Origin: Tsukamurella sp. PLM1
GTDB lineage: Bacteria; Actinomycetota; Actinomycetes; Mycobacteriales; Mycobacteriaceae
Direction of reading: 5' to 3'
Length of the DNA stretch: 64,000 nucleotides
Assembly: GCF_023168325.1 (NCBI RefSeq)
Contig: NZ_AP025688.1
Location: 2,480,001-2,544,000, forward strand
The notes beneath the pieces were generated by a model. That model was not told where the DNA came from. It searched no databases and saw only the letters and a list, made by a program, of their open reading frames with translations. Positions 1-64,000 of this stretch are shown one piece after another. The position numbers and the translations under genes were made by a program. Numbering within the stretch: the stretch's first letter is position 1; each line of letters begins with the position of its first letter.

Positions 1-518
1 AGAACACGGTGCTGCGCCTCCGCGAGCCGCGGCTTCGGCGCCTCGATCACCCGCACTCCCCCGGCGGGCTTGGGGATACGCCGGACCCGGTAGTGCCGCA
101 GGGGCTTCGACGAATGGCGCAGCCAACCGCCGGGGTCCGCGCACCACTCCAACTCGGGCGCAGTCAGATCGAGCATCCGGGCGACCGCGGACAGGTCCGG
201 CAGGGCGAGCCCGGGCACGTCGAGCGGGCCGTCCGGCTCGAGCAGTTCGACGGTGCGGTACCCGTCCAGCGCGGCGACCAGCGCGGCGGGGTTCGCGAGC
301 ACGGGCGGACCGTCGTCCTGCGGATCGAGCGGAGCGCGCGGGTGCGCGGCGATCAGCGCCGCAGCGACGGCGCTCGCCTCGTCGGCGGGAACGACTCCCG
401 AGATCGCGCCGGCGACGCGGTCGACGGTCCACTGTGTCGGGGTGAACCATTCAACGCGTGCGGCGATCGTGTACCGCTGCGCGCGCTGGAGACGACGCGT
501 GACCTCGACCGACGTCAT
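1..518 (-). CDS. Reverse transcriptase, N-terminal part (cut by window edge)
   Basis: The reading frame is open from an ATG to the window edge (172 codons). The last 55 residues match the start of a bacterial reverse transcriptase: LELEWCADPGGW-like segment (TAPELEWCADPGGW), then LRHYRVRRIPKPAGGVRVIEAPKPRL in two adjacent blocks, ending AEAQHRVL. This is the basic YR..KP.GG.R.IEAPKP.L...Q..VL signature of RT block 1 in retron-like and related stand-alone actinobacterial RTs. The first ~120 residues are an alanine-rich helical region (TRRLQRAQRYTIAARVEWF) typical of the N-terminal extension of that family. The catalytic YADD box and any partner gene lie outside the window. No good Shine-Dalgarno precedes the ATG; a GTG 72 bases upstream is an alternative. 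The ATG overlaps the stop of a 66-codon upstream frame (ATGA). Family assignment is firm; retron versus another RT class is not decidable here. Confidence 0.8.
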   Translation of the reverse strand, partial: MTSVEVTRRLQRAQRYTIAARVEWFTPTQWTVDRVAGAISGVVPADEASAVAAALIAAHPRAPLDPQDDGPPVLANPAALVAALDGYRTVELLEPDGPLDVPGLALPDLSAVARMLDLTAPELEWCADPGGWLRHSSKPLRHYRVRRIPKPAGGVRVIEAPKPRLAEAQHRV

Positions 519-715
519 GAGCGCGATGCGAACGCCGCCCGGGTGACCTGGAACGAGTTCCCGGAGCGCCGTCTGGTGCGCGCAGCGCACTGACCGGCGT
601 GGGACGCGAGGTGTAGCTGTGCAGAGCCCCCAGCGGTTACCGCTGGGACGGATCGCATGGATCCCGCCTCACCCGAGCGACGTCGCATGAATCCACCGTG
701 CCACAGGTCGGACAT
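515..715 (-). CDS. Possible 66-aa small ORF overlapping the RT start
   Basis: The frame starts MSDLWHGGFMRRRSGEAGS and ends with TGA overlapping the RT ATG (ATGA), the arrangement used for coupled translation elsewhere in this window. Arginine and serine are abundant and no domain is recognised. By my count about three quarters of third codon positions are G or C, lower than in clear genes nearby, which favours non-coding RNA over a protein. It occupies the same bases as the candidate structured leader, so only one of the two readings is likely to be right. Confidence 0.15.
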   Translation of the reverse strand: MSDLWHGGFMRRRSGEAGSMRSVPAVTAGGSAQLHLASHAGQCAARTRRRSGNSFQVTRAAFASRS

Positions 716-735
716 CGCCGCGGCGGCGCCGCGAC
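519..735 (-). ncRNA. Structured leader upstream of the RT; possible retron msr-msd
   Basis: This gap lies between the stop of the acetyltransferase gene and the RT start, and its 217 bases are the size of a retron non-coding RNA. It holds two adjacent perfect hairpins: GGATC/GATCC with a 5-base loop (650-664) and CCCAGCGG/CCGCTGGG with a 3-base loop (629-647), plus the palindrome GCGACGTCGC (677-686). Retron RTs are normally preceded by such a template RNA on the same strand. I could not identify a convincing a1/a2 end repeat or the branching G, and the 8-bp hairpin might instead end transcription of the upstream gene, although no U-run follows it. Confidence 0.3.
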
Positions 736-1212
736 TCACTCCAGTTCGCGGATGTAGCAGAGCATCCGGTAGTCGGTACCGGGCTCCACGTTGTAGAAGC
801 CGTACCGCTCGTAGAAGCGACGCGCGTCGGCGTCCACCTCGTCCACGTTGATGTGCATCTCGCCGCCGCCGCGGGCGCGGACCTCCTCGATCACCCGCGC
901 GAGCAGCGCGGTCCCGATGCCCTGATCCCGCAGCTCCGGGACCACGTACAGTTCGTCGAGCACCGCGAGCGGGCCCTCGCAGTACACCGTGGGGCGCAGC
1001 GTGACGACCGCGTATCCGGTGGGGTCGGGCGCGTCCGGACGGTCGCCGTCGCGCGCGAACAGGACGAACGCGGCCGGATCGTCCATCAGGCCCGCGAACC
1101 GGCGCTGCAACACCTCGACGGTCGGCGTCGGCGAGTCGAACTCGCTGTTGAAGTCGACCTGGAGCCGCGCTGCGGTCGCGGCGTGCTCCGAACCCACGAT
1201 CTGCACCTGCAT
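736..1212 (-). CDS. GNAT family N-acetyltransferase
   Basis: A 158-residue single-domain acetyltransferase. The acetyl-CoA pyrophosphate loop is visible as RDQGIGTALL (residues 95-104), after the beta-strand LDELYVVPEL, and the C-terminal part RRFYERYGFYNVEPG is the usual closing motif. GNAT enzymes transfer acetyl groups from acetyl-CoA to amines; the substrate cannot be told from sequence. A longer frame exists, but the ATG giving MQVQIVGSEH starts the conserved fold, and the upstream residues are arginine/serine-rich without similarity to a GNAT. It lies on the same strand as the reverse transcriptase and downstream of a small membrane protein gene; whether they share a transcript is unknown. 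Confidence 0.85.
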   Translation of the reverse strand: MQVQIVGSEHAATAARLQVDFNSEFDSPTPTVEVLQRRFAGLMDDPAAFVLFARDGDRPDAPDPTGYAVVTLRPTVYCEGPLAVLDELYVVPELRDQGIGTALLARVIEEVRARGGGEMHINVDEVDADARRFYERYGFYNVEPGTDYRMLCYIRELE

Positions 1213-1252
1213 GGATCCAGTGTGCGCGCATGCGCGGGCCGACGACAACGGA

Positions 1253-1849
1253 TTATCGGCCCATGCCGCACATCCACCAGTCGCCGCCCAGCGACACAGG
1301 TCCGAAGCAGGGCACCGGCCGCATGTTGAAACCTTCCGGCGGCCCTCCCGGGCTATGCAGGAACCCGCCGGAGAATTCCGGGAACGCGCTGGTCTGCGGG
1401 AAGAACCGGGTGTCAGGGTGATCGGCGTCGCCGCGTACGCGCCCACCCGACGCCAGGAACCGCAGGTGCGGTGGCAGGGCGGCGCCGGCGGTGTCGACGC
1501 CGGGGTCCACCGCGAGCGCCCGCTCGTACAGGACGCGGTGCGTGGCGAACCAGCCCCGCGGCGAGACCTGCCACCATGCGCCGACCGTCACGCTGACCGC
1601 TGCCACCACGAGGACGATGACCAGGCTGCCCGCGTACCGCAGCGGGCGGCGCAGCAGCGCGGCGCCCACCACGACCGCCGTGGAACCCACCGCCCACAGC
1701 ACCCACATGAGGGGGACCACCACCAGGTCGAAGACCCACAGGCTGATCCGCAGGTACGAGTAGAGCACGGCGGCGAACCACAGCACGAGCCCGATCCCGA
1801 GGACCGCGCCCCCTATCGCGGAATCCGGCCGCCGGCCCGCCGATTCCAT
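1253..1849 (-). CDS. Conserved membrane protein, three TM helices
   Basis: 198 residues, unrecognised family. There are three hydrophobic helices at about residues 11-30, 37-60 and 70-92, then a soluble C-terminal half of ~105 residues, probably outside the cell, rich in Gly, Pro and aromatic residues and containing two cysteines (PVPCFG and WWMCG) that could pair. The ATG lies 4 bases after the polA stop codon, so it is probably the last gene of the polA transcript. No function is suggested. Confidence 0.75.
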   Translation of the reverse strand: MESAGRRPDSAIGGAVLGIGLVLWFAAVLYSYLRISLWVFDLVVVPLMWVLWAVGSTAVVVGAALLRRPLRYAGSLVIVLVVAAVSVTVGAWWQVSPRGWFATHRVLYERALAVDPGVDTAGAALPPHLRFLASGGRVRGDADHPDTRFFPQTSAFPEFSGGFLHSPGGPPEGFNMRPVPCFGPVSLGGDWWMCGMGR

Positions 1850-1853
1850 TGCG

Positions 1854-4607
1854 CTAGTGCGCCGCGTCGTCCCAGCTGCGGCCGTAGCCCACGGACACGT
1901 CCAGCGGCACGGACAGCTCCGCCGCGCCGCCCATGGTGTCGCGGACCAGTGCCTCGAGCTGCTCGCGCTCACCGGCGGCCACCTCGAGCACCAGCTCGTC
2001 GTGCACCTGCAGCAGCATGCGCGACTTCAGCCCGGCCTCGCGGATCCTCTCGTGCAGCCGGATCATCGCGACCTTGATGATGTCAGCGGCGCTGCCCTGG
2101 ATCGGGGCGTTCAGCGCCATCCGCTCGGCGGCCTCGCGGCGCATCCGGTTGGTCGAGGTGAGGTCCGGCAGGTAGCGCCGGCGCCCGTAGATCGTCTCGG
2201 TGTACTCGTTGCGGGTGGCCTCCACGACCACGTGCTGCAGGTAGTCGCGCACGCCGCCGAAGCGGGCGAAGTACGCCTCCATCTGCTCCTTCGCCTCGTC
2301 GCGGGAGATCTTCAGCTGCGCGGCGAGCCCGAACGCCGACAGCCCGTAGGCGAGCCCGTACGACATGGCCTTGACCCGGCGCCGCATGTCGGGCGTCACC
2401 TCGTCGATCGGAACGCCGAACGCCTTGGACCCGACGAAGTTGTGCAGGTCCTCGCCGGTGTTGAACGCCTCGATCAGGCCCTCGTCGCCGGACAGGTGCG
2501 CCATGATCCGCATCTCGATCTGGCTGTAGTCCGCCGTCATCAGGGTTTCGTAGCCCTCGCCCGCGACGAACGCGTGCCGGATCTGCCGCCCCGCCTCGGT
2601 GCGGACGGGGATGTTCTGCAGGTTCGGGTCCGTCGACGACAGCCGGCCCGTGGCCGCCACCGTCTGGTTGAAGGTGGAGTGGATCCGCCCGTCCGAGGCG
2701 ACGGTCTTGAGCAGGCCCTCGACGGTGACCTTGAGCCGGGTCGCGTCCCGATGTTCGAGCAGGTGCTGCAGGAACGGGTGCGGCTCCTTCTCGTACAGCG
2801 CCTCGAGCGCCGCGGCGTCGGTGGTGTATCCCGTCTTGGTCTTCTTCGTCTTCGGCAGGCCGAGCTTGTCGAACAGGACCACCTGCAACTGCTTCGGCGA
2901 GCCGAGATTGATCTGCTCGCCGATCTCCTCGAACGCCGACGCCTCCGCGGCGCGGATCCGCTCGCTGAACTCGCTGTGCAGGGATTCGAGGTGCGCGGTG
3001 TCCACTGCGATGCCGGTGGCCTCCATGACGTCGAGCACCCGCAGCAGCGGCAGCTCCATCTCGGCCAGCAGCGGCTTCGACTCGATCGCGTCGAGCTCCA
3101 CGTCCAGCGCCGCTGCGAGGTCGAGCACCGCGCGCGCCCGCAGCATCTGCTCCTGGGCCCGCTGCGCCGCCGAATCGTCGGGATCGTCCAACAGCGACAA
3201 CTGCGCGTCGGCGCCGGCGGACGACTCCACGCGCAGCTCGCGATGCAGGTAGCGCACCGAGAGGTCGTCGAGGTTGAAGCTGCGCTGCCCCGGGCGCACC
3301 AGGTACGCCGCGATGGCGGTGTCCGACGTGAGGCCGCCGAGCGCCCAGCCGCGGCTCTCCAGCGCGTGCATGGCCCACTTCGCCTCGTGCACCGCCTTCG
3401 GCTGTGCCTCGTCGGCCAGCCACGCCCCGAGCGCCGCCTCGTCCTCGGGCGTCAGGGAGGACAGCTCGATGTATCCGCCCTCGCCGTCCGGGGCGGCGAT
3501 CACGACCGCCTCCGCGTCACCGTCGACGACGACCTCCGGGCCGACCACGCCCAGCCCGGACCGCTCCCCCGAGGCGCCGTGCTCGGCGAGCCAGTCGGCG
3601 ACGGTGCCGGCGGCGACGATGCCGCCCGAGATCTCGAAACCCTCGTCCGCCTCCGGCTCCGACGAGGCCAGCTCGGTGAAGATCCGGTCGCGCAGGACCC
3701 GGAATTCCAGATCGTCGAACAGCTGGTGGATGGCCTCACGGTTCCACGGCTGCAGCGCGAGGTCGGCCGGGACGTAGGGCAACGACATGTCGCGCACCAT
3801 CTCGGTGATCTGCCGGTTCAGCTGCACCGTGGCGAGGTTCTCGCGCAGCGAATCCCCCACCTTGCCGCGCACCTTGTCGACGTTCTCCACGAGCCCCTCG
3901 AGGCTGCCGTACTCGCGGATCCACTTGGCCGCAGTCTTCTCGCCGACGCCGGGGATGCCGGGCAGGTTGTCCGACGGGTCGCCGCGCAGCGCCGCGTAGT
4001 CCGGGTACTGCGACGGGGTGAGGCCGTATTTCGCCTCCACCTCCTCCGGGGTGAACCGGGTGAGGTCCGAGACACCCTTACGCGGGTAGAGCACCGTCAC
4101 GTTCTCGTTGACCAGCTGCAGCGCGTCCCGATCACCCGTGACGATGAGCACCTTGAAGCCCTGCGCCTGCGCCTGCGTCGTCATCGTGGCGATGATGTCG
4201 TCCGCCTCGTACCCCTCCTGCGCCATGGTGGGGATGCCCATCGCGGTGAGCACGTCCTTCACCACGTCCACCTGGCCCCGGAAGTCGTCGGGTGCGGAGG
4301 AGCGCTGCGCCTTGTACTCGGGGTACATCTCGGCGCGGAACGTCTGCCGCGAGACGTCGAACGCCGCGGCCACGTACCCGGGCGCCTCCTCCTTGAGCAG
4401 CTTGATCAGCATCGAGGTGAAGCCGTACACGGCGTTCGTCGGCTGCCCGGACTTGGTGCGGAAACGGCCACCGTCGAGCGGGAGCGCGAAGAACGCGCGG
4501 AACGCCATCGAGTGCCCGTCGATGAGGAGCATCGTGGGCCGCTCCCCCACCTCCGCCGACGATCCGGGGGCGGGCGCGACGGTGGCCGGGGGGTTCGCTG
4601 AAGTCAC
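1854..4607 (-). CDS. polA: DNA polymerase I
   Basis: 917 residues, full length. The N-terminal ~300 residues are the 5'-3' exonuclease/flap domain (LLIDGHSMAFRAFFALP; GYEADDIIATM; LIVTGDRDALQLV; RGDPSDNLPGIPGVG helix-hairpin-helix). The middle exonuclease-like domain lacks the acidic metal ligands of the E. coli 3'-5' proofreading site, as in mycobacterial PolA. Polymerase motifs are A, TADYSQIEMR (about 691-700); B, RRRVKAMSYGLAYG (about 742-756); and C, LQVHDELVLE (about 866-875). The enzyme fills gaps and removes RNA primers during Okazaki fragment maturation and excision repair. The start is GTG (VTSANPP), 35 bases after the preceding gene on the same strand. The frame is intact throughout, unlike many neighbours. 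Confidence 0.98.
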   Translation of the reverse strand: MTSANPPATVAPAPGSSAEVGERPTMLLIDGHSMAFRAFFALPLDGGRFRTKSGQPTNAVYGFTSMLIKLLKEEAPGYVAAAFDVSRQTFRAEMYPEYKAQRSSAPDDFRGQVDVVKDVLTAMGIPTMAQEGYEADDIIATMTTQAQAQGFKVLIVTGDRDALQLVNENVTVLYPRKGVSDLTRFTPEEVEAKYGLTPSQYPDYAALRGDPSDNLPGIPGVGEKTAAKWIREYGSLEGLVENVDKVRGKVGDSLRENLATVQLNRQITEMVRDMSLPYVPADLALQPWNREAIHQLFDDLEFRVLRDRIFTELASSEPEADEGFEISGGIVAAGTVADWLAEHGASGERSGLGVVGPEVVVDGDAEAVVIAAPDGEGGYIELSSLTPEDEAALGAWLADEAQPKAVHEAKWAMHALESRGWALGGLTSDTAIAAYLVRPGQRSFNLDDLSVRYLHRELRVESSAGADAQLSLLDDPDDSAAQRAQEQMLRARAVLDLAAALDVELDAIESKPLLAEMELPLLRVLDVMEATGIAVDTAHLESLHSEFSERIRAAEASAFEEIGEQINLGSPKQLQVVLFDKLGLPKTKKTKTGYTTDAAALEALYEKEPHPFLQHLLEHRDATRLKVTVEGLLKTVASDGRIHSTFNQTVAATGRLSSTDPNLQNIPVRTEAGRQIRHAFVAGEGYETLMTADYSQIEMRIMAHLSGDEGLIEAFNTGEDLHNFVGSKAFGVPIDEVTPDMRRRVKAMSYGLAYGLSAFGLAAQLKISRDEAKEQMEAYFARFGGVRDYLQHVVVEATRNEYTETIYGRRRYLPDLTSTNRMRREAAERMALNAPIQGSAADIIKVAMIRLHERIREAGLKSRMLLQVHDELVLEVAAGEREQLEALVRDTMGGAAELSVPLDVSVGYGRSWDDAAH

Positions 4608-4642
4608 ACCGGCAGTCTAGTGATCGACTCCGACAGCTTTCG

Positions 4643-5080
4643 TCAGGTCGCCGAGGGAGGCTGGTGCGGCCGCGTGACGACGGTGTCGGCGATCCGTCGC
4701 TCGAGGTCGGCGACGTCCGCGGTGGCGGCCTGCAGCGCCGGCCCCTTCTCCGTCTCCGGCAGCGCGGCGATCGTCACCAGCCGGTCGTCGATCTCCTGCG
4801 CGGTGACGGTCAGCGTGACCTGCGCGTCGAGCTGCGCCGCGGACAGCGCCCCCGCGGGCTGGTCGAGCGAACGGAGCGCCGTGCGGATGCGGCGGTGCAG
4901 CCGCGCCTCGGGGACGTGCGAGCCGGACCACGACAGCGGCGCGCGCGACGGGAACGGCATGGCCGCCTCCGCCTGCTGCTGCCGGCGACTGTTGCGGACG
5001 AGCGCGATGGCGAACCCCGTCGCCACGAGCACCGCCAGCACGACCAGCCCCAACAGGACCAGGATCACCCACGACATCAC
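4643..5080 (-). CDS. Small membrane-anchored protein with coiled region
   Basis: 145 residues. One hydrophobic helix at residues 3-28 (VILVLLGLVVLAVLVATGFAIALV) is followed by a basic stop-transfer and a ~110-residue cytoplasmic, helical, charged domain (RLHRRIRTALRSL; ADVADLERRIADTV). I do not recognise a family. It sits 21 bases after the zinc-ribbon membrane protein gene and 35 bases before polA, on the same strand, so it is probably the third member of the SPFH/zinc-ribbon module. By position it could be the counterpart of the third protein in Bacillus YdjGHI, but the sequence does not prove this. Confidence 0.75.
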   Translation of the reverse strand: MMSWVILVLLGLVVLAVLVATGFAIALVRNSRRQQQAEAAMPFPSRAPLSWSGSHVPEARLHRRIRTALRSLDQPAGALSAAQLDAQVTLTVTAQEIDDRLVTIAALPETEKGPALQAATADVADLERRIADTVVTRPHQPPSAT

Positions 5081-5101
5081 GTTCCTCCTCGTACGCCCCG
5101 G

Positions 5102-6322
5102 CTACCCGCCGCGCGCCTGCATGTACAGGTATACCGCCAGCCCGACGACGATCAGCGCGGCGAGCACGGCGAACGCGATCTTGATCGCGCTCCACGGCCG
5201 CTGGCCCTGGACTTCGCCGGTGATCCCGTTGACGAACACCTGGAACGGCTTGTCCGCGAAAGTCACGGTCAGCAGCCACACCGGCATCAGCAGGTAGAGG
5301 AAGTCGACCGACTGATACACCGGGTTCATACGGGTGATCCGCTGGGCGTCCCCGCCGATGTCTCGCCGGACCGTGTTCTCGACGATGTTCTCGATCCGGC
5401 CCCGCGCCTGCGCCTCGAAGACCTGGCCCGCGTCACCGTCGTAGGTCCGCGCGAGGTGCCCCGCGACGAACTCGGGCGTGTACGTCACCGCCTGCTCGGT
5501 GGGCCACGGTTCGAGCTCGCGCACGCGGTCGCCGTCGAGGCCCGTGTTCGCCGACTCGGTCAGCTGCCGGATGCTGTCGTGCACCCGCCCGCTCACGGGC
5601 CACCAATCGGTGTACGTCTCAACGTTGCCGTCGCGGTCGCGCCGGGTGCGGGTGGTACCGCGCGCCCCCGAGTAGTCGGTGGTGACCTCGGCGTCGTAGC
5701 TGTAGTACGACAGGTAGACGCTGGTGAACGAGCCCAGGACGCGGTACTTCTTGAACTCGCGCGGCGCGAACCAGCGGCTGTTGACCCAGGCCTCGATGTT
5801 CTGCCGCGCGCTGTCCTCGCCGACCCGAAGCGGCAGGATCCCGTCGATCGGCAGCCGCGCCGGCGCCACCTGCACGTCGGTGCGCTGGATCGGGGTGTTG
5901 CAGTACGGACACCGGACCGCCGTGAGGGTGCCGCTGAACAGCGTGTGGCCGCCGCAGCTCTGGCACACCACCTCGTGGTCGACCACCTGCACCTGCTCGG
6001 CGGATTGCGCCCGCGCCCGCAGCTCCGCCAGGGTCGGTCCCAGTGGGTGCGGGCTCAAGTGCTTGCTCGCGTCCAGCAGCACGGGGTAGGTGCTGCCGCA
6101 ACTGGGCGAACGCAGTTGTCCGACGGCCGGGTCCCACACCAACGCGTCGCCGCAGTTGGCGCACGGGTAGGTGCGGGTCTGCTCGGTCAGGTGCAGCATC
6201 TCGCGGTCGTTCGCCGACGGTGCCGCCGCCGGCGATCCGGCCAGCGGGCGCGGCTGTGGGAGCGGCGGTGGCTGCGGGAGCGGGGACGGCTGCGGCTGCT
6301 GCGGCGGCTGAGGTGCGGTCAC
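5102..6322 (-). CDS. Zinc-ribbon membrane protein (YdjG-like)
   Basis: 406 residues. It starts with a Pro/Gln-rich stretch, followed by two zinc knuckles: CANCG...SPSCG (about residues 55-80) and CQSCGG...CPYCNTP (about 125-155). A ~200-residue soluble domain follows (RWFAPREFKKY; VYLSYYSYDAEV), then a single TM helix near the C-terminus (IAFAVLAALIVVGLAVYLYM). This layout matches Bacillus YdjG, a TFIIB-like zinc-ribbon membrane protein working with the SPFH protein YdjI and a PspA protein in envelope stress. The GTG start is placed 2 bases after the stop of the SPFH gene; the longer frame upstream is antisense-like. Oddity: the first knuckle has Ser where a Cys is expected (SPSCG instead of CPSCG), so it may not bind zinc normally, or a base is misread. 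Confidence 0.8.
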   Translation of the reverse strand: MTAPQPPQQPQPSPLPQPPPLPQPRPLAGSPAAAPSANDREMLHLTEQTRTYPCANCGDALVWDPAVGQLRSPSCGSTYPVLLDASKHLSPHPLGPTLAELRARAQSAEQVQVVDHEVVCQSCGGHTLFSGTLTAVRCPYCNTPIQRTDVQVAPARLPIDGILPLRVGEDSARQNIEAWVNSRWFAPREFKKYRVLGSFTSVYLSYYSYDAEVTTDYSGARGTTRTRRDRDGNVETYTDWWPVSGRVHDSIRQLTESANTGLDGDRVRELEPWPTEQAVTYTPEFVAGHLARTYDGDAGQVFEAQARGRIENIVENTVRRDIGGDAQRITRMNPVYQSVDFLYLLMPVWLLTVTFADKPFQVFVNGITGEVQGQRPWSAIKIAFAVLAALIVVGLAVYLYMQARGG

Positions 6323-6324
6323 TG

Positions 6325-7488
6325 CTACGACCTCGGCGGGAGCGGCGGCGGGGTCGGCCCGAACAACGACGCGAGGGCAGGCACCTGACCGGCCGCGGTC
6401 CATCCGGACAACGTGGACGCCCACACCAGGGTCTGCGGCGTCAGGTTCATGCCGCGCAGCTGCTCGATCGGGAACGGCCCCGCGGACTGCCCGTTCTGCT
6501 CGACGTGGAAGACCTGCGCGTTCGGCAGCGGCGGCGGCCCGGCCTGCTGGCCCTGCCCCGGCTGGCCCTGGCCCGGCTGGCCTTGCGCCTGTTGTCCCTG
6601 AGCCTGGTTCTGGAAGTTCTGCGCGAACTGCTGCCCCATCGCCATGCCCATGCCGGCGCCGAGGAAGTCGCCGGCTCCGCCGCCGCCCTCGTTGGTCGCG
6701 GCGCCGAGCATCGCGTCGGCGGCACGCCCCTGCTGGAACCGGTTCATGTCACCGACGTTGCCGTAGTACCCGCGCTCCTCGACACCGCGGGCGACGCCGC
6801 GGGTCATGGCCTGCGTGATCTCCTCGGGCAGGGTGATGTTCAGCTCGACGGCCTCGCACGCGAGTCCGTACTGCTGGTGGATCTTGGACTGCACGTACTC
6901 CTGCAGCTTCGCGGCGAGCTCCCGCTGCCGGGCCTGCAGGTCGATCGCGCCCACGCCGGTCTCGATCAGCATCTCGGAGAAGGCGGTGGTGATGGTGCGT
7001 CGCAGCAGCTCGGCGATCTCGTCGGAATCCACGGCGGAATCGGTCCCGATGATCTGGCGCAGGAACGTCGGGGCGTCGACGACCCGCACCACGCACAGCC
7101 CGTTGGCGCGCACCTGGACCATGCCGAAGTCCTGGTCCCGGATGGTGATCGGATTGGCCGTGCCCCACCGAAGGTCGGTGATGGGGCGGCTGTTGATGAA
7201 GTAGACCTCGCTGCGGAAGGGGCTCTTGAACCCGTGCGGCCAGCCCTGCAGCGTGGACATGATCGGCATGTTCTCGGAGACCAGCTGGTAGTTGCCGGGC
7301 CCGTACCGGTCGGCGAGCTGCCCGCGGTAGACGAACAGCGCCTCCTGGCCCTCGCGCACGATCAGCTGCGCGCCGTTCTTGATCTCGTTGTTGTAGCGCG
7401 GGAATCGCCACGCCATCGTCGAGCGGTCGTCCTCGAGCCACTCGATGATGTCGACGAGTTCGCCCCGAACCCGGTCCATGAAGCCCAT
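6325..7488 (-). CDS. SPFH-domain protein with C-terminal GYF_2 domain (YdjI-like)
   Basis: 387 residues. The first ~260 are an SPFH/virion-core-type domain (EWLEDDRSTMAWRFPRYNNEI; QEALFVYRGQLADRYGPGNYQL; LRRTITTAFSEMLIETGVG). A Gly/Gln low-complexity linker follows (QGQPGQGQPGQGQQ), then a ~60-residue GYF_2 domain (AGPFPIEQLRGM; LVWASTLSGWTAAGQVPAL). SPFH proteins assemble into membrane-associated rafts or rings, and GYF_2 domains bind proline-rich peptides; the next gene's product begins with such a Pro-rich tract, suggesting direct contact between the two. The ATG follows a GGAGAGG ribosome site. It is the first gene of a probable SPFH / zinc-ribbon / small-TM operon upstream of polA. Confidence 0.85.
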   Translation of the reverse strand: MGFMDRVRGELVDIIEWLEDDRSTMAWRFPRYNNEIKNGAQLIVREGQEALFVYRGQLADRYGPGNYQLVSENMPIMSTLQGWPHGFKSPFRSEVYFINSRPITDLRWGTANPITIRDQDFGMVQVRANGLCVVRVVDAPTFLRQIIGTDSAVDSDEIAELLRRTITTAFSEMLIETGVGAIDLQARQRELAAKLQEYVQSKIHQQYGLACEAVELNITLPEEITQAMTRGVARGVEERGYYGNVGDMNRFQQGRAADAMLGAATNEGGGGAGDFLGAGMGMAMGQQFAQNFQNQAQGQQAQGQPGQGQPGQGQQAGPPPLPNAQVFHVEQNGQSAGPFPIEQLRGMNLTPQTLVWASTLSGWTAAGQVPALASLFGPTPPPLPPRS

Positions 7489-7636
7489 GTACGCGTACCT
7501 CTCCGGTCGCTGCCGTTGTCGGAATCCACGATAGCCAGCGTCCTTGGAGTCGGCTGAGCCCTCGCTGAAGCGGTGGAACACCTCTAGGCTTCATCCAGCC
7601 CCACCCACGGGGATCACCGCGAGAAAGGTGCTCGAT

Positions 7637-7822
7637 ATGGCAGGCAAGTTCGAGGTGTACGAGGACAACGCCGGCAAGTTCCGGTTCCGTCTGAAGGCCG
7701 GCAACGGCGAGGTCGTGGCTTCGGGCCAGGCCTACGCGACCCGCAAGGGTGCGCACGACGGTGCCGCCGCGGTCACGCGCGCCGCCGACGGCGCGAAGGT
7801 GGTCGACGTCGACAAGGAGTGA
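7637..7822 (+). CDS. YegP/DUF1508 family protein
   Basis: 61 residues: a single DUF1508 repeat, FEVYEDNAGKFRFRLKAGNGEVVASGQAYATRKGA, the small beta-beta-beta-alpha unit found singly or in tandem in YegP-like proteins. Function in bacteria is unproven. The ATG is preceded by AGAAAGG at good spacing; the longer frame lacks homology. It is divergent from the SPFH gene, so the 148-base gap between them must hold both promoters. Confidence 0.9.
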   Translation: MAGKFEVYEDNAGKFRFRLKAGNGEVVASGQAYATRKGAHDGAAAVTRAADGAKVVDVDKE

Positions 7823-7895
7823 TCGCCGCGCGCGATTCGAGTGTCGGGGAGGGCCGCCGCGGGCGCCCTCCCCGACCCGTCCCGACCTGCGGGAC

Positions 7896-7926
7896 TTGAC
7901 CTTCACACCGTGCGAAGGTCTGCACT
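7896..7926 (+). promoter_or_regulatory. MerR-type promoter with operator dyad
   Basis: A perfect 7-bp inverted repeat GACCTTC/GAAGGTC with a 9-base centre (7898-7920) lies between a -35-like TTGACC (7896-7901) and a -10-like TGCACT (7921-7926). The spacer is 19 bp. An over-long 19-20 bp spacer filled by a dyad is the hallmark of promoters untwisted by MerR-family activators. It sits 30 bases upstream of a HEAT-repeat gene followed by a MerR gene, so autoregulation is the simple reading. Confidence 0.8.
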
Positions 7927-7955
7927 GGTGGGCACCTCGGAAGGAGGTGGCCACC

Positions 7956-8588
7956 ATGGCCCTCACAATGCTCGACCATCGAGATCCCTCGACCCGTCTG
8001 CGCGCCGCACTCGCGGCGGGGACCGCAGCCGACCCGGACGCCGCGAACGCGCTGATCGCGCGGTGTGCAGTGGAACCGGACTTCTTCGTCCGGGACATGC
8101 TGACCTGGGCGTTGGCCCGCCTCCCCGCCGGGACGACGGTGCCGCTGCTCCGCGCGGAGCTCGCATCGGCCGCCCCCCAGGCGCGGAGCCAGGCCCTGCA
8201 CACGCTCTCGAAGATCGGCCCCGCCGACGCGGGCGTCGCCTTCCCGGAGGCGGTCGCGCTGGCAGGCGATCCGGAGGACGGCGTCGCGACGGCGGCGTGG
8301 CGCACCGTCGTCGCCCTGGCACCGGGCCCGGATGCCCGACGGTCCGCCGCCCGCACCCTGGCGACCCGGCTGGGGCACGGCGGCGTCGAGACCCGGCGCA
8401 GCCTGAGCCGGGCGCTCGTCGCACTCGGCGACGAGGGCCTCGCCGCGCTCGCGGCGGTGGCCGCACCGAACGACGCGGTGCGCGCCCACATCGCCGATAC
8501 GATCCGATTGCTGGACGATCCCGACTCCGGGTTCGCGGGCTCGATGCACGAGGCGAAGCGCGTGGCCGCGCTGGGCGAGCACGCTTGA
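7956..8588 (+). CDS. HEAT-repeat protein
   Basis: 210 residues built almost wholly of HEAT-like helical pairs (STRLRAALAAGTAADPDAANALIARC; PDFFVRDMLTWALARLPAGTTVPLL; PQARSQALHTLSKIGPADAG; ETRRSLSRALVALGDEGLAALA; DAVRAHIADTIRLLDDP). No enzymatic motif is seen; such repeats usually make protein-binding scaffolds, though some fold as DNA-alkylation repair proteins. A strong AAGGAGG ribosome site precedes the ATG. It is controlled by the MerR-type promoter immediately upstream and is followed after 19 bases by a MerR regulator that itself ends in HEAT repeats, so the two probably interact or share a signal. Confidence 0.85.
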   Translation: MALTMLDHRDPSTRLRAALAAGTAADPDAANALIARCAVEPDFFVRDMLTWALARLPAGTTVPLLRAELASAAPQARSQALHTLSKIGPADAGVAFPEAVALAGDPEDGVATAAWRTVVALAPGPDARRSAARTLATRLGHGGVETRRSLSRALVALGDEGLAALAAVAAPNDAVRAHIADTIRLLDDPDSGFAGSMHEAKRVAALGEHA

Positions 8589-8607
8589 CAGTAGGAGGGG
8601 CAGGACG

Positions 8608-9597
8608 ATGCGGATCGGCGAGGTGGCGACGCGGTCGGGCGTCAGCGCGCGGATGCTGCGGCATTACGACTCGCTGGGCCTGGTCCGCCCGTCCGGCCGG
8701 TCGTTCGGCGGCTACCGCGAGTACTCCGAGCACGACATCCGGCGGATCTTCCACGTGGAGAGCCTGCGCTCACTCGGGCTGTCCCTCAAGGAGATCCGGC
8801 GCGCGCTCGACGACCCGTCCTTCGCACCCGACCGGCTGGTCGCCGACATGATCGCCCGGAGCCGGGAGCGGATTCGCCGGGAGACCGAGCTGTTGGAGCG
8901 GCTGCGGCAGGTCGCCGCGACCGGACCGACCGATTGGGAGCAGGTTCTCGACGTCGTGGGCCTGCTCTCCCGGCTCGACGACGTGACGCCCGCGGCCCGG
9001 CAACACGCCGCCCTCACGAGCGCGGGGCGCGCCCCCACCGACGCGCTGGCCGAGGCCCTCCTGAGGGAGGAGAGCACCAACGTGGCGGGCGCGTTGCGCT
9101 GGGCACTGGCACAGGGCGATTCGCGCGACGTCGCCCGGTTGGTCGCCGCGCTCGACTCCCCCGAGCCGGTGATCCGGCGCCGCGCAGCGGAGGCCCTCGC
9201 CGAGCTCCCCGGCCAGGCATCGGCGCTGCGGCGCGCCCTCGATCACGACGACGGGGCGGTGCGCGCGCTCGCCGCCGTCGCCCTGGGCCGGCGCGGAGAC
9301 GCCACGGCCACGCCGCAGCTGTTGCGGATGGTGCGGGACGGTGAGAAGGACGTCGACGCGGCGGAGTCGCTCGGGGTGATCGCGGCCGCGGACCCGGGCG
9401 GGGAGACCGTCAGCGCCGAACTCGCGACGATCGCCCGGGATCCGGGCGACTACGCCGTTCGTCAACGGGCGGTGCAGGCCCTCGCCGAGATCCCCACCGC
9501 CGGTGCGGAGGTCGCGCTGCGCGCGCTCACGGGCGACGTCGACGCACGCATCGCGGGCACTGCCGCGTTCATCCTGCAGCAGCGGGACGAACGCTGA
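8608..9597 (+). CDS. MerR-family regulator fused to HEAT repeats
   Basis: 329 residues. Residues 1-70 are a MerR winged helix (MRIGEVATRSGVSARMLRHYDSLGLVRPSG; YREYSEHDIRRIFHVESLRSLGLSLKEIRRAL), followed by the dimerisation helix to about residue 110. In place of a metal or drug pocket, the C-terminal ~190 residues are HEAT repeats (VIRRRAAEALAELPGQA; GAVRALAAVALGRRGDA; YAVRQRAVQALAEIPTAGA). The effector-sensing part is therefore a protein-binding type scaffold. It is the second gene after the MerR-type promoter, with GTAGGAGGGG as ribosome site. Ligand unknown. Confidence 0.9.
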   Translation: MRIGEVATRSGVSARMLRHYDSLGLVRPSGRSFGGYREYSEHDIRRIFHVESLRSLGLSLKEIRRALDDPSFAPDRLVADMIARSRERIRRETELLERLRQVAATGPTDWEQVLDVVGLLSRLDDVTPAARQHAALTSAGRAPTDALAEALLREESTNVAGALRWALAQGDSRDVARLVAALDSPEPVIRRRAAEALAELPGQASALRRALDHDDGAVRALAAVALGRRGDATATPQLLRMVRDGEKDVDAAESLGVIAAADPGGETVSAELATIARDPGDYAVRQRAVQALAEIPTAGAEVALRALTGDVDARIAGTAAFILQQRDER

Positions 9598-9606
9598 GGA
9601 GCGGGT

Positions 9607-10269
9607 TCAGCCGGCGTAGCGCGCGGCGAACCCGTCGCAGAGCGCCTCGATCCCCGCATGCAGCAGCGGCATCGCGGAGCACAGGTCCGGGCGGTCCACC
9701 TCGGTCAGCTCCCGCAGCAGCGGTAAGTCCGCCACGAGCGGATTGTCCGCGAGGTCGGCGACGAATCCCGCGCCCTCGAGCGAAGAACCGGGGGCCAGCA
9801 GCAGCTGCCCGACCGCGCCGATCCCCGCGCCCTGCACGTGATTCCAGACGTGCAGGGAGAGCTCGGCGGCCTCCGGCACCGAGCCGGTGAGGTGGACGAG
9901 CGCCTCGACGAGCCAGTTGAAGCAGGAGATCGCCGACGGCGCCATCGCCGCGCGCGGCATCGTGTGGGCGAGCAGCACCCAGGGGTGGTGCAGGTACAGG
10001 CGCATGTCCGCCTCGGCCGCGGCGTGCACGCGACGACGCCAGTCCGGGGCCCCCATGAGCTCGTCCGGGTACAGGTACTCGGCGCCGACCGCGGCGGTCA
10101 TGTCGCGCAGCAGGGCGTCCTTGTCCGGCACATGACGGTAGAGCGACATCGCGCCGGAGCCCAGTGCGTCGGCGATCCGCCGCATCGAGACCTTGCCGAG
10201 CCCGCCCTCGTCGGCGAGCCGGACGCCCTCGGCGACGATCGCCTCCCGGGTAAGAGTGGTCTCCGACAC
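9607..10269 (-). CDS. TetR-family repressor of the adjacent MFS exporter
   Basis: 220 residues. The N-terminal helix-turn-helix reads LTREAIVAEGVRLADEGGLGKVSMRRIADALGSGAMSLYRHVPDKDALL; the C-terminal ligand/dimer domain (ADMRLYLHHPWVLLAHTMPRAAMAPSAI; LHVWNHVQGAGIGAVGQLLL) resembles the TetR_C class found with drug exporters. The GTG start follows GGAGAAAGG. It is divergent from an MFS exporter gene, and two matching 17-bp palindromes lie in the shared control region, so it most likely represses both genes until the exporter's substrate binds. Confidence 0.9.
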   Translation of the reverse strand: MSETTLTREAIVAEGVRLADEGGLGKVSMRRIADALGSGAMSLYRHVPDKDALLRDMTAAVGAEYLYPDELMGAPDWRRRVHAAAEADMRLYLHHPWVLLAHTMPRAAMAPSAISCFNWLVEALVHLTGSVPEAAELSLHVWNHVQGAGIGAVGQLLLAPGSSLEGAGFVADLADNPLVADLPLLRELTEVDRPDLCSAMPLLHAGIEALCDGFAARYAG

Positions 10270-10305
10270 CGGCGCCCTTTCTCCGTTGACCTCACTGGAT
10301 CGGTC

Positions 10306-10322
10306 TGCGTACAGTGTACCCA
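10306..10322. promoter_or_regulatory. Operator copy 1 (imperfect) for the TetR regulator
   Basis: TGCGTACAGTGTACCCA is an 8-1-8 palindrome with one mismatch. It shares TGCGTAC and the central G with a perfect palindrome 24 bases away (start to start), so the two are repeats of the same operator. It lies closer to the TetR gene. Confidence 0.75.
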
Positions 10323-10329
10323 CCCCCGA

Positions 10330-10346
10330 TGCGTACGGCGTACGCA
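10330..10346. promoter_or_regulatory. Operator copy 2 (perfect 17-bp palindrome)
   Basis: TGCGTACGGCGTACGCA is a perfect 8-1-8 palindrome, 26 bases before the MFS start codon and just ahead of its ribosome site. Its position would block transcription of the exporter when occupied. Confidence 0.8.
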
Positions 10347-10371
10347 CCCGTCTCGTACCAAGGAGCCTCTC

Positions 10372-11853
10372 GTGTCCACCACCCCGCGCCGCGCCTGGGC
10401 CGGTCTCGCGGCCCTCCTCCTGCCGGTGTTCCTGGTGTCGATGGACGCGTCGGTGCTCTTCCTGGCGATGCCGCACCTCACCACCGCGCTGAACCCGACC
10501 TCCGCGCAACAGCTGTGGATCCTCGACATCTACCCGTTCATGCTCGCCGGCCTGCTCATCACGATGGGCAACCTGGGCGATCGCTGGGGCCGGCGTCGGC
10601 TGATGACCTGGGGCGCTGGACTGTTCGGCGTGGCGTCGGTGATCGCGGCCTTCTCCCCCACGCCCGGCCTGTTGATCGCGGCCCGCGCCCTGATGGGCGT
10701 CGGCGGCGCCACCCTGCTCCCCGCCAGCCTCGCGCTGATCGCGAACATGTTCCGCGACGCCAGGGCGCGCGGCGTCGCGGTCGGCGTCTGGACCGCCGCC
10801 TTCTCGTTCGGTATGGCCGTGGGCCCCGTGATCGGCGGCGTCCTCCTGCACCACTACTGGTGGGGGTCGGTGTTCCTGATCAACGCGCCCGTGTTCCTCG
10901 CGTTCCTGGTGGCCGGGCCCCTCCTGATCCCCGAGTTCCGGACCGGATCGTCGGCGCCGTTCGACCTCGTGGGCGTCGCGCTGTCGATGGCGGCGATCTT
11001 CCCGATCGTCTACGCCGTCAAATCCGCGGCCGGACACGGCGTACACCTGTCGACGGTGCTGATCGCAGCGGCCGGAGTCGCGATGCTGATCGCGTTCATC
11101 ATGCAGCAGCGGCGCACCCCGCACCCGCTGATTCCGTTCGACCTGTTCCGGAACCGGGTGTTCGCCATGGCGATCGTCGGCACCGTGATAGCGATCTCCA
11201 CGCTGAGCTCGATGTCGTACCTCACCGGGATCTACCTGCAATCCGTGGTCGGGTTCGACGTGCTCGCCGCTGCTTTCCTGGGCCTGCCCGCCGCGGCGTC
11301 GGTCGCGTACTTCTCGATGCGCGCACCGTGGATCGAGCAGTACCTGGGCCGCCGGACCACGTTCGTCGCGGCGCTCCTGTTCGCCGCCCTCGGCCAGGTG
11401 CTGCTGGTGGGGCTGGGCACGAACGGGCCCGCCTGGCTGTACGTGCTGGGCACCGTGGTGGCGGGGTTCGGCTACGGGACCCTGTTCACGTTCGTCTCGG
11501 CGGTCGCCCTCGCGTCGGCGCCGCCCGAGCGCGCGGGCCAGGCATCGTCGATGTCCGAGATGAGCTTCGAGCTCGGCACCGCCACCGGCCTGGCCGTGCT
11601 CGGCTCGGTCGCCACCGCGGTCTTCACCCGGCACGACGGCATGTCGCGCACGCTGGGCGACACGCTGGCACGGGCCGGCGAGTCCGGCGGGCCCGACGGT
11701 GCGGCCCTCGCCGACGCGGCCCGCTCGGCCTGGGTCGACGCGTTGACCACCACGGTGGGCGTGTCGAGCCTGCTGCTCGTGCTCACCGCGGCCGCCGCCT
11801 TCGTCGTGCTGCGCGAGCGGACTCCCGTCGCGCCGGAGCCCGTGGCCTGCTGA
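10372..11853 (+). CDS. MFS drug exporter, DHA2 (14-TM) type
   Basis: 493 residues with about 14 predicted membrane helices. It begins LLLPVFLVSMDASVLFLAMPHLTTAL (the D of TM1 as in DHA2 proteins), with the MFS motif A loop GNLGDRWGRRR after TM2 and the motif C-like segment AVGPVIGGVLL in TM5. It resembles SmvA/EmrB/LfrA-type exporters of quaternary ammonium compounds and dyes. The start is GTG after AAGGAG; longer frames upstream overlap the operators and have no homology. It is divergent from its presumed TetR repressor. The frame is intact. Confidence 0.92.
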   Translation: MSTTPRRAWAGLAALLLPVFLVSMDASVLFLAMPHLTTALNPTSAQQLWILDIYPFMLAGLLITMGNLGDRWGRRRLMTWGAGLFGVASVIAAFSPTPGLLIAARALMGVGGATLLPASLALIANMFRDARARGVAVGVWTAAFSFGMAVGPVIGGVLLHHYWWGSVFLINAPVFLAFLVAGPLLIPEFRTGSSAPFDLVGVALSMAAIFPIVYAVKSAAGHGVHLSTVLIAAAGVAMLIAFIMQQRRTPHPLIPFDLFRNRVFAMAIVGTVIAISTLSSMSYLTGIYLQSVVGFDVLAAAFLGLPAAASVAYFSMRAPWIEQYLGRRTTFVAALLFAALGQVLLVGLGTNGPAWLYVLGTVVAGFGYGTLFTFVSAVALASAPPERAGQASSMSEMSFELGTATGLAVLGSVATAVFTRHDGMSRTLGDTLARAGESGGPDGAALADAARSAWVDALTTTVGVSSLLLVLTAAAAFVVLRERTPVAPEPVAC

Positions 11854-11854
11854 C

Positions 11855-12277
11855 TCAGCGCGGGGTGAGGCGGAAGACGGGGATCACGCGCCCCTGCGCC
11901 GTCTTCTCGTACTCGGCGAACCCGGCCGAGCGGGCCTTGAAGCGCTCCCACGCCTCGTCGCGTGCGGTGCCGATCAGCTCCGTTGCGGTGACCAGTGCCG
12001 TGGAGATCCCGTCGTCGTCGTTCGGGTACTCGATCTCGATGTCCGGGTGGGCCTTGAGGTTGTGGTACCAGGCGGGGTTCGTCGGCGAGCCGCCGGCCGA
12101 GGCCGGCAGCAGCCAGCCCTCGTCGTCGCGGATCGCAGCCAACGGGTTCACCCGCGGCTCACCCGATTTGGCGCCCGTGCTGTGGACGAGCGCGAGCGCC
12201 CGCCCGAACCCCATGGCGGTCACGGTGCCGTTGTTGGCGCGGAACTCGTCGATGATGCCCTGATTGAAGTCGTTCAT
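11855..12277 (-). CDS. F420-type nitroreductase, Ddn family (DUF385)
   Basis: 140 residues. It carries the family signature of a split-barrel F420-binding protein: LALVHSTGAKSGEPRVNPLAAI, GWLLPASAGGSPTNPAWYHNLKAHPDIEIE and the final RVIPVFRL. Such proteins use reduced coenzyme F420, typical of mycobacteria and relatives, to reduce quinones or nitro compounds; several paralogues per genome are usual and a second lies near 57.5 kb. It converges with the MFS gene and there is hardly any gap between the stops. Confidence 0.9.
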   Translation of the reverse strand: MNDFNQGIIDEFRANNGTVTAMGFGRALALVHSTGAKSGEPRVNPLAAIRDDEGWLLPASAGGSPTNPAWYHNLKAHPDIEIEYPNDDDGISTALVTATELIGTARDEAWERFKARSAGFAEYEKTAQGRVIPVFRLTPR

Positions 12278-12335
12278 GGCATCATCATGCGCCCTAGCAG
12301 GGGCGGCAGGGAGATCGGTGACCTCGTCCGCGGTG

Positions 12336-13331
12336 TCAGCCCGCGGGCACAGGTAGCGGCGCGGGCGCGGTGCCGGCGCCGAAGGGGCTGCCGCCCAGCT
12401 TCTCCCGTCCGTGCGGGGTGAACCAGTTCTGCAGGTCCGGCCCCTTCGGCACGATGCTCGACGGGTTGATGTCGCGGTGCACCTCGTAGTAGTGCCGCTT
12501 GATGTGGTCGAAGTGGGTGGAGTCGCCGAAGCCCGGGGTCTGGAACAGGTCCCGCGCGTACGCCCACAGGACCGGCATCTCGCTGAGCTTCTCCCGGTTG
12601 CACTTGAAGTGACCGTGGTACACCGGATCGAACCGGGCGAGCGTGGTGAACAACCGCACGTCGGCCTCGGTAATGGTGTCGCCCACCAGGTACCGCTGCG
12701 TCGCGAGGCGCTCGGAGAGCCAGTCGAGCCGCGAGAACAGCTGATCGTACGCGGCGTCGTAGGACTCCTGCGAACCCGCGAAGCCGCAGCGGTACACCCC
12801 GTTGTTGACGTCGCGGTAGACCAGCTTGTTCACCTCGTCGATCTCGCTGCGCAGGTCCTCCGGGTAGAGCTGCGGCGCGCCTGGGCGGTGGAAGTCCGTC
12901 CACTCGAGCGAGAAATCGAGTGTGATCTGCGGGAAGTCGTTGGTCACCACCGCCCCGGTCGGGACGTCGACGATCGCGGGCACCGTGATCCCCTTCGGGT
13001 AGTCCGGGACTCGCTTGAAGTAGGCGTCCTGCAGCCGCGGGATCTGCAGCACGGGATCAAGGCCACCGGGGTCGAGGTCGAAGGTCCACGACCGCTTGTC
13101 GTGCGTCGGGCCGGCGATCCCGAGGGAGATCGCATCCTCGAGACCCAGCAGCCGACGGACGATGATGGTGCGGGTGGCCCAGGGGCAGGCGTACGAGGCG
13201 ACCAGTCGGTACCGGCCCGGTTCGACGGGATAGCCGTCCCGGCCGTCCCTGGTGATGCGGGTCTCGATGTACCGGGTGTCACGCTCGTACGGCTGGTTCT
13301 CGGTGACGTAGGTGCCCTGCTCCTCGCTCAT
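12336..13331 (-). CDS. Glutathionyl-hydroquinone reductase-like protein (Xi-class GST)
   Basis: 331 residues. The thioredoxin-like N-terminal half has the catalytic segment YACPWATRTIIVRRLLGLEDAI; the C-terminal helical half has YLVGDTITEADVRLFTTLARFDPVYHGHFKCN. This is the YqjG/ECM4 layout with the CPWA active-site cysteine. Glutathionyl-hydroquinone reductases remove thiol adducts from hydroquinones; as this group of organisms makes mycothiol instead of glutathione, the thiol used is probably mycothiol (inference). The start ATG gives MSEEQGTYV and lies divergent from a small secreted-protein gene. Confidence 0.92.
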   Translation of the reverse strand: MSEEQGTYVTENQPYERDTRYIETRITRDGRDGYPVEPGRYRLVASYACPWATRTIIVRRLLGLEDAISLGIAGPTHDKRSWTFDLDPGGLDPVLQIPRLQDAYFKRVPDYPKGITVPAIVDVPTGAVVTNDFPQITLDFSLEWTDFHRPGAPQLYPEDLRSEIDEVNKLVYRDVNNGVYRCGFAGSQESYDAAYDQLFSRLDWLSERLATQRYLVGDTITEADVRLFTTLARFDPVYHGHFKCNREKLSEMPVLWAYARDLFQTPGFGDSTHFDHIKRHYYEVHRDINPSSIVPKGPDLQNWFTPHGREKLGGSPFGAGTAPAPLPVPAG

Positions 13332-13443
13332 GGCGTCCACGTTAGTGACTCCCGCGGCGTAACGTCGAGTGATCGTTACCCGATACAAGCATTGCCTGTC
13401 GATGGAGCCCGCGTCGACCTCCCTTACCGGAAGGAACGAAGCC

Positions 13444-13943
13444 ATGCGCAAGCCTCTGATCGCCCTCGCCCTCTCCGCCGCGGCCGCCGCCACCGGCGCC
13501 GGATCCGTCATCGCCGGCACCGGCGCCGCCGGTGCGACGCCGATCGCCTGCCCCGAGCTCCCCAGGACCGCGTCGACGGTGCGCTGCGCACCGTCGCGCC
13601 GCCGTTCCCGGGCGTCCCCTGGAAGGTGACCGGGATGGGCGGTTCGGTGGATTGCACGCTGAACTGGGTGCGCCTCGAGACCGACCGCGGCACCGGGAGC
13701 TCCCCGGTCCAGATCCTCCTGTTCGACCACAAGAAGTTTGCCGGCACCCCGACCCCGAAGGGCGACGCGTTCACCGATGTGGTCGGCAGCCGGGGCCCCG
13801 GGCAGATCACCGTCCGGTTCAAGTGGCTCAACCCGGGGGACGCGAACGCCAACCCCACCGGCAGGGCCGACGTCCGCTTCCAGGCCCTGCCGCAGGACAC
13901 CCCGCGGCCGCTGGATCCGATCCCGCCGCAGGTCGCGGACTAA
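13444..13943 (+). CDS. Secreted protein, unknown function (frame interrupted)
   Basis: The ATG follows GGAAGGAACGAAGCC. Residues 1-31 form a Sec signal peptide (MRKPLIALALSAAAAATGAG, cleavage probably near AGATP). The frame then breaks in a CCCC run near 13560: the first frame stops at 13629, while a second frame continues DRVDGALRTVAPPFPGVPWKV and keeps good sequence (VDCTLNWVRLETDRG; GQITVRFKWLNPGDANANP) to TAA. Adding one C restores a ~166-residue secreted protein with two cysteines. No family recognised. One missing C in the read is more likely than a true mutation because many other genes here show the same fault. Confidence 0.65.
13574..13596. repeat. Inverted pair of the CGACGGTGC 9-mer
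   Basis: CGACGGTGC and its complement GCACCGTCG lie 5 bases apart just downstream of the frame break in the secreted-protein gene. Together they can form a 9-bp hairpin. Confidence 0.7.
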
Positions 13944-13949
13944 TGGGAA

Positions 13950-14214
13950 GTGCCGGTCAGCTTGGATCGATGTTCGGCAGACTTGGCAACTGGTAGCCGC
14001 TGCTGGGTGAGCACTCTCGCGGACTGGGCCTTCGAGCCCTTGGGTCAGATCGTGCCCCCAGCGGTGCGCCAGGAAAGGTCGATCGCTGCTGGGATGTCGT
14101 GCCGGCCCTGCTCGGCAGGTGTGTGAGTACTGGTCCATTAGTCCGCGACTTACCTTCCCCGGCAGGGCTGCCGGAGCAAGTTCCGTGTTGTTGCAGCCAA
14201 GGGAGGTGTCGGGA
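13950..14214 (+). ncRNA. IS110 left non-coding end; probable bridge RNA locus
   Basis: In IS110-group elements (IS621 work) a structured RNA from the left end binds the recombinase and guides target and donor choice. This stretch has no ORF and holds several hairpins: CCGGCAG/CTGCCGG with a 2-base loop (14159-14174), GGGC/GCCC around 14027-14040, and CCCAGCGG with CGCTGCTGGG (about 14057-14093). The guide loops cannot be assigned without comparing copies of the element and their insertion sites. Confidence 0.45.
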
Positions 14215-15437
14215 ATGTTGTTCATCGGAGACGATTGGGCTGAGGACCATCACGATGTGGAGGTCCAGACGAACACGGCCGCGTCCTGCGCCGCGCCCGT
14301 TTGCGGGAGGGTATCGAGGGCATCACCGCGTTCGGTGAACTCGTCGGCCGGTTCCTGCCCGAGGACGGTGAAGCCGCTGACGTGCTGGTGTGCATCGAGG
14401 TCGACCGGGGCCCGTGGGTGAACGCTCTGATCGCCGCCGGGTACCGGGTGTTCGGGGTTGATCCGCGGCAGGCGCATCGGCATCGGGAGATCCTGTCCAG
14501 TTCCGGCGCGAAGAGCGACAAGGGTGATGCGCACGCCCTGGCCGACATGGTCCGGGTGCGGCGGCATCAGCTCCTCGAGGCCGGTCGGGACTCGGAGATC
14601 TCCGAGGCGGTCAAGGTCGTCACCCGCGCGCATCAGAGCATGATCTGGGACCGCACCCGACACATGCTGCGACTGCGATCAGCTCTGCGGGAGTACTTCC
14701 CCGCGATCCTGATCCTCTGTTCGGAGCTGGACCTGGCGTTGACCAGCCGCCCGATTCTGGCGTTGCTGGCCAAGGCACCCGATCCTGGGTCGGCGGCGAA
14801 ACTCACACCGCGGCAGATCCTCCCGATGTTCAAGGGTTGCCGTAACAAGGACGCCAAAGCGGCTCGGGTGCAGCAGATCCTGCGCGGCGAGCACCTCGGG
14901 CAACCTGCTGTGGTCACCGCCGCGTATGCGGCTTCGGTGCGTTCCTCGGTCGCAGTGCTGGGTGTGGTCATCGAGCAGATCACCGTCCTCGAAGAGGAGG
15001 TGAAGGCGCATTTTGGCCGGCACCCGGCCGCTGAGATCATCTGCAGCCAGCCCGGCCTCGGACCGATCCTCGGTGCCCGGGTGCTCGCCGAGTTCGGGGA
15101 CGCTCCCGGCCGCTATCGCAGCGCCAAAGCGCGCAAGAACTACGCCGGGACCAGCCCGATCACCAAACAGTCCGGCAAAACGAGAGTCGTCGCAGCCCGA
15201 TACGTGCACAACGACCGCCTCATCGACGCGCTCCAGCTGCAGGCTTCCTGCGCCCTGCTGCACGACACAGACGCGAAGACCTACTATGACCAGCTCCGCG
15301 CCCGCGGCCTCAAGCACAACCCCGCCCTGCGCCAGCTCGCCAACCGCCTCGTCGGCATCCTCCACGGCTGCCTCATCCACGGTGCCCAATACGACTCGGC
15401 AGTCGCATGGGCCCACCGACATCCCGTCGCTGCTTGA
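14215..15437 (+). CDS. IS110-family transposase (frame interrupted near N-terminus)
   Basis: The ATG follows GGGAGG and gives MLFIGDDWAEDHHDVEVQ, the start of the RuvC-like DEDD domain. The frame breaks at about 14271 (one G missing after GTCCAG); the next frame continues LREGIEGITAFGELV and runs intact to TGA. The DEDD residues appear in DDWAEDHH, VLVCIEVDRG and GAKSDKGDAHALADMVR; the C-terminal Transposase_20 domain has SQPGLGPILGARVLAEFGD and GTSPITKQSGKTRVV, which includes the candidate catalytic serine. Restored length is ~407 residues, normal for the family. Activity in the organism depends on whether the break is real. Confidence 0.88.
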
Positions 15438-15461
15438 CACTCAACGTCCAGGGATGTCTGA

Positions 15462-15959
15462 TCAGCCCTGGGCCGCCGCCCACTCCTCGACCCGCGCGGC
15501 GCTCTCGGCGTCGCTGAGGTCCTCGACGCGGGTCATGATCGACCAGCGCACGCCGAACGGGTCGCGGATGCTGCCGAACCGGTCGCCGGAGACGAAGTCC
15601 GCCACCGGCTCCCGGACGGTGGCACCCGCGGCCTCGGCCCGCGCGACCACGTCGTCGACGTCGCTGCAGTACAGCCCCATCGAGTAGCAGTCGGCTTCCC
15701 CGTCGGGCATGGCGACGAGACCGAACTGCGGGGTGGGCTCGCCCAGCTGCAGCCGGTCGTTGCCGAAATCGAGTTCGGCGTGGACGACGACGCCGCCCAT
15801 CTCCGTGACGCCGAGCGAGCGGGCTCCGAACACCGAGGTGTAGAAGTCGATGGCCGCCTTGGCATTCGGGATCGCGAGGAAGGGCGTCAGCGAGGTGAAC
15901 GAGTGCGGGACGCCGTCGGTGGTGTGCGCGCCGTTCGCGGCGGTGAAGTTCTCTGTCAT
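15462..15959 (-). CDS. VOC (glyoxalase-like) superfamily protein
   Basis: 165 residues with the two beta-alpha-beta-beta-beta units of the VOC fold: SFTSLTPFLAIPNAKAAIDFYTSVFGARSLG and GLYCSDVDDVVARAEAAGATVREPV...GDRFGSIRDPFGVRWSI. This PhnB-like group includes metal enzymes and binding proteins; the substrate is unknown. The ATG giving MTENFTAAN is chosen because the fold begins shortly after it. It is divergent from an AraC-type regulator, which may control it, and its 3' end abuts the IS110 element. Confidence 0.87.
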   Translation of the reverse strand: MTENFTAANGAHTTDGVPHSFTSLTPFLAIPNAKAAIDFYTSVFGARSLGVTEMGGVVVHAELDFGNDRLQLGEPTPQFGLVAMPDGEADCYSMGLYCSDVDDVVARAEAAGATVREPVADFVSGDRFGSIRDPFGVRWSIMTRVEDLSDAESAARVEEWAAAQG

Positions 15960-16035
15960 GCCGATAACGCTACGAGCGCGGACCACCCGGCCGATTGAAC
16001 ATTCGCGACAGATCACGCGCCCCTACGATCGAAAC

Positions 16036-16815
16036 GTGAACCCCCGCGGCATCCTCTACCCGGCGCAACTGCCCACCTTCGAGCGCCGGGCGCCTTCTCC
16101 GAGCGCGGACGCGCTGGTGCGCTGGTTCTGGATCTCGCAGTGGCAGATCGCCCCCGGCCGCACCTCCCGGCAGGACGTACTGGCCTTCCCCGCCCTCAAC
16201 CTGGTGGTCGAAACCGACCTCGTCGGGCTCGCGGGCGCGACGACGGAGCGCACCCACCGCGACCTCGTCGGCACCGGGTGGGCGGTCGGCGCGCTGCTAC
16301 GCCCCGCGGCGACGCCGGCGGTGACCGACGACGCCCGTGCGATCCTGGGCGGCTACCCCACCGTCGACGCCCCCGGCCTGCACGCGGCGGTCGCCGCAGC
16401 GATGAGCGGGGGCGACCTGGGTTCCGCGTGCCTCGCCATCGAATCCTGGCTCACCGCACGGGTTCCGACGGTGTCCGACGACGCCGCGCTCGCCAATCGG
16501 CTCGTCGTCGCGATCGAGGAGGACGAGGCGATCCTCACGGTCGAGGACGCCGCCGCGAGGATCGGCGTCTCGGCGCGAACCGCTCAACGCCTGTCCCGGC
16601 GGTTCGTGGGGCTCACCCCGCTGCAGCTGATCCACCGCCGCCGGCTGCAGGAGGCCGCGCACCTGCTCAGCACGAAGCCGGACACCTCGATCGCGGACAT
16701 CGCCGCCGAGCTGGGCTACGCCGATCAGCCCCACCTGGTCCGGGACTTCCGCAAGGTCCTCGGCTTCACGCCGGGCGGCTACCGATCCAGCTCTTCCAAT
16801 AGTCAGAGGGACTGA
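16036..16815 (+). CDS. AraC-family transcriptional regulator
   Basis: 259 residues. The C-terminal ~100 residues are a double helix-turn-helix (TVEDAAARIGVSARTAQRLSRRFVGLTPLQLI; TSIADIAAELGYADQPHLVRDFRKVLGFTPGGYR). The N-terminal ~140 residues form a small beta-rich sensor of the type found with this subgroup (YPAQLPTFERRAPS; RWFWISQWQIAPGRTSRQDV). The start is GTG (VNPRGILYP). It is divergent from the VOC protein gene; its stop lies inside a palindrome that precedes the methyltransferase gene. Confidence 0.88.
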   Translation: MNPRGILYPAQLPTFERRAPSPSADALVRWFWISQWQIAPGRTSRQDVLAFPALNLVVETDLVGLAGATTERTHRDLVGTGWAVGALLRPAATPAVTDDARAILGGYPTVDAPGLHAAVAAAMSGGDLGSACLAIESWLTARVPTVSDDAALANRLVVAIEEDEAILTVEDAAARIGVSARTAQRLSRRFVGLTPLQLIHRRRLQEAAHLLSTKPDTSIADIAAELGYADQPHLVRDFRKVLGFTPGGYRSSSSNSQRD

Positions 16816-16818
16816 CTA
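16800..16818. promoter_or_regulatory. Inverted repeat before the O-methyltransferase gene
   Basis: TAGTCAG-AGGGA-CTGACTA is a perfect 7-bp inverted repeat that contains the AraC-gene stop codon and ends 10 bases before the methyltransferase ATG. A start codon this close suggests a repressor site or a mRNA hairpin controlling translation. The regulator is unknown. Confidence 0.5.
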
Positions 16819-16828
16819 CAATCGGTCC

Positions 16829-17905
16829 ATGAACCTCTCCGCGCTCGCGGTCCGGACCGGGGCCGCCGCCGGCCGCCTGCTCCACACGATCGCGGATGCG
16901 CCAGTCCCGCCGGAGATGCGGGTGTTCACCCTGCTCAACCGCGCGTACGAAACCGAGGTGGTCATCGCACTCGTCCGCCTGGGCGTCCCGGACGCGCTCG
17001 CCGACGGTCCCCGGACCGCACCGGACATCGCCGCGTCCGTCGACGCGGATCCGGACGCACTGCTGCGGCTGCTGCGCGTCGCCGAATCGCTGCACCTCGT
17101 GCGGCGCGCGGGGACGGCGTACCGTCTGGCCCCGATGGGCCGGGCACTGCGGGACTCCGCGGCGGCCGCGCCGGCGGCCCCGTACGCCCGTTACGCCCAC
17201 AATCCGGCCACCCGCGCCGCGTGGTCGCGTCTCGCGGAGGCGGTGCGCGCCGGCCGATCCCAGTTCGAGGCCGCGAACGGCAGCACTACCTGGCAGTGGT
17301 TCACCGACCACCCGGAGAGCGAGCGGGAGTTCACCGCCGCGATGCGCGCGCTGTGCGACTACAACGGCCCCGAACTGGCTGCGCTGTACCCGTGGCCGGA
17401 AGGCGCGACGATCTGCGATGTGGGCGGCGGAATCGGCACGCTCATCTCGCACGTTCTCGCTACCGATCCGAGCCTGCGGGGCGTGGTCGTCGACCAGGCC
17501 GGCCCGATCGGCGAGGCACCGGAATTCCTCGCTGGGCGGGGCGTGCGCGACCGGGTGCTCCTCGAGGTACGCGACTTCTTCGCTCCGCTCGACGTTCGGG
17601 CCGATGTCTACGTGCTCAAGGACATCCTCCACGACTGGGACGACGAGCGGGCGATCGCGATCCTGCGCTCCGTCCGCGACGCGATGCGCGTGGACGACCG
17701 GCTCGTGCTCGTGGAGTTCCTCCAGAACCCCGACCGCGCACATCCCCTGGTCCCGATGGTGGACCTCACCATGCTGACCCAGACCGACGGCGGGCGGCAG
17801 CGCTCGCCGGCCGAGTTCGACCGACTGTTCGCCGCCGCGGACCTGCACCGGACCGCGCTGTACGAGGGCGCGTTGCACTCGCTGATCGAGGCGACGCCCG
17901 GGTAG
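16829..17905 (+). CDS. O-methyltransferase, acetylserotonin/hydroxyindole type
   Basis: 358 residues, a plant-COMT-like SAM-dependent methyltransferase. An N-terminal winged-helix dimerisation domain (VFTLLNRAYETEVVIALVRLGVPDAL; DALLRLLRVAESLHLV) precedes the SAM domain with DVGGGIGTLI (about residues 195-204), the DILHDWDDERAIAIL motif and DRLVLVEFLQN. Enzymes of this kind methylate phenolic or polyketide hydroxyls. No pathway genes are adjacent, so the substrate is unknown. No clear ribosome site precedes the ATG, which fits coupling with, or control by, the palindrome upstream. Confidence 0.88.
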   Translation: MNLSALAVRTGAAAGRLLHTIADAPVPPEMRVFTLLNRAYETEVVIALVRLGVPDALADGPRTAPDIAASVDADPDALLRLLRVAESLHLVRRAGTAYRLAPMGRALRDSAAAAPAAPYARYAHNPATRAAWSRLAEAVRAGRSQFEAANGSTTWQWFTDHPESEREFTAAMRALCDYNGPELAALYPWPEGATICDVGGGIGTLISHVLATDPSLRGVVVDQAGPIGEAPEFLAGRGVRDRVLLEVRDFFAPLDVRADVYVLKDILHDWDDERAIAILRSVRDAMRVDDRLVLVEFLQNPDRAHPLVPMVDLTMLTQTDGGRQRSPAEFDRLFAAADLHRTALYEGALHSLIEATPG

Positions 17906-17922
17906 CCGCCGGGTGGCGGGCG

Positions 17923-18186
17923 TCAGTCCTTGCGCGTCATCCTGTCGGCGACGGCGTCCGACTGCTCACGCGCCGCGTCCAGGTTCTGGCTCGCGATCTT
18001 GACGCTCTCCGAGGCCGCGGTGGTGGCGATGTTCGCGGCGCTCGCCGCGATCTTGCCGGCCCCGCCCTTCACATCGCCCTTGAGCACGTCGGCCGCGCCC
18101 TCGACGATGTCGCCGGCGCGGTGCACCGAGTTGGTCGCGATCCTGGTGGCCGCGTCGATGTTGTCCTTGATCCGCTTCGCGACCAT
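17923..18186 (-). CDS. Small Ala-rich helical protein (stress-protein-like)
   Basis: 87 residues, largely amphipathic helix with 11-residue-like spacing (VAKRIKDNIDAATRIATNSVHRAGDIVEGAADVLKG; AASAANIATTAASESVKIASQNLDAAR). Composition is like LEA- or CsbD-type protective proteins but I do not see a defining motif. GAAGGAG precedes the ATG. It is convergent with the methyltransferase and upstream (same strand) of nothing obvious. Confidence 0.7.
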   Translation of the reverse strand: MVAKRIKDNIDAATRIATNSVHRAGDIVEGAADVLKGDVKGGAGKIAASAANIATTAASESVKIASQNLDAAREQSDAVADRMTRKD

Positions 18187-18230
18187 GACTACTCCTTCGC
18201 TGAGGTCATCCCAGCGTAGCCCCGTGTCGC

Positions 18231-19061
18231 TCAGCCCGAGAGCTCTCCGCGGGACCGTGCGCCGCCGACCTCCGCCCGGGACGTGTCCTTGAGGTCGACG
18301 CCCGAGCGGCCGAGTCGCCGGGCGCCGACGACCAGCCCCGCGGCGATCCGGGCGGCGCCAGCGTAGCCGAGCCCCTCGGGCGGGTGGATGTTGGAGATGC
18401 AGTTGCGGTGCGCGTCAGTGACGCCGGTCGCGAAGTCCTCCGGGTCGGCGCGGTGGGTGAGGTAGATGCCCAGGCTGTCCGCGACCGACAGACCCGGCCG
18501 CTCCCCGATCAGCACGAGCAGCGTCCGGGCCCCGAGCGCTCGGGCGACGTGATCGCCCAGCGCCACCCGGGCCTGCGTCGCGATCACCGGCGGCGCAACG
18601 ACGACGTCGGACGGCAGCGCACCGAGGATCGCGCGGGCCAGGGTCACGCCGTGATCGGCGAGCGCGCGGGGCGAGAGCCCGTCCGCCAACACGATCGCGA
18701 CGTCGGGCGGCCGGGTGCCGACGGGTACCGTCGGGAGGCCGGACAGGTCGGCGGGCGCCCGGCCGAGGTCGGGCCGCCGCAGGTACTCGCCGCGGTCGGC
18801 GGCACGGCTGGTGACGACGACGGGCTCGCCGAACCCCAGTTCGCGTGCGCGCGGCACGATCTCGTCGAGGTCCAGCGGCTGGTGCACGGCATCGCGGGCC
18901 GAGGCGTGCGCGGCGGCGAACTCCAGCACCCGACGCGTCGGCAGCGCGTCGCCGGTGCGGCCCAACCCGATCCGCGATTGGGTGGTGGTGCGCAGGGCGT
19001 CCCAGAAGTCCCCGTCGGTGGGCCGGCGGTCGTCACCGTCGGTGCGCTCGGGCGAGGTCAC
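18231..19061 (-). CDS. eutC: Ethanolamine ammonia-lyase, small subunit
   Basis: 276 residues. The conserved EutC core is present: TQSRIGLGRTGDALPTRRVLEFAAAHASARDAVH, PDVAIVLADGLSPRALADHG, LLVLIGERPGLSVADSLGIYLTH and DAHRNCISNIHPPEGLGYAGAARI. With EutB it forms the adenosylcobalamin-dependent enzyme that splits ethanolamine into acetaldehyde and ammonia; EutC contributes to cofactor binding. It starts with GTG overlapping the eutB stop by four bases (GTGA), so the two are translationally coupled. No microcompartment shell genes are nearby. Confidence 0.95.
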   Translation of the reverse strand: MTSPERTDGDDRRPTDGDFWDALRTTTQSRIGLGRTGDALPTRRVLEFAAAHASARDAVHQPLDLDEIVPRARELGFGEPVVVTSRAADRGEYLRRPDLGRAPADLSGLPTVPVGTRPPDVAIVLADGLSPRALADHGVTLARAILGALPSDVVVAPPVIATQARVALGDHVARALGARTLLVLIGERPGLSVADSLGIYLTHRADPEDFATGVTDAHRNCISNIHPPEGLGYAGAARIAAGLVVGARRLGRSGVDLKDTSRAEVGGARSRGELSG

Positions 19062-20471
19062 CGCGCCACCCCCGCCGTGAGCTCGCGGAGCGGCGAGGCC
19101 TCGACGGCCACGTCGCGCAGCCCGCCGGATCCGTCGGTCATGCCCTGCTTCTCGAGCCAGGCATCGAACTCGGGCGCGGGCCGCAGGCCGAGCGCGCGGC
19201 GCGCGTACAGCGCGTCGTGGAAGGCGAGCGACTGGTAGCCGAGCATCACGTCGTCGGCGCCCGGCACGGTGATCACGAACGACACCCCGGCCACCGAGAG
19301 CAGCGTGAGCAGGTCGTCCATATCGTCCTGGTCTGCCTCGGCGTGGTTGGTGTAGCAGACATCCACCCCCATCGGCAGGCCCAGCAGCTTGCCGCAGAAG
19401 TGGTCCTCCAGGCCGGCGCGGGTGATCTGCTTGCCGTCGTAGAGGTATTCGGGTCCGATGAACCCGACCACGGTGTTGACCAGCAGCGGGTCGAGATGCC
19501 GCGCGACCGCGTACGCGCGCGTCTCGAGCGTCTGCTGGTCGACGGGCGCGCCGCCGGTACCGAGATGGGTGCCGGACGAGAGCGCAGAGCCCTGCCCGGT
19601 CTCCAGGTACATCACGTTGTTCCCGACGGTGCCCTTCCGAGCTCGCGCGCGGCGGCGTTCGCCTCCTCGAGCAGCGAGATGCTCACGCCGAAGGCGGAAT
19701 TGGCGCCCTCGGTGCCGGCGATCGACTGGAACACGAGGTCGACCGGTGCCCCTTCTCGATCAGCCCCAGCGTGGTGGTGACGTGGCTGAGCACGCACGAC
19801 TGGGTGGGGATGTCGAAGCGGGTGCGCACCTCGTCGAGCAAGTGCAACAGATCCGAGGTGGCGTGCGGCGAATCCGTGGCGGGGTTGATGCCGATCACCG
19901 CGTCGCCGCAGCCGAGCAGCAGACCGTCGAGGGTCGCGGCCGCGATGCCCTGCGGGTCGTCGGTGGGGTGGTTCGGCTGCAAGCGGGTCGCGAGGGTGCC
20001 GGGCAGGCCGATCGTGGTGCGGAACCCGGCGGTCACCCGAACGGCCCGCGCGACGGCGATCAGGTCCTGGTTGCGCATCAATTTACTCACCGCCGCAACC
20101 ATTTCCGGCGTGAGCGCCGGCGAGAGCGCGGCGAGCCGGGCACCGGCATCGTCGGCCACCGCGGTCTGCAGGAGGAGGTCCCGGAGGTCCCCGACGGTGA
20201 GGTGCGCGATCTGCGCGAACGCCGCCCGGTCGTGGGTGTCGATGATGAGGCGGGTGACCTCGTCGGACTCGTAGGGCACGACGAGTTCTTCGAGCAGCGC
20301 GGTGAGCGGGACGTCGGCGAGGGCCCACTTGGCGGCGGCGCGTTCGGCGTCGGAGGCGGCCGCGCACCCGGCGAGCTCGTCGCCGGAGCGCAGCGGCGTG
20401 GCCTTGGCCAGTAGGTCGGCCATCGACGTGAAGGTGAAGCTCTCCCCGCGGACGGATTGGGTACGGATCAC
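19058..20471 (-). CDS. eutB: Ethanolamine ammonia-lyase, large subunit (two frame breaks)
   Basis: The GTG start overlaps the permease stop (GTGA). The N-terminal part reads SFTFTSMADLLAKATPLRSGDELAG... to TTLGLIEKG; the frame shifts near 19748 to APVDLVFQSIAGTEGANSAFGVSISLLEEANAAARELGR, and again near 19633 to MYLETGQGSALSSGTHLGTGGAPVDQQTLETRAYAVARHLDPLLVNTVVGFIGPEYLYDGKQI, each piece matching the EutB TIM barrel in order. Restoring two single bases gives ~471 residues, normal for EutB. Both breaks fall in C/G runs. The barrel binds ethanolamine and cobalamin. Given the intact eutC and permease partners, I infer sequence errors, not decay. Confidence 0.88.
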
Positions 20472-21908
20472 TGCAGCTCCCGTTCGGCGTCGGCGAGGGC
20501 GGCGAACTCCTCGTCCGGGGAGTTGGCCACCAGGTGGTGTCGACTGTAGACGCCGAAGTACGCGAGGAACGCGCCGAAGGCGGCGAGCGTGAGCCCTGCG
20601 GCCAGCGGGTCGACGAGGAAGGTGGCGATCACGGCGACGCAGGCGACGACCAGGGCGAACGCGGTGGTGACGATGCCGCCCGGGGTGCGGTACGGGCGCG
20701 GCATGTCGGGCTCGCGACGCCGCAGCACGATGTGGCTGACCATCATCAGCACGTAGCTGACAGCGGCGCCGAAGACCGCCATGTTGAGCAGCGTCGCGCC
20801 CTTGCCGGTGAGCGAGAGCGCGAACCCGATCACGCCGGGGACCACGAGGGCGAGGACCGGCGCCTTGCGAGCGTTGGTGACCGACAGGCTCTTCGGCAGG
20901 TAGCCGGCGCGCGAGAGCGCGAAGGTCTGGCGGGAGTACGCGTACATGATGGAGAAGAAGCTCGCGACCAGCCCGGCGAGGCCGATGTAGTTGACGACCT
21001 TCGAGGCGGTCCCGTCGCCGAGGGCCTCCACCAGGATTGCCCGACGATGCCATGGCGTTCGCGCCGACGGCGCCGGGGGCGAGGAGGAACACCGTCGCAC
21101 CGGTCACGACGAGCATCGCCATCGCGACGATGATGCCGCGCGGCACGTTCTTCTCGGGCTCGCGCGCCTCCTCGGCGGCCAGCGGCACGCCCTCGACGGC
21201 GAGGAAGAACCAGATCGCGAACGGCACCGCGGCCCAGATCCCGAGGTACCCGTAGGGCAGCCAGCTGGAGGCCCCGACCGCGTCGGTCACGGGGATGTCG
21301 GTGAGGTTGTGCACGTCGAACTTCCCGATCGCGGCGACCGCGAAGATCACGAGGCCCACGAGCGCGATCGCGGTGATGACGAACATCGCCTTGAGCGCCT
21401 CGCCCGCACCGGTGAGGTGGATGCCGATGAACAGCGCGTAGACGAACAGGTACACCCACCAGCCGTCGGTGATCCCGAACAAGTTGAGCGAGTCGACGTA
21501 CGCGCCGATGAACGTGGCGATCGCCGCGGGCGCGATCGAGTACTCGATGAGGATCGCGATGCCGGTGGCGTAGCCGCCCCAGGGGCCGAGCGCGCGGCGG
21601 GCGAACGTGTAGCCGCCGCCCGCTGCGGGCAGTGCCGACGACATCTCTGCCATGCCGAGCACCATCGCGAGGTACATCCCGGCGATGATCACGCCGGCGA
21701 TCGCGAGGCCGCCCCAGCCGCCCTGCGCGAGGCCGTTGTTCCACCCGGCGTAGTCGCCGGAGATCACGTAGCTCACGCCCAGGCCGGCCAGCAGCACCCA
21801 GCCGGCGGAACCCGATCGGAGGGTGCGTTTGGCGAGGTAGTCGTCGGATTCGATGGTGGCGTCCACCCCGTCGTGGTGGAGCTGCTGCGCCGGGCGCTCT
21901 GTCGTCAT
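20468..21908 (-). CDS. Ethanolamine permease, APC family (frame interrupted)
   Basis: An amino acid/polyamine/organocation transporter of the Eat type, about 480 residues and 12 helices. It opens with LRSGSAGWVLLAGLGVSYVISGDYAGWNNGLAQGGWGGL, the characteristic start of ethanolamine permeases. The frame breaks at about 21042 (SSGNP | ILVEALGDGTASKVVNYIG) and continues in a second frame to the C-terminal PDMPRPYRTPGG. Its stop overlaps the eutB start, so permease, eutB and eutC form one operon that imports and splits ethanolamine. The ATG follows GGGGAAGG. Confidence 0.88.
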
Positions 21909-21964
21909 GTGTGCCTTCCCCACCGACAGGTGCATCGGTGTGATCCAGAACACTACGAGTCAAC

Positions 21965-21985
21965 GGTTGCAGCGGGGTTGCAGCG
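21965..21985. promoter_or_regulatory. Direct repeats upstream of the ethanolamine operon promoter
   Basis: GGTTGCAGCG occurs twice, 11 bases apart, one helical turn, so both lie on the same DNA face. On the operon strand they lie just upstream of a -35-like TTGACT (complement of 21958-21963). That is where an activator would sit. No cobalamin riboswitch consensus was found in this leader. Confidence 0.4.
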
Positions 21986-22035
21986 CCGGACGCGTGACCG
22001 CCGGTGCGACCCATCGCTGCAGATACGCGCGGAGA

Positions 22036-22569
22036 TCACCCGCATCGCGCGGCGGGTCCCCGGGAGATGAAGAAGGACTGCATGATGCGCAGTTGGAACT
22101 CGACGAGCTCGCGCAGCCGGACCTCGTCGTAGCCGTGGGCGGGCCACTCCACGTCGAACCGGCGGATCATGGTCATGCCGAACGCCATGGCCTGCCGGGA
22201 CGCGATGGCCTCGGTGTGCGAGTGCTCCCCCGCCAGCATCAGGCGCAGGTGCGGCGCGCGCGGCACCTGCTCCAGGGTGAAGACGATGCCCTCGACCACC
22301 GCCTCCGCCGGATCGTGGACGCCCCGCAGGTGATCCGCCAGCCGGTCGAGGAATGCACCCACCGACTGCACGGCCGCGGCCTGCAGCAGCGCGTCCACCG
22401 TCGGGAAGTAGCGGTAGACGGTCTGGCGGATCACGCCGAGCGCGTCGGCCACCTCCGCGATCGACGTGGTGCCGCGCTCGCCGATGAGCTCGACCGCCGC
22501 GGCGACGATGCGCGCGGACGCCTCCTCGTCGCCGGCGGGCGGCGTGCCGCCCCATCCCCTGCGTGCCAT
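22036..22569 (-). CDS. TetR-family regulator
   Basis: 177 residues. The N-terminal DNA-binding domain reads ASARIVAAAVELIGERGTTSIAEVADALGVIRQTVYRYFPTVDALLQAAA, a textbook TetR helix-turn-helix. The C-terminal helices (HLRLMLAGEHSHTEAIASRQAMAFGMTMI) are of no specific class. It is divergent from a metal-dependent hydrolase gene, and a long palindrome with the core AGAACATGTTCT lies between them. This is the likely operator and the hydrolase the likely target. Confidence 0.9.
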   Translation of the reverse strand: MARRGWGGTPPAGDEEASARIVAAAVELIGERGTTSIAEVADALGVIRQTVYRYFPTVDALLQAAAVQSVGAFLDRLADHLRGVHDPAEAVVEGIVFTLEQVPRAPHLRLMLAGEHSHTEAIASRQAMAFGMTMIRRFDVEWPAHGYDEVRLRELVEFQLRIMQSFFISRGPAARCG

Positions 22570-22598
22570 CGCCCCAGGCTACAGCTTCGCGCGTTATC

Positions 22599-22628
22599 AC
22601 CATACAGAACATGTTCTATGTGTATGGT
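22599..22628. promoter_or_regulatory. Extended palindrome between TetR and hydrolase genes
   Basis: The core AGAACATGTTCT (22606-22617) is a perfect 12-bp palindrome flanked by ACCATAC and GTATGGT arms that also match. It ends 6 bases before the hydrolase ATG, so the hydrolase mRNA may be nearly leaderless. The core resembles AGAACGTGTTCT found before the acyl-CoA dehydrogenase gene at 47.3 kb. Confidence 0.7.
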
Positions 22629-22634
22629 CAAGCC

Positions 22635-23558
22635 ATGACGGACCTGCACCCCCGCAAGATGGACTTCCACTTCGACGAGGCACCCGTGCCGTTCCTGTGG
22701 AACCCCGAGAACCCCGCCTTCTCGTCGATGATGAACGCCGTCTCGTTCCTCGCCGTCGGCTTCGAGAAGATGATCGTCAAGCTGATCCTGCAGCTGCGCA
22801 AGGAGTTCCCCGATCCGGAGGTGGCCGCGGAGGCGACGGCGTTCATGCAGCAGGAGGGACACCACTCGACCGCGCACCGTCGGCACGTGGGAGCGCTGAT
22901 CGCCCAGTACCCGGGCCTGGAGAACACCCTCGACGCGGTGATCGGCGAGTTCGACCTCCTCACCGAGGCCACCTCCACCGACTACCGGCTGGCCTACACG
23001 GCCGACCTCGAGGCCACGTTCACGCCGGTGTTCAAGCTCATGCTCGATAACGAGGAGGCACTCTTCCGCCCTGGCGACGACCGGGTGGCATCGATGTTCC
23101 TGTGGCACTTCGTCGAGGAGGTCGAACACCGCAGCTCCGCGCTCATCATCTACAACGCGATCGTGGGGAGCGAGGTGTACCGGATGCGGATGGCACCGTC
23201 GGTCTTCGCGCATGTGCTCAAGGTGATCCGGATCGCGTGCGCCGGCTTCAACCAGCACGTGCCGCTGAAGGACCGGAAGGTGGACTCGCTGTCGATGTTC
23301 GGCCGGTACCGGCTCAAGCAGAAGGTGCTGGTGGCGGTGGCGCCGCACCTGACGAAGGGCGCCATGCCGCGCGCCTTCGACGTGCTCCCCAAGGCCGAGC
23401 AGGCCGTCGCCATGAAGGGCATCATCCGCAGCCAGATGCCGCTGCACGACCCGGCGCACGAGAACCTGCCCGCGCTCGCGGGCGAGTGGCTGCGCCGCTA
23501 CGACAGCGGCGTCGACTGCACCCGGTGGTACGCCTCGGACGCGGCGATCGGGGCCTGA
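22635..23558 (+). CDS. Metal-dependent hydrolase, PF10118 type
   Basis: 307 residues, all-helical, with ferritin-like metal-ligand motifs: FMQQEGHHSTAHRRH (about residues 71-85) and FVEEVEHRSSALI (about 157-169). The motif pairs E..H and EE.EH match the predicted di-metal centre of the PF10118 family, whose members are common in mycolate-producing bacteria and appear near lipid genes; no reaction is established. It is divergent from a TetR regulator and overlaps the palindromic control site. The next gene begins 3 bases after its stop. Confidence 0.82.
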   Translation: MTDLHPRKMDFHFDEAPVPFLWNPENPAFSSMMNAVSFLAVGFEKMIVKLILQLRKEFPDPEVAAEATAFMQQEGHHSTAHRRHVGALIAQYPGLENTLDAVIGEFDLLTEATSTDYRLAYTADLEATFTPVFKLMLDNEEALFRPGDDRVASMFLWHFVEEVEHRSSALIIYNAIVGSEVYRMRMAPSVFAHVLKVIRIACAGFNQHVPLKDRKVDSLSMFGRYRLKQKVLVAVAPHLTKGAMPRAFDVLPKAEQAVAMKGIIRSQMPLHDPAHENLPALAGEWLRRYDSGVDCTRWYASDAAIGA

Positions 23559-23561
23559 CCG

Positions 23562-24712
23562 ATGGACCTGTGCACGACGACCTTCGACGCGCTCGCGCGC
23601 CGGATGGGCTTCACCTGCGACGACACCGGCGGCCTCGTCGGATTCGGAGCCCGCTCGCGCTGGAGAACTGGACCCTGCCGGTCCTGGAGCTGACGATCAT
23701 CGCCGGTTCGGTCCTCATGCTCGCCAACGCGGTCCGACGGTGGCGCCGGGCCGGGGACGCGACCAACCTCGCGGTCTGGTTCGGCGCGACGGCCTATCTT
23801 TTCGTGATCGAGCCGCCGCTCTACTTCCCCGGCGCCTTCGGCATCGACGGCTACGTGGACACGATGTTCGCGCACAACCTGTTCACGGTCGAGTTCCTCT
23901 GGGGCAGGCTGCCGCTGTACATCGTGGCGATCTACCCGATGATGGCCACGATGGCGTTCGAGATAGTGCGGATGATCGGCGTGTTCCGGCGGTTCGGGAC
24001 GTTCGTCGGCGCGTGCACCGTGGGCGTGGTGCACGGCGCGTTCTACGAGATCTTCGACCATCTGGGGCCCCAGCTTCGCTGGTGGGAGTGGGCTCCGGAG
24101 AATCCGATCAACCTGCCGTTCTTCGCCGCGGTGCCGATGGGGTCGGTCGTGGTGTTCGCGGCACTCTGGCCGATGTCGCTGGCGCTGTGCGCGCAGTTCC
24201 TCGTGGGACGGCACGCCGACGCCGGCGTGCGGGGCACCGGCCTCCAGGTGGTGTGGCGCACCGTCGTGATCGGGCTCGCGGCGTCGGTCGGCACGTTCGT
24301 CCTCCCCCTGCCGGCGACCGTCCTCGGCCTGGCCGGCGACACGGTGCGCGGCGCCGTCTACGCCCTGGAGCTGGCCGCGATCGCGGTGGTCGCCCTGTAC
24401 GCGGTCGGACGGTGCCTGGCGAGCGCACCGTCGGAAAGCCCGTACCGCAACCGGTTGGTCCAGGCGTACGCACTGCTTTACCTGGTGGTGTTCGCCGCGC
24501 TGTGGGCGACGGCGCTCCCCGACTTCCTCTCCGCGACCGGCGGCGTGACGAGCAGCGGCGACCCCGTGGGGAACCTGCCGTTCACGCTGCTGTGCTTCGC
24601 GATCGCACTCGGGTCGGTGTGCGCGAGCCTGGTGCGGACCAGGCACGCCGGGGACGTGAACCGAACGGTTCGTGACGATCCCACAAGACACGGAGGTGAA
24701 GTTCTCACCTGA
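23562..24712 (+). CDS. Polytopic membrane protein, unknown (frame interrupted)
   Basis: About 383 residues once one base is restored near 23645. The first frame gives [24 protein letters not shown]; the second continues [32 protein letters not shown] and runs to the stop with about nine hydrophobic helices ([63 protein letters not shown]). No family recognised. It follows the PF10118 hydrolase gene after 3 bases, so the two are co-transcribed and probably work on the same lipid-related task. Confidence 0.7.
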
Positions 24713-24744
24713 GAACAGCCGAAGCGGCGCCGTCATCCTGTTTC

Positions 24745-26061
24745 ATGGAAGGCATGGCAGACATCCGGAGTTTCAGCACGCTCGGGGGACAGTTCCCCAA
24801 CGTCGTCGTGACCGCGATCGAGATGACCACCTCGATCGGTACCGACACCGAATCGACGTGGAGCGGCCTCCTGGCCGGCAAGACCGGCATCCGCGAGCTC
24901 AAGGGCGACTTCATCGGCGTGCAGATCCCCGACCTGCCCGTCCGGTTCGGCGGGCAGCTCCTTGAGGACCCCACGTCCGAGGTCCCCGAGCGCCCCGACC
25001 GCAAGTACGCCGGCGACATCAGCAAGCAGCACGTGTCCAAGCGCCGCATGTCGTACGTCGAGCAGGCCGCGCACGTGATGACCAAGCGACTGTGGGACAA
25101 CGCGGGCCGGCCCGACATCGATCACAACCGTCTCGCGGCGGTCGTCGGCACCGGGCTCGGCGGCGGCGAGTCGATGGTCGAGGCCGTCGACGCGCTGCGC
25201 GACCACGGCGTGCGCAAGGTCTCGCCGTTCACTGTCCAGATGGCGATGCCGAACGGCGCCTGCGCCGTAGCCGCGCTCGAGATCGGCGCCCGCGCCGGCG
25301 CGATCGCCCCCGTCTCCGCCTGCTCGACCGGCAACGAGGCCATCGCGCACGCGTGGCGCCAGATCGTGCTCGGCGATGCCGACATCGCGGTCTGCGGCGG
25401 CATCGAAGGCCGGATCGACAGCCCCGTCATCGCCCCGTTCTCGATGATGCGCGCCCTCTCGACCCGCAACGACGACCCCGAACACGCCTCGCGGCCGTTC
25501 GACAAGGACCGCGACGGCTTCGTCTTCGGCGAGGCCCAGACGCTGATGATCATCGAGACCGAGGAGCACGCCCTCGCCCGCGGCGCCAAGCCGCTCGCGC
25601 GCCTGCTCGGCGCCGGCATCACCTCCGACGGCTACCACATGGTGTCTCCTGATGTGGAGGGCGGCGGCGCCGCACGCGCCATGAAGCGCGCCATGGAGAC
25701 CGCCGGTCTCAAGCGTGAGGACATCGACTACATCAACGCCCACGCCACCGCGACCCCGATCGGCGACCTCGCGGAGGCCAAGGCCATCAACGCCGTGGTC
25801 GGCACCGACGCCGCGATCTACGCCCCCAAGGGCGCGCTGGGCCACTCGATCGGCGCCGTCGGCGCCCTCGAGGCCGCGCTGACGGTGCTGTCGCTGCGCG
25901 ACGGCATCATCCCGCCCACCCTGAACCTGGAGAACCAGGATCCGGAGATCGAGCTCGACGTGGTGCACGGCGAGGCGCGCAAGGGCGATTTCAAGTACGC
26001 GCTGAACAACTCGTTCGGCTTCGGCGGCCACGACGTAGCGCTCGCCTTCGGCAAGTACTGA
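24745..26061 (+). CDS. Mycolic-acid-type beta-ketoacyl-ACP synthase (KasA/KasB-like)
   Basis: 438 residues, closely resembling M. tuberculosis KasA/KasB through [61 protein letters not shown] and [16 protein letters not shown]. The Cys-His-His triad is C193 (SAC), H333 ([11 protein letters not shown]) and H367 ([11 protein letters not shown]). These FAS-II condensing enzymes elongate meromycolate chains from malonyl-ACP, which supports a mycolic-acid organism. It stands alone, apart from acpM or accD genes. The second ATG (MADIRSF) is an alternative start; neither has a well-spaced ribosome site. A terminator follows. Confidence 0.9.
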
Positions 26062-26074
26062 GCATTCACTTCGG

Positions 26075-26108
26075 ACCGGCGGTCGGGCTTCGTTGCCCGG
26101 CCGCCGGT
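26075..26108 (+). terminator. Intrinsic terminator after the ketoacyl synthase gene
   Basis: ACCGGCGG and CGGGC pair with GCCCG and CCGCCGGT around a TTCGTT loop, with one unpaired base on each side, and are followed by TTTCGTGTTT. It can serve both this gene and the convergent membrane-protein gene. Confidence 0.75.
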
Positions 26109-26144
26109 TTCGTGTTTCCGACGGTGCGCGACCCCTGGCCCTCG

Positions 26145-26741
26145 TCAGCCCCTCCAGTGGGCCCACACGTAACTACTGAACACCGGCGGCGGCACCGCGA
26201 CGCCCGGTGGAACGTGCCCCGCCACCTGCCTCGGCCACCAGCAGGCGTGGCATCTGTGGCAGTACCATCCCGCCTCCCAGATCGGGTACGCCACCAGCTC
26301 CGCTTCCCGATACCGCCCGAGCCGCTTCTGGGACCGGTACACCGCGTAGAACAGGGCGGCACGGGTTCCCGCGAGCAGCGCGGGCATCGCGAACGCGCCG
26401 ACCACGTACGCCGCGAAGATCGCGTCGGGCGGCACGGACGAGACCGTGAGCACGGCAGGGATGCAGAACAGCGCAGCGATCACGACGAGCACGACCCCGG
26501 TGATCCCCAGGCCGGTACCGGTTCGGGGCCGCGCCGGCGCGCGATCCAACTCCGCAGCGAGCGCGGACTGACTCCTCACCGTCGACACCCCACCACCCCA
26601 CACCGGCACCACTCCACTTCCGGTGAACGCGGTGCCGCTGACGGACGAGTACGTGGTGCCGGTCGACGTCCCGCCGTGCACGACGGCGGGCACCGACTGC
26701 GCCATATCGAGCTGCCGACAACTCGGGCAGTTCGCGGACAT
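26145..26741 (-). CDS. Membrane protein with cysteine pairs at both ends
   Basis: 198 residues. It starts MSANCPSCRQLDMAQ (CPSC pair), continues through a Thr/Ser/Gly-rich segment, two hydrophobic helices at about residues 90-112 and 120-142 (ITGVVLVVIAALFCIPAVL; IFAAYVVGAFAMPALLAG), and a cytoplasmic tail with WYCHRCHACWWP. The two cysteine pairs probably bind one zinc, as in other short zinc-ribbon membrane proteins. No function known. Confidence 0.75.
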   Translation of the reverse strand: MSANCPSCRQLDMAQSVPAVVHGGTSTGTTYSSVSGTAFTGSGVVPVWGGGVSTVRSQSALAAELDRAPARPRTGTGLGITGVVLVVIAALFCIPAVLTVSSVPPDAIFAAYVVGAFAMPALLAGTRAALFYAVYRSQKRLGRYREAELVAYPIWEAGWYCHRCHACWWPRQVAGHVPPGVAVPPPVFSSYVWAHWRG

Positions 26742-26896
26742 CGGATCCCCCTCTTTTCCCGACGCTCCGTACGCCGGGCAACAGCGTCCGATATTAGCGC
26801 CTGCACGGCGTTCGCGCGCGAAACCGAATACACTCATACGTTCTAAATTCGGTTCAGCACCGAAAACTTGTCAGTGGAGCCGGGTACGCTCAAGTC

Positions 26897-28129
26897 ATGA
26901 GCCAGCCAGTACTATTACCTGCAGATACTCCACCTACGGAGGTCGACGCATGGTCGATCGCCGATCGGATTAGTTCGATTCGACGCGAGCAGTGCCGCCT
27001 CGAGTTCGAGCAGTACGACCTGGCCGCGCAGCTTCTCGCGGAGCGGGTCACCGAACGCATCGCGGCCGGCCTGCCGCAGGACCGGTGGGAGGTGGGCATC
27101 GCGGGCGAGATCGCGCTGGCACTGCGCATCTCTTCGAACCGTGCCCGCGGGGTCCTCGCCCGTGCGCGCGAGTTGCGGACGAACCTGCCGCATACGCTCG
27201 CGTTGCTGCGCGACGGGGACCTGTCTCCGGACGCGGTGCCCGTCATCGTGCAGGGCGTCGCCCACCTCGATCCCGATCTGCGCTGTCGGGCGGACGAGAT
27301 CCTCTGCGGCGACCCACACATCCTCGCCGGACTCGGGCTCGGGCGCCTGCACGACAAGGTGCAGCAGGTCGCGTACGAACTGGACCGGGAGGGCACCGTC
27401 GAGCATCTTGCGAGCGCGCCGAAGGACCGGCGCGTCACCATCCGCCCCGTGCCCGACCTCATGACCCGGATCTCGCTCCTTCTGCCGATGGCGCAGGGCG
27501 TCGGGGTGTACTCGGCACTCCGGAAGGCGGCCGTGGCGATCAAGGGCGTCGCGGGCGAGACCCGGACGCTCACCCAGATCATGGCCGATCTCGCGTACGA
27601 GCGGCTCACGGGGCGCGCAGTGGCCGACGGGCAGGACGTGACGGTCAACCTGACGGTGCCGGCAACGGTGCTGCTGTGCGATCGCCCCGGCGTGGCGCAC
27701 CTGGCGGGTGGCGGCGCGCTCCCGGCGGAGATCGCCCGCAAGATCGTCGGAGTCGCGACCGCGAAGGGTCGGGCCTGGGTCAAGCGGTTGTACGTGCGGC
27801 CCGAGTCCGGCGCCGTCGTGGGGCTCGACTCCCGCGCCCGACGGTTCCCCGAGGGGCTGGCCGAGCTCATCGCAGCGCGCGACCAGTACTGCCGCACGCC
27901 GTACTGCGACGCCCCGATCATCCACACCGATCACGTGCACCGGCATGCCTCCGGCGGCGGCACGGATTACGAGAACGGCCAGGGTCTGTGCGCCGCTTGC
28001 AATTACGCGAAGGAAGGGGCCGGCTGGCGCAGCCGTTCCGTGGAGGATCCATCCGGCCGGCACACGGTCGAGACGCAGACGCCGTCCGGCCACGTGTACC
28101 GGTCGACCGCGCCGGGGCACGCGGCTTAA
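26897..28129 (+). CDS. DUF222 / 13E12-type protein with HNH endonuclease domain
   Basis: 410 residues. The N-terminal ~300 form the DUF222 domain typical of actinobacteria (EQYDLAAQLLAERVTERI; EIALALRISSNRARGVLARARELR). The C-terminal HNH nuclease reads CRTPYCDAPIIHTDHVHRHASGGGTDYENGQGLCAACNYAKE, with the HNH His (TDHVHRHASGGG) and the zinc-binding Cys pairs. In M. tuberculosis these are the 13E12 repeat proteins, present in many copies and linked to mobile DNA. Role unknown. A promoter-like A/T-rich stretch (TTCTAAATTCGG) precedes it. Confidence 0.93.
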   Translation: MSQPVLLPADTPPTEVDAWSIADRISSIRREQCRLEFEQYDLAAQLLAERVTERIAAGLPQDRWEVGIAGEIALALRISSNRARGVLARARELRTNLPHTLALLRDGDLSPDAVPVIVQGVAHLDPDLRCRADEILCGDPHILAGLGLGRLHDKVQQVAYELDREGTVEHLASAPKDRRVTIRPVPDLMTRISLLLPMAQGVGVYSALRKAAVAIKGVAGETRTLTQIMADLAYERLTGRAVADGQDVTVNLTVPATVLLCDRPGVAHLAGGGALPAEIARKIVGVATAKGRAWVKRLYVRPESGAVVGLDSRARRFPEGLAELIAARDQYCRTPYCDAPIIHTDHVHRHASGGGTDYENGQGLCAACNYAKEGAGWRSRSVEDPSGRHTVETQTPSGHVYRSTAPGHAA

Positions 28130-29549
28130 CGCACGGCCGACATGACCGAGCGGCCCGAGATGCCGAGGCGGAAACGGCGGGGAGCCAACGACATGCGGGT
28201 GGTGATGTCGAGTTCGTAACCGGGCTCCGGCGTGAGATCGAAGCGCTGGGCGATGCGGGCGAGCGCGAGTGTCGACTCGTGCAACGCGAACTGGCGACCG
28301 ATGCATGCGCGCTCCCCTGTGCCGAACGGCTTGTACACGTGCGGCATCCGCCCGCGGCTGCGTTCGGGCAGCCACCGATCGGGGTCGAAGGCGTCGGCGT
28401 CGGCGCCCCACGCCTCGGGGTCCCGGTGCACGAGCGGCAGCACCACGACCGCCACGTCGCCGGGGTGCATGGCGTAACCGCCGGGCACCGTCGTATCCCG
28501 AATAACCGTGTCGTGCAGCGCCGTCCGCGCCATGGTGGGCGCGGCGGGCCACAGGCGGAGCGTCTCGTCCAGCACGCGGCGCAGGTAGCGCAGGCGCGGG
28601 ACCTGCTCGAAGGTGGGCACCTCGTCACCGACGACCTCATCGACCTCGACGCGCACCCGGTCGAGCACATCGGGGTGTTGCGCCAGGTAGTAGAGCGCGA
28701 ACGCGATCGCACTGGCGGTGGTCTCGTAGCCGGCGACGAGGAAGGTGAGGATCTGATAGCGGATGTTGCGCTGCGACAACGACTCCCCGTGATCGGATGC
28801 CGCGTGCTCAGCATCAGGTCGAGGATGTCGCCGTTGCCCTCGGCGGACCGGACGGCCTCGCGGTTGTCGATGAGCTCGTCGAGCAGGTCGTCGGCGTACT
28901 TCTGGTGCTCGCGGTTGCGCAGGTCGTACCAGGGGCCGAGGAGGCGACCGCCGGGCACTGACCCGAGCTTCGTCTTCTGGCCCGAGGTGTAGAGCGCCCG
29001 CAACAGCGCAGCGACCATCGGATGCCGGTCGTCGGTCTCGAAGGAGCCGAAGTCGTAGCTGAACGCCGCGCGGCCGATGGTCTCGAGGGTGAGCTTCGCC
29101 GCGTCATGGGTGACGTCGACCGGACCGGACGCCCGATCCCAGCGGGTGCACAGCTGGTCGACGGCGTCGACCATGATGCCGTGGTAGTCCTCCATCGCGC
29201 GCCGGCTGAACGCGGGCATCAGGATGTCGTGCGCGAGCTGCCAATTCGGTTCGTCGGAGTATGCGGTGAACAGGCCGTCGCCGGCGTACTGCCGCAGCTC
29301 GTGCATCCCGGGCGCGAGCGCCTTGGTGAATCGCTTGGGATCGCAGAGCTCCGCGGCGATCCGCGCGCTGGGCACCAGCGTGACTCGGCGGGTTCCGAGC
29401 CGCAGTTGCACCATGTCGGGCCGGGTCTCGCGGACCCAGTTCAGCGCGTCGCGTGCGGCCGGCCGGGAGGTGAGCACCCCCAGATCCCCAGCGAGCCGCG
29501 TTCCGCCCGGGATCCGCGGAATCCGCTGCCCCGACCAGTGACCGCGCAT
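28126..29549 (-). CDS. Cytochrome P450, CYP102-like heme domain without reductase (frame interrupted)
   Basis: About 474 residues with one base missing near 28788 (ITG | ESLSQRNIRYQ). Sequence follows the heme domain of P450 BM3 closely: FAGDGLFT-like AGDGLFTAYSDEPNWQLAHDILMPAFS, the I helix LTFLVAGYETTASAIAF, ETLRLWP, and the heme loop PFGTGERACIGRQFALHE with the axial Cys. The I-helix motif has AGYETT for the usual AGHETT. There is no fused reductase domain, so it needs a separate electron donor. Such enzymes hydroxylate fatty acids; this is inferred. Its stop overlaps the DUF222 gene end (convergent). Confidence 0.88.
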
Positions 29550-29672
29550 GAACACCTCCGACTCGGGCGTACGACCGCAGTTACTTCACGGAAGAATCGT
29601 CTCGCACACTACCCGGTGCGATCGCATCGGTCCGTGACCGACACCGCGATGCGACGGGCACGAGTCCTGTTG

Positions 29673-29748
29673 TGGTGCCCCGGTGAGACTCGAACTCACA
29701 CTGGACGGGTTTTGAATCCGTTGCCTCTGCCAATTGGGCTACGGGGGC
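29673..29748 (-). tRNA. tRNA-Leu (anticodon CAA), short variable loop
   Basis: Cloverleaf on the minus strand: D arm AGCCCAATTGGCAGAGGC, anticodon arm ACGGA-TTCAAAA-CCCGT with CAA at 34-36, T arm GTGAG-TTCGAGT-CTCAC, ending CCA. CAA reads UUG leucine codons. The variable region has only 5 bases, although leucine tRNAs normally have a long variable arm; the ~74-base tRNA-Leu(CAA) is known to occur in mycobacteria and relatives. The 5' strand of the acceptor stem is GCCCCCG but the 3' strand is CGGGGC, one G short. The gene therefore probably has a missing base in the G run, in line with the indels in neighbouring genes. Confidence 0.85.
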
Positions 29749-29785
29749 GTCCGGCGGACCGTCGGAGACGGCCGGCCGAGCAAGC

Positions 29786-30901
29786 TTACCGGGCCGGACC
29801 GGACACTGCGGAATCGGCGTCCACGGAAGCGAGGAAGGCGTCGATCACGGGCCAGGTCTCGCGCACGGCGTCGGGGCCGGCGAGCAGGCCCAGGTGACTG
29901 GATTCGACGGTGGCGAACTCGACCCGCGGCGACCCGCTGAACAGCTCGAGGCCGTGACGCGCCGTCTCCCAGGAGCACAGCGCGTCGCGGTGCGAGCCGA
30001 ACAGCTGGATGGGCACGTCGATCGACCGGAGGTCCACCACGTGCTTCCCCAGGTGCACCTCGCCCGCACCGAACTCGCCGCGGTACGCGAGGCGCTCCCA
30101 CAGCTGCCCGGCGAGCCGTGCGGGATAGCCGGGGAACGTGCGCTGGAACCGGTCGATGACTTCCATACGCGCCAGCTTCTCGGTGTTGCCGAGGTTCTCA
30201 AGCACGAACTTGGGCTTCTTCAGCTCGCGATCCCACGACGTCGCGCGGTACACCACCTGCACGAGCGGCGCCGGCACGCCGCCCATCAGGCCGATCAGCG
30301 CGGCGGGACCGAACCCGCCCACGGGCTTGGTCAGCGCCCGCGCCACCGGATACGGCGGCTGGTTCGCGTAGTCGACCGACGTCGCGACCGACACGATCGA
30401 CCGGATCGGCTGCGGCGAAGCGCCGGCCGTGAGGAACGACAGCACGCCGCCCAGGCTCCAGCCGAACAGGTCGATGCCAGCACCGTCGGGCACCTCTCCG
30501 CCCCAGAAGTCGTCCAGAGCCCGCGCGATGGCCTGCGGGATGATGTCGAGGGCGAAGTCCTCGAACCCGAGTCCGCGGTCGGAGTAGGACATCTCACCGA
30601 AGTCGAGGACGTACGGAACCCGCCCCTGCTCGGCGAGGTGCCGCACCACCGAGTACTCCGGCGAGAGGTCGTAGCAGGCGGCCGGCGCGGCGATCGGCGG
30701 CACCAGCAGCACCGGCGCCGCCCCGGGCACGGCCGCTGCGGACCGCGCACCGTCGGAGGAGAAGCGCCGCAGCGTGCGGTGCAGTCCCTCGGCGACGACG
30801 ACGTGGTCGGTGCGCTCGACGGGACGGATGCCGTCGCCCAGCGTGAGCGCCCACAGGTTCCCGGCGCGCTCCCGCAATTGAGCCATGCTCAATACGTTCA
30901 T
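29786..30901 (-). CDS. Alpha/beta hydrolase, PHA-synthase/depolymerase-like
   Basis: 371 residues. The core is PVLLVPPIAAPAACYDLSPEYSVVRHLAEQGRVPYVLDFGE, then LFGWSLGGVLSFLTA, with nucleophile S149 in GWSLGG, and a late LFGSHRDALCSWETA (acid) and ESSHLGLLAG (His). This layout matches PhaC-like acyltransferases/hydrolases, which usually have Cys in place of Ser when they polymerise hydroxyacyl-CoA; Ser here favours a lipase/depolymerase. It is divergent from pdtaR. The substrate is unknown. Confidence 0.85.
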   Translation of the reverse strand: MNVLSMAQLRERAGNLWALTLGDGIRPVERTDHVVVAEGLHRTLRRFSSDGARSAAAVPGAAPVLLVPPIAAPAACYDLSPEYSVVRHLAEQGRVPYVLDFGEMSYSDRGLGFEDFALDIIPQAIARALDDFWGGEVPDGAGIDLFGWSLGGVLSFLTAGASPQPIRSIVSVATSVDYANQPPYPVARALTKPVGGFGPAALIGLMGGVPAPLVQVVYRATSWDRELKKPKFVLENLGNTEKLARMEVIDRFQRTFPGYPARLAGQLWERLAYRGEFGAGEVHLGKHVVDLRSIDVPIQLFGSHRDALCSWETARHGLELFSGSPRVEFATVESSHLGLLAGPDAVRETWPVIDAFLASVDADSAVSGPAR

Positions 30902-30961
30902 GAGGAAAGGTTACCGCGCAGGCGAAGGGCTGATCCGGCCGCCCGGTAACCTTGAATCCTG

Positions 30962-31585
30962 ATGAAGGACACCGACCCCGCCACCCCGCACCGCGTGCTC
31001 GTCGCCGAAGACGAGGCGATCATCCGCCTGGACCTCACGGAGATGCTCCGCGAGGAGGGCTACGACGTGGTGGGGGAAGCCGAGAACGGCCAGGTCGCCC
31101 TGGAGAAGGCCCGGGAACTCCGGCCGGACCTGGTGATCATGGACGTCAAGATGCCGGTGCTCAACGGCCTCGAAGCGGCGCAGGACATCGCCCGCGAGCG
31201 GATCGCCCCCGTGGTCATGCTCACCGCCTTCGGCCAGCGCGAGTTCGTCGAGAAGGCTCGCGAGGCCGGCGCGATGGCGTACCTGGTGAAACCGTTCACC
31301 AAGGCCGATCTCGTTCCCGCGATCGAGATCGCCATCAGCCGCTTCGCCGAGCTCGCGGCGCTCGAACGCGAGGTGACCACGCTGGCCGGCCAGCTCGAGA
31401 CCCGCAAGCTGGTGGACCGGGCGAAGAGCATCCTCATGCAGGCGCACGACGTGTCGGAACCCGAGGCGTTCCGCTGGATCCAGCGCACGGCGATGGACCG
31501 CCGCACCGATATGCGCACCGTGGCGCACCTGGTGATCGACACGCTGGGCGCTCCCTCCGGTACGTCGGAGTCGGGAGCGCCCTAG
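30962..31585 (+). CDS. pdtaR: ANTAR response regulator PdtaR
   Basis: 207 residues. The receiver domain (1-125) has the phospho-acceptor D61 (LVIMDVKMPVLNGLEAAQ), the acidic pair E16/D17 and K in YLVKPFTKADL. The C-terminal ANTAR domain (AALEREVTTLAGQLETRKLVDRAKSILMQAHDVSEPEAFRWIQRTAMDRRTDM) binds paired RNA hexaloops to prevent transcription termination. It matches M. tuberculosis Rv1626, which is phosphorylated by the histidine kinase PdtaS and controls targets including ethanolamine-type genes in other phyla. No kinase gene is adjacent. A terminator overlaps its last codons. Confidence 0.96.
   Translation: MKDTDPATPHRVLVAEDEAIIRLDLTEMLREEGYDVVGEAENGQVALEKARELRPDLVIMDVKMPVLNGLEAAQDIARERIAPVVMLTAFGQREFVEKAREAGAMAYLVKPFTKADLVPAIEIAISRFAELAALEREVTTLAGQLETRKLVDRAKSILMQAHDVSEPEAFRWIQRTAMDRRTDMRTVAHLVIDTLGAPSGTSESGAP
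31546..31582 (+). terminator. Intrinsic terminator overlapping the pdtaR 3' end
   Basis: GGGCGCTCCC pairs perfectly with GGGAGCGCCC (10 bp), with an inner TCCG/CGGA extension. The stem lies inside the last codons and has no U-run. The convergent small HTH gene ends just after it, so it may serve both. Confidence 0.6.
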
Positions 31586-31589
31586 CGCG

Positions 31590-31898
31590 TCACACCGCGC
31601 GGATGGGGCGCGAGGCCGGCAGCTGCTGTCCCCGGTAGTACCCCGTGCGCGGGGTGTTGGGGAACGCGGGGGCGTCGCCGACGGCCTTGTCGTTCTGACG
31701 GTCGATGACCTTCTTCACGGCCTGCGGCGACGTGCCCGTGTAGCGGGCGATGTGGACGATCGGGATGCGCGCGGCGTACGCGGCCAGGATCGTCTTGCGG
31801 TACTGCTCCTCCGCGTTCGCCTTCAGGTGCGACCAGTGCGAGATCGGGCTGAGGAAATCGCGGACCTCTTGAGGCGTGGGCTCGGGGACCTTCGGCAT
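31590..31898 (-). CDS. Small helix-turn-helix protein
   Basis: 102 residues. HWSHLKANAEEQYRKTILAAYAARIPIVHIARYTGTSPQAVKKVIDRQ looks like a single helix-turn-helix (VHIARYTGTSPQAVKKVI), then a flexible Pro/Gly-rich tail. The ATG giving MPKVPEPT follows ACGGAG. Function unknown; it converges on pdtaR. Confidence 0.75.
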   Translation of the reverse strand: MPKVPEPTPQEVRDFLSPISHWSHLKANAEEQYRKTILAAYAARIPIVHIARYTGTSPQAVKKVIDRQNDKAVGDAPAFPNTPRTGYYRGQQLPASRPIRAV

Positions 31899-32034
31899 CT
31901 CTACTCCGTGAGTTCTAGCCCGGGGCGGGTACCCGGGCGAGGTTGACTGGGCGTTCGTCCGTACATCGAACGCTCTCCGCGGTTTGTTACACGGCGGTTG
32001 GATTAGTTTGCCAGGGGTGGTACAACGGGCATCG

Positions 32035-33003
32035 ATGCATCCCTCCTCGGTGGCGGCCGATCCGCCCGACATACTCCAGACCTGGGTATTCACCCCCGTC
32101 GTGACCACCCTGATGGTCCTGTCCACCGCGTTGTACGTGTACGGCGTGGTCCGCGCCCGCCGCGCCGGCGTCCGATGGCCGATATCGCACACCGTCTCGT
32201 GGTTCCTCGCGATGGCGCTGCTGGTGTTCTCCGTCAACAGCGTGATGGGCGAGCTGTCCAAGCACCTGTTCTGGGCGCACATGGTGGTCCACCTGATCCT
32301 GATCACCGTGGTGCCGCTGTTCCTCGTACTGGCCCAGCCCATCCGGCTGTTGGCCACGGCCACGGGGCCCGACGGTGACCGGCGCGTCCGGGCCGTCCTC
32401 GGCAACCGGGCCGTCCGGCTGATCACCAGCCCCGTCGTCGGGTTGCCGCTGTACGCGTTCGCCCTGATCAGCACCCACCTCACCGGATTCCAGGACCTCG
32501 CGATCGAACACCCATGGCTCAAGAGCCTCGAGTACACGGGCTACTTCGTGGTGGGCTGGATCTTCATGCTGCCGCTCGTGGGCAACGAGCTGTGCGGACC
32601 GACGAAGCTCTCGCATCCGCTGCGGTTCGCCTCGTTCCTGCTGGCGATGGGGCCGGACACGCTGGTGGGCGTCACGCTCATGATGACCAGCACCGAGCTC
32701 GCCCCCGGCTACGCGGCGTCGCGCGCGGGATGGGGTCCCACGGGCCTCGAGGACCAGTCGGCGGCCGGCGCGATCATGTGGTTCGGCGGCGACGGCCTGA
32801 TGATGGTGCTGCTGCTGGTGGTCGCGTTCCAGTGGATCACCGCGGAGGCCACCGGCAAGCGCGGCGGCAACATGGGCGCCTGGCTCGACTCCGCACGGCG
32901 AAGCACCCTGATCGGCGACGACGCCGACGGTGACGTGGACGACGACGAGGCCGCCCTGGCCGCGTACAACGCGCGGCTACGGGAGATGAACCGCGGGCAC
33001 TGA
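32035..33003 (+). CDS. CtaG/Caa3-type cytochrome c oxidase assembly factor
   Basis: About 322 residues with seven or so helices. The CtaG_Caa3 family signatures are visible: FSVNSVMGELSKHLFWAHMVVHLILITVVPLFLVLAQPIRLL and the paired histidines HMVVHL, LPLYAFALISTHLTGFQDLAIEHPWLKSLEYTGYFVVGWIFMLPLVG, and ELCGPTKLSHPLRFASFLLAMGPDTLVGVTLMM. The protein helps insert copper into cytochrome oxidase at the membrane. I start at the ATG giving MHPSSVAADPP; a GTG 18 bases upstream is an alternative. The C-terminal 40 residues are acidic (GDDADGDVDDDEAA). Confidence 0.88.
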   Translation: MHPSSVAADPPDILQTWVFTPVVTTLMVLSTALYVYGVVRARRAGVRWPISHTVSWFLAMALLVFSVNSVMGELSKHLFWAHMVVHLILITVVPLFLVLAQPIRLLATATGPDGDRRVRAVLGNRAVRLITSPVVGLPLYAFALISTHLTGFQDLAIEHPWLKSLEYTGYFVVGWIFMLPLVGNELCGPTKLSHPLRFASFLLAMGPDTLVGVTLMMTSTELAPGYAASRAGWGPTGLEDQSAAGAIMWFGGDGLMMVLLLVVAFQWITAEATGKRGGNMGAWLDSARRSTLIGDDADGDVDDDEAALAAYNARLREMNRGH

Positions 33004-33005
33004 GC

Positions 33006-33736
33006 TCAGCTCCGGGGCGTGTACAGCACCGCGTCGGGGACCGTCCCGAACCGCAGCCCGATCGCCGCGACCAGGACCGCGGCGACGACGCCGACGCACG
33101 CCCACCCGACGGACTCGACCTGTCGGCGGGTACGCCGGTCCCGGGCAGCAGTTCGGGGGCGTAGACGATGCCGGCGGTCACCAGCGCGCCCGCGACCAGG
33201 CCGCCGAGGTGCCCGAACAGCGAGATCCCCGGGATCGTGAACGACGCGACCACGTTCACGCCGATCAGCACCAGCAGGTACGTCGGATTGATCTTGAGCT
33301 TCATGCTCAGCACCAGTTCGGCACCCATCAGCCCGAAGATCGCGCCGGAGGCGCCCACCGTGATCGAGTTCTCCAGCCCGAACCAGAGCACGGCCGCGCT
33401 GCCGCCGAGCAACGACAGGGCGTAGACCGCCCCGAACCGCGCCCGCCCGAGCACCCGCTCGACGTTGCGTCCGAACACGTACAGCGTGAACATGTTCACC
33501 AGCAGGTGGATCGGTCCGAAGTGCAGGAACCCCGAGGTCACCGCGGTCCACCACCAGCCGTGCGCGGTGGCGTACTCCGACAGCGCGAGCCGCGCCACCT
33601 CGTCCGAGTACATGTTGTGCTCGATGCTCCCCGAGGCCTTCGCGCTGAACGCGAACGCGATCACGTTCACCGCGATCAGGGAGTAGGTGAGCACGGGCTG
33701 CCAGTCGCGGCGCGTCGTCGATCCGATGGCGGTCAC
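33006..33736 (-). CDS. Rhomboid-family intramembrane serine protease (frame interrupted)
   Basis: About 243 residues with six or seven helices. The catalytic serine is S130 in ITVGASGAIFGLMGAE and the histidine H176 in SLFGHLGGLVAGALV; the N-terminal segment has GFLHFGPIHLLVNMFTLYVFGRNVE, a standard rhomboid motif. A single base is missing near 33130: the second frame continues VESVGWACVGVVAAVLVAAIGLRFGTVPDAVLYTPRS to the stop. Rhomboids cut membrane-protein substrates within the bilayer. It converges on ctaG with only 2 bases between. Confidence 0.88.
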
Positions 33737-33740
33737 GGGC

Positions 33741-34522
33741 CTAGTCCACCATGCCGGGGAACACGCCGCCGAGCACGACCCCGGCCGTCAGCAGCACGAC
33801 CGCCCCGAGCACGACGGCACCGTCGAGCCGGACGGCCCGCGGTCGGGCTGCGCGACGGCGCCCAGGCCACCGCGCGAGGCGATGGCATCGGCGAGTTCGC
33901 CCGCCCGGCGGCACGACTGGACCGTCGCCAGGAGCAGCAGCTCGAGCAGGGTCTCGATGCTCACGCCGCGCGGCCGGCCGTTGCGCCGCAGCGGCCGGCG
34001 CTGCCGGGACAGCCCCCACATGGCGCGGACCTCGGCGAGTGCGAGCGGCCCCAGCCGGATGGCCAGCGCGAGCGACGACGCGGCCGCCACGAACCGCCCG
34101 CCGCCGACCCGGTCCAGGCATCGCTGCAGGAAGCCGGGGACGTCGCCGAGCGGCGTGGTCCAGCAGAACACGAGGGCCGCGTACAGCGACACCAGCAGGG
34201 CCGCCAGGCCGCGGAAGAACACGTCCACGCCGGACAGATTGACTTCGACGCCGAAGAGATGCCCCGTGGTCTCCCCCGCGCCCAGCGCCACCACGACCAG
34301 GCTGAGCACGATGAAGACCACGAACAGGCGCGGCATCCGCGGCCATGCCCGCCACGGCGCCCGGGCCAGGAGGAACCAGCCCAGCAGCACCAGCGCCGAC
34401 GCGCCGATGTTCCACCAGTCCGTCCGCACCCCCATCACCACGCCCATGGCCACCAGGACCGCGAGCTTCGTGCCGACCCACACGCGCCGGGCCGGACTCC
34501 CGCCCGGCAACGGCCGGCCCAC
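33741..34522 (-). CDS. ECF transporter T component, EcfT/CbiQ family (frame interrupted)
   Basis: About 260 residues with several helices (KLAVLVAMGVVMGVRTDWWNIG; RGLAALLVSLYAALVFCWTT) and the CbiQ signature loops EVRAMWGLSRQRR and LLELLLLATVQSCRRAGELADAIASRGG, which carry the two Ala-Arg-type motifs contacting the ATPases. One base is missing near 33843; the second frame ends GAVVLGAVVLLTAGVVLGGVFPGMVD. Equivalent to M. tuberculosis Rv2325c. I use the GTG at the start of VGRPLPGG, which overlaps the upstream gene by 88 bases; alternatively the two were one fused protein broken by a frame error near 34560. Confidence 0.82.
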
Positions 34523-36528
34523 GACGTCCGCGAAGGCGGGCCGCCCCGGCGCCGCCGGCCGGGCAGAACGGGGTCGGCCGAGGCGGTGACGTCGTACACC
34601 GCGTCGGTCACCGACTCGAGGGGCGCCAGGTCGTGCGTCACGATCACCAGGGTGGTGCCGGCCTCCTTCGCCGCGGACAGCGCAGCCGTCATCCGGACGG
34701 TCGCCTCGTCGTCGAGGCCCGCGAGCGGCTCGTCCAGCACCAGGACCTGTGGCTTCGACGCGAGCAGCCCCGCGAGCACCACGCGGCGCTGCTCCCCGCC
34801 CGAGAGCTCGTCGGCGCGCCGGTTCAGGAATTCGCCCGGGTCCAGGCCCACGGTCCGCAGCGCCGCCCGCACGCCGTCTGCGTCGGCGCCGGATGCGTCG
34901 GCCACGTCCTCGCGCACGGTGTCCCGCAGCACCTGCAGCCGCGCGTTCTGCACGCCGATCACCACGCGACCGCGGCCGTTGACCACCGGCGCACCGTCGA
35001 CGGTGACGGTGCCCGACGTCGGCCGCAGCAGCCCCGCGATCACCCACGCGAGCGTGGACTTGCCGGAGCCGTTGTCGCCGGTGACGGCGAGCGCGGTGCC
35101 GCCCGGAACGGTGAGGTCGACGTCCCGCAGCACCGGCCGGTCCCACGGAGTGCCCGGATCGCGGATCAGGCTCACGCCCCGCAGCTCGACGGTGCCCCGC
35201 GCACCGTCGGCGGGTGCGCCGCGCGCGCCGAGCACGTCGACGGTGCCCCGTGCCGCACCCAGTCGCACCTCGCGCCCGGCCGCGGCGGCCTCCGCGTCGT
35301 GGTGCGTGACGTGCACGACGGAGGTCCCCGAGGCGGAGACGTCCCGCATCACGTCGAGGACGGCGCCGCGGCCCTCCCGGTCGAGCATCGCTGTGGACTC
35401 GTCGCTGATCAGCAGCGCGGGATCGCGCGCGAGCGCGGCCGCCACGGCCAGACGCTGCAACTGCCCGCCAGACAGGGTCGCCGTCTCGCGCTCCTCGAGG
35501 CCGCCGAGCCCGACCCGCCGGAGCACGCCGGCGACGTCGGCACCGGACGCGAGCGCGCGGCCGAACCGCACGTCGTCCCCTACGCGCACCCCCAGGACCT
35601 GTGACTCGGGGCGCTGGAACACGACCGCCGTGCCCCCGGGCGCGCCGAGCCCGGGGCCACCCGGCCGCTCGACGGTGCCCGACGTGGGCGCCGCGCCCGC
35701 CAGCACGCGGGTCAGCGTGGACTTGCCGGCACCGTTGCGGCCGGTGACCGCGACGAACTCCCCCGGCTCGACGGTGAGCCCGGGAACGGCGAGGGCGAGC
35801 CGGTCGCCGTACCGCACCGTCACGTCCCGCAGGCGCACGGGGACCGGCCCAGCAGGACCGTCGGCGGGCTCGATCGCCGACAGGTGCCCCGTGTCCCGCG
35901 GCAGTACCCGGTCGGCGCGGAACAGCAGCGCGCCGAACATGAACCGGGCCAGCCACACGACGGCCAGCACGGCGACGATCAGTACCAGCGGCACCGTCAG
36001 CGGCCACCAGCGCAGCCCCCACTCCCACGCCGCCACCATCGGGCGCCCGAGGACGCCCAGGTGGACCGCGTCGAGGATCCGGGCGAGGCCGGTCACCGCC
36101 CCGCCCGTGACCGAGAAGATGACCTCCCGGGCCCCGGGGAACACCACGAGCAGCAGGACCGCGAGCGCCGACGACGGGATCGCGAGCAGGGGAAGCGCGT
36201 TGCGGACCAGCCGCGCGGTGGACCATCCGCGCCGGACCGAGGCCCCGAGCAGCATGCCCACCAGGCCCGACTCGATCGTGAGCACGACCGGCGCCGTCCC
36301 ACCGAGCAGGAACGCCATCACCACGCCCACCAGAAGTGCGAGAGCGCACGTGCGGAACGTGTGCCGCAGGCCGATGACCCCGAACGGCAGGCACGCCGCG
36401 AACGCGATCCCCGCCGCGTACGGCGACACCTGGGACACGAGCACCAGCGCGGCCGCGACGTCCGCCAGGGCCGCGGCCTCGGTGATCTGCCGCGCGCCCA
36501 GCCGGGCGCGCGGGCGCGCCGCGGTCAG
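34435..36528 (-). CDS. ECF transporter: membrane S-like domain fused to two ATPase domains
   Basis: About 697 residues. Residues 1-190 are a polytopic membrane domain with about five helices (ALVLVSQVSPYAAGIAFAACLPFGVIG; FLLGGTAPVVLTIESGLVGMLLGASVRRGW). Two CbiO-type ATPases follow: Walker A GRNGAGKST and signature LSGGQLQR in the first, GDNGSGKST and LSGGEQRR in the second, with Walker B LLISDEST and VLVLDEP. This is the layout of Rv2326c and should import a vitamin or metal. The start is unusual: the only suitable codon is CTG overlapping the upstream stop (CTGA), matching the GTGA/ATGA couplings elsewhere. The last ~45 residues are Arg-rich and may be out of frame. Confidence 0.82.
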   Translation of the reverse strand: MTAARPRARLGARQITEAAALADVAAALVLVSQVSPYAAGIAFAACLPFGVIGLRHTFRTCALALLVGVVMAFLLGGTAPVVLTIESGLVGMLLGASVRRGWSTARLVRNALPLLAIPSSALAVLLLVVFPGAREVIFSVTGGAVTGLARILDAVHLGVLGRPMVAAWEWGLRWWPLTVPLVLIVAVLAVVWLARFMFGALLFRADRVLPRDTGHLSAIEPADGPAGPVPVRLRDVTVRYGDRLALAVPGLTVEPGEFVAVTGRNGAGKSTLTRVLAGAAPTSGTVERPGGPGLGAPGGTAVVFQRPESQVLGVRVGDDVRFGRALASGADVAGVLRRVGLGGLEERETATLSGGQLQRLAVAAALARDPALLISDESTAMLDREGRGAVLDVMRDVSASGTSVVHVTHHDAEAAAAGREVRLGAARGTVDVLGARGAPADGARGTVELRGVSLIRDPGTPWDRPVLRDVDLTVPGGTALAVTGDNGSGKSTLAWVIAGLLRPTSGTVTVDGAPVVNGRGRVVIGVQNARLQVLRDTVREDVADASGADADGVRAALRTVGLDPGEFLNRRADELSGGEQRRVVLAGLLASKPQVLVLDEPLAGLDDEATVRMTAALSAAKEAGTTLVIVTHDLAPLESVTDAVYDVTASADPVLPGRRRRGGPPSRTSWAGRCRAGVRPGACGSARSSRSWWPWAW
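35187..35209. repeat. Inverted pair of the CGACGGTGC 9-mer
   Basis: CGACGGTGC and GCACCGTCG face each other with 5 bases between them, inside the ECF ATPase gene. The same arrangement with the same spacer length occurs at 13574-13596. Confidence 0.7.
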
Positions 36529-37091
36529 CGTGCGATCAGGTTGACGACGACGGTGCCCGACGAGCTCGCGAGCTCGTCGCCCGCGACCGGTGTGCCCTCG
36601 ATTCCGGCCACCGAGACGGCGTAGTTCTGGTTCGGGTTCGCGTCGAGCGTCGACACCTCGAATCCGAGCACGCACCGGCCCGACCGGAGGACGCCCTTGT
36701 CGAGCGTGGCATCGAACGTGCCGCCCTGGCCGCGGAACGTGATCCGCGCGCCCTCGCGCACGTCGGCCGCGCCGCCGGTCCCGCTGCACGTGGTGGTGGT
36801 GGCCGTGTACTGCGCGGGCATGAGGACGACAGCGCCGTGCTTGACGAACGCGGTGGTCGCGAACCCGAAGGTCACCGCCACGATGCCGACGACCGCCATC
36901 AGGACCGCTGCGACCGCGGTGACCACGACGACCCACGTGCGATTGCCCGGACCGTGCCGACGCCACGGCTGCTGGGCGCCGGGCGGCAACGGGGCGGGCA
37001 GCTCGGCGCGGGGATCCCGGCCCGGGGTGCCCTCGGGGACGGACGGCACCGGCGAGGACTCCGGCCGCTCCTGCAACTCCTGGCTGGTCAC
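36525..37091 (-). CDS. Membrane-anchored extracytoplasmic protein
   Basis: 188 residues. A Pro-rich cytoplasmic N-terminus (about 60 residues) is followed by one TM helix (WVVVVTAVAAVLMAVVGIVAVTFGFATTAFV) and a ~100-residue outer domain with two cysteines (TTTTCSGTGG; RSGRCVLGFEV) likely to form a disulfide. Family unknown; position suggests it accompanies the ECF transporter. The GTG start overlaps the tesB stop by four bases, and its own stop overlaps the ECF start, so it is translated within one operon with both. Confidence 0.75.
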   Translation of the reverse strand: MTSQELQERPESSPVPSVPEGTPGRDPRAELPAPLPPGAQQPWRRHGPGNRTWVVVVTAVAAVLMAVVGIVAVTFGFATTAFVKHGAVVLMPAQYTATTTTCSGTGGAADVREGARITFRGQGGTFDATLDKGVLRSGRCVLGFEVSTLDANPNQNYAVSVAGIEGTPVAGDELASSSGTVVVNLIAR

Positions 37092-37978
37092 TTGGCCCCC
37101 TTCGACGGGAAGTACTTGAGCACACCCTCCTGGGTGGTGCTTGCCACCAGCATGCCCTCGGAATCGAAGAACTGCCCGTTCGACATACCGCGGCCGCCGT
37201 CCGCGACGGTGGAATGCGACGCGTAGAGGTTGTACTCGTCGAACTTCACCCGGCGGTGGAACCACAACGACTGGTTCAGCGTGACGGCCATGATCCGGTC
37301 GTACCCCCAGGACAGGCCGTGCCGGGTGATGATCGAATCGAGGATGGTCGTGTCGGAGGCGTACGCGAGCGCGGCGTCGTGCAGCACCTGATCGTCCGGC
37401 AGCGGACCGGCGGTGCGGATCCAGACGTTGTTGTCCTCCTGGATCACGCCCTTGCCCTTGGCGATCCACGCCGGATCGTTGGTGAACCGCATGTCCATCG
37501 GCTGCGGCGCCTCGACGAACATGGTGACGACGTCCTCGTAGCCCTTGAGGGTGTCCTGGATGTTCGGCAGGCCCTCTGGCCCGGGCACCTGCGGCGGCGC
37601 GTCGTGGTGGACCAGGGGGTTGCGCCCGTCGGTCTGGTACGCCAGCTGCATGAGCGCCAGCACGGTGCCGCCCTGCTCGACCGAGACCAGGCGGTTCGCG
37701 ACGTTGCGGGTGTCGCGCAGCCGGCGCACGCTGAACTCCAGGTCGGCCGTCACCTCGCCGCCATTGATGAAGTGCGTGTGCGCCGCGTGCAGGAACAGCG
37801 AATCCCGCGCCCCGGCAACGGTGTTGCCCGAGGCGACGATCGCCTGCGAGAGGATCTGGCCGCCGAAGGTGCGGGCGGCGACCTTCGCGGGATGCCGGCC
37901 GAGGAACCGGTCGTCACCCGCCTCCGCGAGGTCCAAGGTCGCCAGGAACCCGTCGAAATCGGTTTCAGTCTCCGTCAT
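37088..37978 (-). CDS. tesB: Acyl-CoA thioesterase II (TesB)
   Basis: 296 residues forming a double hotdog fold: FLGRHPAKVAARTFGGQILSQAIVASGNTV in the first half, WFHRRVKFDEYNLYASHSTVADGGRGMSNGQFFDSEGMLVASTTQEGVLKY in the second. The C-terminal segment with HSTVADGGRGMSNGQ is the TesB signature. It hydrolyses fatty acyl-CoA to free acid and CoA. It lies next to pyk as in M. tuberculosis (tesB1 after pykA). The ATG gives MTETETDFDGF; the stop is coupled to the next gene. Confidence 0.93.
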   Translation of the reverse strand: MTETETDFDGFLATLDLAEAGDDRFLGRHPAKVAARTFGGQILSQAIVASGNTVAGARDSLFLHAAHTHFINGGEVTADLEFSVRRLRDTRNVANRLVSVEQGGTVLALMQLAYQTDGRNPLVHHDAPPQVPGPEGLPNIQDTLKGYEDVVTMFVEAPQPMDMRFTNDPAWIAKGKGVIQEDNNVWIRTAGPLPDDQVLHDAALAYASDTTILDSIITRHGLSWGYDRIMAVTLNQSLWFHRRVKFDEYNLYASHSTVADGGRGMSNGQFFDSEGMLVASTTQEGVLKYFPSKGAK

Positions 37979-38042
37979 GACGACGAGCGTACTGAAGCCG
38001 CCCGAGCGGCTCGGGGAAGGCCACCGAGCCGCCCGCCACGAC

Positions 38043-39462
38043 CTAGTGGTCGTCCTCGCCGATCCGGTGCACCTGGATGAGGTTGGTCGAACCGATGGTC
38101 CCGGGGCGCGCCGGCCACGATGACCACCTGATCGCCCTTGGAATAGCGGCCGATGCCCTCGAGCGACTGGTCCACCTGCTTGATCATCGCGTCGGTGCTG
38201 TCGGCCCCGTCGACGAGGAAGGTCTCAGTGCCCCAGGACAGTGCGAGTTGGCTACGCACCTCCGGCAGCGGCGTGAACGCCAGCAGCGGCAGGCGGGTGT
38301 GCAGGCGAGCGAGGCGGCGCACGGTGTCACCCGACTGCGTGAACGCGACCAGCGCCTTGGCGTTGAGGCGTTCGCCGATGTCGCGGGCCGCGTAGGAGAT
38401 GATGCCGCGCTTGGTGCGGGGCACGTGGTTCAGCGGCGGGACCGACGGTCCGCCGTCCTCCACCGCCTGCACGATCTTGGCCATGGTGCGGACGGTCTCG
38501 ATCGGGTACTTGCCCACCGAGACCTCGCCGGAGAGCATCACCGCGTCGGCGCCGTCGAGGACGGCGTTGGCGACATCGGAGGCCTCGGCGCGGGTGGGGC
38601 GACTGTTCTCGATCATCGACTCGAGCATCTGCGTGGCCACGATCACCGGCTTGGCGTTCTCCCGGGCGATCTGGATGGCCCGCTTCTGCACCAGCGGCAC
38701 CTCCTCGAGCGGCAGCTCCACCCCGAGGTCCCCGCGGGCGACCATCACCGCGTCGAACGCCAGGATCACCGCTTCGAGGTTGTCGATCGCCTCGGGCTTC
38801 TCCAGTTTGGCGATCACCGGCACCCGCCGGCCGACGCGGTCCATGACCGCGTGCACCCGCTCGATGTCGGCCGGGGACCGCACGAACGACAGGGCGATGA
38901 AGTCCACACCGAGCTCCAGCGCGAACTCGAGGTCCTCGATGTCCTTGTCGGACAGCGCCGGGACCGAGACGTTCATCCCGGGCAGCGAGACGCCCTTGTT
39001 GTTCGAGACCGGACCGCCCTCGGTGACCTCGCACACCACGTCGTCGCCGTCGACGGAGACCACGCGCAGCCCGACCTTGCCGTCGTCGACGAGGAGCCGA
39101 TCGCCCGGCTGGGCGTCCTGCGCCAGCTCCTTGTAGGTGGTGGAGACGCGGTCGTGGGTGCCGGTGACGTCCTCGACGGTGATCCGCACCGTCTCACCCG
39201 TCTCCCAGACGGTGCGGCCGTCGCCGGCGAACCGACCCAACCGGATCTTCGGACCCTGCAGGTCCGCCAGGATCCCGACCGCCCGCCCGGTCTTGTTCGA
39301 CGCGGCACGCACCCGGTCGTAGTTCACCGCGTGGTCGGCGTGCTCACCATGGCTGAAATTGAGTCGGGCGACGTCCATGCCCTCCTCGACGAGGGCGAGC
39401 ACCTTCTCGTCGGTTCCGACGGCGGGGCCCAGGGTGCAGACGATCTTTGTTCGACGAGTCAC
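38043..39462 (-). CDS. pyk: Pyruvate kinase (C-terminal frame break)
   Basis: About 473 residues with the actinobacterial pyruvate kinase sequence: TKIVCTLGPAVGTDEKVLALVEEGMDVARLNFSHG, the PEP/metal site VPVIAKLEKPEAIDNLEAVILAFDAVMVARGDLGVELPLEEVPLVQKR and ATQMLESMIENSRPTRAEASDVANAVLDGADAVMLSGE. The frame breaks near 38105 in VIVAGAP; another frame supplies the expected end TIGSTNLIQVHRIGEDDH, requiring two bases (one C and one G) in CCCC/GGG runs. It makes pyruvate and ATP in glycolysis. The start is the GTG giving VTRRTKIVC; a GTG three codons upstream is possible. Confidence 0.95.
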
Positions 39463-39472
39463 CGCGTCCACG

Positions 39473-40505
39473 TTAGTCCCCCGCATTCCGCTCTGTGGAC
39501 TCTCCTGCTAACCCGCGGGTATCCATCTGGCGAACATCAGCCTCCTCCTCGGTGGCGTCCGGCTCCTCGGCCCCGGTCTCCGCGTCCGACGGTGCCTCGT
39601 CCAACGGCGCAGCCGCCTCGTCGGGCTCTCCCGGCGCAGCCACCTCCGGTGCCCCGGTGAGCACCGTCTCCTCGCGCCCCTTCGCCGCCAGGAAGAAGTA
39701 CGCGAGCGCGCCCGCGAACACGATCGCCGCCGTGAACACGTTGATCCGCACGCCGAGGATCAGGGTCGCGTGGTCGTCGCGCATGAGCTCGATGAAGAAC
39801 CGGCCCAGGCAGTAGCCGGCCACGTAGAGCGCGAACAGGCGGCCGTGGCCGATCCGGAACCTGCGGTCGACGATCACCAGGAACGCCGCGACCAGCAGGT
39901 TCCAGACGAGTTCGTAGAGGAATGTGGGCTGGACGGTCGCCAGGACCACGCCCGTACTGTGCCCGTCGAGCACGTCCGGGCCGCGCTGGCCCACGTCGTT
40001 GGCGCGCTCGAAGATCTGCAGGCCCCACGGCAGTGTGGTGGAGCCCGCCGTACAGCTCCTGGTTGAACCAGTTCCCGAGTCGGCCGATGGCCTGCGCGAC
40101 GATGATCGCGGGCGCGATCGCGTCGGCGAAGGGCCCGAGCTTGATCCCCATCTGGCGGCAGCCGATCGCCGCGCCGACGCCGCCGAGTGCGACGGCGCCC
40201 CAGATCCCGAGGCCGCCGTCCCACATCCGGAAGACCGCGGCGAGGCCGCGCCCGTTCTCGCCGAAGTAGGTACTGAAGTCGGTGAGCACGTGGTAGAGCC
40301 GACCGCCGATGAGGCCGAACGGGACGGCCCACACCGCCACGTCGAGGACCTGGCCGGGCTTGCCGCCGCGGGCCACCCAGCGGCGGTCGCCCCACCAGCA
40401 GGCGACGACGATGCCGACGATGATGCACAGCGCGTACGCACGGATCGGGACGGGCCCGAGGTGCCAGACGCCCTGCGCGGGACTCGGGATGCTCGCGAGG
40501 ATCAC
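39473..40505 (-). CDS. lgt: Prolipoprotein diacylglyceryl transferase (frame interrupted)
   Basis: About 343 residues, seven helices. Signatures: [67 protein letters not shown] (the Lgt H-G-G region), and [15 protein letters not shown] with the conserved R and N. One extra G near 40047 breaks the frame; the other frame continues [11 protein letters not shown]...[24 protein letters not shown] to the stop. An acidic C-terminal tail of ~75 residues follows, as in mycobacterial Lgt. The enzyme attaches diacylglycerol to lipobox cysteines. I start at the GTG of [12 protein letters not shown]; a GTG nine codons upstream is possible. Confidence 0.93.
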
Positions 40506-40538
40506 GCCCGTCACCCTACTGACCGCCGACACGGGGCG

Positions 40539-42061
40539 TCACTGCGAGCGCAGCCGCTCCCACAGCTCGGGCCAGGCGACGGTTCGCCCCGTGTAGAGGT
40601 GTACGACGGGATCACCGGTCTCCCCGGGCGCCGACACGGCCCGACGGTGCTCGAAGGCCCCGTCGAGCACGGGCGACGGGTCGCCGATCCAGAGCACCGC
40701 GCGGGCGTCGGCCGGCGGGCGGCCGAAGTAGTAGTACGCGCGGTGCCCGCTGTACGCGCGGGGCAGGCCCTCGTCGCGGCCGAAGAAGTCGACGGCGGCG
40801 GCGAAGGGGTAGCTCTCGGCGACGATGACGGTGCCGTCGCGCTCCGCGGGCGGGAGGGTCCGGTAGGCGGCGACGACCGTCCCGGACAGCTTCTGCAGCA
40901 GGGTGTCGCCGTCGACGAGCATGGTGGCGGGCGCGCGCAGCGGCGTCCCGATCCACTCGGCCATCGCGGGCGTCCACACCGGCGAGGCCGCGATCCAGCT
41001 GGCGGCGGAGCCGAGTAGCGCGAGGACCGCGATCGCGCGGAGGACGCCGTGGGCCGGCGTCCGCGGCGCGCGAGCCACCCTTCGGCGACGACGGCGCCCG
41101 CGGCCATCGGCAGGGCGTACACCGACGCCAGGTAATAGGCGCGGCCGTGGGTGAGCACGATCGCGGCGACGACCAGCACCAGCGCGACGCCGAGGAAGCG
41201 GTACGGGCGCAGGTCGCGCGAGCGCAGCAGTGCGACGACCCCGGCCAGGAGCAGCGGCAGCCCGATCAGCAGGCCCGCGCCGAACAGCCCGACGAGCGCG
41301 AACCCGGTGCCGCCGGGCCACTCGGCCCGGACGACGGCACCCATCCGCGTGTAGGCCCAGTCGTGCCCCGCCTGCCACCAGAGCGTGGGCGCGACGGCGA
41401 CGACGGCGAGGGCGGCGCCGGCCCACAGGGCGGGCCGGGTGAGCAGCCGCCGCGGACCGCACGCGAGGGCGCCGACGGCGACCGCGACCCACAGCGCGGG
41501 CACGAGGAACTTGGTGAGCAGCGACAGCGCGGTCACCGCGCCGGCGAGGAGCAGCAGCCGGTCGGCGCGAGTGCGCACCCAGCGGACCAGCAGGTACAGG
41601 ATCACCGTCCACCACAGCGGGTCGAGCGAGTACGTCGCGAGCCAGTGCCCGACGGAGCTCACCAGCGACATCGCGACCGCCGCCGCGGCGAAGGCCTGCG
41701 CCCCGGCGCGCCCGCCCAGCTCGCGGGCGAGGAGGCCGGTCAGCAGGGTGTTGGCCACGACGGCGAGCGTCGCGGGCAGCCGCAGCACGACGAGGTTCCC
41801 GTGCGCCAGGTGATCGAGTCCGGCGGCGAGCAGCGGCACCAGCGGCGGCTGGTCGAAGTAGCCGGCAGCGGGGTGCTCCCGCCCCGCGACGACGAAGTAC
41901 GCCTCGTCGAAGAAGTAGCCGTAGTTGCGGCTGCCGAGCAGCATCACGACGAGCACGGCGGAGCCGATGAGGGCGAGGTGCCGCCGCGCGACGGGCGGCG
42001 GCGGTGCCCCGCTCATATCCGTGGACCGGGTGGATGGTGAGGCGGCGACCTGGGATGTCAT
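40539..42061 (-). CDS. GT39-type membrane glycosyltransferase (frame interrupted)
   Basis: About 507 residues, with a large N-terminal multi-helix domain. The first periplasmic loop has the catalytic-type acid pair in NYGYFFDEAYFVVAGREHPAAGYFDQPPLVP, typical of ArnT/PMT-like (PF13231) transferases that use polyprenyl-phosphate sugars. About 11 helices follow. A base is missing near 41075; the C-terminal periplasmic domain continues in the second frame (VLRAIAVLALLGSAASWIA; GLPRAYSGHRAYYYFGRPPADARAVLWIGD). It is divergent from the sensor-kinase gene. The acceptor is unknown; lipid or cell-wall glycan is likely. Confidence 0.85.
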
Positions 42062-42191
42062 GGCTACGACGGTCGCGGACGGGGCGCAGAGCCGGTAGCG
42101 GCGTTCGGCGGACCGTCGACCGACGAAGGGCCGGCCGGCGACCGACGGAAGTCGGTACCGGGCGCGTCCCGCGCGTCCCTACGATGACTGC

Positions 42192-43304
42192 ATGCCGCCC
42201 GAGTCCAGCCCCTTCGAACCCGGTCCCCGCTCCCGCGCCGCCCACGCGACGCTGCTCGCGGTGTCGGCGGCCGGCACCGTCGCGCTGGTGATCGCACTGT
42301 TCCCCACGCTGCGGGGCGCCGGCCTCTGGCTGGGCGCGGCGGCGATGCTCGCCGCGTCCGCGGCGCCGGCGTTCGTGCGCCCCGTGGTCGCGGCGCCCGT
42401 CGTCGCGGCGGCGGGCTGCTACCTCGTGCTCGGCCCCTGGGCAGAGGCGACGGCGTCGGGCGCGGCCTTCTGGGTCGCGGTGGCGGCCTCCCTCGTCTCC
42501 TCGGCCGCGGCGCAGACCGTGCGAAACCGCGTCGAGGCGGCGATCGCCTTCGTCCCGTTCGCGGTCTTCGCGGCGACGGTGGGGGCGTCCTCGCACTCGG
42601 TGTGGGGCGCGCTCGGTTCGCTCGCGCCGATGCTCGGCGGCACGACCGTGGGCCTCGGGATGCGGCTGCGCGTCGCCCAGCGGGAACGGCGCGCGTTGGC
42701 GGCGCGGCAGGCCCGGGCCGATGAGCGGCTCGCACTCGCCGCCCAATTGCACGACCTCGCGACCTCGCGATTGACCCGGATCGTGCTGGTCGCCCGCGCG
42801 GCGGACCAGCCGGGGATCGAATCGGACGCGCAGGCCGCCCTCGCCGACCTCCGACGGGTCGTCGTCGGGCTGCAGACCGCCGAGGCGCCGTCGGCCCCGC
42901 TCGCGACCGGCGGCGTGGTCGCGCCGGGCGCTCTCGAAGGCACGATCACCGCAGCGGTGGACCGGGCCCGCGACGCGGGCCAGCGCGTGACCCTGACCGG
43001 ATCCGCCTCGGCGCCGCTCCCCCGCGCGACGGCCGACTGTCTGACCCGCGTGCTCGAGGAGGGCCTCGCGAACGCGCGCAAGCACGCCGCGGGCGCACCC
43101 GTCGACGTCGAGGTGACCGACCACGGCCTGCTCGTGCACAACCCGTCCGCGCCCGCCGACCCCGTCCTCGCCGCGACCGGGAGCGGGACGGGCCTCCGCG
43201 GGCTCGCCGCGCGCACCGCGCTCGTGGGCGGCACACTCCGGCACGGCCCCTCGGCCGACGGTGGTTGGACAGTGCAGGCCGAGTTCCCGGCGGTCGCACG
43301 ATGA
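42192..43304 (+). CDS. Sensor histidine kinase, NarL-partner (HisKA_3) type
   Basis: 370 residues. The N-terminal ~155 residues contain about five helices without an obvious extracellular domain, so it may sense something in the membrane. The HisKA_3-type dimerisation helix has the phospho-acceptor H187 (LALAAQLHDLATSRLTRIV), followed by the HATPase domain, with the N box LARVLEEGLANARKHAAG-like segment CLTRVLEEGLANARKHAAGAP and the G box GTGLRGLAARTALVGG. Its stop overlaps the response-regulator start (ATGA). Together with the next two genes it forms an operon ending in a lycopene cyclase. Confidence 0.9.
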   Translation: MPPESSPFEPGPRSRAAHATLLAVSAAGTVALVIALFPTLRGAGLWLGAAAMLAASAAPAFVRPVVAAPVVAAAGCYLVLGPWAEATASGAAFWVAVAASLVSSAAAQTVRNRVEAAIAFVPFAVFAATVGASSHSVWGALGSLAPMLGGTTVGLGMRLRVAQRERRALAARQARADERLALAAQLHDLATSRLTRIVLVARAADQPGIESDAQAALADLRRVVVGLQTAEAPSAPLATGGVVAPGALEGTITAAVDRARDAGQRVTLTGSASAPLPRATADCLTRVLEEGLANARKHAAGAPVDVEVTDHGLLVHNPSAPADPVLAATGSGTGLRGLAARTALVGGTLRHGPSADGGWTVQAEFPAVAR

Positions 43305-43929
43305 CGGTGCGTGTGCTCGTGGCCGACGACGATCCGATCGTGCGCGAATATCTCCGCGCGATGCTGTCCTCGGAAACCGGCCTCGACGTGGTGGCGACGG
43401 CGGCCGACGGCGCGGCGGCTGTCGAGGGCGCCATCGCGCATCAGCCCGACGTCGCCCTCCTCGACGTCCGGATGCCCGGCGTCGACGGGATCGTCGCGAC
43501 CCGCGCACTCCGCGAGCTCGACCCGCCGGTCGCGGTCGTCCTGATCACCACCCTGGACACCGATGCGGTGCTGGTGGACGGGCTGGCCGCGGGCGCGGCC
43601 GGCTTCGTCGTGAAGACCGCCGAGCCGGCGCTGCTGGCGTCGGCCGTGCGTACCGCGGCGGCGGGTGGCTCCCTACTCTCCCCGACGCCCTCGGCCGACT
43701 GGTACGGCTCGCGGGCGACGGCGCCCGGAAGCACGATCCGCGGATCGAGGAGCTCCCGGCTCGCGAACAGGATGTGTTGCGCGAGCTCGCGACCGGCGCG
43801 TCCAACGCCGAGATCTCGGCGCGGCTGCACCTCGCGGAGTCCACGGTCAAGGGCTATGTCTCGGCCCTGATGACCCGTCTCGACTGCGCGAACCGGACCC
43901 AGCTGGCGCTGCTCGGAGCGGCACTGTGA
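43301..43929 (+). CDS. NarL/LuxR-type response regulator (frame interrupted)
   Basis: About 209 residues. The receiver domain carries the phospho-acceptor D55 (VALLDVRMPGVDGI), the acidic pocket D9-D11 and the K of FVVKTAEPAL. The frame breaks in CTCTCCCCG near 43680 (one C short); the second frame continues DALGRLVRLAGDGARKHDPRI and the LuxR helix-turn-helix LPAREQDVLRELATGASNAEISARLHLAESTVKGYVSALMTRL. It is coupled to both neighbours (ATGA with the kinase, GTGA with the cyclase). Confidence 0.9.
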
Positions 43930-44992
43930 ACACGCCGGACCTCGTCGTGTTGGGCCTCGGCCCGGCGGGACGTGCGATCGCCCATCGCGCGGCGGCGTCC
44001 GGGCTCCGGGTGCGGGCGTTCGATCCCGCGCCGGACGCGCGATGGCGGCGCACCTTCGGGCTCTGGGCCGATGAGCTGCCGGTGTGGCTTCCGCGCGCGG
44101 CGGTCGCGGCCGTGTCGTCGCCGCAGGTCGTCGTGCGGACCCGGCACGATCTGCGGCGGGAGTACGCGATGCTCGACGTCGACGCCCTGCAGGACGCGAT
44201 GCCTCTCGACGGAGTGGACGTCCGGACCGACCGCGCGGACCGGGACGGGCACGGCGCCGCGTTCGTGATCGACGCGCGGGGCCGGCACCGTCGACCCCGG
44301 CGTCCGTTCCCCGGCAGACGGCCGCAGGGGTCCTGGTCCCGGCCGGGGCGCACGAGGAGTTGTGGATGGATTGGCGTCCCGCGCCCGGCGTACCCGACCG
44401 AGCACCGGCCTCGTTCCTCTACGCCGTGCGGGTGTCCGACGACGCGGTGCTGCTGGAGGAGACGTGCCTGGCCGGGGCGCCGGCGGTCACCGTCGACGCG
44501 CTGGAGGCGCGCCTACGCAACCGGCTGGCGCACCGCGGGGTCGAAACGGGCGACCTGGACGAGCGGGTGGACTTCCCGCTGCTCACCGCAGGGCCGCGAC
44601 GCGGTCCCGGGTGGTGCGGAGTGGGTGTGCGCGGCACCACGCTGCACCCGGCGACGGGATACTCGGTCGCGGGGTCGCTGGCGTTCGCGGATGTCGCCGT
44701 GACCGCGTTGCGCGGCGGCCGCAATCCGGTGAGCGTGGACGCCGTGGCCGCGCACCGGCTGCGCGCCGCCGCGCTGCGCGCGCTGCTGGGGATGAACCCC
44801 GCCGAGCAACGCACCTTCTTCGAGACCTTCTTCGGGCTCGACGACCGCCACGTCCGCGCGTTCCTCGCGCCGTGTTCCGGAACGACGGCGAACGCCGCAG
44901 CGATGGCTGCGGCGTTCGCGGCGGCGCCGTGGGGGCTGCGCCGGCGCCTGGCGCGGGCGGTTACTCCGCCGACTTCTCGCCGGCGCCGCTGA
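43926..44992 (+). CDS. Lycopene cyclase, CrtY/CrtL type (frame interrupted)
   Basis: About 355 residues. The GTG start gives VNTPDLVVLGLGPAGRAIAHRAAASGLRVRAFDP, an FAD/NAD dinucleotide-binding start. The frame breaks near 44288 (FVIDARG); the second frame has QTAAGVLVPAGAHEELWMDWRPAPG and the late SVAGSLAFADVAVTAL and HVRAFLAPCSG motifs expected in lycopene beta-cyclases. The enzyme closes the ends of lycopene to make beta-carotene rings. No phytoene synthase or desaturase lies in the window. Placement directly after a two-component system suggests regulated pigment synthesis. Its end overlaps the convergent thioredoxin gene by 32 bases. Confidence 0.78.
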
Positions 44993-45329
44993 AGTCGGCC
45001 TGATCGATCTCCAGCGCCTTGGCCTGACTGATGAGGTCCTCGAGGGCCGCGGGCGGCAGCGCGCCGGCCTCGTTGTAGACCAGGTTGCCCTTCTTGAACA
45101 CCATGAGCGTGGGGATCGATCGGATGTTGGCCGCCGCGGCGAGGCTCTGCTCCGCCTCGGTATCGACCTTCGCGAACACCACGTCCGTATGCGTATCGGA
45201 TGCCTTCTCAAACGTCGGCGCGAATGCCCGGCAGGGCCCGCACCAGGACGCCCAGAAGTCCACCAGCACGATGTCGTTGCCGGTCACGGTCTGATCGAAC
45301 TTGTCTGCGGTCAATTCAACTGTCGCCAT
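44961..45329 (-). CDS. Thioredoxin
   Basis: 122 residues. The active site WCGPC (C30 and C33) lies in IVLVDFWASWCGPCRAFAPTFE; the cis-proline is in RSIPTLMVFKKG. It reduces protein disulfides, using thioredoxin reductase. A C-terminal extension (SFSGAGEKSAE-like tail, DFSGAGEKSAE) is longer than in classical TrxA. It has a very strong GGAGGAGG ribosome site and is divergent from the lectin-LysM gene, and its 3' end overlaps the lycopene cyclase gene. Confidence 0.95.
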   Translation of the reverse strand: MATVELTADKFDQTVTGNDIVLVDFWASWCGPCRAFAPTFEKASDTHTDVVFAKVDTEAEQSLAAAANIRSIPTLMVFKKGNLVYNEAGALPPAALEDLISQAKALEIDQADFSGAGEKSAE

Positions 45330-45455
45330 ACCTCCTCCAACGATTTTGCCGACTGCATGATTCCCATTCGCCGAAATGTCGGATGGGATCGCTATTGTCG
45401 TCTCGGGCGCGCGGCGCGCGCATGTACACCGAGTACATCTACTAAGGGGATACAC

Positions 45456-46017
45456 ATGACCGACGTGCTTCGCGCAGGTAACCAGCTCGGCCTGGGGGAG
45501 ACGCTCGACTCTCTCAACGGCGGCTACACGCTGACCCTGCAGGGCGATGGCAACCTCGTGCTCACCGAGGGCGCCGGCACTGTGGTGTGGGCCAGCGGCA
45601 CCGAGGGCAAGGGTGTCGAGCGGGCGAACTTCCAGACCGACGGCAACTTCGTTCTCTACACCGGCGCCGGCGAGGGCGTCTGGTCGACGCACACCGAGGG
45701 CAGTGGCGCCGACCGGATCGTGCTGCAGGACGACCGCAACCTGGTCGTCTACGCCTGCGACGCCGACAAGTGGGCCAGCAACACCGCCACCGACGCCCCG
45801 GCGCCGGCCCGTGAAGCCGCTCCGGGCCGAGCCCGTCGCCGCCGAGGCGCCGGCCGCTCCCGCGCCGCGCACCCACACCGTCGCCTCGGGCGACACCCTG
45901 TGGGCCATCGCCGAGCAGTACCTGGGCGACGGCAACCGCTACACCGAGATCGCGCAGCTCAACGGCATCGCGAACCCGGACCTGATCAACGTCGGCCAGG
46001 TCATCACCATCCCCTGA
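45456..46017 (+). CDS. Bulb-type lectin domain joined to LysM (frame interrupted)
   Basis: 186 residues after removing one extra G near 45822. Residues 1-110 form a bulb-type mannose-binding lectin with repeats of the QxDxNxVxY type: LTLQGDGNLVLTEG, FQTDGNFVLYTG and LQDDRNLVVYACD. A Pro/Ala linker follows (EAPAAPAP), then a LysM domain HTVASGDTLWAIAEQYLGDGNRYTEIAQLNGIANPDLINVGQVITIP. The protein should bind mannose-type glycans and peptidoglycan at once. There is no signal peptide, so export would need a non-Sec route. GGGGATACAC precedes the ATG; a terminator follows the stop. Confidence 0.9.
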
Positions 46018-46038
46018 CCCACCGACGCGGAGACGCGA

Positions 46039-46072
46039 ACCGGCCGGCTTCGTTCACGCGAGGCCGGCCGGT
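46039..46072 (+). terminator. Intrinsic terminator after the lectin-LysM gene
   Basis: ACCGGCCGGC pairs perfectly with GCCGGCCGGT (10 bp, 14-base loop), then TCCTGT. It lies between convergent genes and can act in both directions. Confidence 0.7.
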
Positions 46073-46099
46073 CCTGTCTCACGGACGTGCGGGGCGCGG

Positions 46100-47337
46100 C
46101 TACTCGCCGCGGAGCAGGCCCTTCGCGATGTGCGTCACCTGGATCTCGTTGCTGCCCGCGTAGATCATCAGCGACTTGGCGTCGCGGGCCAGCTGCTCCA
46201 CCCGGTACTCCGCCATGTAGCCGTTGCCGCCGAAGAGCTGCACGGCCTCCATCGCCACCTCCGTCGCTGCGCGCGAGCTGTAGAGCTTCATGGCCGAGGC
46301 CTGCGCCAGCGTCGGCGGCTTGCCCGCACGGGACGCCTCGATCGCCGTGAACAGCATGTTCTGCACGTTGATCCGCGCGACCTCCATCTCGGCCAGCTTG
46401 AGCTGGATGAGCTGGAACTTGCCGATCTCCTGTCCCCACAGCGTGCGCGAGCGGGCGTAGTCGATCGACAGCCGCTGCGCCTCGTTGATGATGCCGAGCG
46501 CGAGCGCCGCGATGCCGATGCGCTCGGCGGTGAAGCCCGCCTTCGCCGACGCCCCGCCGCCACCGGGCGTCTCCTCGGTCTCGCCGAGCAGCCGATCCGG
46601 GCCGAGGCGCACATCGTCGAAGAACAGCTCGCCGGTGGGCGAGCTCATCATGCCCATCTTCTTGAAGGCCCTACCCTGCGTCAGCCCCTCCATACCCGTG
46701 TCCAGCACGAAGGTGAGCACCTTGCGGTCGCGGATCGGCGTACCGTCGCCCTCGTCGAGCTTGGCGAAGACGACGATCGTATCCGCGTGCGGGCCGTTGG
46801 TGATGAAGGTCTTCTGCCCCTTGAGGATGTATCCGCCGGAGCCGTCGCGGCGCACCGTCGTCTTCATGCCGCCCAGGGCGTCGGAGCCGCTGTCGGGCTC
46901 GGTGATCGCCCACGCGCCCACCTTCTCCATCGTCACCAGCTCCGGCAGCCAGCGCTTCTTCTGCGCGAGCGTGCCGCGGGACTTGATCGTGGACACCGTC
47001 AGCCCCATCGACACGCCCATCGAGCCGATGAGGCCGAGGCTGACGCCCGCCATCTCGACGTTGAGGATGAGGAACATCGAGGAAGACAAGGTGCTGGAAC
47101 CTCCACCACCCGAAGCCTTGGGCTTGTCCCCGCCTCCTCTGCGGCCAGCTCGGCCTCGAGGTTCTCGCGGTTGACCTGGTCGATCCCGAAGGTCTGCAAC
47201 ATCTTCCGCGTGATGTCGTACGGCGGCAGGGCGCCGGTCTCCAACTCGTCGACGTGCGGGCGGACCTCCTTGTCGATGAACGCCCGCAGGGCATCACGCA
47301 CCATCAGGTCTTCCTCGGACCACTCGAACACGGGCAT
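46100..47337 (-). CDS. Acyl-CoA dehydrogenase (frame interrupted)
   Basis: About 412 residues. The N-terminal helices (VFEWSEEDLMVRDALRAFIDKEVRPHVDELE) are followed by a Lys/Gly-rich insert KPKASGGGGSS, then GMGVSMGLT-like core, AWAITEPDSGSDALGGMKTTVRRDGSG, and the C-terminal motif RVEQLARDAKSLMIYAGSNEIQVTHIAKGLL. One base is missing near 47127; the frame is restored by it. It is a flavoprotein that introduces the alpha-beta double bond into acyl-CoA. The ATG lies 9 bases after a perfect palindrome. The insert between the helix bundle and the core is unusual. Confidence 0.92.
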
Positions 47338-47346
47338 CCTCCTATG

Positions 47347-47360
47347 TAGAACGTGTTCTA
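47347..47360. promoter_or_regulatory. Palindromic operator before the acyl-CoA dehydrogenase gene
   Basis: TAGAACGTGTTCTA is a perfect 14-bp palindrome, 9 bases before the start codon. The AGAAC-N2-GTTCT form is typical of TetR-type lipid regulators in mycolate bacteria. It matches the core upstream of the PF10118 hydrolase in all but one base pair (AGAACATGTTCT). Confidence 0.7.
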
Positions 47361-47458
47361 TCGTTGGCCCCATGGTCCCACTCCGCCCGCCCGACGGTGA
47401 CCGGACCCCGAAATCGGGCCTTGACCCGAAGCTTTGTTGAGGTAATAGCGTTCCCCGC

Positions 47459-47908
47459 ATGGAGACCTACACGGACGACCGCATCCTCGCGCAACCGATC
47501 GGCTACTGGGCCAGCATGACCGGACGGTCCGCCGTCACGTTCATCCGCGCCACCCTCGAAAGCCACGGCCTCACCCAGCCCCAGTGGTGGACGCTCAACT
47601 ACATCGCCGCCCGGCCGGACGGGGTCACTCTCGACGAGGTGGTCGAGTACCACCGCGGCTTCGTCGACACCGACGACGCGCTCCGCCCCGACGTGCTCGC
47701 GCTCGTCGCGACCGGCCTGCTCACCGAGTCCGACGGTGCCCTCGCGCTCAGCCCGCAGGGCGCGCAGCGGCGCGACGAGACGTGGCCCGACATCCGCGCC
47801 GCGCTGGCGCGGATCCGCGACGGCGTCACCGACGCGGAGTTCATCACCACGATCCGCACGTTGCAGCGGATGATCGAGAACGTCGGCGACCCGGCCTGGC
47901 ACGCCTGA
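47459..47908 (+). CDS. MarR-like winged-helix regulator
   Basis: 149 residues. HGLTQPQWWTLNYIAARPDGVTLDEVVEYHRGFVDTDDALRPDVLALVATGLLTESDGALALSPQGAQRR reads like a MarR winged helix (recognition region about residues 55-75), although the wing is degenerate. It has a long N-terminal helix (YWASMTGRSAVTFIRATLESHG). It converges with the FadD gene and sits downstream of the palindrome that controls the acyl-CoA dehydrogenase. Target unknown. Confidence 0.75.
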   Translation: METYTDDRILAQPIGYWASMTGRSAVTFIRATLESHGLTQPQWWTLNYIAARPDGVTLDEVVEYHRGFVDTDDALRPDVLALVATGLLTESDGALALSPQGAQRRDETWPDIRAALARIRDGVTDAEFITTIRTLQRMIENVGDPAWHA

Positions 47909-47912
47909 GCGG

Positions 47913-49442
47913 TCAGTTCACCGCCCGCTCACGGCCCTCCCAGAACGGGGCGCGGAGCACGAACTTCTGGATCTTGCCGGTGGCGGTGCGCGGCAGGGCG
48001 TCGACGAAGTCGACCCGCTTCGGGCACTTGTAGCCGGCCAGGTGCTCGCGGGTATGGGCGATCAGCTCCTCGGCGGTGACGCCGTCGGCGACCACGATCG
48101 CGGTGACGAGCTCGCCCCACTTCTCGTCGGGGATGCCGATCACGGCCACCTCGCGCACCGAGGGGTGGAGGTTGAGCGCGTCCTCGACCTCGATGGACGT
48201 CACGTTCTCGCCGCCGGAGATGATGACGTCCTTCTTCCGGTCCGCGATCGTGAGATAGCCGCCGGAGTAGGTACCGCGGTCGCCGGTGTGGAACCAGTCG
48301 CCCTCGAGCGCCGCGGCCGTCTCGGCCGGCTTGTTCCAGTACGCCTGCAGCGCGTGGTTGGTGCGGGCGAGGATCTCGCCGTCCTCGTCGATCGTCAGCT
48401 CCACGCCGAGCGCGGGCGTGCCGGCGCGGCCGAGGCGGCGCGCGATATCCATCGGATCGTCGCCGGCCCACTCGGCGCGCTCCCGGTTGACCGTGAGCAG
48501 CGGCGAGGTCTCGGTGAGACCGTAGATCTGGATGAACTCCCAGCCCAATTCGAACCGCACGCGATGGATCACGCGGGTGGGCGGCGGGGCGCCGGCCACG
48601 ATGATCCGCACCGTGCCCGCGCCCGGGATCGGGCCGTCCCACTCCGCGGCGGCGTCGAGCGCCGCGGTCACCACCGCGGGCGCCGCGCACATCACGGTGA
48701 CCCCGTGGTCGCGCACCCGGCGGAGGATCTCGGCACCGTCGACCTTCCGGAGGACCACGTGCTTGATCCCGATCCCCGTGGCGGCGAACGGCATTCCCCA
48801 CCCGTTCGCGTGGAACATGGGCAAGGTGTGCAGCAGCACGTCGTTGTCGGTGAGCGCCACGTGCATGGCGAACACGGTCGCGTTGAGCCACAGGTTCCGA
48901 TGCGTGAGCTGCACGCCCTTCGGCCGGGCGGTGGTACCTGAGGTGTAGTTGATGGTGGCGGTGGCGTTCTCGTCGCCCGCCCACGGCCGCGGGTTCGACG
49001 GTGCGCCGGCGGGCCCGAAGATCTGCTCGTCGTCGCGGCCGAGCACGAACACGCGCTTCGCCGTGACGGTCTCGGCGAGGTGCTCGACCTCCGGGTCGAG
49101 CAGCAGCACCTCGGCACCGGAATCCTCCACGATGTACTGCACCTCCGCCGGCGCGAGCCGGAAGTTGACCGGGACGAGGATCCGGCCCCAGCCGGAGACG
49201 CCGAAGAACGAGGTCAGCAGCCGTGCGGCGTTCTGCGAGACGATCGCGACGCGCCCGCCCACGGGGACGCCCAGTTCGTCGAGGCGAGCAGCCTGCCCGC
49301 GTGCCAGGGCCGCCATCTCGGCGTACGACTTCTCTCCCCACGACGGTGCCGGCTGGTCCGGCTCATCGACCATCCCGACACGGTCGGGGTAGACGATCTC
49401 GGCCCGGTTCAGGAAGTCTCGTACACCCAGATTCACGAACAT
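47913..49442 (-). CDS. Fatty acyl-CoA synthetase (FadD family)
   Basis: 509 residues. The AMP-binding motif is YTSGTTARPKG (P loop); QIYGLTETSPLL, GDWFHTGDRGTYSGGYLTIADRKKDVIISGGENV and RTATGKIQKFVLR complete the adenylate-forming enzyme, with the catalytic Lys of the last motif near the C-terminus. It activates fatty acids to acyl-CoA via acyl-AMP. The substrate chain length cannot be read from sequence. The ATG (MFVNLGVRDFL) is divergent from the MarR-GNAT gene. Confidence 0.93.
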   Translation of the reverse strand: MFVNLGVRDFLNRAEIVYPDRVGMVDEPDQPAPSWGEKSYAEMAALARGQAARLDELGVPVGGRVAIVSQNAARLLTSFFGVSGWGRILVPVNFRLAPAEVQYIVEDSGAEVLLLDPEVEHLAETVTAKRVFVLGRDDEQIFGPAGAPSNPRPWAGDENATATINYTSGTTARPKGVQLTHRNLWLNATVFAMHVALTDNDVLLHTLPMFHANGWGMPFAATGIGIKHVVLRKVDGAEILRRVRDHGVTVMCAAPAVVTAALDAAAEWDGPIPGAGTVRIIVAGAPPPTRVIHRVRFELGWEFIQIYGLTETSPLLTVNRERAEWAGDDPMDIARRLGRAGTPALGVELTIDEDGEILARTNHALQAYWNKPAETAAALEGDWFHTGDRGTYSGGYLTIADRKKDVIISGGENVTSIEVEDALNLHPSVREVAVIGIPDEKWGELVTAIVVADGVTAEELIAHTREHLAGYKCPKRVDFVDALPRTATGKIQKFVLRAPFWEGRERAVN

Positions 49443-49530
49443 GCGGCCAGGCTATTGCCGTCGCATCGGCTCGCGCGGCCGGTTCGATGAACCGGGCCGG
49501 GTTGCACACCGTTGCCGAAGTATCATTTAT

Positions 49531-49544
49531 CTGACTAGAGTCAG
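49531..49544. promoter_or_regulatory. Palindrome before the MarR-GNAT gene
   Basis: CTGACT-AG-AGTCAG is a perfect 6-2-6 palindrome in an A/T-rich stretch, 4 bases before the ATG. Position and shape suit autoregulation by the MarR half of the encoded protein. Confidence 0.65.
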
Positions 49545-49548
49545 AAAT

Positions 49549-50433
49549 ATGATTGAGCAGGCTGCACAGGTGCGACGGTTCAACCGGGCGGTCACGCAAC
49601 GGCTGGGCGTATTGCAGGACCGCTACCTCGCGCGGGATCGGCCGCTGGGCCAGGCGCGGCTGCTCTGGGAGATCGGCCGCGCCAACGGCGGCGTGGACGT
49701 GCGCGACCTGCGCACCCGCCTGGATCTCGACTCCGGGTATCTCAGCCGACTCCTGCGCGCGCTCGAGTCGGACGGGCTGGTCACCGTCGGGCAGGACGAC
49801 GGTGACGGCCGGGTCCGGACCGCGCGGGTGACGGCCGCGGGTGCGGCGGAGTACGCCGAACTCGAAACCCGCTCCGAGGACGCGGCGCACGCGCTGCTCG
49901 ATCCGCTCTCGGACGGGCAGCGGGAGCGGCTCGTCGTGGCAATGGCCGAGGTGGAGCGGTTGCTCGTCGCGTCGCTGGTGCGGGTCGAGGAGGCGGACGC
50001 GCAGTCGCCCGCCGCGCGGTTCGCGGCCCGGTCGTACTACGCGGAGCTCGCCGACCGATTTCCCGGCGGGTTCGACCCGGGGGTGGGCGGCGCGATCGGA
50101 GATCCGTCGATCACGCCGCCCGCGGGCCTGCTGCTCGTGGCGACGCTCCGCGAGGAGACCGTCGGCTGCGGCGCGCTCACCTTCCAGGACGGCGGCTTCG
50201 CCGAGGTCAAGCGGGTCTGGACAGCGCCCTCGGTGCGCGGCCTCGGTCTCGGCCGGCGGATCATGGCCGAACTGGAGGAGCGTGCCCGCGCCGCGGGCGT
50301 GCGAACCCTGCGGCTGGACACCAACGGCAACCTCACCGAGGCGATCGCGCTCTATCGGAAGCTCGGCTACCGCGAGATCGAGCGGTACAACGACAACCCG
50401 TACGCGCAGCACTGGTTCGCCAAGGATCTCTGA
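49549..50433 (+). CDS. MarR regulator fused to GNAT acetyltransferase
   Basis: 294 residues. Residues 1-140 are a MarR winged helix (FNRAVTQRLGVLQDRYLARDRPLGQARLLWEIGRANGGVDVRDLRTRLDLDSGYLSRLLRALESDGLVTVGQDDGDGR). Residues ~150-294 are a GNAT domain with the acetyl-CoA loop VRGLGLGRRIM and the end TEAIALYRKLGYREIERYNDNPYAQHWFAKDL. This MarR-GNAT fusion is a known architecture in actinobacteria and proteobacteria; whether the GNAT half acetylates a substrate or senses a ligand is not known. Confidence 0.92.
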   Translation: MIEQAAQVRRFNRAVTQRLGVLQDRYLARDRPLGQARLLWEIGRANGGVDVRDLRTRLDLDSGYLSRLLRALESDGLVTVGQDDGDGRVRTARVTAAGAAEYAELETRSEDAAHALLDPLSDGQRERLVVAMAEVERLLVASLVRVEEADAQSPAARFAARSYYAELADRFPGGFDPGVGGAIGDPSITPPAGLLLVATLREETVGCGALTFQDGGFAEVKRVWTAPSVRGLGLGRRIMAELEERARAAGVRTLRLDTNGNLTEAIALYRKLGYREIERYNDNPYAQHWFAKDL

Positions 50434-50662
50434 CGGCGCCCGGCCGCCAGGGGCGGTGTCCGGGAACCAGTCGATCACCGAGATTCAAATCCGCGACTCG
50501 CTCCCTCGGGTGGCGCAATAGCTGCACCACGACACGAAACGCCAGGTGACAAGGCCCGCGCGGGGGCACCGACCGGCGGAATGCGGCGCCCTCGCCGGTC
50601 CTTCGCCGAGGCACACATCCGACGACCGCCGAGACGGCCGGACCAGTTCCTATCGTTGCCGC

Positions 50663-51388
50663 ATGCCAGCGACCGACCGACCGATCCGCGCCGACTCCGC
50701 GCGCATCGTCGCCGACGTCCTGCGCCAGGCGATCCACGACGGCACCTACCGCGGGACCCTGCCCGGCGAGGAGGACCTCGGCGACCAGTTCTCCGTCTCC
50801 CGGGGCACCGTCCGCGAGGCCCTGTCGATCCTGCGCGCCGAGGGCTGGATCCGCCGCGGCCCGCGCGTGGGCACCGAGGTGATCGCCCGCACCGTCGACC
50901 ACGGACTCGACAGCCTCCGCGGCCTGCGCGAGACCCTCGCGCTGCACGGCGAGGTGCGCAACCGCGTACGTACCGCCGGCCGGCTCGTGCCGCCCCCGAT
51001 CGTCGCCGAGAAGCTCGGCATCCCGCGCGGCGCCGAGGCCGTGTACCTCGAGCGGCTGCGGTACCTCAACGACGAGCCCGTGAGCCTCGACCTGACCTAC
51101 CTCGTGGCCGACATCGGTGATCTCCTGCTGGAACAGGATCTCGAGAACGAGGACGTCTTCCCCCTCATCGAGGCCGTCACCGGGCACCGGCTGGGCAGCA
51201 GCGACTTCAGCCTCAGCGCGGCCGCGGCCGACCCGCACACCGCGGCGAACCTGGAGATCGCCACCGGCTCCCCGCTCCTGCTCTACGAGCGCCTCACCGG
51301 ACTCGACACCGGGCGTCCCGTGGACCTCGAGTACATCCGCATGCGATCCGACCGGATCACCCTGCGCGGCACCCTGCACCGCGACTGA
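50663..51388 (+). CDS. GntR-family regulator, HutC/UTRA type
   Basis: 241 residues. The N-terminal GntR helix-turn-helix (ARIVADVLRQAIHDGTYRGTLPGEEDLGDQFSVSRGTVREALSILRAEGWIRRGPRVGTEV) is followed by a UTRA ligand domain (GAEAVYLERLRYLNDEPVSLDLTYLV; GSPLLLYERLTGLDTGRPVDLEYIRMRSDRITL). It starts the operon of diferredoxin, ABC importer and flavoprotein and is likely its regulator. The 229 bases before it contain no palindrome that I could find; the operator may lie there in a diverged form. Confidence 0.9.
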   Translation: MPATDRPIRADSARIVADVLRQAIHDGTYRGTLPGEEDLGDQFSVSRGTVREALSILRAEGWIRRGPRVGTEVIARTVDHGLDSLRGLRETLALHGEVRNRVRTAGRLVPPPIVAEKLGIPRGAEAVYLERLRYLNDEPVSLDLTYLVADIGDLLLEQDLENEDVFPLIEAVTGHRLGSSDFSLSAAAADPHTAANLEIATGSPLLLYERLTGLDTGRPVDLEYIRMRSDRITLRGTLHRD

Positions 51389-51412
51389 CGTCCCGACACG
51401 GAGGAACACACC

Positions 51413-51640
51413 ATGGCACAGGTCGAACAGCGCGTCGACGTCCCCGTCACCATCGACGCCTCCCTCTGCATCGAGGGCTGCAACATCTGCATCGAGGCCT
51501 GCCCCCTCGACTCGCTCGCACTCGACCCGAGCACCAACCGCGCCCACATGTACGTCGACGAGTGCTGGTACTGCGGGCCGTGCGCCGCGCGCTGCCCGAC
51601 CGGCGCCGTCACCGTCAACATGCCCTACCTCCTGCGATAG
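51413..51640 (+). CDS. Two-[4Fe-4S] ferredoxin-like protein (AprB-like)
   Basis: 75 residues with two complete cysteine sets: C19-C23-C26-C30 followed by P, and C51-C54-C57-C61 followed by P. The first has the spacing CxxxCxxCxxxCP, and the end is ECWYCGPCAARCPTGAVTVNMPYLLR, close to the APS reductase beta subunit (CWECYSCVKxCP). It would pass electrons to or from the flavoprotein encoded four genes downstream. GGAGG precedes the ATG, and it lies 24 bases after the GntR gene. Confidence 0.92.
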   Translation: MAQVEQRVDVPVTIDASLCIEGCNICIEACPLDSLALDPSTNRAHMYVDECWYCGPCAARCPTGAVTVNMPYLLR

Positions 51641-51668
51641 CCCGCCCAGCCCACCGGAGAACCCAGCC

Positions 51669-53009
51669 ATGACACCACCCGACCTGCGCGCGGCCGCGCC
51701 GGCCGCCGCCGCAGCCCTCGCCTCCTGCTCCCTCGAGCCCGCAGCGGACGATTCCGTCCAGACCCTCGTCGTGGGCTACCAGTCCAAGACCATCAACACC
51801 GTCACCGCGGGAACCCTGCTGCGCGCCAAGGGCTTCCTGGAGAAGCGCCTCGCCGCCGTCGGGAACTTCCGCGTCGACTGGCAGGACTTCGACACCGGCG
51901 CGCCGATCACGAGCGGAATGCTCGCCGGCAAGATCCAGATCGGTTCGATGGGCGACTATCCGCTGCTGATCAACGGATCCCGCGCACAGTCCGGCGCCGA
52001 TACCGAGACCGTCATGCTGTCGGTCACCGGGTCGAGCGGCCGCGGGGCCCTGAACTCCGTCGTGGTCTCCCCCGGCTCGCCGGTGCGCGCCCTGGCGGAC
52101 CTGCGCGGCAAGCAAGTCTCCGCGTCGATCGGGTCCGCCGGGCACGGCACCCTCGTCGCCGCTTTGAGCCGCGCCGGCATCGCCACCGGCGACGTCACCG
52201 TGGTGAATCAGCAGCCGCAGGTCGGGGCGAGTGCGCTCGAATCCGGCCAGGTCCAGGCGCTGGCGCAGTTCGTCGCCTGGCCCGGCCTCCTCGTGCGCCA
52301 GGGCAAGGCGCGCCTGCTCTACGACGGCGGCGAGCTGAACACGCCCACCCTGCACGGCGTGGTCGCCAACGCGAAGTACACCGCGTCGCACCCGGACGTG
52401 GTCCGCGCCTTCCTCCAGGCGCAGCTCGACGCCACCGACTTCCAGCGCGAGCACCCGCTCGAGGCCGCGCAGGACGTCGCGAAGGGCAGCGGTCTCCCCG
52501 CCGAGGTCGTCTACCAGTACAACGGGCCGGGCGGCACCGACCCCAACCCGACGCTCACCGCCCCGCTCATCGGAGCACTCAAGGGCGACGTCGGGTACCT
52601 CCAGTCGATCGGGCAGTTCGGCGCACCCCTCGACCTGGATCGATTCGTCGACCCCGAACCCCTCGCGCAGGCCCAAGCCGCGCGCGGCGGATTCCAGTAC
52701 GACGCCGCCACGCCCGCACCGAAGCCGACCTTCGAGATCTGGTTCGACGGTGCCGACGCCACCGAGACCGTCCCCGACGCGACGACGCTCATCCGTACGC
52801 TCGCAGCGACCGACCGGAAGATCCGCGCCGCGTACGTCTCCGACGCGCTCACCGGAACCCGCTGGTACGCAGATCAATCGCTGTGGCTTCGCGACGGCGC
52901 GACCTTCGTGCCGTTCGCGGGTCCCGACGCCCGTGACCGCTATCTCGCGGAGCACCCCGGCGCGGTGCCCGTCGAGTACCGCGCCCTCCTCGAGGAGGCC
53001 CGACGGTGA
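51669..53009 (+). CDS. ABC substrate-binding lipoprotein with NosL-like C-terminal domain
   Basis: 446 residues. The short N-terminus ends in a lipobox LASC with C20, so it should be lipid-anchored. Residues ~30-340 form a periplasmic binding protein of the nitrate/sulfonate/taurine class (VGYQSKTINTVTAGTLLRAKGFLEKRL; IGSMGDYPLLINGSRAQ; ALADLRGKQVSASIGSAGHGTLVAAL). The last ~110 residues differ: FEIWFDGADATETVPDATTLIRTLAATDRKIRAAYVSDALTG...PFAGPDARDRYLAEHPGAVPVEY resembles NosL, a copper/cluster-handling accessory protein. The fusion is unusual. The stop overlaps the permease start. Confidence 0.85.
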   Translation: MTPPDLRAAAPAAAAALASCSLEPAADDSVQTLVVGYQSKTINTVTAGTLLRAKGFLEKRLAAVGNFRVDWQDFDTGAPITSGMLAGKIQIGSMGDYPLLINGSRAQSGADTETVMLSVTGSSGRGALNSVVVSPGSPVRALADLRGKQVSASIGSAGHGTLVAALSRAGIATGDVTVVNQQPQVGASALESGQVQALAQFVAWPGLLVRQGKARLLYDGGELNTPTLHGVVANAKYTASHPDVVRAFLQAQLDATDFQREHPLEAAQDVAKGSGLPAEVVYQYNGPGGTDPNPTLTAPLIGALKGDVGYLQSIGQFGAPLDLDRFVDPEPLAQAQAARGGFQYDAATPAPKPTFEIWFDGADATETVPDATTLIRTLAATDRKIRAAYVSDALTGTRWYADQSLWLRDGATFVPFAGPDARDRYLAEHPGAVPVEYRALLEEARR

Positions 53010-53844
53010 CCGCCCTCGACGCGCTCCCCACCGCGGCGCTCCGCCGGCCGGCCACGGCCCCACCCGCCGGGCTGTTCTCCCTGCCTGGCCGGTCCGGATC
53101 GCGGTGGTCGCCGCCGCGATCGGCGTCTGGCAGCTGCTCACCACCCAGCACGTGGCACTCGGTTGGATCCGATTCGACACGCTGCCCTCGGCGAGCGCCG
53201 TCGCCGGGCGGCTCGCTCAGTCGGTGCGCACCGGCGAGTACTGGCTGGACCTCGCACAGTCGCTGATCCGCATCGGCACGGGCTTCGCAGTCGCCGCGGT
53301 GTTCGGCATCGCCGCCGGCGTCGCGCTGGGCCGCTCCCGCGCCGCCGAGCTGACCGTCGGGACCCTGTTGGAGATCGCCCGTCCCATCCCCGCGATCGCG
53401 CTCGTTCCCGTCATGATCCTGCTGCTCCCGTCGTCCGAGGCGGGCATGGTCGCGATCACCGCGACGGCGGCGTTCTTCCCCATCGCGGTGAGCGTGCGGC
53501 ACGCCGTCCGCGCCCTGCCGACAGTGTGGGAGGACTCCGTACGCACCCAGGGCGGCGGCGACCTCGCGGTGCTGTGGCGGGTCGTGCTCCCCGGATCGCT
53601 CCCCGGCGTCTTCTCCGGGCTCTCCGTGGGTGTGGGCGTCGCGTGGATCTGCCTCGTCTCCGCCGAGATGATCTCCGGGCGCCTCGGCGTGGGCTACCGC
53701 ACGTGGCAGTCGTACACGCTCGTCGACTACCCCGCGGTCTTCGTCGGCATGCTGACGATCGGCGTGCTGGGCTTCCTCACCTCCGCCGTCATCGAACTGG
53801 CCGGCCGCCGGGTCACCCGCTGGCTGCCGCGGGGCGACCGATGA
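53006..53844 (+). CDS. ABC transporter permease, sulfonate/nitrate type (frame interrupted)
   Basis: About 279 residues, six helices. The GTG start gives [22 protein letters not shown]; the frame breaks near 53083 and continues [33 protein letters not shown]. The EAA loop that docks the ATPase is [30 protein letters not shown]. This is the SsuC/NrtB class. It is coupled to the binding-protein gene (GTGA) and to the ATPase gene (ATGA). Confidence 0.9.
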
Positions 53845-54593
53845 GCGCCCCGGCGGTCAGCCCGCCCGCGCAGCGCGACGGGCTGCGCCTGAAGCTCGAC
53901 GCCGTCGACCTCGGCTACCGGGGCGCGACCGCTGTGCGCGCGCTCGACCTCACCGTCGAGCCCGGCGAACGCCTGGTCCTGACGGGCCCGTCGGGCTGCG
54001 GCAAGTCGACGGTGCTGCGCGCCCTCGCCGGGCTGCTCCGTGCCGACGCCGGCGTCGTCCTCGCCGACGGTGCGCCCGTGACCGGCCCGGATCGCGACCG
54101 CGCCATGGTCTTCCAGGAGGATGCGCTGCTCCCGTGGCGCACCGTCGAGCGGAACGTCCGTCTCGCGCTACAGCTGCGAGGCGTGCCTCGGGACCGTCGG
54201 GCCGACGACGCGCGACTGTGGCTCGCCGAAGTGGGGCTGTCGGATTACGCGCGTCACCTCCCGCGCGAACTGTCGGGCGGAATGCGGCAGCGGGTCCAGC
54301 TTGCCCGTGGGCTCGCCGGTGCGCCCCGGGCCGTCCTGATGGACGAGCCCTTCGGCGCGCTCGACGCGCAGACCCGCGGTGACATGCAGCGGCTGCTGCT
54401 GCGCACCCTCGACGCCCACCCCGCCACCGTCGTCTTCGTGACCCACGACGTGGACGAGGCGATCCTGCTCGGCGACCGCATCGTCGTGCTGGGCCGCCGC
54501 GGCGAGCCCGTCCGGGCCTCGTTCGACGTGCGCCGCGCACCGTCGGCATCCGCCCTGCGGGCCGGAGTCGTCGACGCGCTCACCGAACGCTGA
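53841..54593 (+). CDS. ABC transporter ATP-binding protein, SsuB/NrtD type
   Basis: 250 residues. Walker [10 protein letters not shown] (residues 49-57), Q loop [17 protein letters not shown], signature [19 protein letters not shown], Walker [13 protein letters not shown] and the switch [15 protein letters not shown] are all present and intact. It powers uptake of the ligand bound by the preceding lipoprotein. Its class, nitrate/sulfonate/taurine, is set by the operon and overall similarity; the actual ligand is unknown. Confidence 0.93.
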
Positions 54594-54608
54594 ACTGTGA
54601 GGAGTCTC

Positions 54609-57284
54609 ATGAACATCCCCGAGATCGACGACCGCACCCGCCTGACCTGCGACGTACTGGTGATCGGCGGCGGGACAGCGGGCACCATGGCCGCGCTCAC
54701 CGCAGCCGAGGCCGGCGCCGACGTGCTCCTGCTCGACAAGTCGCACGTCCGGCACTCCGGCGCGCTGGCGATGGGCATGGACGGCGTGAACAACGCCGTC
54801 ATCCCGGGCAAGGCCGAACCCGAGGACTACGTCGCCGAGATCACCCGCGCCAACGACGGCATAGTGAACCAACGGACCGTGTATCAAACGGCGACAAGGG
54901 GTTTCGCGATGATCCAGCGGCTCGAGCGATACGGCGTGAAGTTCGAGAAGGACGAGTACGGCGAGTACGCCGTCCGCCGCGTGCACCGCTCGGGTTCGTA
55001 CGTACTGCCGATGCCCGAGGGCAAGGACGTGAAGAAGGCGCTGTACCGGGTACTGCGCCAGAAGAAGATGCGCGAACGGATCCGGATCGAGAACCGCGTG
55101 ATGCCGGTGCGGGTGCTGACCACCGGCAGCGGGTCCGACCGGCGGGCCGTGGGCGCGGTCGCGTTCAATACGCGGACAGGCGAGTTCATCGAGATCGCGG
55201 CCGGCGCGGTGGTGTTGGCGACGGGGCCCTGCGGCCGGCTGGGACTGCCCGCGTCCGGCTACCTCTACGGCACCTACGAGAACCCGGCGAACGCCGGCGA
55301 CGGCTACGCGATGGCCTTCCACGCGGGCGCGGAGCTCAGCGGCATCGAGTGCTTCCAGATCAACCCGCTGATCAAGGACTACAACGGACCGGCGTGCGCG
55401 TATGTGGCGAACCCGTTCGGCGGCTACCAGGTGAACGCCCAGGGCGAGCGGTTCGTGGACTCCGACTACTGGTCCGGGCAGATGATCGCCGAGGTGAAGT
55501 CCGAGATCGACTCGGCACGCGGGCCGATCTACCTCAAGGTCTCGCACCTGCCCGATGAGACGCTCGGCGAGCTGGAGTCGATCCTGCACACCACCGAGCG
55601 CCCCACGCGCGGCACCTTCCACGCGGGCCGCGGGCACGACTACCGCACGCACGACATCGAGATGCACGTGTCCGAGATCGGGCTGTGCGGTGGGCATTCC
55701 GCGTCCGGCGTGTGGGTGGACGAGAACGCGCGGACCACGGTGCCGGGGCTGTACGCGGCGGGCGACCTGGCGTGCGTGCCGCACAACTACATGATCGGCG
55801 CATTCGTCTTCGGCGAGCTGGCGGGCGCGGACGCGGTGCGGCACGCGCGGTCGGTGGCCCCGGCCCCCGAGGACCTCGGGGGGCAGATCGCCGCGGCGCA
55901 CGAGTTGATCTACGGCGCGGCCCGCAGGCCGACGGTCCGCCGCAGCCCCAGGTCGAGTACAAGCTGCGGCGCTTCGTGAACGACTACATCGCGCCGCCGA
56001 AGACGGCCCCGAAGCTGACCATCGCGATCGAGACCTTCGAGCGGATGCGCAGTGAGGTCGGCGGGTTGGGCGCGCGGACGCCGCACGAGCTGATGCGCTG
56101 CGTGGAGGTCTCGTTCATCCGGGACTGCGCCGAGATGGCGGCGAAGGCCTCGCTGGCGCGGACCGAATCCCGGTGGGGCCTCTACCACGATCGCCCGGAC
56201 CTGCCGGAACGCGACGACGAGCGGTGGGGACGGCACCTGAACCTGCGGCTCGGCGCCGACGGCGAGATGGAGTTCCTCACCCGGCCGGTGGCGCCGTACC
56301 TCGTGGCCGTGGACGAGTTCGACCACCTCCCGGGGACGTCGGCGGAGGTGGAAATCCTGGGCCCGCTGGCGGTCGCGCCCGTGGGCACCGTGCCCGCGGC
56401 CGCCGACCGGACCTCCGCCGTGCCGGAGGTCTCGCCGCGGCTACGGGAGCTGCTCGCGGTGGAGGAGCCATCGCTCGAGGAACTCTCTCGGTTCCTGTCC
56501 GATCCGGACACCACGGTGCGCCGCAGTGCGGTCGCCTTCCTCATCGAGGGCGCACCCGACGGATTCCTCGCTCCTGGTCACCGCGCTCGGTGACGCCGAC
56601 GCCGCGGTCCGGCGTACCGCCGCCGCCGGCCTGGTCGAGCTGGTGGAGGTGCTGCCGTCCGCGGATGGGCTGTCCGCGTATCTGGATTCGCCGGACGCCG
56701 TTGTGCGCGCCGCCGTGGGGAACCTGCTGCGCTCGCTGAAGGCGGGCTCCCGGCCCGGTTCGCCGCGCTGGCCGCGGATCCCGACCACCGCGTGCGGGTC
56801 GTCGGCGTCAGTGGCCTCGTCTCGCACGACGATTGGGCGACTCTGGTGCCCGCGACCAGGGATGAGAACCGCGAGGTCCGAATCGCTGCGGCTGTGGGCC
56901 TGGCGACCGTGGGCCGCGGCGGCGTCGACGCGGTGCGCTCCTTGACGGCCGACCACGACCCGCTGGTCCGCGCGGCAGCTTTGGAGGCGTTCGGCGCGCT
57001 GGGCGATGCGACCGACGTCGAGCTGCTCTCCGCCGGGCTCGCCGATCCGGCCTGGCAGGTGCGGCAGGGCGCGGCACGCGGCACCGTCGCCCTGGGGCCC
57101 GACGGTGCCGTGGCCGTCCTGGGACCGGCCCTGCGGGACCCGCACCTCGACGTGCGGAAGGCGGCCGTCGTCGCGCTCCGGACCTGGCCGTCGGTGCCTG
57201 CGGTCGCGGCTGCGCTCGAGTCCGCCCTCGACGATTCCGACGCGGACGTGCGCGCGCGCGCGGCTTGCCCTCGCGGTGAGGTGA
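54609..57284 (+). CDS. AprA-like FAD flavoprotein fused to HEAT repeats (four frame breaks)
   Basis: About 890 residues. GAGGAGTCTC precedes the ATG. Residues 1-~600 match fumarate-reductase/APS-reductase-type flavoproteins: CDVLVIGGGTAGTMAALTAAEAGADVLLLDKSHVRHSGALAMGMDG, the substrate region FHAGAELSGIECFQINPLI, and LCGGHSASGVWVDENARTTVPGLYAAGDLACVPHNYMIGAFVFGELAG (FAD end). The C-terminal ~300 residues are HEAT repeats (AVRRTAAAGLVELVEVLPSADGL; EVRIAAAVGLATVGRGG; WQVRQGAARGTVALGPDG; DVRKAAVVALRTWP). Frame breaks near 55930, 56570, 56755 and 57265 all restore sense when single bases are added or removed. It lies next to the AprB-like diferredoxin and a sulfonate-type importer. The substrate is unknown. 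Confidence 0.85.
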
Positions 57285-57523
57285 ACGCGAACTGCGCGTC
57301 CCAGCCGGGATCACGCGGTCAGCGCCGCGGACGATCAGCGGGTGCGGTGGGACGTCCGCGAAGCGCCCGGCTCTCGCGGTCTCGAGGACGCCTGTAACGT
57401 TCACCGTCGCCGCCACAGGACGTCGGGCCTCGTAGAACCGCTGGTTGCTCCGGCAGAGCTCAGAGCGGGAGCGCAGATGCCAGTACCATGGCGAGGGCAG
57501 CAGTCCTCACTGGGAGACCGTCG
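57285..57523. other. Intergenic region, nothing firm
   Basis: 239 bases between the flavoprotein-HEAT gene and a Ddn-like gene. A short minus-strand frame (start near 57416, AATVNVTGVLETARAGRFADVPPHPLIV) looks slightly protein-like but runs into the HEAT gene; it may be a remnant. No repeat, terminator or clear promoter was found. Confidence 0.3.
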
Positions 57524-58144
57524 ATGACCCGAGATGATCCGCGCCCGCTGGCGTATTCGAACGGCGAGTACACCCCGGAGAGGTTCCGCCGCCTCGGCAC
57601 GGTGAGTTCCCCTCACGCGAAACGCGTCATCACCCGCGTGCTCAAACTGGTGCACGGGCCCTGGTTCGCCCTGCGAATGCCCGACGGTGTCGTCGAGCTC
57701 ACAACGATCGGACGTCGTTCGGGCCGTCCCCGGAGCACCTTCGTTCGCGCGTACCAGGTCGGTCCGCAAGTGTTCTTCGTGTCGATCGGTGGCGAACAGG
57801 CGCTGTGGGCCAAGAACATCCGCGCCAACCCGTCAGTCACGCTCCGATTCCGCCGGGGTACCGTTGTCGGGAGGGCGCGCGACCCGCGGGATGACACCGA
57901 ACGCAGACTCGCGGACGCCGCGTTCTGCGGACGGGTCGGCCCCTTCGACTACGCGGAGAACGCCTTCCATCGCACAGGGCTGCCCACCAGGGAGAGGATT
58001 CACGAACTCCACCGTGCTTGGCTCCACGGTGGCACGCTGTTCGTCGTGGGCGATCGCGAGAACCATGAGCTCATCGGCACGCGCCCTGCGCACCGTGAGG
58101 CCGTGCCGGTCGCCGTGAGCGGACCTGGCCCTCGCGGCGGGTGA
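57524..58144 (+). CDS. Ddn-family F420-binding protein (DUF385)
   Basis: 206 residues. GVVELTTIGRRSGRPRSTFVRAYQVGPQVFFVSIGGEQALWAKNIRANPSVTLRFRRGTVVGRARD is the split-barrel core of the nitroreductase/Ddn family, with extra N-terminal and C-terminal segments (DDPRPLAYSNGEYTPERFRRLG). Likely uses F420H2, but the function is not known. The start ATG (MTRDDPRP) follows GGGAGACCG. It is a second family member in this window. Confidence 0.85.
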   Translation: MTRDDPRPLAYSNGEYTPERFRRLGTVSSPHAKRVITRVLKLVHGPWFALRMPDGVVELTTIGRRSGRPRSTFVRAYQVGPQVFFVSIGGEQALWAKNIRANPSVTLRFRRGTVVGRARDPRDDTERRLADAAFCGRVGPFDYAENAFHRTGLPTRERIHELHRAWLHGGTLFVVGDRENHELIGTRPAHREAVPVAVSGPGPRGG

Positions 58145-58149
58145 GCGTT

Positions 58150-58353
58150 TCAGGCGCCTCTAGTGTGGAACTCGCCGGGCCGGGCTGGAGCCAAGGCCGC
58201 GACCGAATCGCCCGGCGGGACGCGGTAGTACTGATTCGCCGAGAGGACGATGTGCTCCCGGTTGGGCCGGGCCTCCACGGTCACGCGGTGGTACCAGCGC
58301 TCGAACGTGATCAGTTCCCCCGCCATCAACGCCGGTCCTGTACGGATCGTCAT
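58150..58353 (-). CDS. Small conserved hypothetical protein
   Basis: 67 residues: LMAGELITFERWYHRVTVEARPNREHIVLSANQYYRVPPGDSVAAL reads like a compact beta-rich protein of unknown family. Upstream AGGAGG is placed for an ATG six bases earlier in another frame, so the true start or frame is uncertain. It converges with the Ddn gene. Confidence 0.45.
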   Translation of the reverse strand: MTIRTGPALMAGELITFERWYHRVTVEARPNREHIVLSANQYYRVPPGDSVAALAPARPGEFHTRGA

Positions 58354-58487
58354 GAGCCATGATTCCTCCTCTCCCCCGAGTCGATGAGCTCACGCTGGAA
58401 CGACCGACCGACACGTTTTCGCGTTCCCATCCGTAGCACCCGGAAATCCCGTCGCACAAACGGATTGGCACGGGATATACCTGCCGT

Positions 58488-59509
58488 ATGAGTACGGGGA
58501 ACTGGTCACGGTGCGGACCGTGGACGCGATCGAGGAGATCGCCGGCGCGGACGCCATCGAGGTCGCAGTGTTCGGCGGCTGGCGGTCCGTGGTGCGCAAG
58601 GGCCAGTACGGGCCGGGCGACCGCGCCGTCTACGTCGAGGTCGACGCCGCGCTCCCGCTGGCCGACGGGCGCTTCGCCTTTCTCGAGCCGCGGGGCAGCC
58701 GCACGATCGGGGGCGCACGCTTCCACGTGCTGCGGACGATGAAGCTCCGGGGCGTGATCTCGCAGGGCCTGGTCCTGCCGATCGCCGAGTTCCCGGAGGC
58801 CGACGGTGCCGCCGACCTCGCCGCGGCGCTGGGCGTGGTGAAGTACGAGACGGCGCTCCCGGCCGAGCTCAGCGGCGCGGCGCTGGGGCCGTACCCGTCA
58901 GTGCTCGCGCGGAAGACCGACGCCGAGCGGGTGCAGAACCTCGCTGCGGTGTACCCGGCGCTCGGTCCGGGCGACTGGTACGCGACCGAGAAGATCGACG
59001 GCACGTCGACCACGTTCATCACCACCGCGGATGGACTGCGGGTGTGCGGCCGGAACTACGAGTGGGTGCCGTCGCCGGAGCTGGTGTCGATGCGGTACGC
59101 GGCGGCGGAAGGACTCTCGGACGCGGTGCCGCCCGGCTTCGTCGTGCAGGGAGAACTGTACGGTCCGGCCGTTCAGACGAACCCGCTCGCCGTCGGCGAG
59201 GTGGGGTTCGCGGTCTTCGCGGTGTGGCGCGAGGGTGCGCAGCTCCCGCGTGCGGAGTGGCCGCGGTGGGCGGTCGACCGCGCCGTGCCGGTCTACGCCG
59301 AGATGCGCCTGCCGGGCACGGTGGACGAGGCGATCGCCCAGGCGGACGGCGTCGAATCGCTCGTCGCTCCCGGGCGCATGGCGGAGGGCATCGTCTGGCA
59401 CCGGACCGACGCGCGGCCGATGCGAGAGCTGGACGGGCGGCCGTGCTTCAAGGTGATCTCGAACGGATGGCTGCTCCGGCAGGCGTCGGGGCGGCGCCGG
59501 CGGCGCTGA
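58488..59509 (+). CDS. RNA ligase, Deinococcus Rnl5-like (frame interrupted at start)
   Basis: About 340 residues. Residues ~1-110 form an N-terminal OB-fold (TVDAIEEIAGADAIEVAVFGGWRSVVRKGQYGPGDRAVYVEVDAALPL; MKLRGVISQGLVLP). The nucleotidyltransferase domain has motif I with the adenylated Lys, ATEKIDGTSTTF, then the downstream GFVVQGELYGPAVQ and AEGIVWHR motifs. This matches DraRnl, which seals 3'-OH nicks in RNA bridged by DNA. The ATG frame MSTG is out of step by one G (GGGG for GGGGG at 58496) with the rest; the frame from GTG 58511 alone is intact. Confidence 0.88.
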
Positions 59510-59550
59510 GGACGGCGATCGTGCATGCTGGTGACGTCGTGAGGAGCAGC

Positions 59551-59727
59551 ATGCAGATCGCCATCGTCGCCTACCCCGACTTCACCGCGCTCGACCTCAT
59601 CGGCCCCTACCGAGGTGCCCACGCCCTTCGACGAGACCCTGCTCCCGACATCGTGCTCGTGCCCGGCGGTCCCGGGACGAGTGCGGCGGCACGCGATCCC
59701 GAGCCGGTGAGCCGGAGCCGCGGATGA
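59551..59727 (+). pseudogene. DJ-1/PfpI family fragment
   Basis: GGAGCAGC precedes an ATG giving MQIAIVAYPDFTALDLIGPY, the start of a DJ-1/PfpI domain. The next segment, DPAPDIVLVPGGPGTSAA, belongs about 70 residues later in the family, so an internal piece with the region before the catalytic elbow is missing, and the frame ends soon after without the catalytic Cys. A deleted, non-functional copy. Confidence 0.75.
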
Positions 59728-59797
59728 GGCGGCACGCGGACCGTGGCCGATCGCCGCAGGCCGGTGCGGCGCTAGTGCCGTAGCGGCGACCCCGCAC

Positions 59798-60343
59798 TCA
59801 CCGCTGTACCGGACGATTCCGACTCCGACGTTCGCGGGCAACCGGCTGTGGCCGCCGGTCGAGTCGGCGAATGTCGATCATCGCCAGCGCGATGACGGCA
59901 CTCCCCCAGCCGCCCGCTCCGATCAGCATGCGGAGGTAGTTGCGACTGGTCCATTCGTGGACGAACGTCTCGATCCGCGCTGCGTCCCAGCTCGCCCCGT
60001 CGGACTGGAACACCAGCATCTGCGGCACGAAGTAGCCGTAGCTGAATGCCGCGTACGCGACCATGAGCAGCGCGCCGGCGAGCCACCAGCGCCGCCCGCT
60101 ACCGCGATGCTTCGATCCGGCCACGACGTTCGCCACGGCTAGGACGGCGACGACAGGGGACACGAAGGGCCAGAACACCCGTCCAGCAGTCCGGAAGCCG
60201 GATTCGGCGTTCGCCTCGAACGCATCACCCGGCGGAGCCTCCGCCCACAAGGGCACGATCGCCAACTTCTCGTAGAGCCCCGCGCCGAACTGGATTCCGA
60301 CGAACACCACCAACAGGGCCAGTAACACCACTCTGGTACGCAT
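59798..60343 (-). CDS. Membrane protein, DUF1772-like, four TM
   Basis: 181 residues with four helices: VVLLALLVVFVGIQFGAGLYEKLAIVPLWAEA, VFWPFVSPVVAVLAVANVVAG, RRWWLAGALLMVAYAAFSYGYFVPQML, and YLRMLIGAGGWGSAVIALAMIDI. The first-loop YEKLAIVPLWA and the third-helix YFVP.M pattern resemble DUF1772 proteins, some of which are anthrone oxygenases. It is divergent from a MarR regulator, with a small palindrome between, so it is the regulator's probable target. Confidence 0.75.
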   Translation of the reverse strand: MRTRVVLLALLVVFVGIQFGAGLYEKLAIVPLWAEAPPGDAFEANAESGFRTAGRVFWPFVSPVVAVLAVANVVAGSKHRGSGRRWWLAGALLMVAYAAFSYGYFVPQMLVFQSDGASWDAARIETFVHEWTSRNYLRMLIGAGGWGSAVIALAMIDIRRLDRRPQPVARERRSRNRPVQR

Positions 60344-60364
60344 CTCGACATTCCTCTCTACTGC

Positions 60365-60377
60365 TAGAGTATCTCTA
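60365..60377. promoter_or_regulatory. Short palindrome between DUF1772-like and MarR genes
   Basis: TAGAG-TAT-CTCTA is a perfect 5-3-5 palindrome in an A/T-rich stretch (ACTGCTAGAGTATCTCTATG), the usual size of a MarR site. It lies midway between divergent start codons. Confidence 0.55.
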
Positions 60378-60408
60378 TGAATCGAGAGAGTAGTGCGGTC
60401 GAGCGATC

Positions 60409-60878
60409 GTGACATCCAGGAAAACCCCGACATCGCCGTCCGAAGCCCTCGCCTCGACCCTCCGCGTCCAGACCGTCCGGTCCGTTCAGTTCCATGAGGC
60501 GGTCGCGAACCGGCTCGGCATCTCCGTCACCGACTTCACCTGCATCAACATGCTCTCCCTAGACGGGCCCATGACTCCGGGTGAGCTCGCGGCACGCCTT
60601 CGACTCACCCGCGGCGGCGCGGTGACGACGATGATCGACCGATTGGAACGAACCGGCTACGTCCGCCGTCGACGCGATGCCCAGGATCGGCGACGCGTGT
60701 ACGTGGAGCTCGCGAACGATGTGGCGGAGCGCGAGATCGCCCCCTGTTCGCCGGGTTGGGGACTGAGCTCAACGAGCTCTTGAGCAAGTACCCGGATGAG
60801 GTCCTCATGATGTTCGACGAGTTGGCGTCCGAGATCAACCATCGCGTCGCCGCTGCGACCGCCGCCCTGCGGGCCTGA
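60409..60878 (+). CDS. MarR-family regulator (frame interrupted)
   Basis: About 156 residues. VANRLGISVTDFTCINMLSLDGPMTPGELAARLRLTRGGAVTTMIDRLERTGYVRRRRDAQDRRRVYVEL is a full MarR winged helix. One C is missing near 60743; the second frame gives the C-terminal helix LFAGLGTELNELLSKYPDEVLMMFDELASEINHRVAAATAALRA. The start is GTG (VTSRKTPTSP). It is divergent from a DUF1772-like gene that it probably controls. Confidence 0.88.
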
Positions 60879-60916
60879 GCCGGGCTCCTCAGAGCGTCTA
60901 CGCGCTCCCCACCAGC

Positions 60917-61595
60917 TCAGCGCACGTCCACCGACTCCACGGTACGCGCGAGGCCGAGAAGATGCTCGCGCGTGACGGTTTCAGCTCGAGCCGCATCGCC
61001 CGCCACGATCGCGTCGACGACGCCCGCGTGGTCGTCGGCATCGCTCGGAGAGAACGGCACGAGGTCGAGCAAGCCCGTCATCGCCGCGACGAGTCGCGGG
61101 ACGAGGCTGTCGAACAGGGCCACCAGCGGCGCGTTGCCCGAGGCACGGACTATCGCGCGGTGGAAATCGATATCGGCGACGGCGAGCTCGGCCGACGACG
61201 CGTCCCGCACCTCGTCCCTGCGCTCGAGCGCCCGCCGGACCTCCCCGAACGCACCGGCATCGCAGCGCCCCGCCGCGAGCGCCGCGGCGCGCGACTCGAT
61301 CGCGATGCGGACCTGCAGCAGTTCGGAAATCTCACTGAGCTCCGCGACCCGGTCCCACGGGAGCACCGGCACCGTCGATACCAGGAATACTCCGACGCCT
61401 TGACGCGTGGCCAGCACGCCGCGCGCGGCGAGCAGCCGGATCGCCTCGCGAATCGTCGATCGACCGATCCCGAGCTCGCGAGCCAGCGTCACCTCGCCGG
61501 GGAGTTGTTCACCGACTTCCCAGCGGCCGCCGGAGATCTCGCCCAGCAGGGCCTCGGCGGCCTGCTGAGAGCGGAACCCGGGTCAGCGCATCCAT
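60917..61595 (-). CDS. GntR-family regulator, FCD type (frame interrupted)
   Basis: About 225 residues. The helix-turn-helix is EISGGRWEVGEQLPGEVTLARELGIGRSTIREAIRLLAARGVLATRQGVGVF; the FCD domain has ELLQVRIAIESRAAALAAGR, DIDFHRAIVRASGNAPLVALFDSLV and DDHAGVVDAIVAGDAARAETVTREHLLG, with the metal/ligand residues D..H and H. The frame breaks near 61570 between MDALTRVPLS and QQAAEALLGEI. AGGAATGAC precedes the ATG. It starts 8 bases after the TauE stop, so it probably regulates that exporter. Confidence 0.88.
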
Positions 61596-61603
61596 GTCAT
61601 TCC

Positions 61604-62510
61604 TCAGGCATCGGGTTGTCTGACATCATGATCGCCATCAACACTACCGGCCCCGCCGGCCCGCCGCTCCAGGTACATGCGATACATCTCGCGCATCGCC
61701 ACAGCCAGGGCGAAAACCGCGAAGACCAACCCGAGCACGTGCAGGTCCATTGCAAGCGCGACCAGCACACCGAGCACCGCGCCGGGCGCGGCCGCCGCAT
61801 TCAGCACCGCCGCGAGCCGGACGTCCGCCGTCCCCTGCCGCGCGTGCACGATCGTACCGGCGATCGCATTCGGGAAGAACATCAGCAGCGACGTGCCCTC
61901 GGCGGTCGTGAGGTCAGCCCCGAAGATCAGCATCAACACCGGCACCGCGAGCAGACCGCCGCCCAGCCCCATTCCGGCGGACCACGCACCGATGATCATG
62001 CCGAGCGCCAGTGACACGGGAACCGTGAACCAGAGGTTGTCGATGAGACTCTGCGGCGCCAGCGCCGAACCCTGCAGCGGATCCTCGCCCGCCGCGTCCA
62101 AGAACAGCTTCGCGCAGGTGACGAGCAGGATTCCGACGAACAGCCAGCGCAGCAGCCGGTGCGAGATCCGCACGATCAGCTTGGCGCCGAAGAACGCGCC
62201 CAGCGTGCCACCGATGAGCATCCCCGTGCCCGCGCGCAGGTCGATCGACCCGCCGACGATCGCGAAGGTGGCGGCGCCCACCGCACACCGCGATGTTGGC
62301 CGCGCCCGCAGTGCCGTGCAGCGCGGGCCGCGATAGCGTCGTCAGCTTCTCGAGCGCCGGAACGAAGAACACCCCACTGCCGCCGCCGAGCAACCCGCCG
62401 ATGACCCCGCCCGTGAACCCGACGCCGAGCTGCGCCCCGGTCGAGCCGTTATCGTCGCGCGACGCCGTGGGCGAACCCGGCGGTGTCGATTCCGTCGTCG
62501 AAGAAGTCAT
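61604..62510 (-). CDS. TauE/SafE-family membrane transporter (frame interrupted)
   Basis: About 302 residues with eight or so helices. The first repeat is GVGFTGGVIGGLLGGGSGVFFVPALEKL, the second MIIGAWSAGMGLGGGLLAVPVLMLIFGADLTTAEGTSLLMFFPNAIAGTIVHA; both carry the Gly-rich TauE motif. Two bases are missing near 62288. These proteins move sulfite, sulfoacetate or similar anions out of the cell. The operon with an FCD regulator fits sulfonate-type metabolism, though no enzymes adjoin. Confidence 0.88.
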
Positions 62511-62579
62511 GATCCGGGACGCTACAACTTGTCAGACAAGCACGCAACCTACGAGCCGGGCAGAGTGCGGCGGTCGCCG

Positions 62580-63175
62580 TCAGCCCGCCGACGGGTGCGC
62601 GGTGACAGGGAGCCCGATCTGCAACATGCGGACGATCGACGGCGGAGTGAGTAGGCACAGCTCCCCGCCGGATCGGCCGGCGCGTACCCCTCGAAACTCC
62701 AGCGCAGCCAAGCACCGCCCCACCGCAGGAGGGCGTCCGAGCCGTCGGTGACGAAGGCACCGTCGGGCAGGGATGAGGTGACGACGGCGTTCCCGGCCCT
62801 GCGTTCGGCGCGCAGCGCCCGGTCCATCGCCTTCGGCGTGTTCTCGATCACCGGATTCGCCAGCGCCCAAAGTCGTTTGAACTCGCGGTAGTCGGCGTTA
62901 CGGCACTCGCCGCAGGGTCGGTGCCCCGCGGCGTAGGCGGTGGCCTCGTCGAACAGGAAGAGCTGGGTGTACTTCCGCGAATCCGGCTGTTTCGGCGAGC
63001 GGTAGCGGCCGTTGAAGTCGAGGCGGCACGCGATCCACATGGCGTTCGCGTGCTCGCGGACCACCGTGCCGGACGCGTCGTGCAGGATCCCGCGGTTACC
63101 CAACCATGCCCCACGGGCCGGATCTGCCACTATCCGGCCCCACGGGTCGACCCGGTTGCGCAGCGGCATCGTCAC
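62580..63175 (-). CDS. Conserved hypothetical protein with one CxxC pair (frame interrupted)
   Basis: About 198 residues. NRVDPWGRIVADPARGAWLGNRGILHDASGTVVREHANAMWIACRLDFNGRYR starts the domain, followed by GHRPCGECRNADYREFKRLWALANP, with a CxxC pair. The frame breaks in GCGGGGAG near 62672; adding one G gives the end GELCLLTPPSIVRMLQIGLPVTAHPSAG. No known family. The GTG (VTMPLRN) overlaps the upstream stop (GTGA), an ATG two codons later also being possible. Confidence 0.7.
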
Positions 63176-63978
63176 GCCTCGATCCGGCGGCCGCGACGCG
63201 TACCGGAACCGGTCGCTGCCGTCGAGATCACCAACCGGTCGTCTGCTCCGCGTGAGAATCCCAAGACCAGGGCAAGAAGCAGCGCGACCAGACCGAAGTT
63301 CTCGAGCTGCGCGAGGGCGGCCAGGGTGTTCTCGTGGCCGTCGACCCCGGGAAACAACACGTCGCCGGTCGGCGCGGTGGCCAGAGACGCACCGATCTCT
63401 TGGAGCAGACGTAGTAGGTCGCGACCGTCTCGCGCCAACCCGCCCACGATCACAGCTGCGGTCGAGCCGCTGAGCAACACGAGGTACAACAGGTACCCAC
63501 GATGCCGGTGCCACGTGCTCGACGTCATCAGCACGGAGATGCCGGTGATGACCGCGAGAATTCCGAGGGCGACCGCGACGACGATGCAGTCGCTAGTTCC
63601 GGCCAGGCTTCCCGACGATGCGCCCCGGCCTTCGACGGCGAGGGCGATCTGACCGTTCGGTTTGCGCGTTCCGTACGCCTCGACGGCCTTGAGTTCGCTG
63701 TGCACCACAGCGAGGATCCCCCAGCTCACGGCGAGCCCGGCTCCCACCAACAGCACGGGCGTCGCGGCGCGCGACGGCGCACCGGTCGGCTCGCCGCGGT
63801 GACCGAAAGCAGGGAGCAGCATCGCGGTCCCGGCGCCGACCACGAGCGCGATCGCAGGTCCGGCACCCTCATCGGGCCAGTCGAAGAGTCGCCCCAAGCC
63901 CACCACGACGAAGAAGATCACCACCCCCACACAGAGTGCCCGCATCGTCGCCAGGCGTACGTGAGGTCCGAACGACAC
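63172..63978 (-). CDS. Membrane protein, about six TM helices
   Basis: 268 residues: helices at about residues 12-31, 40-57, 73-93, 128-150, 158-180 and 220-240 (ALCVGVVIFFVVVGLGRLF; AIALVVGAGTAMLLPAF; LVALLLALVLGFS). No family. The frame stays open to the window edge upstream, so the true start may lie outside; I use the GTG (VSFGPHV), with MRALCV as another option. Its stop overlaps the start of the next gene. Confidence 0.65.
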   Translation of the reverse strand: MSFGPHVRLATMRALCVGVVIFFVVVGLGRLFDWPDEGAGPAIALVVGAGTAMLLPAFGHRGEPTGAPSRAATPVLLVGAGLAVSWGILAVVHSELKAVEAYGTRKPNGQIALAVEGRGASSGSLAGTSDCIVVAVALGILAVITGISVLMTSSTWHRHRGYLLYLVLLSGSTAAVIVGGLARDGRDLLRLLQEIGASLATAPTGDVLFPGVDGHENTLAALAQLENFGLVALLLALVLGFSRGADDRLVISTAATGSGTRRGRRIEA

Positions 63979-64000
63979 CCGTCGGGCCAGTGGAACGAAA

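Follow-up and report, generated by a model that had tools for sequence, protein, structure and literature searches.

Organization of the operon in Tsukamurella sp. PLM1

The window, a stretch of 64,000 nucleotides from Tsukamurella sp. PLM1 (contig NZ_AP025688.1, positions 2,480,001 to 2,544,000 of the forward strand), contains six consecutive genes that encode a regulator, a small ferredoxin, the three components of an ABC importer and an AprA-like flavoprotein ending in HEAT repeats (Table 1). The open reading frames and translations bear out the gene order, common strand and tight spacing described in an earlier sequence-only reading, the successive intergenic gaps being 24, 28, -4, -4 and 15 bases, and a Pfam search of the window confirmed the domains GntR with UTRA, Fer4, NMT1, BPD_transp_1, ABC_tran, FAD_binding_2, Succ_DH_flav_C and HEAT_2.

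Table 1. Features of the operon, with positions in the window
Feature	Positions	Strand	Evidence
TATCGT box, candidate -10	50651..50656	+	6 bases ahead of GntR ATG
GntR-family regulator with UTRA ligand domain, gene 1	50663..51388	+	Pfam GntR 7e-15, UTRA 2.1e-32
75-aa two-[4Fe-4S] ferredoxin, AprB/AsfB-like	51413..51640	+	Fer4_7 4e-9
Sulfonate-type substrate-binding protein, NosL-like C-terminal domain	51669..53009	+	SsuA_fam 6.1e-43 (below cut-off)
ABC permease, SsuC/TauC/NtrB type	53006..53844	+	BPD_transp_1 1.1e-17 on 53086-53841
ABC ATPase, TauB/SsuB type	53841..54593	+	ABC_tran 3.7e-30
AprA-like FAD domain, piece 1 of flavoprotein-HEAT gene	54609..55979	+	FAD_binding_2 1.8e-35; NF010374 5.9e-291
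Flavoprotein C-terminal part and linker, piece 2, another frame	55955..56593	+	Succ_DH_flav_C 3.5e-14; NF010374 model 446-654
HEAT-repeat part, pieces in further frames	56578..57284	+	HEAT_2 2.9e-26 on 56750-57283; NF010374 model 718-892

The operon is real and more than a chance arrangement: a search of other genomes, which the sequence-only reading had proposed, found its gene set conserved across Actinomycetota, Pseudomonadota and Cyanobacteriota. At least 589 relatives were among the matches listed, and 80 of these loci were kept. The flavoprotein family is also found on plasmids of cyanobacteria, a methanotroph and Acidithiobacillus.

Among ten same-genus upstream regions that were aligned, TATCGTTGCCGCATG is identical in eight, two of which probably represent one species, and the remaining two contain TATTCT 7 bases before an ATG. 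The TATCGT box upstream of the PLM1 regulator gene is probably the -10 element of a leaderless operon promoter.

Frame changes, which are absent from the earlier description, interrupt the PLM1 permease gene once and the flavoprotein-HEAT gene at least three times. The permease probably starts at GTG 53006, with its frame change between this position and about 53110; the flavoprotein starts at ATG 54609, and the homology of its first piece runs to about 55940. At least four frame changes across two genes might suggest that the genes are dead pseudogenes in this strain, but we consider this improbable: the three flavoprotein-HEAT pieces are still 95, 89 and 81% identical to the gene of a same-genus relative (L034), where it forms one open frame; GC3 stays at 0.88–0.95 in the eight window pieces measured; and the completeness of the PLM1 genome is only 83.9%, compared with 93–100% in the same-genus genomes listed. 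Relatives carry both the permease and the flavoprotein-HEAT gene unbroken. We read the breaks as probable indel errors of the assembly and not as decay.

The flavoprotein is AprA-like but differs from its named relatives

The fused protein has its own curated family, NF010374 (PRK13800), with NF006131 (PRK08275) as the unfused sister family. Scored separately and unjoined across the broken frames, the PLM1 pieces match NF010374 in order (model positions 1–437, 446–654 and 718–892), the cut-off of 1196 bits being set for a whole protein of ~898 aa; piece 1 alone reaches 662 bits with NF006131 and so passes its cut-off (587 bits).

Both families bear the NCBI name of a fumarate reductase/succinate dehydrogenase flavoprotein, and the FAD_binding_2 and Succ_DH_flav_C folds would fit such an enzyme. 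However, when aligned to SdhA (1nek), the family has Gly at the position of His45, the covalent-flavin histidine, and Asn at that of the HPT histidine, in 145 of 145 rows in both cases; no Arg lies opposite the catalytic RGEGG arginine of SdhA; and the six operon genes include neither a membrane anchor nor an SdhB-type subunit. We therefore rejected the label on these active-site residues, which do not support the product name; a fumarate reductase is scarcely credible here, and the name given to the central redox enzyme of the operon is apparently a mislabel.

The closest solved sequence is that of the Methanothermococcus thermolithotrophicus PAPS reductase (8a8o, 1.5e-82), which aligns over its full length, followed by AprA (2fja/1jnr). 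The FAD subunit of AprAB (1jnr/2fja, 3gyx) is homologous lengthwise in two blocks and also has a two-[4Fe-4S] partner. The equivalent of AprA Asn74, which lies near the flavin, is Asn throughout the 145 rows. A GH histidine is invariant and aligned with the PAPS reductase; it may correspond to the active-site His398 of AprA. These likenesses could be taken to indicate an APS or PAPS reductase of the AprAB or MtPAPSR type that serves assimilation, a reading that we find very unlikely and rejected on Arg265. This residue, the catalytic, sulfate-binding arginine of AprA, is kept in 8a8o, 1jnr/2fja and 3gyx, whereas all 145 rows of our alignment have Leu at its position. Furthermore, AprA Trp234 aligns with Tyr, the family has invariant cysteines of its own, and the flavoprotein scores far below the cut-offs of aprA models. 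Unlike AprAB, the operon adds an importer and a HEAT component, and a nucleotide that is already inside the cell would need no importer. Judged by its residues, the flavoprotein is AprA-like but is neither an APS/PAPS reductase nor a fumarate reductase, which agrees with the earlier remark that neither AprBA nor a known importer type explains the operon alone.

Ferredoxin and HEAT protein accompany the flavoprotein

The ferredoxin accompanies the flavoprotein in 142 of 143 loci and the HEAT protein does so in 141, the contigs of the other two ending too soon, while the full importer is present in only 109; the HEAT protein is thus a third core component. Flavoprotein, ferredoxin and HEAT protein occur together in 140 of the 143 loci, the three misses being the two contigs that stop before the HEAT place and one locus (L043) with no ferredoxin match. 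The ferredoxin motif, read from the PLM1 translation as C-x3-C-x2-C-x3-CP...C-x2-C-x2-C-x3-C, is found in an x3 or x5 form in all 142 relatives scored. Genes for potential electron donors lie near some of the 143 loci, FdxA in 11 cases and ferredoxin-NADP reductase in three.

In the loci examined from proteobacteria and cyanobacteria, HEAT has a gene of its own; in most actinobacterial loci it is fused to the flavoprotein, and in these fused loci the ferredoxin gene comes first and mostly lies apart from the flavoprotein gene. The fusion seen in PLM1 is genuine, being present in orthologues with open frames and in 37 of the 143 loci. In the tree, a branch with support of 100/98 has 38 fused rows together on one side; with a midpoint root, these adjoin five unfused actinobacterial rows, in which the stop of the flavoprotein gene and a HEAT start codon overlap (as ATGA in four and GTGA in one). 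As the fused rows share one side of this branch next to relatives with such overlaps, a single event is the simplest explanation, and the fusion probably arose once. The docking role proposed for HEAT in the sequence-only reading appears likelier, since elsewhere the flavoprotein is accompanied by HEAT as a protein of its own.

Importer type and neighboring genes

The binding protein, which contains a lipobox-like LASC sequence, scores 147.1 bits with SsuA_fam (TIGR01728), below the cut-off of 163.5; its closest solved relatives are TauA and then SsuA, the third-ranked being named 'nitrate transport protein'. The permease fits the models of NtrB (nitrate; 5.1e-28) and SsuC (3.9e-28) equally well, and the ATPase matches the taurine ATPase model (1.5e-62) below its cut-off. 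Binding protein, permease and ATPase are therefore of the types found in SsuABC and TauABC, but all three remain under curated cut-offs, and a NosL-like C-terminal domain is extra. The SsuA/TauA-like type points to sulfonate sulfur as the likely cargo. Of the sulfur or nitrogen compound proposed earlier, sulfur is favored by a binding protein nearest to the sulfonate type, albeit under the model cut-off, and the NtrB fit would still accommodate a nitrogen oxide. Import is not essential, as 34 of the 143 loci lack a complete importer.

The NosL-like tail of the sequence-only reading survives weakly at the level of the family and is not recovered in the window protein: Pfam did not detect NosL (PF05573) in the PLM1 binding protein, either whole or as the isolated 99-aa tail. 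The tail aligns across the family. A NosL match at E<=10 was obtained for 10 of 18 proteins scanned (PLM1 included, but not among the ten; best 1.3e-6), and for five of seven sequences scanned at E 0.0006–0.13 (13–20.6 bits), all under the gathering score of 24 bits.

A YeiH-type gene occurs in 8 of 143 loci (three of the eight verified as PF03601), including all five unfused actinobacterial ones. These five loci form a single clade. In genome-wide searches at E<=1e-20, the neighboring PF03601 copy was the sole one in four of these five genomes and one of two in the fifth; PF03601 occurs only elsewhere in PLM1 and in eight further genomes with the fused operon, in one of them (G228) about 7 kb away, and the same search found none in G004. 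TauE occurs in 3 of 143 loci, all of them seeds of the search, a strong SsuD-like gene in another count of 3 of 143 (L050, L062, L055), and TauD beside 7 of 108; some copies are flanked by genes of a second sulfonate importer. An SsuD-like pair lies elsewhere in the PLM1 genome, its better match reaching 420 bits, under the cut-off of 518. Some of these neighbors (YeiH, TauE, SsuD-like, TauD) seem to point to sulfonate sulfur and sulfite; they are found in a minority of loci, and the genome-wide control covers PF03601 alone.

It is possible, though doubtful, that the operon is a redox system unrelated to the asf system considered below and acts on another imported compound, such as a sulfinate, a sulfoxide, a thiosulfate-like compound, a small aliphatic sulfonate or, less likely, a nitrogen oxo-compound, its importer merely resembling sulfonate importers. 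The sub-threshold importer scores, the equal NtrB and SsuC fits, the loci lacking a full importer, the broad host range including cyanobacteria, and an active site that differs from the solved relatives aligned are all consistent with this, whereas TauA and SsuA as the closest solved binding proteins and the SsuD-like, TauD and second-importer genes beside some copies argue against it.

Likeness to the asf system

The operon had been interpreted as an undescribed pathway. Its gene set, however, matches that of the published asfRABC: in the available text of PMC4267179 and PMC2864759, asf consists of a reductase, a ferredoxin, a binding protein and an ABC importer for aromatic sulfonates. Compared by its partial description, the cluster of Pseudomonas putida S-313 resembles the PLM1 operon, in which all four elements are likewise clustered, in its composition. 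The novelty of the pathway is thus not upheld, while the AprA-like, non-AprA enzyme, the sulfonate-type binding protein and the HEAT fusion of the same interpretation are retained. AsfA/AsfB of Cupriavidus metallidurans CH34 (Rmet_4334/5) are counted with the asf system, excerpts of PMC9694294 also report asf in Rhodococcus and Williamsia, and host genera overlap (Cupriavidus, Burkholderia/Paraburkholderia, Variovorax, Pseudomonas, Rhizobiales).

Conversely, AsfR is described in part of PMC4267179 as LysR-type, whereas PLM1 and 132 of 143 loci have a GntR match. Two LysR query sequences gave a match no more than 7.5 kb away in 15 of the 143 loci, and in one cyanobacterial locus (L061) a divergent LysR-domain gene adjoins the flavoprotein. 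The asf descriptions, as far as their text was available, mention neither a HEAT subunit nor DUF971, and gene order differs in actinobacteria. A reverse primer for asfA PCR is named asfBtoA in the accessible part of PMC9694294, which suits adjacent flavoprotein and ferredoxin genes but not most fused actinobacterial loci.

No labelled AsfA or AsfB sequence was found, and C. metallidurans is absent from the 80 loci kept of at least 589 relatives. In a search of 40 Cupriavidus genomes, NF006131 exceeded its cut-off in 10, of which eight provided new loci and two (G102, G103) had loci in the earlier set; seven of the eight have a GntR match, and the two LysR queries gave no match adjoining the flavoprotein in any of them. 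Weaker matches in Burkholderia and Pseudomonas were dismissed after reading the translations, as a CoA-transferase-linked flavoprotein and SdhA, and the TGA in two Cupriavidus flavoproteins lies ahead of the start and is not internal.

The literature searched names Rmet_4334 in a single paper and makes no mention of Rmet_4335 or Rmet_4333, and no relevant report joining HEAT, flavoprotein and sulfonate was found, PMC10947273 using two of the terms apart in its available portion. Such a flavoprotein is likewise not mentioned in the organic-sulfur study of Gordonia terrae C-6 (PMC3868597), nor in the accessible sections of those of Rhodococcus qingshengii IGTS8 (PMC8557817) and Gordonia NB4-1Y (PMC7661421).

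Proposed function

We give even chances to the reading that the operon is a sulfur-scavenging module working like the asf (arylsulfonate) system. The lipoprotein-anchored binding protein with its NosL-like tail would take up a sulfonate, probably an aromatic or another bulky one, and pass it to the SsuC/TauC-type permease and ATPase. Inside the cell, the AprA-like FAD protein and the two-[4Fe-4S] ferredoxin would form an electron-transfer complex that drives desulfonation. This complex would either reduce the substrate itself or supply a monooxygenase such as SsuD with electrons; the electrons would come from NADPH via ferredoxin-NADP reductase and FdxA, and the sulfur would be released as sulfite. 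HEAT may be a scaffold that holds the ferredoxin or the donor to the flavoprotein, and the GntR protein would regulate the operon from a probably leaderless promoter.

In weighing this asf-like module, we counted in its favor the triad in 140 of 143 loci, the sulfonate-type importer, the sulfur-related neighbors and the FdxA and ferredoxin-NADP reductase donors, and against it GntR in place of LysR, importers under curated cut-offs, a permease that is equally nitrate-like, and the plasmid copies in cyanobacteria, a methanotroph and Acidithiobacillus.

More tentatively, flavoprotein, ferredoxin and HEAT may constitute an enzyme class of their own, a soluble complex in which imported sulfonates are split by electron transfer and not by a flavin monooxygenase. 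Such a class would extend across at least three phyla under the name of fumarate reductase, with a single fusion in actinobacteria, and the NosL-like tail of its importer might coordinate a metal or contain a redox-active disulfide. The flavoprotein in question has cysteines that are invariant and is without the sulfate-binding arginine.

According to the available text of PMC4267179, sulfonates are more abundant than any other organic sulfur source in soil; asfA is treated there as the marker gene for the release of sulfonate sulfur, the asf pair lying beside the ssu monooxygenase. If the family is AsfAB, the operon adds a third component, HEAT, that the accessible asf descriptions do not name, together with a naturally occurring fusion and strictly conserved residues through which the enzyme could be tested. 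Otherwise, hundreds of genomes carry a conserved redox system under a doubtful name.

Gene content of the operon and its relatives

In Cupriavidus pinatubonensis GntR comes first, followed by the 589-aa flavoprotein, ferredoxin, binding protein, permease and ATPase, with HEAT last as a separate protein; a comparable set in which HEAT has its own gene is found in Nostoc, Mesorhizobium, Aquabacterium, Methylobacterium, Leptolyngbya, Methylocystis and Sinorhizobium, on plasmid pTcM1 of Acidithiobacillus caldus, and at named genome loci among the best 80 of at least 589 relatives. Across 143 loci, a non-random set that includes these 80 (Cupriavidus query) and 40 chosen Mycobacteriaceae, and in which a few rows nearly duplicate one another (L036/L052, L051/L210), tblastn matches no more than 7.5 kb from the flavoprotein revealed ferredoxin in 142, HEAT in 141, GntR in 132, a complete importer in 109, DUF971 in 69, FdxA in 11 and ferredoxin-NADP reductase in three; given this way of counting, some importer matches may come from a neighbouring cluster. 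Flavoprotein and HEAT are fused in 37 of the 143. HEAT is thus a third component of the flavoprotein and ferredoxin system.

Both loci lacking HEAT, L077 and L089, lie just upstream of a contig end. One locus (L043, G030:C23) has the fused flavoprotein, importer and binding protein, with no ferredoxin or GntR match in the stretch, and two others (L037 in G007, L046 in G027) lack the importer and carry just a minimal set of GntR, ferredoxin and fused flavoprotein. We presume that PP_0206 belongs to the Pseudomonas putida KT2440 copy of the flavoprotein-ferredoxin-HEAT cluster. This ferredoxin is listed as zinc-induced, 7.5- to 8.5-fold (PMC6066579).

The window copy

The six plus-strand genes in the window, whose families were borne out by Pfam and NCBIfam, are separated by 24, 28, -4, -4 and 15 bases. 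One frame break interrupts the permease gene and three or more the flavoprotein-HEAT gene; each of the eight matching same-genus relatives has a single open frame. The nearest named match, over the first flavoprotein piece, is Tsukamurella tyrosinosolvens (94.8%). The pieces share 95, 89 and 81% identity with relative L034, and the window's own 4.39 Mb genome is 83.9% complete against 93–100% in the listed genomes of the genus; the breaks are therefore more likely to be assembly indels.

Features near the window operon and near a related copy
Feature	Position	Context	Reading
TATCGT box	window, 50651-50656	6 bases 5' of the GntR start codon; conserved in 8 of the 10 regions compared within the genus	probable leaderless promoter
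MarR-GNAT fusion gene	window, 49441-50433	upstream; beside the operon at 7 of the 8 loci scanned within the genus (L031-L036 and L039, but not L037)	
GIM-2 beta-lactamase gene, 102 bp, predicted in PLSDB	locus L055, 5279-5380	near a Paraburkholderia copy	probably a spurious call, since the stretch is so short

Extent and origin of the fusion

The unfused flavoprotein family NF006131 gave 104 matches in 103 of 351 Mycobacteriaceae genomes. Across Actinomycetota as a whole, it matched 16 of 396 genomes, 12 of them above the cut-off. Of the 104 matches, 98 sit in open frames 879 aa or longer, although frame length alone is no proof of fusion, because one unfused gene sits in an 868-aa frame. All 35 loci fetched out of these 98 proved to be fused; the condition under which the sequence-only reading would be refuted, HEAT unfused in orthologues without sequencing errors, is therefore ruled out. 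The remaining six matches comprise five unfused genes (L244-L248) and the broken window copy. Genome G433 carries both an unfused and a fused operon (L247, L249), a natural pair for comparing the two forms.

In a tree of 72 rows, including the window piece, one branch at 100/98 sets 38 fused rows apart; the five unfused rows from actinobacteria group at 100/96 and the 29 others at 100/100. The tree is midpoint-rooted, so that fused and unfused actinobacterial rows are sisters only if the root lies outside these groups. At the five unfused actinobacterial loci, the HEAT gene is directly 3' of the flavoprotein gene, whose stop shares bases with a possible start of the HEAT frame (ATGA at four loci, GTGA at one); earlier starts are possible, and this one was chosen because the resulting N-terminus resembles the fused boundary. 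In the simplest account, the fusion would have arisen through loss of the overlapping stop.

Flavoprotein active site

Using a profile built from 11 family members, we found the closest PDB chain to be PAPS reductase alpha (8a8o, 1.5e-82), followed by AprA (2fja/1jnr, ~4e-58) and SdhA (1nek, 2.7e-38). Residues were counted at 24 chosen positions over 145 alignment rows (one for each of the 143 loci, plus the window piece and a repeat of C. pinatubonensis). Assignment to AprA or PAPS reductase was rejected: AprA Arg265, which is Arg in 8a8o, 1jnr, 2fja and 3gyx and which we take to be catalytic/sulfate-binding, is Leu in 145 of 145 rows, and the Trp234 position is Tyr. SdhA was likewise rejected, as the position of His45, presumably the covalent-flavin residue, is Gly and that of the HPT His is Asn. 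All 145 rows keep Cys237, Cys252 and Cys349 (numbered as in C. pinatubonensis), and Cys495 is present in all 144 that reach it. The flavoprotein is apparently misnamed by its family label.

The importer and the binding protein tail

The binding protein profile matched TauA (7.7e-27), SsuA (2e-24) and a 'nitrate transport protein' chain (1.1e-22) in the PDB, closest first. Its C-terminal domain is common to several phyla. At E<=10, 10 of the 18 proteins scanned gave a NosL match for this tail (best 1.3e-6); in a second scan, one relative gave 0.00061, four gave 0.03-0.13 and one gave none, and the window tail scanned alone had no NosL match. Two tail cysteines are both present in 25 of 110 binding proteins (including L039, L043, L060, L062, L244-L248 and L249-L252) and both absent from the other 85, the window protein among them; this strict co-occurrence suggests a disulfide or metal pair.

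Sulfur-gene neighbours and comparison with asf

YeiH/YeiE and TauE are proteins associated with sulfite. A YeiH-type gene was found by local profile in eight of 143 loci (three confirmed as PF03601), TauE in three of 143, all seeds of the TauE search, an SsuD-like gene strongly in three of 143 and more weakly in four, and TauD in seven of 108. The five unfused actinobacterial loci, each with a YeiH-type gene, belong to a single clade; L061 from Leptolyngbya and L174 from G115 are cases apart. The sole PF03601 gene found in the genome adjoins the operon in G176, G318, G267 and G294, as does one of two in G433 and in G115. Counting against linkage, PF03601 occurs only elsewhere in eight other operon-bearing genomes and in the window's own genome, which also has its SsuD-like genes away from the operon. 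In G228 a PF03601 gene is ~7 kb from the operon, and G004 has none.

In the published aromatic-sulfonate system, asfRABC, an ABC transporter and a substrate-binding protein are encoded together with a reductase/ferredoxin and a LysR regulator, and transposon insertions in asfA cost P. putida S-313 the use of aromatic sulfonates but not that of aliphatic ones (PMC4267179); the reductase-ferredoxin pair of CH34 is AsfA/AsfB (PMC2864759), and host genera include Rhodococcus and Williamsia (PMC9694294). The asf literature examined yielded neither an AsfA sequence or family nor HEAT alongside AsfA, and the searched open-licence literature no HEAT component of such a system. Compared by composition rather than sequence, the two are alike in reductase, ferredoxin, binding protein and ABC importer, whereas the LysR regulator is the sole testable asf feature that the operon lacks. 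In composition the operon works like asf, of which it is a candidate member. It is a real, widespread redox module with a natural fusion, and most likely serves sulfonate sulfur.
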